26,822 bases of DNA, from positions 1 through 26,822 of the IMG/VR virus record IMGVR_UViG_3300030329_003710. One strand, given 5' to 3'. The notes under the pieces were generated by a model that was not told where the DNA came from, did not search any database, and saw only the letters and a list, made by a program, of their open reading frames with translations. The position numbers and the translations under genes are program-made. Positions 1-26,822 of this stretch are shown in pieces. This DNA comes from a virus. Numbering within the stretch: the stretch's first letter is position 1; every line of letters begins with the position of its first letter.

Positions 1-647
1 GAGCACACCATACCGGCGCTCCTCACAAGCGGGACAGGATGTGGATTGTGGGTTCCCACTCCGAGCGCGAGCGAGGACGCAGCAGGAACACCGGACGGGA
101 AAATGCAATGGATGCTGACCCATGCAATGAAAAGCGGATTTTCGAATCGAGCGCAATACGAGGAGAGCAAGGATGGGAATGCAAAGAATGCGGGCTGCCA
201 GTTATGGACGGGTGCAGACATTACCACGGAGAGTGGCAATGCAATGACTGTGGAGAATGGACATACCCCTTTCAGTTTGAGTTCAAAGAAGGTTGTCAAC
301 TATGCGGATCTCCGAATGTTTCCTACCCCGACATCCAGAGACTGGAAGGATGGACCGGGAATGAGCCTAGAAAGCAAGAACCCAGACGGCAGCGTCAGGA
401 AGCGGGACGATCTGCTACCGAGAAGACTTTTTGCGCAGGGCAACACTGGTGGGCAACTGAACCCGGACTTCGTGGAGTGGTTGATGGGATGGATTATCGG
501 GATGACATCCACGGAACCTCTGAACCCGGATCGGTTCCGCGCTTGGCAACGGGCATTCGTTCCAGGGTTGGAAGACTCAAGGCAATCGGAAACGGACAGG
601 TCCCAGCCTGCGCAGCATTAGCTTGGAGAATTTTAACACAACCATGA
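1..647 (+). CDS. DNA methyltransferase, C-terminal part, 5'-truncated and apparently frame-shifted
   Basis: This looks like the C-terminal part of a phage DNA (probably cytosine) methyltransferase; the catalytic N-terminal part lies before the window. Frame 1 is open from base 1 and reads PTPSASEDAAGTPDGKMQWM, FPTPTSRDWKDGPG and GGQLNPDFVEWLMGW, all familiar from the C-terminal halves of phage methyltransferases. It stops at 621. The usual terminal block (PRLATGI, then RVGRLKAIGNGQVP and ALAWRIL) lies in frame 3 and ends at the TGA at 645-647. That TGA overlaps the next gene's ATG, as in the following genes, so the frame-3 end looks like the true gene end. A change of frame by -1 (or +2) between about 505 and 537 would join the parts. 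A disabling indel, an assembly error or recoding could explain it; I see no clear slippery heptamer. Methyltransferase identity is fairly sure; whether it works is not. Confidence 0.62.
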   Translation, partial: AHHTGAPHKRDRMWIVGSHSERERGRSRNTGRENAMDADPCNEKRIFESSAIRGEQGWECKECGLPVMDGCRHYHGEWQCNDCGEWTYPFQFEFKEGCQLCGSPNVSYPDIQRLEGWTGNEPRKQEPRRQRQEAGRSATEKTFCAGQHWWATEPGLRGVVDGMDYRDDIHGTSEPGSVPRLATGIRSRVGRLKAIGNGQVPACAALAWRILTQP

Positions 648-841
648 GCAAAAGAGTGTCAGCAGAAGAGATTAAGGCAGCGTGCGACAAGTTTTTGGAG
701 TCGCGTGGAGAAAAGAAAGTGACCTTCCGCGATAGCGTTAACAAATGGGTCGAAAGCGGGCGCAAAAAACAGGCTGTGCCCCGAAATACGCAGAGTCTTG
801 AGAAATTTGCGCAGGAGGTAGAGCGGGATTCACAGCAATGA
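644..841 (+). CDS. small charged hypothetical phage protein
   Basis: This is a 65-residue, highly charged, probably helical protein (starts MSKRVSAEEIKAACDKF) with no family I recognise. The ATG at 644 is preferred over an in-frame TTG at 623 because it overlaps the TGA of the upstream methyltransferase frame (ATGA). Its own TGA overlaps the next ATG in the same way. A GGAG lies about 15 bases upstream, too far to be an ideal ribosome-binding site, so translational coupling is likely. Its place before the terminase would suit a small DNA-binding or terminase-accessory protein, but the sequence does not show this. Confidence 0.6.
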   Translation: MSKRVSAEEIKAACDKFLESRGEKKVTFRDSVNKWVESGRKKQAVPRNTQSLEKFAQEVERDSQQ

Positions 842-1059
842 ATATTACATTCAGAGCGCCGGACCATTTAAGGGAGCGCACGGTTTATTCCTTAGAGCGA
901 GCCCCAGTAGCAGGCGAGCGCGTGGAAGTCATCTGGACAGAATTCTGTGACGACAAGGAAAGGGACGTAAGCAAGGGATTCAGCGGGGTCGTTGACAAGG
1001 TGTGGTTCACCTACCGCGACAAGACAGCGGATCATTCGTGCGTGGTTTATCTCAAATGA
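838..1059 (+). CDS. small hypothetical phage protein
   Basis: This 73-residue protein has alternating hydrophobic and charged residues (for example ERVEVIWTEF and SGVVDKVWFTYRDK), which suggests a small beta-rich fold. I do not recognise the family. The start overlaps the previous stop as ATGA, and the stop overlaps the next start as ATGA, so it sits inside a translationally coupled cluster. No signal peptide or membrane segment is visible. Its reality rests on the clean overlaps and lack of a competing frame; its function is unknown. Confidence 0.6.
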   Translation: MNITFRAPDHLRERTVYSLERAPVAGERVEVIWTEFCDDKERDVSKGFSGVVDKVWFTYRDKTADHSCVVYLK

Positions 1060-1307
1060 CAGAAGAAACACTAAACGACGCAGGATTGCTTACGGAGAAT
1101 GCCGTTGTTCTGGGCATCGATAGCGCCGTGCTGGGTTACACGGACCCTGGGATTCTGGTCTACAGTTACCAGAAGCTGATTGATCATTTTGTGGAAGAGC
1201 AGGAAATGGATGTTGGGGTCGCTTACGAGTACGTTGATTTCAATGTCCTGCCCCTGGCATCGTATCGCGACGGGTTTGTGTTGGTTTACGGGATGCGAGA
1301 CGAATGA
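1056..1307 (+). CDS. small acidic hypothetical phage protein
   Basis: This is an 83-residue acidic protein. The order of its motifs (AVVLGIDSAVLGYTDPGILV, then YSYQKLIDHFVEEQEMD, then YEYVDFNV) resembles a small family of unknown function that is common in tailed-phage genomes, where a YDxxK-like helix precedes a short DFN motif. That resemblance is from memory and is moderate. The ATG at 1056 gives an ATGA overlap with the upstream gene and is preferred over an in-frame upstream start at 1002, which would run far into the previous gene. It also overlaps the next gene by four bases. Confidence 0.6.
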   Translation: MTEETLNDAGLLTENAVVLGIDSAVLGYTDPGILVYSYQKLIDHFVEEQEMDVGVAYEYVDFNVLPLASYRDGFVLVYGMRDE

Positions 1308-1813
1308 CGTATTCAATCACGCTTGATGGCAAGGATGTTGCTCTTGCAAGGCAGGTGGGCGAAGAACGTCACCAGCGCAACCAATTGCGGGGCAGCAAGA
1401 ACCTGCGCACAAGTCCCAGGTCAGACGTTGAGATCAACATTGAAGGGTTTGCCGGGGAGGTCGCGTTTGCCCGCATGTTTGATTGCGAATTGGACACAGG
1501 TGAAGCGCTCCGGGTGCATGACACCACGCTGCATGATGTCACCGTCGATGTGAAGACGTTCAAGTGGGAGAAGTCAAACTTGCTGGTGCCCGCAAACAAG
1601 AAGCACAAGCAGTGTGAGATTTACGTTCAGATGCTGGGATCAATGCCGACCTATACCTTTGCAGGCTGGGCGACAAATCACGACGTCTTTGACCGGGAGC
1701 CGGAAAAGTATCCGCTTGAGCGACTGAATTTTGTGGTGAGGAAGCACGAATTGCGTCTGCCGGAAGAGCTATTTGGCATGCATCGCGACGAATTGCGCAA
1801 ATTGGTTGAATAA
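1304..1813 (+). CDS. PD-(D/E)XK nuclease-like protein
   Basis: This 169-residue protein has the layout of a small restriction-endonuclease-like fold. An N-terminal helix carries the acidic residue of a GxxGEVAFARMF motif (E52). Next comes a strand with DVTVDVKTFKW, giving D82-x-K84, the typical catalytic D/E-x-K. Later strands (NLLVPANKK, CEIYVQML and YTFAGWAT) follow the order seen in phage PD-(D/E)XK proteins that read as nucleases without close relatives. It would cleave DNA, with unknown specificity. It sits three genes downstream of the methyltransferase remnant and directly before the terminase, with ATGA coupling to the gene before and TAAATG to the terminase. It could be a packaging or recombination nuclease rather than a restriction partner. 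Confidence 0.55.
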   Translation: MTYSITLDGKDVALARQVGEERHQRNQLRGSKNLRTSPRSDVEINIEGFAGEVAFARMFDCELDTGEALRVHDTTLHDVTVDVKTFKWEKSNLLVPANKKHKQCEIYVQMLGSMPTYTFAGWATNHDVFDREPEKYPLERLNFVVRKHELRLPEELFGMHRDELRKLVE

Positions 1814-3535
1814 ATGCTGAATTGGCAAAAGCACCCGGTCCTGACTCCTCCCACTGCCAAGCAATTGGCGACGATGGACGCGGAAAAGGTGCTGGCTTTG
1901 CACACCCAGTATCACGCGGCAATCCGTAACGCGGCAGACGACCCGCTGAATTGCGGATTCCAGATGCCGCACTGGGACGCAGCGGATGAACTGATGACCG
2001 GGGAGGATGCAACCAACGAGTTGATTGTCCTGGGCGGGAACCGGTCTGGAAAAACGGTTTACGGTGCGCGAAGCATTATTCGCGCAGCGATTGAGAACGA
2101 TGGCGCTCTGATTTTTGCGTTTTCGCAGAACGCAGAGGTAAGCGTTCGCCAGGTGCAAAACACGGTCTACGAGTGGTTGCCGCCTGAATTGCGCAAGACT
2201 TCGCGCAGCAAAAACCACTACGTCTCTTTTAAGAAAGCAACCGGGTTCTCAAATGCGCAGCTTATCCTGCCAAATGATTCCCAGATTGTCTTCAAGCATT
2301 ACAGTCAGTTCCAGCAGGACCAATCAATCCTCGAGGGCGCTGAACTGGGGAGCTTCAATGAAAACTTTGTCAACTGGGGCGTCTGGTTGGACGAATATCT
2401 GCTTGGACCGGAACTGATCAACACGTTGCGGTTTCGTTTGGCGACCAGGAACGCAAAAATGCTCCTGACGTTTACGCCGATCTATGGATACACGGAAACG
2501 GTGCGGGAGTTTTTGCACCAGGCAAAGACTGTCGAGCAGGTGCCTGCCGAATTGTTAAAGAATGAACGTGTGCCAGTGATCCAGCGCAGCAAGAACAGGG
2601 ACGCGAGCATTGTCTATTTTCACTCAATCAACAATCCGTTTGGAGGATACGAGCGCATTGCAAACGACCTGCAAAACCGCCCTCGGGATGAGATCCTGAC
2701 CCGCGCCTACGGAGTGCCGGTGCGCTCCTCAACCACCGTCTTTCCAAACTTTTCTCGCGAAACAAACGTCGTCTCTCCTGAAAGCATACCGCAGAAAAAC
2801 GTCACGCGGTATCAATTGATTGACCCTGGCGGCAGCAAGAACTGGTTTTGCGTGTGGGTTGCTGTCGATGCTTCTGGGACGTGGTGGGTGTACCGCGAAT
2901 TTCCAGATGACGAGGACTGGGTTGAGCATCGCGAGGGCAAATACCGCCCGGGACCAGGGGCAAAAGGGCGAGGACTAGGCATTCGCGATTTTGTGAAGCT
3001 CTTCTACCAGTTGGAAGGAGGTGTCGTCACAGAACATTCTGATGGTCGTGTCACGTCAGACACCCGGGATCAGGGAGAAACGATTCACGAACGGATAATT
3101 GATCCGCGCATGTGCAAGATTCAGACACCCAGCAAAAACGGCGGAAGCGAAAGCATCCTGAGCAACCTGGACGACTTGGACTTTATTTGCCTGCCGTCTG
3201 CGTTTCCTGCTGGCGACCGGGGGCATGAGATTGAGCAGGGACTACAAGCGCTCAACAACCTGATGGCATACGACCGAAACCGGGAGATCGATAGCCTCAA
3301 CCGTCCTCACTTCTATGTGTCGCAGAATTGCCGCAACTTGTTGCATTCGTTGGGCGAATACACAGGCGAAGAGGGGCTGAAGGAAGCGACCAAAGATCCG
3401 ATTGATTGCATTCGGTATGGAGCAATTACCGGCATCTATCACATCGACGAGGCAGAATTGAACCCGAAATCCACCGGCACAATCAGTTACGGCTCGCCCC
3501 GTAGCGCACAACGCAAAGGAACAATTACATGGTAA
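1814..3535 (+). CDS. terL: terminase large subunit
   Basis: This is the DNA-packaging motor, an ATPase plus headful or end-cutting nuclease acting at the procapsid portal. The 573 residues have the expected domains. The N-terminal ATPase has Walker A GGNRSGKT (74-81), Walker B VWLDE (190-194) and the coupling motif LLTFTP (about 217-222). The C-terminal RNase H-like nuclease has acidic residues in QLIDPGG (D337), IIDPRM (D430) and PIDCIRYG (D531). The length is slightly above the common 450-550. The start ATG follows the upstream TAA directly, with no obvious Shine-Dalgarno, so it is probably read by coupling. The stop overlaps the next gene's ATG by seven bases. No small terminase subunit is recognisable upstream. 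Confidence 0.95.
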   Translation: MLNWQKHPVLTPPTAKQLATMDAEKVLALHTQYHAAIRNAADDPLNCGFQMPHWDAADELMTGEDATNELIVLGGNRSGKTVYGARSIIRAAIENDGALIFAFSQNAEVSVRQVQNTVYEWLPPELRKTSRSKNHYVSFKKATGFSNAQLILPNDSQIVFKHYSQFQQDQSILEGAELGSFNENFVNWGVWLDEYLLGPELINTLRFRLATRNAKMLLTFTPIYGYTETVREFLHQAKTVEQVPAELLKNERVPVIQRSKNRDASIVYFHSINNPFGGYERIANDLQNRPRDEILTRAYGVPVRSSTTVFPNFSRETNVVSPESIPQKNVTRYQLIDPGGSKNWFCVWVAVDASGTWWVYREFPDDEDWVEHREGKYRPGPGAKGRGLGIRDFVKLFYQLEGGVVTEHSDGRVTSDTRDQGETIHERIIDPRMCKIQTPSKNGGSESILSNLDDLDFICLPSAFPAGDRGHEIEQGLQALNNLMAYDRNREIDSLNRPHFYVSQNCRNLLHSLGEYTGEEGLKEATKDPIDCIRYGAITGIYHIDEAELNPKSTGTISYGSPRSAQRKGTITW

Positions 3536-3984
3536 CGCAGGACAATTCGCAAGAGGCAGGTGACCAGGATCTCCAGCAAAAGGATGTCATGAAACTGATG
3601 AGTATTTCCGGTTCAACCATGAAAAAGATCAGGGACAAGCACTTGGCGTCTTCTGACTGGTATTACGACTCATCCCGACCCGGCAAAGCTCGCATTATGT
3701 ACCGTCCGACTGGGGTTGCTAAGATAAAGGTACATCATGCTGCGGCGAAAGTGTTGCCACTAATGGTTCCACGCTTCTGCCGCGCAGTCGTTTTGAAATT
3801 TGCACAGAATCCAAAGGTTGTCATGGCACGGATCGAACTTCCAACGGGCGAATGGGTCAAAGGACCGGTTTTCGTCACGGAAAAGATCAAGCAATACCTG
3901 GTGCCAGGCAAACCCATGAAGGTTCAATTAATTGAGGATGAAAATGGAAACCGATCATACCGGCACGAAAAACTTTGTCCTTGA
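3529..3984 (+). CDS. putative helix-turn-helix phage protein
   Basis: This 151-residue basic protein has an N-terminal segment (KDVMKLMSISGSTMKKIRD, about residues 18-36) followed by a strand-turn with YYDSSRPGKARIMYRPTGV. This looks like a winged helix-turn-helix of the MerR or excisionase kind. The C-terminal half has beta-like segments. Start ATG 3529 has AAGGA about eight bases upstream and overlaps the terminase stop. It could be a packaging accessory (small-terminase-like) or a regulator. No catalytic motif is visible. The fold assignment is by eye only. Confidence 0.6.
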   Translation: MVTQDNSQEAGDQDLQQKDVMKLMSISGSTMKKIRDKHLASSDWYYDSSRPGKARIMYRPTGVAKIKVHHAAAKVLPLMVPRFCRAVVLKFAQNPKVVMARIELPTGEWVKGPVFVTEKIKQYLVPGKPMKVQLIEDENGNRSYRHEKLCP

Positions 3985-4201
3985 GCACTCAGACCGGTTT
4001 CTGAGCTGGGATTACGTCTACATGCGAGTGCGTCTCGCAGTCCTGGGGTCTGTTGAGGAGCGGACTCTGGAAGACATAGGCACCAGCACCGGCAGGGATG
4101 CCAGGTGGGCATATAAGCTCATCAACAACGCAAAGAAACGGTTGGCAGGGCAGCATGATGATGCTGACCCCGCTGATTGTGAGTATTCCCAAGCAAGTTA
4201 A
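3944..4201 (+). CDS. small protein with sigma-region-4-like helix-turn-helix
   Basis: This 85-residue protein has a central segment TLEDIGTSTGRDARWAYKLI followed by NNAKKRLAG. The pattern resembles the helix-turn-helix of sigma-70 region 4 (TLEEIG, then a recognition helix and a basic tail). The start chosen is ATG 3944, with GAGG at 3934-3937 at good spacing; ATG 3938 and TTG 3932 in the same frame are too close to that GAGG. It overlaps the preceding gene by about 40 bases and the following one by about 47. It may be a DNA-binding protein, possibly the small terminase or a late-gene regulator; neither is shown. Confidence 0.5.
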   Translation: METDHTGTKNFVLEHSDRFLSWDYVYMRVRLAVLGSVEERTLEDIGTSTGRDARWAYKLINNAKKRLAGQHDDADPADCEYSQAS

Positions 4202-4478
4202 AATAGCGGGTTCTACTATCCGCGTAGTATTTCGGGATTATCCCGACAATGCTTTGTTTGGCGAATGGTCGCTGGACGACAAGACCATTTATTTGCGCAA
4301 GGGCATTCCGCTCGAGGTCGCAGAGGTCACGCTTTATCACGAAATGCTCCACGCCGCCCTGGAACTTGGGGGCGTAGCGTTTTTTCCAGACTTCCCGGAC
4401 GAACCAGTGGTCCGGGCATTAGAACATCTCTTTTTGCCCGCATACGACGCAGTGCGCGAACGCATTGCCAACTCTTAA
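4155..4478 (+). CDS. small HExxH metallopeptidase-like protein
   Basis: This 107-residue protein carries HEMLHAALELGG, a gluzincin-type zinc-binding HExxH motif (H62, E63, H66). Before it are strands with IRVVFRDYP and GEWSLDDKTIYLRKG. This is the reduced layout of phage SprT-, WSS1- or ImmA-like minimal peptidases, where a glycine or aspartate after the motif precedes the third ligand. FFPDFPDEPVVRALEHLF follows and could supply an acidic ligand. Three consecutive ATG codons (4155, 4158, 4161) can start it; GGCAGGG lies just upstream of the first. Its substrate is unknown. Its place between terminase and portal suggests a role in assembly or in disarming a host factor, which is inference. 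Confidence 0.6.
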   Translation: MMMLTPLIVSIPKQVKIAGSTIRVVFRDYPDNALFGEWSLDDKTIYLRKGIPLEVAEVTLYHEMLHAALELGGVAFFPDFPDEPVVRALEHLFLPAYDAVRERIANS

Positions 4479-4490
4479 TGCAGATATGTT

Positions 4491-5414
4491 GTGGCAAAAA
4501 CAAACAAACCAAGGTTCACCGTAAACCGCAGGTATGCAGTCCCTGTAATTACTTTTGAAGATCCCATTGGAACAACCGGAAAAGCGCGGATTCTATTGCA
4601 GTTTGACGAGCACTGGGACAACCCGCACAGCGATCAGGATCTGATCCGCAAGCACATGCAGGAAGCGGTCGAGGAAGGTGCTCCGATAATAAAAGGGGGC
4701 GACAGCCTATGTTGCATGCAGGGCCGATACGATGCCCGCAGAGCAAGAAAAGACATACGCCCGGAACACGATCACCCAAACTATTTGGACCGGCTCGTAG
4801 AAGGGTATGCTGAGTTTTGCGAGTTTGCTGCGCCCAATATTGCGTTCATGGGTCGCGGAAATCATGAGCTTTCGATCCTGAAGCACTTGGAGACTGACCT
4901 GATTGAGCGAATTGGCGAAAGACTTCGTGCCGCAGGATCTAAAGTTGTCACTGGCGGAATTGGAGGCTGGATTCTGGTCAAATTAAAAGTGACATCCACC
5001 CAAATAATCTCAGTGCCAATTTACTACACCCATGGAACGGGCGGAGGTGGTCCGGTCACAAAAGGCGTTATCCAGACCAATCGCCGCGCAGTTTACCTGC
5101 CGGACGCGCGAGTCATCATTTCCGGGCACATTCACGAAGAATGGGTCGTCACCCTTTGCCGGGAAAGGCTAAGCTCAAGAGGCAGAGTCTTTCTTGACGA
5201 GCAGAGCCACATTGTCAGCGCGACTTACAAGCAAGAGCACGACCCCGTTAACAGTTCCTGGCACTCTCAGATGGGGCGTCCGCCTAAACCTATCGGAGGC
5301 ACCTGGTTAGAGCTTAGTGTGATGAGAGACACGGATGGGGCGGTCAGGCAAATGGGCACAAACAGCAAATTGCCAATTCACAAGGTAGCGGTCAATGTGG
5401 TCCGGGCGAAGTAG
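4491..5414 (+). CDS. calcineurin-like metallophosphoesterase
   Basis: This 307-residue protein has all the conserved blocks of the two-metal calcineurin-like phosphoesterase fold in order: D39-x-H41 (FDEHWD), GGD (69-71), GNHE (123-126), the histidine of YTHG (H181) and GHIH (212-215). It should hydrolyse a phosphoester, perhaps nucleic acid or a nucleotide; the substrate cannot be read from the sequence. The start is GTG 4491, 12 bases after the upstream stop. No in-frame ATG fits before the conserved region, and there is no strong Shine-Dalgarno. It lies between the terminase group and the portal. All metal ligands are present, so it should be active. Confidence 0.88.
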   Translation: MAKTNKPRFTVNRRYAVPVITFEDPIGTTGKARILLQFDEHWDNPHSDQDLIRKHMQEAVEEGAPIIKGGDSLCCMQGRYDARRARKDIRPEHDHPNYLDRLVEGYAEFCEFAAPNIAFMGRGNHELSILKHLETDLIERIGERLRAAGSKVVTGGIGGWILVKLKVTSTQIISVPIYYTHGTGGGGPVTKGVIQTNRRAVYLPDARVIISGHIHEEWVVTLCRERLSSRGRVFLDEQSHIVSATYKQEHDPVNSSWHSQMGRPPKPIGGTWLELSVMRDTDGAVRQMGTNSKLPIHKVAVNVVRAK

Positions 5415-5439
5415 GGACTAAGCACGGTAAGGTAGCAGC

Positions 5440-7491
5440 GTGAGCGATACCGCACAGGTTTACGAAAGTGGTTCCCCAAAGGTTCGAGAACTGGCGCACA
5501 ACTACAAGGAGACTCTTGCCGAGCTGCATGGCTGGTTGGATCAGTGTCGTTTAAACTATGACGACCGGCGCAATATTTGGGCGGGGCAGCAGGACGATCT
5601 TCGCAAGGCAGGCGCAGATTGCGTCCCGTGGGAAGGGGCAAGCGATTCGCAGGCAATGGTGGTTTCGGAGCGCATCAACGCCTACGTCTCTCTTTGCATG
5701 TTTGCCCTGAACCGGGCGCACATCCGTGCTTATCCGGTGGAAGTCGGTGACGTTGCCCGCGCCAGGGTCGTCAGCGGATTTCTCAAATACATGCGAGACA
5801 GCTGGATTCCCGAATTCGCCCGCGAGATGGAACTGGCGAGCAACTACCTGTTTGAAAAGGGAATTTCGGTTACCTATGTCGGCTGGGAGCAGCGAGAGGT
5901 GACACGGTTGCAGACGATGAACCTGGAGCAGATTGCCGCAGTCTCTCCTGATTTTGTGGACATGCTGATGGAGGAGAGCAACGACGACGCTATCGTTGAA
6001 ATGCTGCAAACCGCTTTTCCAAAGCTCAAGACCAGCAGAGCAAAGAAAGCGCTGCGTCGATTACGCAAAGATGGAGTCGCTGACTTGCCGGTTTCGGTAA
6101 AAGGGATTGACCGTCCGTGCGTAAAGGCATTGGCAGCAGATTCAGAAGTATTTTTCCCCCACTACTGCACGGACCCGCAGACTGCTCCCTATATTCACTG
6201 GCGGGTGCTAATGACTCCCCAGGAATTGCTTGCCAAGGTTGCCACAGAAGGGTGGAACAAAAAATGGGCAGACACCGTCATCAAAACAATGCGCGGAGAC
6301 GGCACCAGGGACATTGGCGACCACTACGACGGTCCGCCGCTGGACAACACGGCGCATGACAATGACTTTATAGAGGTCATCTATACCTACCAACGGCTTA
6401 TCGCGGAGGATGGAGCAGAAGGCATCTATTGCACGGTGTGGCACCAACGTCACACAGTTGACAATGCTCACGCGAAATACGAGCTACTGAACGGGTTGGA
6501 CGATTATCCGTTTTTGGTGACGGAGCTGCACCGGGACAACAAGCGCATGTACGACGTGCGCAGCATGGTTGACCTCTTGCGCGGAACACAATGGCAAGTC
6601 AAAGCAGAGCGTGACGCTAGGATTGACCGAGCATCAATAGCAACTCTCCCACCGTCAAAGGGACCGGTTGGAAGACCTAAACCAGAATTTCGTCCTGGTG
6701 CGCACATTACAGAGCGCAGGGCGGGTGAGTATTCGTGGATGGAACCGCCTCCAATCGATTCTGGCAGTATTGAGGTGGAGCAGACACTTCTGCGTCAAGC
6801 TGACGAGATGGTTGGACTTTCTGATCCGGCGACAAATTCAGACGCTGCGGTGAAACGTGCGTTTTACCTCAATAAGTTTCTGGCGCATGTGCGCGATGTC
6901 ATTCGCCAGGCATACAAGGCATACCTGCGTTACGGACCGGACGAGGTTATGTTCCGGGTGTCAGGCGTCCCTGAACCGCAACAATTCCAGAAAGGTGATC
7001 CAGACACGCAGGACATGGACATTGCGATTCATTTCGATACGCAGATGTCTGATCCAGAAACTGTCGAGAAGAAGCTGCAAGGCATGCTTCAGCTCGTGCA
7101 ATATGACAGAACTGGAAAAATTGATGTCGAAAGCATGCTCGAGGTCGCTGCTGCCGCCATTGATCCCGTGTTGGCAGACCAGATCATTCAACCGCAGGAA
7201 GCAGGCGCAGCGAAAATTGCCCGGGACGTCGCAGAGGATCTCAGTATGATTTATGCTGGCGTTGAAGTAGGTGCCCGCCCGCAAGGGGCGCAAATTGCGA
7301 TGCAGATCGGGCAGAACTACATGCAGGTTCCAGACGTGCAGGAACGCTTGCAGCAGGACGAGGCGTTTTCTCAGCGCTTGGGCAAATATTTTGAGCAATA
7401 CCAATTCCAGCTCACGCAACAGCAGAATGCAGAGATTGGTCGTTTGGGGACGGAACCAGCCGCCTTCCAGGGCGTAAACGCGCAGCAATGA
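5440..7491 (+). CDS. portal protein (head-tail connector)
   Basis: The portal forms the dodecameric ring at the capsid vertex through which the terminase packs DNA. The 683-residue length and sequence pattern fit large podovirus-type portals. An N-terminal helical segment with WAGQQDDLRKAGADCVPWEGASDSQ precedes an alpha/beta core. Residues about 400-450 contain TLPPSKGPVGRP and PGAHITERR, and the helix after it has EQTLLRQADEMVGLSDPATN. The C-terminus is glutamine-rich and helical (about 590-683), like the barrel and crown. The start is GTG 5440 with AAGG about eight bases upstream. The stop overlaps the next ATG (ATGA). Its place after terminase and before scaffold and capsid supports the call. 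Confidence 0.88.
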   Translation: MSDTAQVYESGSPKVRELAHNYKETLAELHGWLDQCRLNYDDRRNIWAGQQDDLRKAGADCVPWEGASDSQAMVVSERINAYVSLCMFALNRAHIRAYPVEVGDVARARVVSGFLKYMRDSWIPEFAREMELASNYLFEKGISVTYVGWEQREVTRLQTMNLEQIAAVSPDFVDMLMEESNDDAIVEMLQTAFPKLKTSRAKKALRRLRKDGVADLPVSVKGIDRPCVKALAADSEVFFPHYCTDPQTAPYIHWRVLMTPQELLAKVATEGWNKKWADTVIKTMRGDGTRDIGDHYDGPPLDNTAHDNDFIEVIYTYQRLIAEDGAEGIYCTVWHQRHTVDNAHAKYELLNGLDDYPFLVTELHRDNKRMYDVRSMVDLLRGTQWQVKAERDARIDRASIATLPPSKGPVGRPKPEFRPGAHITERRAGEYSWMEPPPIDSGSIEVEQTLLRQADEMVGLSDPATNSDAAVKRAFYLNKFLAHVRDVIRQAYKAYLRYGPDEVMFRVSGVPEPQQFQKGDPDTQDMDIAIHFDTQMSDPETVEKKLQGMLQLVQYDRTGKIDVESMLEVAAAAIDPVLADQIIQPQEAGAAKIARDVAEDLSMIYAGVEVGARPQGAQIAMQIGQNYMQVPDVQERLQQDEAFSQRLGKYFEQYQFQLTQQQNAEIGRLGTEPAAFQGVNAQQ

Positions 7492-7700
7492 CAAAGATCA
7501 CAGACGACCCGTCTTTTGAGGATGCGGTCAAATATTTGCGCACGACCGTCTACAACCGCACCCTGATCAAGGAGCTGACCTTGCGCAGGGAAACCGCGCT
7601 GGGAGAGTTGTCGAGGGCTGAAACGGAGCGAGACGTGTTCAAGGTAGTTGGACGCATTGATGCGTTTGAAGAGCTGATCTCCAGCTTGCGCGACGAATAG
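7488..7700 (+). CDS. small helical hypothetical protein
   Basis: This is a 70-residue, all-helical looking protein with a heptad-like charged pattern (RRETALGELSRAETERDVFKVVGRIDAFEELI). It starts at an ATGA overlap with the portal stop. Small coiled proteins between portal and scaffold are common in phage head modules and may help assembly, but no family is recognised here. After it, 7701-7753 holds only a 4-bp hairpin (GGAC/GTCC, 7704-7715) and the AGAGG before the scaffold gene. Confidence 0.6.
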   Translation: MTKITDDPSFEDAVKYLRTTVYNRTLIKELTLRRETALGELSRAETERDVFKVVGRIDAFEELISSLRDE

Positions 7701-7753
7701 TTTGGACAGTCGTCCTTAATATGACCTCACGCAAACGTCCGGGCGAGTAGAGG

Positions 7754-8782
7754 ATGCAACAAACAAAGAACGAAACGGCAAGCGTGGATGCCGGAACAGA
7801 AAACACCACGGGACATACAGAGGCACAAGACGACGCAGTCAGTCCTGACCAACTTGTTGAAATGCTTCTGGACCAAACCGATCAACCTGAAGGCAACCCT
7901 GGTCCCGAGGATGGACTGGGCGAACCGGAGGAAGAGTCGGCGCAAACTGCTGAAGCAGACTTGGATCTTCTGACCGAGGAGCAACTCGAGCAACTGGCAG
8001 AGCAGATGAATTCGCGTGGTGCTGAACGCATCGCGCAGCTGATCCGCGAACGCAAGCAACTCCAGTCGCAACTCGATCAACTTAGCGAGAAGGAGAATCC
8101 CCTTGAGGAAGAACCTTCTGCGGAATCCAACCCGTTCAACGAGATCGATTCAACTGACGACCTTCGCAAGAAGTATTCGGAAGTCTCTGAAATGGTCGAG
8201 TGGGCAAGCGAGCTTCTTGACGATCACGACGACGAGCACCGGGACACGGTGATTCACGAAGAGGATGGGCAAGAGTTCACCAAGGGGCAGATCCGCAAGT
8301 TGTTACGAAGCGCCAGGAAAGCAAAAGACCAGCATCTTCCAGCGAGGTTTGAGCAACTCCAACAGAAGGAGGAGCTTTTCGCGACCCGGGCGCAATACCG
8401 TAACATTGTGGAAGAAGAATTCGAGTGGGCAAAACAGGAAGACAATCCGATCCGCCAGCGTTTTGAATCAGTGCTCAACAGTGAGGAACTGCAAAACCTG
8501 AGCGAGTCGATGCCAGAACTTCCTTTGATCCTAGCTCACGCAGCGGATTCCATTGCCAGGTCTGAAGCGAGAAAGAAAGGGGACACTCAACACGCGCAAC
8601 CAACGCCGCAGGCACCTGCCTCGCAACGGATGCGCCCACCGAGTAACCCAAGCGGCTCAACCGCTGCTCCCGCCCAGGGAAACAGCAAACCAGCCCAGCG
8701 TCTCGCAGCTTTGCAAGCGCAGTTTGAATCGACAGGCGATCATCACGTTCTTTCAGAGATCCTCGAAATTCAAAATTCATAA
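7754..8782 (+). CDS. capsid scaffold protein
   Basis: This 342-residue protein has the features of internal scaffold proteins that guide HK97-fold procapsid assembly and then leave or are degraded. The N-terminal third is very acidic and low in complexity (residues 1-75). A coiled-coil follows (about 75-120, rich in E, Q and L). The middle is charged and helical. A proline/serine/alanine linker (about 278-313) precedes a short C-terminal helix, the usual capsid-binding element. It has no catalytic motif. It lies directly between portal and major capsid, the standard place. AGAGG sits immediately before the ATG. No head maturation protease is seen in this neighbourhood. Confidence 0.82.
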   Translation: MQQTKNETASVDAGTENTTGHTEAQDDAVSPDQLVEMLLDQTDQPEGNPGPEDGLGEPEEESAQTAEADLDLLTEEQLEQLAEQMNSRGAERIAQLIRERKQLQSQLDQLSEKENPLEEEPSAESNPFNEIDSTDDLRKKYSEVSEMVEWASELLDDHDDEHRDTVIHEEDGQEFTKGQIRKLLRSARKAKDQHLPARFEQLQQKEELFATRAQYRNIVEEEFEWAKQEDNPIRQRFESVLNSEELQNLSESMPELPLILAHAADSIARSEARKKGDTQHAQPTPQAPASQRMRPPSNPSGSTAAPAQGNSKPAQRLAALQAQFESTGDHHVLSEILEIQNS

Positions 8783-8803
8783 CCAAGAAAGGAACCATCA
8801 AAA

Positions 8804-9793
8804 ATGGCATTCTCAGCATCCTACGACAATCCTGCCGCTCCCTCCTCGGGCGCAGCGGTGTCGAACAGGGAGGATCTCACCGATCTTCTCAGCATGCTTT
8901 CGCCGCAGGACACCCCGTTTGTGTCCCTGTGCCCCAAGCGGAAGGCGAAAGCCACCAACCACGAGTGGTCAATAGACAGTCTCGCAAGTCCTGACACCAG
9001 CGGCGTTCTTGAAGCGCAAGACGTGTCAACTTTCGACGACAAGTTTGCAAACAAGCTCCGCATTGGAAACGTGATCCAAGGTTTTCGTCGTTCTTTTGGA
9101 ACGTCGGTTGTCCAGGACGCAGTTTCTTCTGTGCAGAGCAACTTTGCGCAGGCGTCCGTCAAAAGCATTCGCGAGTTGAAGCGGGACATGGAGGCAGCGA
9201 TCTCCAGCGGCAACGACAAGGTTGTCGGAAGCGGTAGCGCCAAGGCGCAACTTCGCGGCATGTTCAAGTATGTCTCTACTTCTCCAGGTAGCGACATTCC
9301 TTCGCTTTACACGCCAGCGAGTGCGCAGGTCATCAGCAACCCCGCAAGCAACATCCTGACAGAAGCGCTTCTCAACAGTGCTCTTGCCTCGATGTACAAT
9401 ACGTCTGGAGTGCTCAACAATGTCACCATGATCGCGGACACCGGGGTCAGGGAGGACGTTGCGGACTTCGTCAGGACCGGCGGATCGACTGACTCGCGGC
9501 AATACAACATCAACGGAACGGCAAAGACCGTCACGCTTGCTGTTGACGTGTACAACAGTGATTTCGGCAAGATCAACGTGGTGAATTCAAACCCCGATAC
9601 GTCCGCCGATTCAACCAACCATGATCGCGCTTTGATTGTGAACCTCGACTACGTCGGTCTGGCGTCTCTCATTCCTCTTCGTCAGGAAGAGCTGGAGAAC
9701 CAGGGTGCCGGTCGCCGGGGGTATGCAGAAGCCTGGGCGACGCTTGAGTGCTTGCAACCGCAGGCTCACGCCAGCGTGGATCTCAACAAGTAG
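8804..9793 (+). CDS. major capsid protein (DUF5309/SU10-like, HK97 fold)
   Basis: This is the shell subunit. The 329 residues match the DUF5309/SU10-type major capsid family. The N-terminus has NREDLTDLLSMLSPQDTPFVSL, KRKAKATNHEWSIDSLASP and RIGNVIQGFRRSFGTS. The middle has SIRELKRDMEAAISSGNDK, typical of the spine helix and E-loop region. The C-terminus has YVGLASLIPLRQEEL and YAEAWATLECLQPQAHA. A good Shine-Dalgarno (AAAGGAA) precedes ATG 8804. Family members form HK97-fold capsids without a long N-terminal delta domain. The order scaffold, capsid, decoration protein supports the call. Confidence 0.92.
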   Translation: MAFSASYDNPAAPSSGAAVSNREDLTDLLSMLSPQDTPFVSLCPKRKAKATNHEWSIDSLASPDTSGVLEAQDVSTFDDKFANKLRIGNVIQGFRRSFGTSVVQDAVSSVQSNFAQASVKSIRELKRDMEAAISSGNDKVVGSGSAKAQLRGMFKYVSTSPGSDIPSLYTPASAQVISNPASNILTEALLNSALASMYNTSGVLNNVTMIADTGVREDVADFVRTGGSTDSRQYNINGTAKTVTLAVDVYNSDFGKINVVNSNPDTSADSTNHDRALIVNLDYVGLASLIPLRQEELENQGAGRRGYAEAWATLECLQPQAHASVDLNK

Positions 9794-9810
9794 AAAAGGA
9801 GAACACTGAC

Positions 9811-10278
9811 ATGAGCAAACTTGTAAGTCTTACAAACCAGGACGCCGCGAACGGTTACACCAAACTGTTTGTCGTTACCCATGAGGATCTGACCGAAACT
9901 TCAGATTCTACCGCGCAAACTCTGACGGTGCCAGTCACCGCAGGGCAAATCGTGACCCACGTCAGCTACCGTCTGGTGACTGCCTTCAATGACTCTGGCG
10001 GCGGCGATGAGCTGGACGTTGAAGTCGGAGATGGTGCCGATCCGAATGGATACATGGCGGATTCGGAGTGTGACATTCACACTGACCAGACCCCAGCAAG
10101 TTTTGGGCACGGAAATGGTGCTCTGACTGCTGCTGGCGGGAAGGTTTATACCGCAGCGGACACGATTGACTTCATCTTCAAGCCTGATCGGGCAACCGGC
10201 ACTGCATACAACCTTGCCGAGTTGAACGCAGGAGAGATTCATTTCTTCCTGCGCATTCTCGATCTCGCTGAGCGATAG
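9811..10278 (+). CDS. putative capsid decoration or head protein
   Basis: This 155-residue protein is rich in glycine, aspartate, serine and threonine with a beta-sandwich pattern (QTLTVPVTAGQIVTHVSYRL, DELDVEVGDG, YTAADTIDFIFKP). Proteins of this size and look lying straight after the major capsid gene are often capsid decoration (cement) proteins. This is by position and composition, not by a diagnostic motif. ATG 9811 has AAGGAG about nine bases upstream, which decides the start against a longer upstream reading at 9748 that would run into the capsid gene. Two hairpins follow its stop. Confidence 0.65.
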   Translation: MSKLVSLTNQDAANGYTKLFVVTHEDLTETSDSTAQTLTVPVTAGQIVTHVSYRLVTAFNDSGGGDELDVEVGDGADPNGYMADSECDIHTDQTPASFGHGNGALTAAGGKVYTAADTIDFIFKPDRATGTAYNLAELNAGEIHFFLRILDLAER

Positions 10279-10280
10279 AT

Positions 10281-10297
10281 TTGGTTCGTCCAACCAA
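10281..10297 (+). other. small upstream hairpin
   Basis: A perfect 6-bp inverted repeat TTGGTT (10281-10286) and AACCAA (10292-10297) has a five-base loop. It starts just after the decoration gene stop and lies two bases before a much stronger hairpin. It may help shape or stabilise the end of the capsid mRNA. Confidence 0.4.
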
Positions 10298-10299
10298 TA

Positions 10300-10335
10300 C
10301 CCCCGCTCGACAGATTGATTTCTGTCGGGCGGGGG
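10300..10335 (+). terminator. strong hairpin after the capsid genes, possible terminator or RNA processing and regulatory element
   Basis: A 14-bp stem pairs CCCCCGCTCGACAG (10300-10313) with CTGTCGGGCGGGGG (10322-10335). Thirteen pairs are Watson-Crick and one is T-G. The loop is ATTGATTT. No T-run follows, so it is not a textbook intrinsic terminator. The 3' arm's GGGGG lies about nine bases before the ATG at 10345 and is the only nearby candidate ribosome-binding sequence, so folding would hide it. It may protect the abundant head mRNA, weaken transcription downstream, or limit translation of the next gene. Confidence 0.6.
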
Positions 10336-10344
10336 ATTCCTCAA

Positions 10345-10635
10345 ATGGAAATTCTCGAAGGAGTCACAAAAGCTCTTGAGCAAGAGCTGCGCTGGGGATC
10401 GAACCTGCTGAAGCAGCGGGAGCGTGTGATCAACCAGCAGGCTAGCAGGCAGGCGCGATATCACAAAAAAGACGTGCGCTTCAAAAAGCAGAAAACAATG
10501 AATCACGTCGGGACGATTCCGGCGGAAGAGTTTTTTGCGTTTGCAACCAACCCGAAATACAAGGGCTGCTGGTCCGACGACGGGTTCCTCAAGGACTACT
10601 TCAAGCGCAACCCGCATTTGCGCAGCAACAGATAG
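10345..10635 (+). CDS. basic hypothetical neck or head-associated protein
   Basis: This 96-residue, strongly basic helical protein has a glutamine, arginine and lysine-rich N-terminal half (ALEQELRWGSNLLKQRERV) and ends with CWSDDGFLKDYFKRNPHLR. I recognise no characterised family. Similar small proteins are seen between capsid and connector genes in related phages. ATG 10345 is preferred to the in-frame TTG at 10315 because that TTG lies inside the hairpin loop. The next gene starts immediately after its TAG. The G-run in the hairpin's 3' arm is its likely ribosome-binding site. Confidence 0.6.
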   Translation: MEILEGVTKALEQELRWGSNLLKQRERVINQQASRQARYHKKDVRFKKQKTMNHVGTIPAEEFFAFATNPKYKGCWSDDGFLKDYFKRNPHLRSNR

Positions 10636-11559
10636 ATGTCCCAAGTTGAGACATACGCCAACCTGGTTTCTCTTATTGAGAGCTACCACGGAGCTACGCT
10701 CATCGACATCGAAAAGACAAGGGTGCGGCACCTAGTCAATGCGCGTGCCCGCTCTGCCTACCGCGAATCCGATCTTTGGGAGCAATTCCTTGTGACCGGG
10801 GAGGAGCGCATAGTCAATGATTCGGACTCAACGAGGCTGTATGTCCCTTTCCAAGGGACGACGTCTGCAACGGCAGGTGTGACCTCAACAAAATCAGGAG
10901 ACATAGACACCGTTCTGCGGGCACACGATGCCAACCCGTTTGCGACTAAAAGTGTGCGCGAATATGAAGTGTTCATGGGCAAAGACGGGGTTGAGCTGCC
11001 TGGATACAAGGTGACCTACGGTGCTGAAACCGGCATGACCGCATTGAACGGCGGATCTCCCAATTACCAGTTCTTAACGTCAGACAAGCGCGATGCCATT
11101 ACCGGGGGCACAATAAGCGTCACAGGCGTTGTTACGAGCGACGGCACGGCGACTGACGCCTTAGTCAATGACACGCACACGCTGACCAACGTCAGCTACT
11201 TGACCGACTCCCAGACTTACTTAGACATTTCATTGGCGACCACTATTTCGTCAGTAAACATCAGTTCTGCGAAAATCAAATTTCCGGTCGTTTTTCTGAC
11301 GTATAAACGGCAACTCACCGAAATTTACGGGGACCAGATTGGCGACACGACCAACATTCCGTTGGAGTGGAAAGACTATATCGCGCTGGGTGTCTACGCG
11401 GACATGCTTGCGAGCGACGGGTTCCACGAGAAGTCTTTGGCGTGGGAAGGAAGGGCAAACAAGGCACTCCAGAGGGAGCTTGAGCGCATTGACAGGAACC
11501 GGGCGCACCAATTCGTGAACCATCGCGTCAGAACGCACGCGAGCAACCAAGCAAGATAA
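10636..11559 (+). CDS. putative head-tail connector (adaptor/neck) protein with beta-rich insert
   Basis: This 307-residue protein starts with a helix-rich segment (VSLIESYHGATLIDIEKTRV). It carries a beta-rich, serine and threonine-rich middle (about 130-225, including GGTISVTGVVTSDGTATDA) and ends in helices (LEWKDYIALGVYADMLASDG, then ALQRELERIDRNRAHQF). Helix, insert, helix with a C-terminal YADMLxxDG-like helix fits the adaptor proteins that join portal to tail nozzle in podoviruses. The placement between head genes and the nozzle gene supports it. No motif proves it. ATG 10636 directly follows the upstream stop; its TAA overlaps the next ATG (TAATG). Confidence 0.55.
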   Translation: MSQVETYANLVSLIESYHGATLIDIEKTRVRHLVNARARSAYRESDLWEQFLVTGEERIVNDSDSTRLYVPFQGTTSATAGVTSTKSGDIDTVLRAHDANPFATKSVREYEVFMGKDGVELPGYKVTYGAETGMTALNGGSPNYQFLTSDKRDAITGGTISVTGVVTSDGTATDALVNDTHTLTNVSYLTDSQTYLDISLATTISSVNISSAKIKFPVVFLTYKRQLTEIYGDQIGDTTNIPLEWKDYIALGVYADMLASDGFHEKSLAWEGRANKALQRELERIDRNRAHQFVNHRVRTHASNQAR

Positions 11560-11702
11560 TGCCACAAGGACCAGGAACTTACGGAAGCAAAGTCGGAAGA
11601 CCTGCGAAGAAGAAAAAAGCAAAAAGCGTTTTGAGCAAACTTTTGCCGTCTGGGCAGATGCAAAAAAAGAGACTGCGGAAGATGATTGGCGGCGGACGAT
11701 AG
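11559..11702 (+). CDS. very small basic phage protein
   Basis: This is a 47-residue, lysine and arginine-rich protein, starting MPQGPGTYGSKVGRPAKKKK and ending with KKRLRKMIGGGR. Its ATG overlaps the connector's stop (TAATG). Small proteins with an N-terminal MPxGxGxYGxxxGRP pattern and a poly-lysine stretch recur in tailed phages and can be mistaken for noise because of their length. It may bind DNA or be a minor virion component; the function is unknown. Confidence 0.6.
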   Translation: MPQGPGTYGSKVGRPAKKKKAKSVLSKLLPSGQMQKKRLRKMIGGGR

Positions 11703-11725
11703 ACACCGTCTGCGATCATTTCTTC

Positions 11726-11983
11726 ATGGGTCAGGGAGCTACAGCAAGCAGTCTCACCGCAGTCAACGGTGCGGTGATGATCGATGATACAGCAGCGCAC
11801 ACTGGATCGTTTATGGCAATTCAAGTTATTGGAGGCGCAGGGGCAGTCATCAACAACAGCGGAACAACTTCAAACATCGATGACTTTGACGCAACCATCA
11901 CCCTGGATTCCGGGCAGACCATTTACGGACGCTTCAGTCAGATCACTCTAAGTTCCGGCAAGGTGCTTGCCTACAAGCGATGA
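11726..11983 (+). CDS. small beta-rich putative virion protein
   Basis: This 85-residue protein has a mostly beta pattern (SFMAIQVIGGAGAVINNSG, DATITLDSGQTIYGRFSQ, ITLSSGKVLAYKR). The layout, AHTGSFMAI near the middle and GKVLAY at the end, is one I associate with a common family of small phage structural proteins of unknown exact role found in neck or tail clusters. The start ATG has no clear Shine-Dalgarno. The stop TGA (11981-11983) is one base before the ATG of the nozzle gene. Confidence 0.6.
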   Translation: MGQGATASSLTAVNGAVMIDDTAAHTGSFMAIQVIGGAGAVINNSGTTSNIDDFDATITLDSGQTIYGRFSQITLSSGKVLAYKR

Positions 11984-11984
11984 G

Positions 11985-14189
11985 ATGCCCCTCGACAGTC
12001 CAGTCCTATCTGACGGAGACACTGGTTTCCGCGCACTAGTTTCCAGACTGCGACCGTCTCAGTTGCAACCCGGGGACGTTGCTGTTTCCCGCAATCTTCG
12101 TTTTGACGAAAACGGTTCTGCTAAAGTCCGCGAGGGTTACATCAACAAGTCGGGCACCCTGCTGACCACGACAATCCTGCCGACTCTAAAAGCAACCGGG
12201 GATGCGACCCAGGGAGCGCTTTTCCTGATTGGGGAGGTAGATATCACGGCAATGGCGTTGGTCAACTCGACCGGTCTGGTCACAGTTACAACTGCCGCTC
12301 CGTGGATTGGTTCTAATCCTGGCATGACAGTTTTGGTGAACATTTCCGGCAACTTTGCAGGAAAGACAGCAGATCCAACTGGCAACCGCATCGCGACTTA
12401 TGTGTCGGCAACCCAGTTTACTTTTCCTTTGAGTGGAGCGGACGAGACGTTCAACGTCAGCGACAACGAAGTGGTTGGGTCATTTAAGTTGACCGGCGGG
12501 GTCAACGCGATTTACGGAGCAGGCAGGTTTTCTGATCCAAACAGCTCCAATGACGACTACGTCATTATCGCAAACAACCAGAGCGCAACAGCGGTCAAGC
12601 TAAGCACGGGAGCAAAGACAACCATTGCCTACCCGGCAGGGGTTACAGTCTCGTCGGACTGCCAGGTTCAGCAGGAGTTTGACGTCGTTATGTTGCGAGC
12701 GGACGGCATGACAAGCATGCAGTTCGATCCTGACGACGGCAGTACAGGGCTGGGCGGGACTCCTGCTTTCACCAAGGTGTCTTCAGGAACTTACACGCAA
12801 CCCACTGAGATCAGCGGCACTGCAACCATCGGCAATAACGGCAAGGTGTCGATTGCATCTACTGGGCACGGACTTTCCACTGGAGAGAAAGTTTCTATTC
12901 GCGCTGAGTTTGCGACCGAGTTGTCCATTGGGGACGAATACATTGTCACCAAGGACAACGACAACACGTTCCACTTCTACGCAGAGGTTGATGACACTGG
13001 CACTGGCGGAACCGTTGTTGTCCGCAAAAGAGTGTCTATGGGCGGCGGATACATTCATTCTCCTGCCGCCGCCTGGGGAACGTATCACCAGCGCAGAGTG
13101 TTTCTGCCGTATACTCATGACAGCGCCGCCTCTCCGTCCAGGCGGACGCCTGCCATCTACGATGAACTGATTGCGTCAGACGTTCTCGACAACAACACTT
13201 TCGATCCGGTTTCCAACCAGTTCAGAATTACCGCTGGAACTGCTGACTTCATTGTTGGAGCGCAACCCTTTGACGACGACCGGTTGGTTGTGTTTAATCG
13301 CAACTCAATCCACCAGCTTCTGGGGGTGTCTGGCAGTCTGCTGGACGTGCGCACCAATATGCTGACTGACGAAGTTGGATGCGTTGCGCGAAAAACGATT
13401 GTTACCTACGCCAACCAGATTCTTTTTTTGAGCGACGATGGGGTCTACGCGATTTCCTATGTTGACGCGCTCAACCTGCGCGGAACTGAGCAACCGTTGA
13501 GCGAGGCAATTGACGCAGAGATTAGCCGCATCAACACCACTTATGCTGACAAGGCGGTCGCCTGTTATCACAACAACCGCTACTGGTTGGCAGTCCCAAC
13601 CGGCACCAGCGCAATCAACAACGAAATCTTCGTTTACAACTTCCTGAACAGGGGCTGGGAGAGCATCGACACATTCAACGCAATCAACTGGGGGGTTGTG
13701 GACTTTGTGACTGCCCGGTCCGGCAAACTAAACGAGCTATACGCAATCACAGAAGAGGGCGGGGTTTTTCAGATCACCAACACGGGGTTGGCAATGGACA
13801 CCATTCCAGAATCCGCAGGCAGCAGCGACGAGACAACATTCGTCATTCCCGCTTCTTTGCGCACCCGCGCCTACACTCATGGCACTCTTGAGCGGAAGCG
13901 TTTTAACCACATTGACGCGCACATTGCCAGTGACCCTGGTTACGCTTCAAACGGGACATTGAAAATCGTCACGGAAGATCCAGACCAGGAGATCACAATA
14001 GGCACGTTGTCAGACCGGCTCGGATCGTTTCTTGATTCAGGCGAAGGCGCATCTATTCGCGCCCGCACAGGCAATCCCCGAGGATTCAGTGCGCAGATTG
14101 AATGGACCCCGACATCCGGGCGACCAGAGTTTCGCGCCGTGTCTGTTCGCGCGACTTCGACCTTTAACAAACCAACCTCAACGACTTAA
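11985..14189 (+). CDS. tail nozzle / tail tubular protein B-like
   Basis: This 734-residue protein is the likely tail nozzle (T7 gp12 or P22 gp10 type), which forms the lower tail tube below the adaptor. The N-terminus (ALVSRLRPSQLQPGDVAVSR, then RFDENGSAKVREGY) is typical of these proteins. The rest is strand-rich with beta-propeller-like blades (DDRLVVFNRNSIHQLLG, NQILFLSDDGVYAISY, YHNNRYWLAVPTG). Two inserted beta domains with the TGHGLSTGEKVSI type of motif are visible, at about 88-153 and 275-350. ATG 11985 is used rather than the in-frame TTG 11967, which lies inside the previous gene. The chance that it is another structural tail protein is modest. Confidence 0.75.
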   Translation: MPLDSPVLSDGDTGFRALVSRLRPSQLQPGDVAVSRNLRFDENGSAKVREGYINKSGTLLTTTILPTLKATGDATQGALFLIGEVDITAMALVNSTGLVTVTTAAPWIGSNPGMTVLVNISGNFAGKTADPTGNRIATYVSATQFTFPLSGADETFNVSDNEVVGSFKLTGGVNAIYGAGRFSDPNSSNDDYVIIANNQSATAVKLSTGAKTTIAYPAGVTVSSDCQVQQEFDVVMLRADGMTSMQFDPDDGSTGLGGTPAFTKVSSGTYTQPTEISGTATIGNNGKVSIASTGHGLSTGEKVSIRAEFATELSIGDEYIVTKDNDNTFHFYAEVDDTGTGGTVVVRKRVSMGGGYIHSPAAAWGTYHQRRVFLPYTHDSAASPSRRTPAIYDELIASDVLDNNTFDPVSNQFRITAGTADFIVGAQPFDDDRLVVFNRNSIHQLLGVSGSLLDVRTNMLTDEVGCVARKTIVTYANQILFLSDDGVYAISYVDALNLRGTEQPLSEAIDAEISRINTTYADKAVACYHNNRYWLAVPTGTSAINNEIFVYNFLNRGWESIDTFNAINWGVVDFVTARSGKLNELYAITEEGGVFQITNTGLAMDTIPESAGSSDETTFVIPASLRTRAYTHGTLERKRFNHIDAHIASDPGYASNGTLKIVTEDPDQEITIGTLSDRLGSFLDSGEGASIRARTGNPRGFSAQIEWTPTSGRPEFRAVSVRATSTFNKPTSTT

Positions 14190-14193
14190 CACG

Positions 14194-14982
14194 ATGGCAG
14201 ACCAATTTACGGCAGGCGAATCCTTTGCGGAGGACGAGCAACTCACCCACACCAAGCTCAACCGGGCGCAGACGAATCTCAAGTTTACCGACGACGCAGT
14301 TGACGGCACAACCTTGCAGCGCTCCGGTGAAAAACTTGCAGTCAAAAATGGCGGTATCGACACTGACCAACTCAACGATGCTGCGGTAGAGACTGCAAAG
14401 ATCAACGATGGCGCGGTGGAAACTGCAAAAATCAACGACGGTGCGGTAACCAACGCAAAGCTGGGTGCGGATGCTGTTAATGGCGACAAGATTGCAGACA
14501 ACGCAATTGATTCTGAGCACTACACCGATGCAAGCATTGACCAAGAGCATCTCAACAATGACGTCATTACCGGACAAGGAGCATTAAGCGCAACCCCTAG
14601 TCTGACCGACACAATTTTGATTTCTGATGCCGATGATGCAGGGAATCTGAAAAAGATTGAGCTGATGAAGCACCTGCCTCTGCCGAGAGCGTATGGGATA
14701 CTGAAAATGACAGGGTATGGCGTCGCAACGGGAGACGCTAAGTCTCTTTACAACTGCACTTGCACGGCGGCAAGTAGCCTTACTTACACGTTTGATTTAG
14801 GCAGCAACATGAGCAGTGCGGATTACACTGTGCTGGCGCAACAGCATAGCACGGTAGCCTGGGACGATGAAGACGACAACGTCACGGTTGAAATTGATGA
14901 CGAAAACACCTTTAAGATTCACATTGCCACTCATCTCTCACCGTATCACGTCAGCTTTGCCGTCTTTGGAACGCTAGCTTGA
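14194..14982 (+). CDS. tail fibre-like protein with decapeptide repeats
   Basis: This 262-residue protein has an N-terminal attachment-like segment (MADQFTAGESFAEDEQLTHT). Seven tandem 10-residue repeats follow (residues 53-122), with pattern xAVxxxKIxD; the second and third are AAVETAKIND and GAVETAKIND. The C-terminal domain is beta-rich (about 165-262). Repeats of this type form trimeric beta-helical or fibrous shafts in phage fibres, and the C-terminal domain would bind the host surface. It is short for a receptor-binding fibre. The gene follows the nozzle gene by four bases. Its TGA overlaps the next ATG. Confidence 0.72.
   Translation: MADQFTAGESFAEDEQLTHTKLNRAQTNLKFTDDAVDGTTLQRSGEKLAVKNGGIDTDQLNDAAVETAKINDGAVETAKINDGAVTNAKLGADAVNGDKIADNAIDSEHYTDASIDQEHLNNDVITGQGALSATPSLTDTILISDADDAGNLKKIELMKHLPLPRAYGILKMTGYGVATGDAKSLYNCTCTAASSLTYTFDLGSNMSSADYTVLAQQHSTVAWDDEDDNVTVEIDDENTFKIHIATHLSPYHVSFAVFGTLA
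14350..14559 (+). repeat. seven tandem 30-base coding repeats in the fibre gene
   Basis: Seven in-frame 30-base units encode decapeptides. Units two and three (14380-14409 and 14410-14439) are the most alike, while the outer ones have drifted at base and residue level. Unequal crossing-over or slippage could change the shaft length. Confidence 0.7.
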
Positions 14983-15479
14983 TGGAACTTGAGGCTGGAC
15001 ACGTTGCAGCCTGGCTGGAGCAGGGCGAGCTTCCGCCCAGCACGCAGTGGCTGTTTGATGAGCTTTATAAATTCACGACCTCAAGCGAAGAAAACGAATA
15101 CGTCCTTGAGCATTTTGAGCCGTCGGTGGTCAAGACGCTCATAGCGTATCATTACCTGAAAAAGACTCTGATTTACCACACGACTGAGGGCGCGGTAGAC
15201 GGTCTGGTAATGTGGTATCGATGCAACGAGCAATGGGACTGGGACGACATCGTCGAATGGACTCCAGACGACCCAAACGGCAATTGCTACTTTCTGGCGT
15301 TTGTTTGGGCAAAGGGAAACGCGCTTCGACGCATGACCCTGGAGCTGATTGACCGTCAGCCTGAAGTAATTAGAGGCAGATTGTTTGGGTGCCGGGAAAG
15401 GCACAACGGACCACGGGTTGTAGAATACGACCAAAGGTTACTTGTGAAAATATTGCAGAATCATGGGCGGAAAAAGTAG
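14982..15479 (+). CDS. GNAT-like acyltransferase-fold protein
   Basis: This 165-residue protein has the strand order of small phage proteins with an acetyltransferase-like fold: LIYHTTEGAVDGLVMWYRCN (strand pair), a central strand NCYFLAFVWAKGNALRRMTL where the acyl-CoA pyrophosphate loop usually lies, then RGRLFGCRERHNG and a final helix. T7 gp13-type assembly proteins have such a fold and help place internal proteins, which fits its position between fibre and internal-protein genes. There is no clear Q/RxxGxG/A acetyl-CoA loop, so catalysis is doubtful. Start ATG 14982 overlaps the fibre stop (TGATG). The 3' end overlaps the next gene by 17 bases. Confidence 0.45.
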   Translation: MELEAGHVAAWLEQGELPPSTQWLFDELYKFTTSSEENEYVLEHFEPSVVKTLIAYHYLKKTLIYHTTEGAVDGLVMWYRCNEQWDWDDIVEWTPDDPNGNCYFLAFVWAKGNALRRMTLELIDRQPEVIRGRLFGCRERHNGPRVVEYDQRLLVKILQNHGRKK

Positions 15480-16341
15480 AGCACCACGGATGCCAGACCC
15501 TATCGACCCCAACAAGTCGATGGGAGAATTCCTGTTTGGAAGCGATTGGGAAACGGGGCAGGGAATTACAGATCCCGAGTTCCAGCGGCGCTTAATCGAT
15601 GCAGAGCGCGAATTTTCGCCAGAATACGTCCAGAACGAGCTGACACGCCAGAACATGGCGTTGTTTGGGACTGACGACCAACCAGGGTTGCTTGCCCTGT
15701 ATGAGCAGGCAGCGCCCATCACGGAGCGTATGCGGGCGCAGACAGCTTCTGCGCAGCGGGAATCTGATATTGCTGACGTTGAGCGATACGGGGGCAGGGC
15801 AATTGAGGCACTGCGGGCAGCAGACCCGGAACGGGCCCGCCTCCTGGAGCAGCAGCAGGCGCTCACGGATGATCTGTATGCCAGAGCGCAGGGCGTCACG
15901 CCGCAGCAGGAACGCATGGCGCAGCAAAGCGCCAGGGAAGCATACGCTGCGAGAGGCAGGGGAATGGACAACGCAGGCATGTTTGCAGAGGCGTTGGGCC
16001 GGGAGGAAATCATGCGTCAGAACCGGGCAGAGGCGCAGCAGGCGGGCGCTGGGCTCTACGGCATGCTCGCAGGCACCGGAGATCCCATGCTGGCGATCAC
16101 AGGGCGTCCTGCGCAGGCGCTGCCTTACAACTTCCAAACCGCACAAGGCGCAATGGGAGCTGCTGCGCAAGGCACTCCCACGCTGTTTAACCCGGACACC
16201 GGATTGAACCTGGCGCTGTCTCAGCGCGGACAGGACATGGAATTCAAGAGCAACGTCTACGGGGCGCAGCAAGCGTCCCGGGGCGGCATTCTGGGAGGAT
16301 TGTTTGGTGGGTTGGGTAGCGCGTTGGGTGGGATCTTTTAA
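15463..16341 (+). CDS. internal virion (ejection) protein
   Basis: This 292-residue protein has a pattern often seen in podovirus internal proteins (T7 gp14 or P22 gp7 type). A polar N-terminus is followed by a helix rich in alanine, glutamine and arginine (about 80-200, with QQSAREAYAARGRGMDN and REEIMRQNRAEAQQAG). It ends in a glycine-zipper tail GGILGGLFGGLGSALGGIF, which could insert into or line a membrane channel. It should be inside the capsid and be ejected to form part of the DNA channel. Its place before two larger internal proteins matches the T7 order gp14, gp15, gp16. The start ATG lies inside the previous gene; no strong Shine-Dalgarno. Confidence 0.7.
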   Translation: MGGKSRAPRMPDPIDPNKSMGEFLFGSDWETGQGITDPEFQRRLIDAEREFSPEYVQNELTRQNMALFGTDDQPGLLALYEQAAPITERMRAQTASAQRESDIADVERYGGRAIEALRAADPERARLLEQQQALTDDLYARAQGVTPQQERMAQQSAREAYAARGRGMDNAGMFAEALGREEIMRQNRAEAQQAGAGLYGMLAGTGDPMLAITGRPAQALPYNFQTAQGAMGAAAQGTPTLFNPDTGLNLALSQRGQDMEFKSNVYGAQQASRGGILGGLFGGLGSALGGIF

Positions 16342-16355
16342 TAACACACGAAATC

Positions 16356-18431
16356 ATGGCACGAATTGGAGACACCGTTCGCCCGGAATTGATGCGGGCA
16401 GATACCAGCGGCATTCTGCGCGGGTCGGCAACAGGCGCAGCAGGAATAGCGGCGGGACTCGCCAGCTTGGGGCAATCCATAGGCGAGGGGGCGCAACGTC
16501 AAAAGGCGGCTAAGGCAGAGATTGCAGGGTCAAAGAAACTCGCCCAGGCAATGGTCGATCTGCACGGAGATTCGTCGCCAATTGGGCAACGTCTCATGCC
16601 TATCATTGAGGCGCTGGATTCAGACGAATTGCGGCGTAGCGAAAAGCTGGGTATTGCATCGACAATTACGCCAATCATTGGCGCGGTGACGCAAAAGCAA
16701 GCGACTGATATTGCCGCAGCTCAACGCAAGTTTGAGAACGAACTGAAAAGCGCTGCGGAAGTTCGCGCTGATCGTGAAGCAGACCGAGTGCGGCAAAGAG
16801 ATTTCTTTGCGGATGAGAGAGCAGAGCGGGGATTGGGTATTGAACAACAAAAACTCGACATTTTGAAACAGCAGGCAGCAACGGAAGCTACTGCTGTTCG
16901 AGCAAAAGCGGCTACGCCGCCTCTTACCGAGGCAGAAGCTGCGATGGAAAAGGCGACGGCTGCCGACATGGCACCGTGGGTTGCAGGGGGCGGACAAAAA
17001 GCACAGGACCAGGTAAATGCGTTGGACGATATTTTGGCGCAGTTTGGAGATCAAAGCGTTCCATTGGCAGACCGTCTCAAGCTGAGAGACAAATCAGGAG
17101 GCAAGATCATTACCGGAAAATTGCAGGGGGGCGTAACAAAAGGACCGGGATTCTTTTTGCTTGGAGGCGACAGAGCTAGAGCAACGAAAGCAGCAAGAGA
17201 CAAACTCCAAAAGATTATTGTTGGCACGTTGAGAGAGACATTGGGCGCTCAATTTACTGAAAATGAAGCAGCGCGAATCCTCAATCTGTATTGGGACGAT
17301 GCGCAAGATGAAAACCAGAACTTTGACAAAGTTGTTGCGCTAAAAAAAGAGCTTCAGGGAAGAATTGACGCCAAGAACCAACTCCAGCGCAATTTTGAGG
17401 AAACGGGGCGCTACTTTCCCAGCGCAGGAAACGTCAACCCGGCACCAGCGGCACCGGGCACACCGGGCACACCGGGCGCAACAAGCGCAACAGGCGGGAC
17501 AACTTCTCGCCTTGGTCAATTTGTTCAGAGAAATCGAGAGCAAAGCAATCCAAGCACGCTGCCCGGAGTCACTCGCGCAGGCGGGGGTTTGCCGAATGTC
17601 CGTCCTGAAGACGTAGACCCGGGAGAGCAAGGAGGAGGCGTCCAGATGCGCGGGTCACAAGGCATGATATCGCCAATTGAAGGAGACGATGGTCAGGGTT
17701 TGATAGGGCTGCCTGCCGTCGAACTAAGAGAGACAAGTTTTCAGACACCTCCAGGCGGAACAGTGATGGAAATGGGCAACCGTGCAGCGTTAGCAACAGC
17801 TAATCCTGCCGGGACTGGTTTGGATCTAAGTCTGATCCCCCAGGCGCAAATTGTGCCAGAAGAACGCCCAGCGCCGCGCATACCTAAAGAGATCAAGAAG
17901 AACATCACGGTCATACCTGATCATCGCAACAGTCAGCTGTTTAAAACTGCTGCAAAGAATGCAAAGAACGTGGTGTCTTTGGATTTTAACGACGCAGACA
18001 ACAAATCAGTCAGAGGCATTGAGGTCGCGTTGTCCAAAAAGGCAACACCCGCTCAAACCAAAAGCGCAAAGAAATTCGTGCAACTTGCGCATCAGTTTTT
18101 CAAGGAGGCAGGGGTTCCAAACCCCATCAGACCGGGCAGGGAAAAACCATCCGGGGATCAGATTCCTGGCTTGTTCTACAGGTTCGAGGGCAATCCGCGC
18201 ATGATCTACACAGAGCCGTTTTTTGCGTCTCACCCGGAAGCAAGAAAAGCAATTGAGAAGAATCCGCGCAAGTATGCCAGACTGCTGGTCGAAGCGTTTG
18301 GCGATCTGTCAAACGTCGCATTCATTGCGCCTCACACGGGCACGAATCGTGGCACGACTTCCGGTGGGGTCACCGAGCAGGCATGGGCAAAGAAACACAT
18401 TTTGCCGTATCTCCAAGAACTGACGCAGTGA
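16356..18431 (+). CDS. internal virion protein with C-terminal degenerate amidase_3-like domain
   Basis: This 691-residue protein has an N-terminal glycine and alanine-rich zipper (about 19-45) and long helical regions (about 110-190). A segment with LRETLGAQFTENEAARILNL and QLQRNFEETG (about 285-355) is often found in phage internal proteins. A proline and glycine-rich linker with collagen-like GTP repeats (about 366-374) follows, then a large low-complexity stretch. From about 513 the order VVSLDFN, then a helix, then IYTEPFFASHPEARKAI, matches the second half of Amidase_3 cell-wall hydrolases. The zinc histidine is replaced by Asp (D543) and the DPGHGG half is absent, while the catalytic Glu (E620) remains. 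It may recognise peptidoglycan rather than cut it. It is the second internal protein in the ejection set. Confidence 0.62.
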   Translation: MARIGDTVRPELMRADTSGILRGSATGAAGIAAGLASLGQSIGEGAQRQKAAKAEIAGSKKLAQAMVDLHGDSSPIGQRLMPIIEALDSDELRRSEKLGIASTITPIIGAVTQKQATDIAAAQRKFENELKSAAEVRADREADRVRQRDFFADERAERGLGIEQQKLDILKQQAATEATAVRAKAATPPLTEAEAAMEKATAADMAPWVAGGGQKAQDQVNALDDILAQFGDQSVPLADRLKLRDKSGGKIITGKLQGGVTKGPGFFLLGGDRARATKAARDKLQKIIVGTLRETLGAQFTENEAARILNLYWDDAQDENQNFDKVVALKKELQGRIDAKNQLQRNFEETGRYFPSAGNVNPAPAAPGTPGTPGATSATGGTTSRLGQFVQRNREQSNPSTLPGVTRAGGGLPNVRPEDVDPGEQGGGVQMRGSQGMISPIEGDDGQGLIGLPAVELRETSFQTPPGGTVMEMGNRAALATANPAGTGLDLSLIPQAQIVPEERPAPRIPKEIKKNITVIPDHRNSQLFKTAAKNAKNVVSLDFNDADNKSVRGIEVALSKKATPAQTKSAKKFVQLAHQFFKEAGVPNPIRPGREKPSGDQIPGLFYRFEGNPRMIYTEPFFASHPEARKAIEKNPRKYARLLVEAFGDLSNVAFIAPHTGTNRGTTSGGVTEQAWAKKHILPYLQELTQ
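17452..17478 (+). repeat. short collagen-like triplet repeat
   Basis: Three 9-base direct repeats (CACCGGGCA, last base G in the third) encode a PGT-type run in the linker of the second internal protein. It probably marks a flexible hinge before the amidase-like domain. Confidence 0.6.
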
Positions 18432-18435
18432 TGCA

Positions 18436-21400
18436 ATGTCTACTACGCTTGCTGAACAGAACCGGGATCTTCTCAATGCTGGTCTAATCGACCAAAACGC
18501 AGCGCTCACTGCAACCGGCTCACGGTTGCTGGAAAGATCGGAAACGGCAGGGGAAGACCCTGACGAGATGCTTGATTTCTATCTCAAGGGATGGATTGAC
18601 GCCGACTTGAACCTGACCCAGGACGGAAACATCTGGGAGGGCGTTATGGAGCGCGGGCTGGAAGATATTCTTTCGGAGCCTAATCAGGAAAAAGGATTCC
18701 AGCTTTATCAGCAGGCAAAAAACAACGGGGCGCTTTCCTATTATAAAACCCAAGCGGGCGAAGAATACGAAGACACGGCTGAGTTTCTCGCTCATGCGTT
18801 CAAAAACTTTGGTCCCATGGCAGGGGAGCTTTTTGGAGAGCTAATCAAGGTTCCAGGGGGATTGGCTCAAACTTACGACGTAATTGAGAGGAGCAAGCCG
18901 TGGTTCCTCCAGACTCCTGCCGGTTGGCTGCTAGGAGCAATTAAGGGCAAGCCGACAGAAGAAGAACTTGCCAGAACCAAAGTAGGTATTGACGCTTACG
19001 CAAAAGAAGCGTTGTTGCGGATGCCTGCGACGATGAGCTACGGGGCGCATGCCGCTCTCACTCACGGACCAGGAACAAAGCACTTGTTTACCGACGAAGA
19101 CCGCCTGCGGTCTGCCTACCTCTACCGAAAAGCGCAGTATGATATTGAGCAGGTCGAAACAGGCACAGCAGTTGCCTCTGCGATTGATTTTGGAGCGACA
19201 ATGGCAACGACCGTTGCAGATGTCGCTCTTCTTGGACTGCAAAGCGAAGAGCTTGAAGAGCTGATTGAGGACTTTCGAGAGGATAACATTTACGGAGAGG
19301 AAGGGGCAAGGGCGCGAGTTAAAAGCGCGGAAAAGCAGCTCAACGAGCTGGACCGGATTGAAGGCAATGACCCAGACCTGCCTTGGTATCAGCGCCCATC
19401 TCAAGAAAAAACAAGGGTAGAGAAAGCAAAGGAAACAGGCACTGCTGTAGGGATGATTTTGAGTCCCGACACCCTGACCCCTTTTGCTTTTGCAGCTCTT
19501 GGGAGATCAGCCGTCACTGCGACAATGCGAAAGAGCATGCAACTGAGCGGCGAGCTTGTTGAGTTGCAAGGCAAACGACAATTGTTGCAGTCGTCCCAAA
19601 AGGCAGCCGCTGCCAGCCCGTTTGGCAAGGGCGCGGCGTCACAGTTGCAGCGTCAGATTGACAACATTGACGGCACTATTGCGGCAACGGAAAAAAGACT
19701 CTTGCGCGTATCCCAGGCAGTTGAGCCGCGTCTACTTTCTGCGGTAGGAGCAATGGGCAGAAAGATCCGCAGCGTTCCTTTCAAGGCGTCGGGCGCAGCA
19801 CTGCAATCAGCAGGGACATTGCTCAAGCGGATGAATCCTGCGTTGTCAGGATTGACCCAGGGGGCGGCGTTCTACGGGTTGACCGGAGGGAATCCGTTTG
19901 TTGGCGCACTGGGCGTCCTTGCGGGAATGACCGGTCAGGGCGGCAGGACGTTTAGGCTTGGACAACGACTTTCCAAGGTAGGACTGGAGTGGGGCAAACG
20001 AAGGACTGCTCTGCCGTTTTTCCGCAAATTGGCAGACGAGAGTAAAGATAGCGTGTTCCGTCGCCAATTGTTCCTGGCTGGTGATTTTGCGTTGGGCAAA
20101 CCAGTCAGAATGACAAGGCAGTTTGCCGACTACTATCGCAGGGCATTTATTGCTGAAGTCCCATTCAGTTACATCGCGGCGGGAGGAGCTTCTTATGCAG
20201 GCGGTAACTGGCTCACAGACGCGATGGCAGAAGCGTTGGCGTTCGAGGCACCAATGGCAATGGGTGCCAACGTCACCGGCAGTCTGATGGGAATGAAGAC
20301 CGCAGGCACGGTCGAAGAGCAGAACCGCCTGGCAACAAATGCCGCTCTTAACTTTAGAGACGAATTTCTGCGTGATCCTGAAAAGCGGGCAGTTTTTGAC
20401 GCGCTGCCGCCGGTAGCCAAGAGGGCACTTGGAAATTATCACACCGCCTTTCCTGACCTCCATTGGGACTTTGATGTCTCCGTTGCGAATGGCAGTTCCT
20501 ATTACGACTCTGACTCTAACACTATCCGCATCAACCCCAACGATCCGCGTGGAGCGGAGGCGGCAATGGCGCATGAGTTCCGCCACTACTTGGATGCGCA
20601 AGGTTTCGAGCAAGGGGTTGTAGATGAACTCGTTGGACCAAGTGGCATTTTGCGCCTTAAAGACGGGAGTTACATGCCCAGCTTTGTGACTTGGGCAAAC
20701 AACGAAAACAAGCTGCGGGGAGACAAGTGGGATTTGTCGCGCAATGATTCATCTGACTGGGCAGAAGCGGCGCTGGAGTGGTCTGCCTATAGCTCCATGG
20801 ATGGACTTGCTTCAAGTGTGCGGCACAACGCTCTAATCAAAGCGACTCAGCGCCATCCGTGGATGAGGTCACTCATGGACGCGATCATGCCTGCATCCTA
20901 CAGGCAAAAAAGTCTGATGAACATGGGGTTGCTGTTTGACTCAGACGGCACGGTATCGGTCCGAAAGGGTTTGCCTGGCAGGGACGCCTACAAACAACAA
21001 GCGGCGATTGCAAAGCGCGTCCAACGATACATGCGCGACCGTGCTGGCATTGGAGCGACTGACGCAGATCGCGCTGACCTGCATGACCCCGAGAAAAGCA
21101 AAAAAGACCCTAACGCGATTCTGCCAAATGACCAAGAAGGGTTGAACCAGGTGGAGTCGGTAATGACTCCCGATCTCGAGCACGATGCGCAAGGCAACGT
21201 GATCCTCAAGAATGGCGAGGCGCAGCTAATCCCGCAGGAAACAGCTAACGCAAGGGCAGGTGAGGGACAACCGTTGTTTGGTCCGCAAATTGAGCAAGAA
21301 TCAAACGTGTCCTTACCCAAGGTCAACGTCGGGCGCGGCACTGATAATGGCACAGACCTGACCGGCGCTGCAAAGATGCACGGAGCGTCCCCGACCGGCG

Positions 21401-24400
21401 CATTGGTAGGTGCTGCACGGCTCAAGGAAATGCTGCGGTCGTTGCCGTTTTCCGATTACCAGTTGGAAATGTTTGATGAGATTGTTGACATTCTCAGCGA
21501 TCCATCCCGCCGGGGCGAATCACTGTTATCGTTTTATTTTCCGGTCTGGCGGAAAAAACGAGGCAAGGGCAACTGGCGCAACTTTGTCCCCAAGAAGGGC
21601 ATTGCCGGAAAGTGGGGCAGGTGGGCACCTTATGCGCTGGTGCAGTCTGACGAAGGCAACCTGCTCGTCTACGGGATTTCGCACGATCAAGTGGCAGAAA
21701 ACATTGCCATCCTGGCAAAGAGCGCTAGCGGGCGGAAGCTCTACGACGGGAGCGTTGGGCGCATTGCTAGCGATTTTGAGTTGATGGTCACCAACTGGGG
21801 CAAGGACATCAAAAACAACACCCAGTTTACAGACGAGCAGCTTAATTTCCTGAACGCGATTTTTGGCAACGTGGGCAAAGGAAACCCGGACTTTAATCCA
21901 GCTCTTTTAGAGGCACCTTTCAAGAAACTGCGCAGCGCAGTTCGCTCATACAGGTTGGACCGCTTTGCCAGAATCCAGACTCTGCCGCGAGATCCGTTCC
22001 CGTTTGCGCTTGAAAAGGGCAGGCGAAGGGAATTGCCTTTGGAGGAGCAGGCGATGGAAGGGCAGACCACAAATCCTCTCAGTGACGAAGAGTTGAATGA
22101 AACGGTTCCTGCCGACACTTATATGATTTACGGTCCAGGGGGAGCAGGAAGAAGGTCCGTCCCTCGCAGTGAATTGGAAATCTACAAGGGAGAGCAAAGT
22201 CCTCCCCGGGTAAGCAAGATTACACTGGACAAAACAAGTGGAGACGTAAGTCGATTGAGCGAATCGCAGTATCCAGTTGTTGAGGTTCATTTGGCAAACG
22301 GCGGGAAGTTTCGCCAGCAAATCAGAATATCTGATCACGACCAAGTTTCACGATCATCCCCCAGGACGTACGATTACGACTACCGAGGCAAGAACTTCAC
22401 GGCAGTAAAACCGCAGGTGCTTGAAGATATGCGACTCTTGGCAGGGGACATTTGGCAACAGCAAAAGGACTTGGCAGAAGTCACGCCCGAGCAGCAAAGG
22501 CAACAACGAGGGCAGGAACATACAGAATTTATAAAGCGCAAAACAAGGGAGCTGCGGTCGCGCATAAGCACTCTGGAAGAGACTTCATTACCGTCAAGGA
22601 GGGAGAAACTCCAGCAAGCTATTGACAGAGGGGACGAACGTGCTGCCGAGGGGCACAGGAAGAAGATTAGAGAGTTTGAGGACAGGATTGAGAAGGCACG
22701 GGAGGAGTTGAGTCGCTTAGAGGCAGAAGCTGAGACGCAGACCGCAAGCGATGCTGACTACCTGGCAGCGGTTGAGGCTGGGGACACTGACGCTGCGCAG
22801 AGGATGGTCGATGACGCTGCGGTAAAGGCGGGCATGGTCAAGGCTGCTCACGGCATGGTAGGGGAACTTGAAGGGAACACGTTTGACCGAGGAAAGGTTG
22901 GATCTAGGTCGGGAGCTAGTAGAGGCGGTTTTTCGTTTACCACTGACACGGACGCCGCAAAAGCCTATGCGCTATCCTCCAATGAGGAGGCAGATGTCCT
23001 CTGGTGGGCGCAAAAAACGAACGAGATATTGGGGGCAATTCCCGAGACATCACAAGCAGAAGTAGACGGGACTTCCATCAAAGAAGTGGAGTGGGACACG
23101 GGGGCAATGGACATAGATGAGAATGCCTTGGCTCAGATACCTGACGACATTCGATATATCGCGGACGCAATCCGAGAGCATGAACCTAAAGCGGCAGCGA
23201 AACTTGACAGCCTAGCGAAAAAGTCTCCTCCGCAAGACCGGAAGGGAAAAGTGGTAGAGGTTTACTTGTCTCTAAACAATGCCCAAACAGTGCAAGCCTC
23301 TATTGGTGCGTTTGGGCAAGATTTATGGGGAGTAAAAGCTACTTCCGAATCGGACGTAATTGTTGAAACCGACAACGGGGAGAAAGTCTACTATGTCTAC
23401 AGTCCCTCTAGCATAAAATCCGCCGACCCTGTTACCCGGGACGACCAAGGCAACGTCATCCCTTTGTCCAAACGCTTTGACACCGAGGACGACATCCGGG
23501 GAGACGTAGGCAGACCCACCACTCCAGTTGCACAACTTGGGGGGCGTCGGGAAATGCCGCTTGAGCAACCTGACCAGCACGGGATGCGTTCATCCCTGGT
23601 GGAGAATCTCAGCGACAAGGTGCAGGGCAAACGTGCAAGCGCAGATCAACTCAAGGCACTGATTGCTCCCAAAAAAGGTCTGGTCAACCAGGAAGAGGCA
23701 AAGTGGTTAATGGTGGAAGACGTCATCGACAGACTAGCAGAGAAGCACAACGGCAAGGTGCCGGTTGCAGAGTTCTTTGAGGAACTGCGCAACCGAGGGG
23801 ATCAACTGCTGGATGAGGTTGAGCTGCGTGACGATAACCCAGAAATCACTCCTGACCAGTGGCAACTTGATGAACGGATATTGCGAGAGGGTAGTTCAGA
23901 AGAAACTGCTATTGCGCAAGTAATAGATGACTATCTCGCAGGTGACATCGAGGGTGTGTTCCCTGCAAATCAACGCAAACGAGTGCCCTCAAGACCTATA
24001 GACGTTTTCGAAAACCAGGAACTTGGTACGCCTATGTATGGATTTGTTGAAGACCTTACAGACGGGGACACCGCATACAGACTTCTGCATCATACGATTC
24101 ATGGTGTTCGTGTTCCTCGTGGAGCAAATAGATTCAGAGATAAGTTTGAAGCTAGATCATGGATCGAAAGGTTTGTCGAAAAACGATTGGAAGCCCGCTT
24201 TATGGACGAGCATCCCAAACCTATCTACGGGGATTACACTTTGGACGGGGGAGTAGACTACAAGGAACGCTTGCTTGTGGTCGGGGAGGGCAGGAACATC
24301 CGGCACGCACGGTCCGCACGGGATTATGATTCACCGCATTTTGTTCGACAAACAGGTCGCAAGGCAAAGGGATACGTTGCCCATTCTCGCCAGAAGACCA

Positions 24401-25425
24401 GAAAAGCAGAAGACGGCACTACAGGCACGTTTCTTGAAGAGGTGCAAAGTGATCGGCACCAGAAGGGGCAGACAGCAGGATACCTGCCTTCTGAAAGCGA
24501 CGTCATAAAACTTAAAGAGGAACAAAAAATAATTTACGGGCAACTCATTAAGGCACACAGGGAACGCACACGTCTAAAACAAGTCATTGACGACATTCTG
24601 ACAGGTAAAACGGAACAAACTCCTATTACCAAAAATGCCCCACAGGAACACAAAGCACAGGACGAACTGCACGCCCGATTGTCGGAGAAATACAGAGAGA
24701 TTGAAGGCAAATTAACTTCTGGAGTTCCTGACGCCCCCTACCGTGACTCCAATGCGTGGATTTTGGCACTGTTTAAGCGTGCCCTGAAGGATGCCGTAGA
24801 TCAGAACCACGACTGGGTTGGATGGACTGACGGGGATACTCAGAACGAAAGATACGATATAGACCTGAGTGACACGTTTGCCTTCATTAGGTGGGACGGG
24901 GATAACTTGGTTGCTGTGACCCAGGAGGGTCCCGAGACGCAATTAGATGAAGCCGTAAGACGCGAAGATTTGAGCGACTACGTCGGACAAAACAATGCCG
25001 ACCTTTTAAGGGAAAGATACGATGCGGCAGAAACGGAATTTTTCGTAGTTTACCAGGAAGCCTTAGAGGAAGCAGTTGACAAGCAGTTGTTTGACGAGGG
25101 AATTGATTCGACGGACGATGGTTGGGAGGCTGCAAGAGAGAAACTAAACGACGAGAAGCAAACCGAGGCATACGAATATGCTTACCGAGTAGCGCCTCCC
25201 GAGGCAGTGCTAGAAGGAGATGATTTGGTAGAAGGACCGGGCAATTCTGAACCTTTCCGCAGAATGTATGACCGTCAGATCCCCAACGTGGTAAACAAAT
25301 ACCTTAAAAAACATAAGGTAAAAGCTAGCCCTGATCGACTTGTCGATGGTCAGGCTTTCTGGAGGGTGGAGATTTCAGACGGTTTGCGAGCTGACATTCA
25401 GGAGAAGGGTCAACCCCGATTCTAG
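18436..25425 (+). CDS. giant polyvalent protein: zinc-peptidase motif, ADP-ribosyltransferase-like region and polyvalent C-terminal module
   Basis: This 2329-residue protein is about a quarter of the window. Residues 1-600 are helical with several hydrophobic stretches (about 247-267, 336-360 and 472-505). HEFRH (H713, E714, H717) in AAMAHEFRHYLDAQ is a zinc-peptidase motif. At 1352-1435 there is a coiled coil. YLAAVEAGDTDAAQRMVDDA leads into an ADP-ribosyltransferase-like part: H1472, a GGFSFTTD strand near 1493-1500, then SDVIVETD and YYVYSPSSIKSAD. The C-terminal module has FLEEVQSDRHQKGQTAGY (1999-2016) and ends EPFRRMYDRQIPN to GQPRF, both seen widely in polyvalent phage proteins. Such proteins are thought to be injected with DNA and act on host targets. 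It takes the place of T7 gp16 in the operon, five bases after the previous gene. Individual activities are inferred. Confidence 0.8.
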   Translation: MSTTLAEQNRDLLNAGLIDQNAALTATGSRLLERSETAGEDPDEMLDFYLKGWIDADLNLTQDGNIWEGVMERGLEDILSEPNQEKGFQLYQQAKNNGALSYYKTQAGEEYEDTAEFLAHAFKNFGPMAGELFGELIKVPGGLAQTYDVIERSKPWFLQTPAGWLLGAIKGKPTEEELARTKVGIDAYAKEALLRMPATMSYGAHAALTHGPGTKHLFTDEDRLRSAYLYRKAQYDIEQVETGTAVASAIDFGATMATTVADVALLGLQSEELEELIEDFREDNIYGEEGARARVKSAEKQLNELDRIEGNDPDLPWYQRPSQEKTRVEKAKETGTAVGMILSPDTLTPFAFAALGRSAVTATMRKSMQLSGELVELQGKRQLLQSSQKAAAASPFGKGAASQLQRQIDNIDGTIAATEKRLLRVSQAVEPRLLSAVGAMGRKIRSVPFKASGAALQSAGTLLKRMNPALSGLTQGAAFYGLTGGNPFVGALGVLAGMTGQGGRTFRLGQRLSKVGLEWGKRRTALPFFRKLADESKDSVFRRQLFLAGDFALGKPVRMTRQFADYYRRAFIAEVPFSYIAAGGASYAGGNWLTDAMAEALAFEAPMAMGANVTGSLMGMKTAGTVEEQNRLATNAALNFRDEFLRDPEKRAVFDALPPVAKRALGNYHTAFPDLHWDFDVSVANGSSYYDSDSNTIRINPNDPRGAEAAMAHEFRHYLDAQGFEQGVVDELVGPSGILRLKDGSYMPSFVTWANNENKLRGDKWDLSRNDSSDWAEAALEWSAYSSMDGLASSVRHNALIKATQRHPWMRSLMDAIMPASYRQKSLMNMGLLFDSDGTVSVRKGLPGRDAYKQQAAIAKRVQRYMRDRAGIGATDADRADLHDPEKSKKDPNAILPNDQEGLNQVESVMTPDLEHDAQGNVILKNGEAQLIPQETANARAGEGQPLFGPQIEQESNVSLPKVNVGRGTDNGTDLTGAAKMHGASPTGALVGAARLKEMLRSLPFSDYQLEMFDEIVDILSDPSRRGESLLSFYFPVWRKKRGKGNWRNFVPKKGIAGKWGRWAPYALVQSDEGNLLVYGISHDQVAENIAILAKSASGRKLYDGSVGRIASDFELMVTNWGKDIKNNTQFTDEQLNFLNAIFGNVGKGNPDFNPALLEAPFKKLRSAVRSYRLDRFARIQTLPRDPFPFALEKGRRRELPLEEQAMEGQTTNPLSDEELNETVPADTYMIYGPGGAGRRSVPRSELEIYKGEQSPPRVSKITLDKTSGDVSRLSESQYPVVEVHLANGGKFRQQIRISDHDQVSRSSPRTYDYDYRGKNFTAVKPQVLEDMRLLAGDIWQQQKDLAEVTPEQQRQQRGQEHTEFIKRKTRELRSRISTLEETSLPSRREKLQQAIDRGDERAAEGHRKKIREFEDRIEKAREELSRLEAEAETQTASDADYLAAVEAGDTDAAQRMVDDAAVKAGMVKAAHGMVGELEGNTFDRGKVGSRSGASRGGFSFTTDTDAAKAYALSSNEEADVLWWAQKTNEILGAIPETSQAEVDGTSIKEVEWDTGAMDIDENALAQIPDDIRYIADAIREHEPKAAAKLDSLAKKSPPQDRKGKVVEVYLSLNNAQTVQASIGAFGQDLWGVKATSESDVIVETDNGEKVYYVYSPSSIKSADPVTRDDQGNVIPLSKRFDTEDDIRGDVGRPTTPVAQLGGRREMPLEQPDQHGMRSSLVENLSDKVQGKRASADQLKALIAPKKGLVNQEEAKWLMVEDVIDRLAEKHNGKVPVAEFFEELRNRGDQLLDEVELRDDNPEITPDQWQLDERILREGSSEETAIAQVIDDYLAGDIEGVFPANQRKRVPSRPIDVFENQELGTPMYGFVEDLTDGDTAYRLLHHTIHGVRVPRGANRFRDKFEARSWIERFVEKRLEARFMDEHPKPIYGDYTLDGGVDYKERLLVVGEGRNIRHARSARDYDSPHFVRQTGRKAKGYVAHSRQKTRKAEDGTTGTFLEEVQSDRHQKGQTAGYLPSESDVIKLKEEQKIIYGQLIKAHRERTRLKQVIDDILTGKTEQTPITKNAPQEHKAQDELHARLSEKYREIEGKLTSGVPDAPYRDSNAWILALFKRALKDAVDQNHDWVGWTDGDTQNERYDIDLSDTFAFIRWDGDNLVAVTQEGPETQLDEAVRREDLSDYVGQNNADLLRERYDAAETEFFVVYQEALEEAVDKQLFDEGIDSTDDGWEAAREKLNDEKQTEAYEYAYRVAPPEAVLEGDDLVEGPGNSEPFRRMYDRQIPNVVNKYLKKHKVKASPDRLVDGQAFWRVEISDGLRADIQEKGQPRF

Positions 25426-25464
25426 TTGAACCTTGGTGCAGAACCCTTTAAACCCCTGTAGAAC

Positions 25465-25677
25465 ATGGCAGAACGATCAAAAGATCAACCTGGGGCACCA
25501 ATGCGTGCCGCAGACAAGGTTCCGGGCATTCCCTTGATCTTTGCACTGCTTGCGAAAAAACGCGAAGAGGAGGAAGAGAAGAAGTATAGTCTTGTGCCAG
25601 TAGAGTCCGGTCCTGCTCCTCTTCCTAGTGAGGTGAACCCGCCTATCACTAGGGCGGACTTTAAGGGCGACGAGTAA
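25465..25677 (+). CDS. small charged hypothetical protein
   Basis: This 70-residue protein has a short hydrophobic stretch (GIPLIFALLA) followed by a run of lysine and glutamate (KKREEEEEKK) and a proline-rich tail. It has no recognised family. The hydrophobic stretch is too short for a certain membrane span, so a lysis role cannot be claimed although this is where one might look. It has a weak ribosome-binding site and is the last gene of the + strand late cluster; a candidate terminator follows its stop. Confidence 0.5.
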   Translation: MAERSKDQPGAPMRAADKVPGIPLIFALLAKKREEEEEKKYSLVPVESGPAPLPSEVNPPITRADFKGDE

Positions 25678-25684
25678 AGACAAG

Positions 25685-25703
25685 CGGCTCAGTGCCGGTT
25701 TTT
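25685..25703 (+). terminator. candidate weak intrinsic terminator
   Basis: A 4-bp GC stem CGGC (25685-25688) and GCCG (25694-25697) with loop TCAGT is followed by T's at 25699-25703. It lies eight bases after the stop of the last late gene and before the att region, as expected for the end of the late transcript. The stem is short, so efficiency is doubtful. Confidence 0.35.
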
Positions 25704-25713
25704 GGAGTTGCCG

Positions 25714-25724
25714 TTTTACACTTA
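25714..25724. repeat. candidate integrase arm-type site, left copy
   Basis: TTTTACACTTA also occurs at 25967-25977 in the same orientation. The two copies lie about 127 bases either side of the tRNA-like core at about 25845, as arm-type sites of a tyrosine integrase could. Confidence 0.45.
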
Positions 25725-25727
25725 TCC

Positions 25728-25746
25728 GGTATACCGCCGGTATACC
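25728..25746. promoter_or_regulatory. dyad operator-like site
   Basis: Two GGTATACC boxes (25728-25735 and 25739-25746) have centres 11 bases apart, about one helical turn. The 19-base stretch is perfectly palindromic around C25737. This suggests binding by a dimeric regulator, such as a repressor or excisionase, or a further integrase site. No partner gene is identified. Confidence 0.45.
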
Positions 25747-25834
25747 ATGGTTAACCTTGAGTTAAGAAAGGCTAACCTTTGCTGTTTTTGCCCCTTGTTT
25801 TTAAGGGTCAAATGACAACCACTAAGACAGAAAA

Positions 25835-25862
25835 CTAAGTTCGAGTCCTAGCAGGGCTGCCA
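25835..25862 (+). other. tRNA 3'-end-like segment, candidate att core
   Basis: The segment reads like the T-arm and acceptor end of a tRNA. It has CTAAG, a T-loop TTCGAGT, CCTAG with one A-C mismatch in the stem, then CAGGGCT, a G discriminator and CCA. No 5' half is present, so it is not a working tRNA gene. Phages that integrate into tRNA genes carry just such a 3' copy to restore the gene. Confidence 0.5.
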
Positions 25863-25954
25863 CTCTTTCTCTGGTTACCATGGTGCCCAAAAGCCTATTT
25901 TAATAGGTTGCTGTTGTCTGGATTCGTCCAAACAGTGGCATCAGAAGAATCTCA

Positions 25955-25987
25955 TTTTAACGCTCATTTTACACTTAAGCGTTAAAA
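25955..25987. repeat. inverted repeat upstream of the integrase
   Basis: Perfect 10-base arms TTTTAACGCT (25955-25964) and AGCGTTAAAA (25978-25987) flank 13 bases that contain the right-hand 11-base repeat. It lies about 20 bases before the integrase start, so a bound protein could both join the att complex and control the integrase promoter. Confidence 0.5.
25967..25977. repeat. candidate integrase arm-type site, right copy
   Basis: This is an exact second copy of TTTTACACTTA, placed between the arms of the inverted repeat just upstream of the integrase. Confidence 0.45.
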
Positions 25988-26008
25988 CGGGAAACCGAAG
26001 GACGAACC

Positions 26009-26822
26009 ATGAGAAAGCGTACGCCGAAAAATGCAAAGTCGGGGTCCAAGCAGTTTCGCAAGTATTGGACTGCTACAGGACACGAAGGAGTTTTCTACCG
26101 CCACAACGACAAGGGCGCGGTAGTCTACGGAACAAGCAGGGTGAACAAGACCGGGCAACGCGCCTGGCACACCCTTTCTTCCGCTCACCTTGAAGCGGCG
26201 AAGAAGGAAGCGAGGCAGATCCGCACAAGCAAGGTGGACAAGGCACCGAGGTCGGCAATGCCGACTGTGCGCGATTACCTGGATGATCGCGTCAGGATTG
26301 CCGTGCAAAACGGGCATCAAGATCAGAGCACCCGGAAGACGACGGGTTTCAACTTGGACCAGATCCTTGAAGGGTATCGGCACCGCAACGCGAAAAACCG
26401 TAAAAATGAGCAGGGGAAATTGATCAAGAGGGGAGACGGGGCGTGTCCTGCTCACATTCTGAACAAGCATGTGGACCGGGTGACGGAGGAGGATCTGGAC
26501 GCTTGGTTTGCCAATTGTTTCCTCAATCCGTTCTCGCTGAGTGCGACCAAGGGCATGTGGACCGTGTGGAAGCTGTTGTTTGCCCTGGCGCGGAAAGATT
26601 CTTTGATCTTTGCGGTTCCCGAATGGAAAGTGCCCACCCGGGAGGCGACCGGCAGGGAGGAGAGATACAAACTGCGCACCGACGGGAAGCAGCGGGCGCT
26701 GGACGTGATTACGACGGACGAGTTCTTTGACTTGGTCGAGGACATCCGCAAGAACGGGCACAAGCAGGAGGGCATTTCGGAAGATAGCGCCAATTGGTGC
26801 GCTCTACTGGGCACTACCGGAT
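26009..26822 (+). CDS. int: tyrosine recombinase / phage integrase, 3'-truncated by the window end
   Basis: This frame is open from ATG 26009 to the window end (about 271 codons) without a stop. AAGGA at 25998-26002 gives a good ribosome-binding site. The N-terminal part (WTATGHEGVFYRHNDKGAVV, then WHTLSSAHLEAAKKEARQIR) looks like an arm-binding domain. VRDYLDDRVRIAV, then HVDRVTEEDLDAWF and FSLSATKGMWTVWKLLFALA match the SAM-like core-binding domain. VITTDEFFDLVEDIR, then WCALLGTTG is the usual start of the catalytic domain, just before the first Arg block. The catalytic R-H-R-Y residues lie beyond the window. It should integrate and, with a partner, excise the phage at the att region upstream. 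Confidence 0.82.
   Translation, partial: MRKRTPKNAKSGSKQFRKYWTATGHEGVFYRHNDKGAVVYGTSRVNKTGQRAWHTLSSAHLEAAKKEARQIRTSKVDKAPRSAMPTVRDYLDDRVRIAVQNGHQDQSTRKTTGFNLDQILEGYRHRNAKNRKNEQGKLIKRGDGACPAHILNKHVDRVTEEDLDAWFANCFLNPFSLSATKGMWTVWKLLFALARKDSLIFAVPEWKVPTREATGREERYKLRTDGKQRALDVITTDEFFDLVEDIRKNGHKQEGISEDSANWCALLGTTG

Follow-up and report, generated by a model that had tools for sequence, protein, structure and literature searches.

We propose that positions 25714-25987 of the window, by which we mean the whole stretch of 26,822 nucleotides analysed, constitute the attP of a temperate marine phage whose capsid is of SU10 type, and we hold this full integration reading, drawn from sequence comparison, with strong confidence. 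An attP suited to insertion into a tRNA gene had been put forward in a sequence-only reading of the stretch, and this is very probably the correct call, supported by a matching host tRNA end and by arm repeats that flank the core in three phages; the predicted host is a Roseibacillus-like bacterium. The site is a well-built, ordinary example of its kind, notable mainly for relatives that have a common layout and another tRNA aimed at. Two relatives enter the comparison, G006 (IMGVR_UViG_3300020465_000078), reached by a capsid search, and G426 (IMGVR_UViG_3300025132_000155), reached by the ORF of a giant virion protein. The features of the site and the arm words of the relatives are as follows.

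25714..25724, plus strand: putative left (P) arm-type site TTTTACACTTA, an exact copy of the P'2 site
25726..25746, no strand assigned: tandem CCGGTATACC x2 with 11-bp spacing within the left arm, candidate accessory-protein sites
25839..25862, plus strand: attP core GTTCGAGTCCTAGCAGGGCTGCCA, 24/24 identical to the tRNA-Gln(UUG) 3' end (T-arm, acceptor strand, CCA)
25892..25909, plus strand: short inverted repeat, GCCTATT TTAA AATAGGT or similar pairing, a candidate hairpin between core and right arm
25955..25964, plus strand: putative right-arm site P'1 TTTTAACGCT, 93 nt past the core end, as in both relatives
25967..25977, plus strand: putative right-arm site P'2 TTTTACACTTA, 12 nt past P'1, as in both relatives and the G200 tRNA-Leu element
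25978..25987, minus strand: putative right-arm site P'3, TTTTAACGCT inverted, its 5' end 20 nt from the P'2 start in three phages
26009..26822, plus strand: integrase gene, N-terminal 271 codons, cut by the contig end just ahead of the catalytic arginine
L086:11277 (left, at the aligned place), 11497, 11509 and inverted from 11529: G006 arm word TTTTGCCATT
L154:16323 (left, at the aligned place), 16545, 16557 and inverted from 16577: G426 arm word ATTTGCCATT

The core defines the target. Its 24-mer has its counterpart at L003:7545-7568, the 3' end of a tRNA-Gln(ttg) called by ARAGORN at L003:7494-7568, and the identity runs through CCA, so that the gene would be restored on integration. The tRNA 3'-end-like core recognised earlier, the 28-mer CTAAGTTCGAGTCCTAGCAGGGCTGCCA at 25835-25862, agrees with the host at 27/28 positions and was correctly placed, the exact part being 24 nt. 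A mismatch in the T-stem lies at 25838, the sequence further upstream is unrelated, and no match to the host flank extends past CCA; because identity is confined to 25839-25862, the window has the end of a tRNA and not a whole tRNA. The sequence-only reading had also advised looking for a host tRNA gene that ends in the core, and such a gene exists: in a species-level collection of 84,980 genomes the sole exact match to the core 23-mer TTCGAGTCCTAGCAGGGCTGCCA is contig PBLI01000038.1 of a Roseibacillus MAG (Verrucomicrobiota), where it forms the 3' terminus of tRNA-Gln with anticodon TTG. Within the family of this MAG the exact 24-mer is found in 1 of 260 genomes, and the other matches listed differ at 2-3 positions.

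The integrase gene adjoins the core, its ORF starting 147 nt past it. The ORF at 26009-26822 had no match in Pfam, PHROG or PDB, apparently because it ends before the first arginine of the catalytic domain, and its visible part is without any catalytic residues. Its assignment comes from full-length homologues. The integrase at the same locus of G426 (L154:16637-18034, 465 aa) matches PF00589 (E 4.3e-18), on inspection displays R, HxLR and H...Y motifs and is 41% identical to the window ORF; a homologue of 422 aa in G200, a genome of the predicted host family, matches PF00589 at E 1.8e-19 and the window ORF at 35% identity (E 5e-36). As homology to PF00589 proteins holds over the visible length, spanning N-terminal and core-binding regions, the window ORF is, by these homologues, the N-terminal part of a tyrosine recombinase, and the earlier placing of a tyrosine integrase gene directly after the site was right. 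An AlphaFold model of the truncated protein, consulted for a beta-beta-beta-alpha arm-binding domain at the N-terminus, gave E28-32, E38-45, E51-55 and H58-77 but reached a pLDDT of only about 50-60, too poor for use. Searches for the integrase in viral contigs by peptide patterns, singly and as a two-sequence alignment, returned nothing, as did tblastn against 50,697 phage records. The contigs of the window (26822) and of G006 (26669) both end inside the integrase gene, possibly due to integration modules varying within the population. Downstream of the integrase, G426 carries a small HTH-like ORF (L154:19438-19659) with sub-threshold Pfam hits, a 67-aa ORF (L154:19754-19957) with no Pfam hit that is excisionase-like by eye, a weak RecT match and a PD-(D/E)XK nuclease, and to none of these do we assign the role of directionality factor.

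The tRNA match points to a Roseibacillus-like verrucomicrobium as the probable host, on the strength of a single MAG. It is rather unlikely, though to be taken seriously, that the attP is real and its host another, unsequenced taxon with the same tRNA end, the match being coincidental. tRNA 3' ends are conserved and one MAG matches; attP-tRNA identity can be trusted to place a host only at about the rank of phylum or class (PMC3861242); GC content is 53% in the window and 58.5% in the MAG contig; and, because the integrase search was confined to the order of the predicted host, integrase homologues are not independent evidence for it. Against such a coincidence, the core match is exact and unique in the whole genome collection, and related integrases adjoin a tRNA within the same bacterial family. 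With the Roseibacillus-like host as the preferred prediction, the MAG (G001) held no homologue of the window-type integrase and no integrase ORF was noticed near its tRNA, so that attB appears empty there; an integrated relative at its tRNA-Gln is ruled out as far as tested. Likewise, a capsid search through 260 genomes from the predicted host's family, run without a positive control, detected no homologue, and hence no prophage of the window type was seen among them.

The sequence-only reading had described identical 11-base repeats on either side of the core, and these are the only two copies of the 11-mer TTTTACACTTA in the whole 26,822-base record. Its estimate of about 127 bases for the spacing was fair, the centre-to-centre distances to the core being about 129.5 and 123.5 nt. 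Taken alone, this repeat is weak evidence and only moderately surprising: first-order Markov sequences simulated for the 331-nt intergenic region contain an exact direct repeat of at least 11 nt in 1.9% of cases (P about 0.02) and a near-symmetric one in 0.2%, and 10 of 253 equal-size windows elsewhere in the contig have a repeat length of 11-12. The right-hand copy is in fact the middle one of three P' sites, with additional sites at 25955-25964 (+) and 25978-25987 (-), and the right arm reads TTTTAACGCT (25955), TTTTACACTT (25967) and inverted TTTTAACGCT (5' end 25987). The core is therefore flanked by one putative left and three putative right arm-type sites that are distinct from it.

It is the comparison with relatives that settles the case for attP. 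G006 is collinear with the window (TerL 74%, portal-position ORF 70%, MCP 64%), as is G426, which is nearer to it (MCP 89%, giant protein 73% over the first 1,220 residues). At the corresponding place between genes, ahead of the integrase gene, both carry the 3' end of tRNA-Asp(GUC), with differing arm repeats, and in all three phages the right-arm geometry is equal, site 1 lying 93 nt past the core end, site 2 a further 12 nt on and the inverted site 3 a further 20 nt. When the 12/20 geometry was taken from G006 and scored over both strands of each stretch, the site ranked top on both strands in the window (1/53,564) and in the G006 stretch (1/23,260), and also in the G426 stretch. Unlike the 11-mer repeat alone, the match to the tRNA and the constancy of the geometry far exceed what chance would give. 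From the left arm to the core the distance is 125 nt in the window, 104 nt in G006 and 106 nt in G426, and the 21-nt difference between the window and G006 would amount to about two helical turns. Of the symmetric arms first described, the repeats on both sides stand and the symmetry does not: strict left-right symmetry as a design principle is rejected, as the left-arm distance differs among relatives and the right is fixed at 93, and the right arm comprises three sites.

A rival view, in which the core is a tRNA gene remnant of host or phage origin and the flanking repeats serve the integrase gene as operators or promoter elements and are not arm-type sites, is very unlikely. The right-arm sites do stand directly upstream of the integrase start codon, and TTTTAACGCT/AGCGTTAAAA form a perfect 10-bp, operator-like inverted repeat whose possible hairpin is strong (z -6.3). 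Yet a related word also stands left of the core, away from the integrase promoter, in 3/3 phages, each phage has a tRNA end that spans T-arm to CCA although two different tRNAs are involved, and the spacing from core end to right arm is constant at 93 nt despite differing sequence and target. More improbable still is a chimera or a single prophage end (attL or attR): the assembly is metagenomic and the contig terminates inside the integrase gene, but tRNA homology does not continue upstream of the core, no host flank is matched past CCA, and the phage genes are collinear with two relatives on both sides of the core.

Further repeats lie within the attP. A GGTTAACCTT/GGCTAACCTT pair with 21-bp spacing is present at 25749-25779, TACCATGGT recurs at 25743-25751 and 25876-25884, and the left arm of G426 has GGTATAGCTT x2 with 10-bp spacing; those of the window, CCGGTATACC included, are possible sites for a directionality factor or a DNA-bending protein. 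The candidate hairpin at 25892-25909 is weak alone (z -0.5), but G006 has a hairpin at the aligned position with z -2.7, and the G426 sequence shows an inverted repeat. Scans for sigma-70-type promoters and for terminators across the attP region returned none.

A similar arrangement exists in a genome of the predicted host family. In G200 the integrase homologue begins 169 nt after tRNA-Leu(UAG) ends, and CGATTACTG is present twice, 12 bp apart, with an inverted copy between; depending on the register, the spacing of this copy is 21 or 23 nt in place of 20, which makes the geometry similar and not identical. G211 has a truncated integrase relative with the same motif. The G200 element would illustrate the integrated left junction of a window-type phage; its attR partner was not identified, other partial tRNA-Leu ends there being without the arm word. 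G200 and G211 (L088, L116, L150-L152) also contain several tRNA-Leu 3' ends of about 50 nt that belong to no complete tRNA, most with a TTACTG-type motif within about 100 nt after; the pattern resembles scars left by repeated insertion into one tRNA-Leu gene.

Neither attL nor attR, nor any circular or phage-host junction, turned up, and the core 23-mer occurs in no other viral contig, so we infer integration itself, and the host's identity with it. The sequence identities, the site geometry of the three phages and the recombinase homology are direct observations, from which we infer integrase binding, strand exchange and autoregulation as follows. The N-terminal domain of the integrase would bind the one left arm site and the three right sites, two direct and one inverted, and its core-binding and catalytic part would act on the 24-bp core, recombining it with the identical 3' end of tRNA-Gln(UUG). 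The phage copy of the 3' end would complete the host tRNA again, and, with core and tRNA end identical as far as CCA, the tRNA would stay intact. The prophage would then have the 5' part of the tRNA, the core, the right arm and the integrase gene on one side and the left arm on the other, giving a predicted attL of host ...ATTTCTAG + core + CTCTTTCTCTGG and a predicted attR of ...GAAAACTAA + core + TGATAATCAAAGG. The right-arm sites, 22-54 nt ahead of the integrase ATG, overlap its presumed promoter region, so that arm-bound integrase would probably repress its own gene, as was shown for KplE1 IntS (PMC2951348).

Elsewhere in the window, a single 2,329-aa ORF (18436-25425) lies upstream of the attP and is kept in two relatives, with a middle part that is strongly different among them and a G426 version of 2,013 aa. 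The left contig end (39-647) holds the C-terminal part of a DNA methyltransferase-like gene (phrog_32758, E 4e-10). ORFs 11967-14189 and 14032-14982, which differ in frame, share 158 nt (14032-14189) at the end of the former; the true start of the latter may lie further in.

The attP of phage lambda, like that of the window, combines a core with distinct arm-type sites for the N-terminal domain of Int, several of them P' sites; unlike the window, lambda is not known to target a tRNA, its int is read towards att and its known P' sites are all direct. The window attP is a further case of an already described type, whose closest published parallel is found in the Cluster K mycobacteriophages (CrimD, Pixie; PMC3203893), which likewise have a 24-bp core at the 3' end of an RNA gene, 5' of the integrase gene, with arm sites of 11 bp to its left and right, a part of them inverted, a putative stem-loop terminator that lies between the core and the right-arm sites, and arm words and targets that differ among related phages. 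The target there is tmRNA (K1) or tRNA-Lys (K3), in contrast to tRNA-Gln here and tRNA-Asp in the relatives, and the number and spacing of sites differ (PMC3203893). KplE1 (IntS/TorI; PMC2951348) resembles the window in that the integrase gene starts at the right arm, the P' sites overlap its promoter region and a tRNA is the target; it differs in using tRNA-Arg (argW) in E. coli and in having mapped RDF sites. The uncultured marine phage group G11 of Verrucomicrobia, likened here by its description, was given a host by the same attP-tRNA logic, and has an average GC of 45.2% against 53% in the window (PMC3861242).

The integrases of the window and G426 are only about 40% identical and their capsids 89%, which suggests exchange or rapid divergence of the integration module. 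The targets comprise tRNA-Gln in the window, tRNA-Asp in G006 and G426, and tRNA-Leu in the chromosomal element with its similar motif. We regard as evenly balanced the wider proposal that this marine phage lineage keeps a rigid right-arm scaffold (93/12/20, direct-direct-inverted) in which arm words and target tRNA are turned over, the module being a retargetable frame. For an uncultured phage, the analysis yields a concrete integration site and host prediction, tRNA-Gln(UUG) of Roseibacillus-like Verrucomicrobiota. The three related attPs, in which the target or arm word is varied and the right-arm geometry is constant, provide a natural series for integrase retargeting, and one that also suits the question of how N-terminal domains track arm sites.
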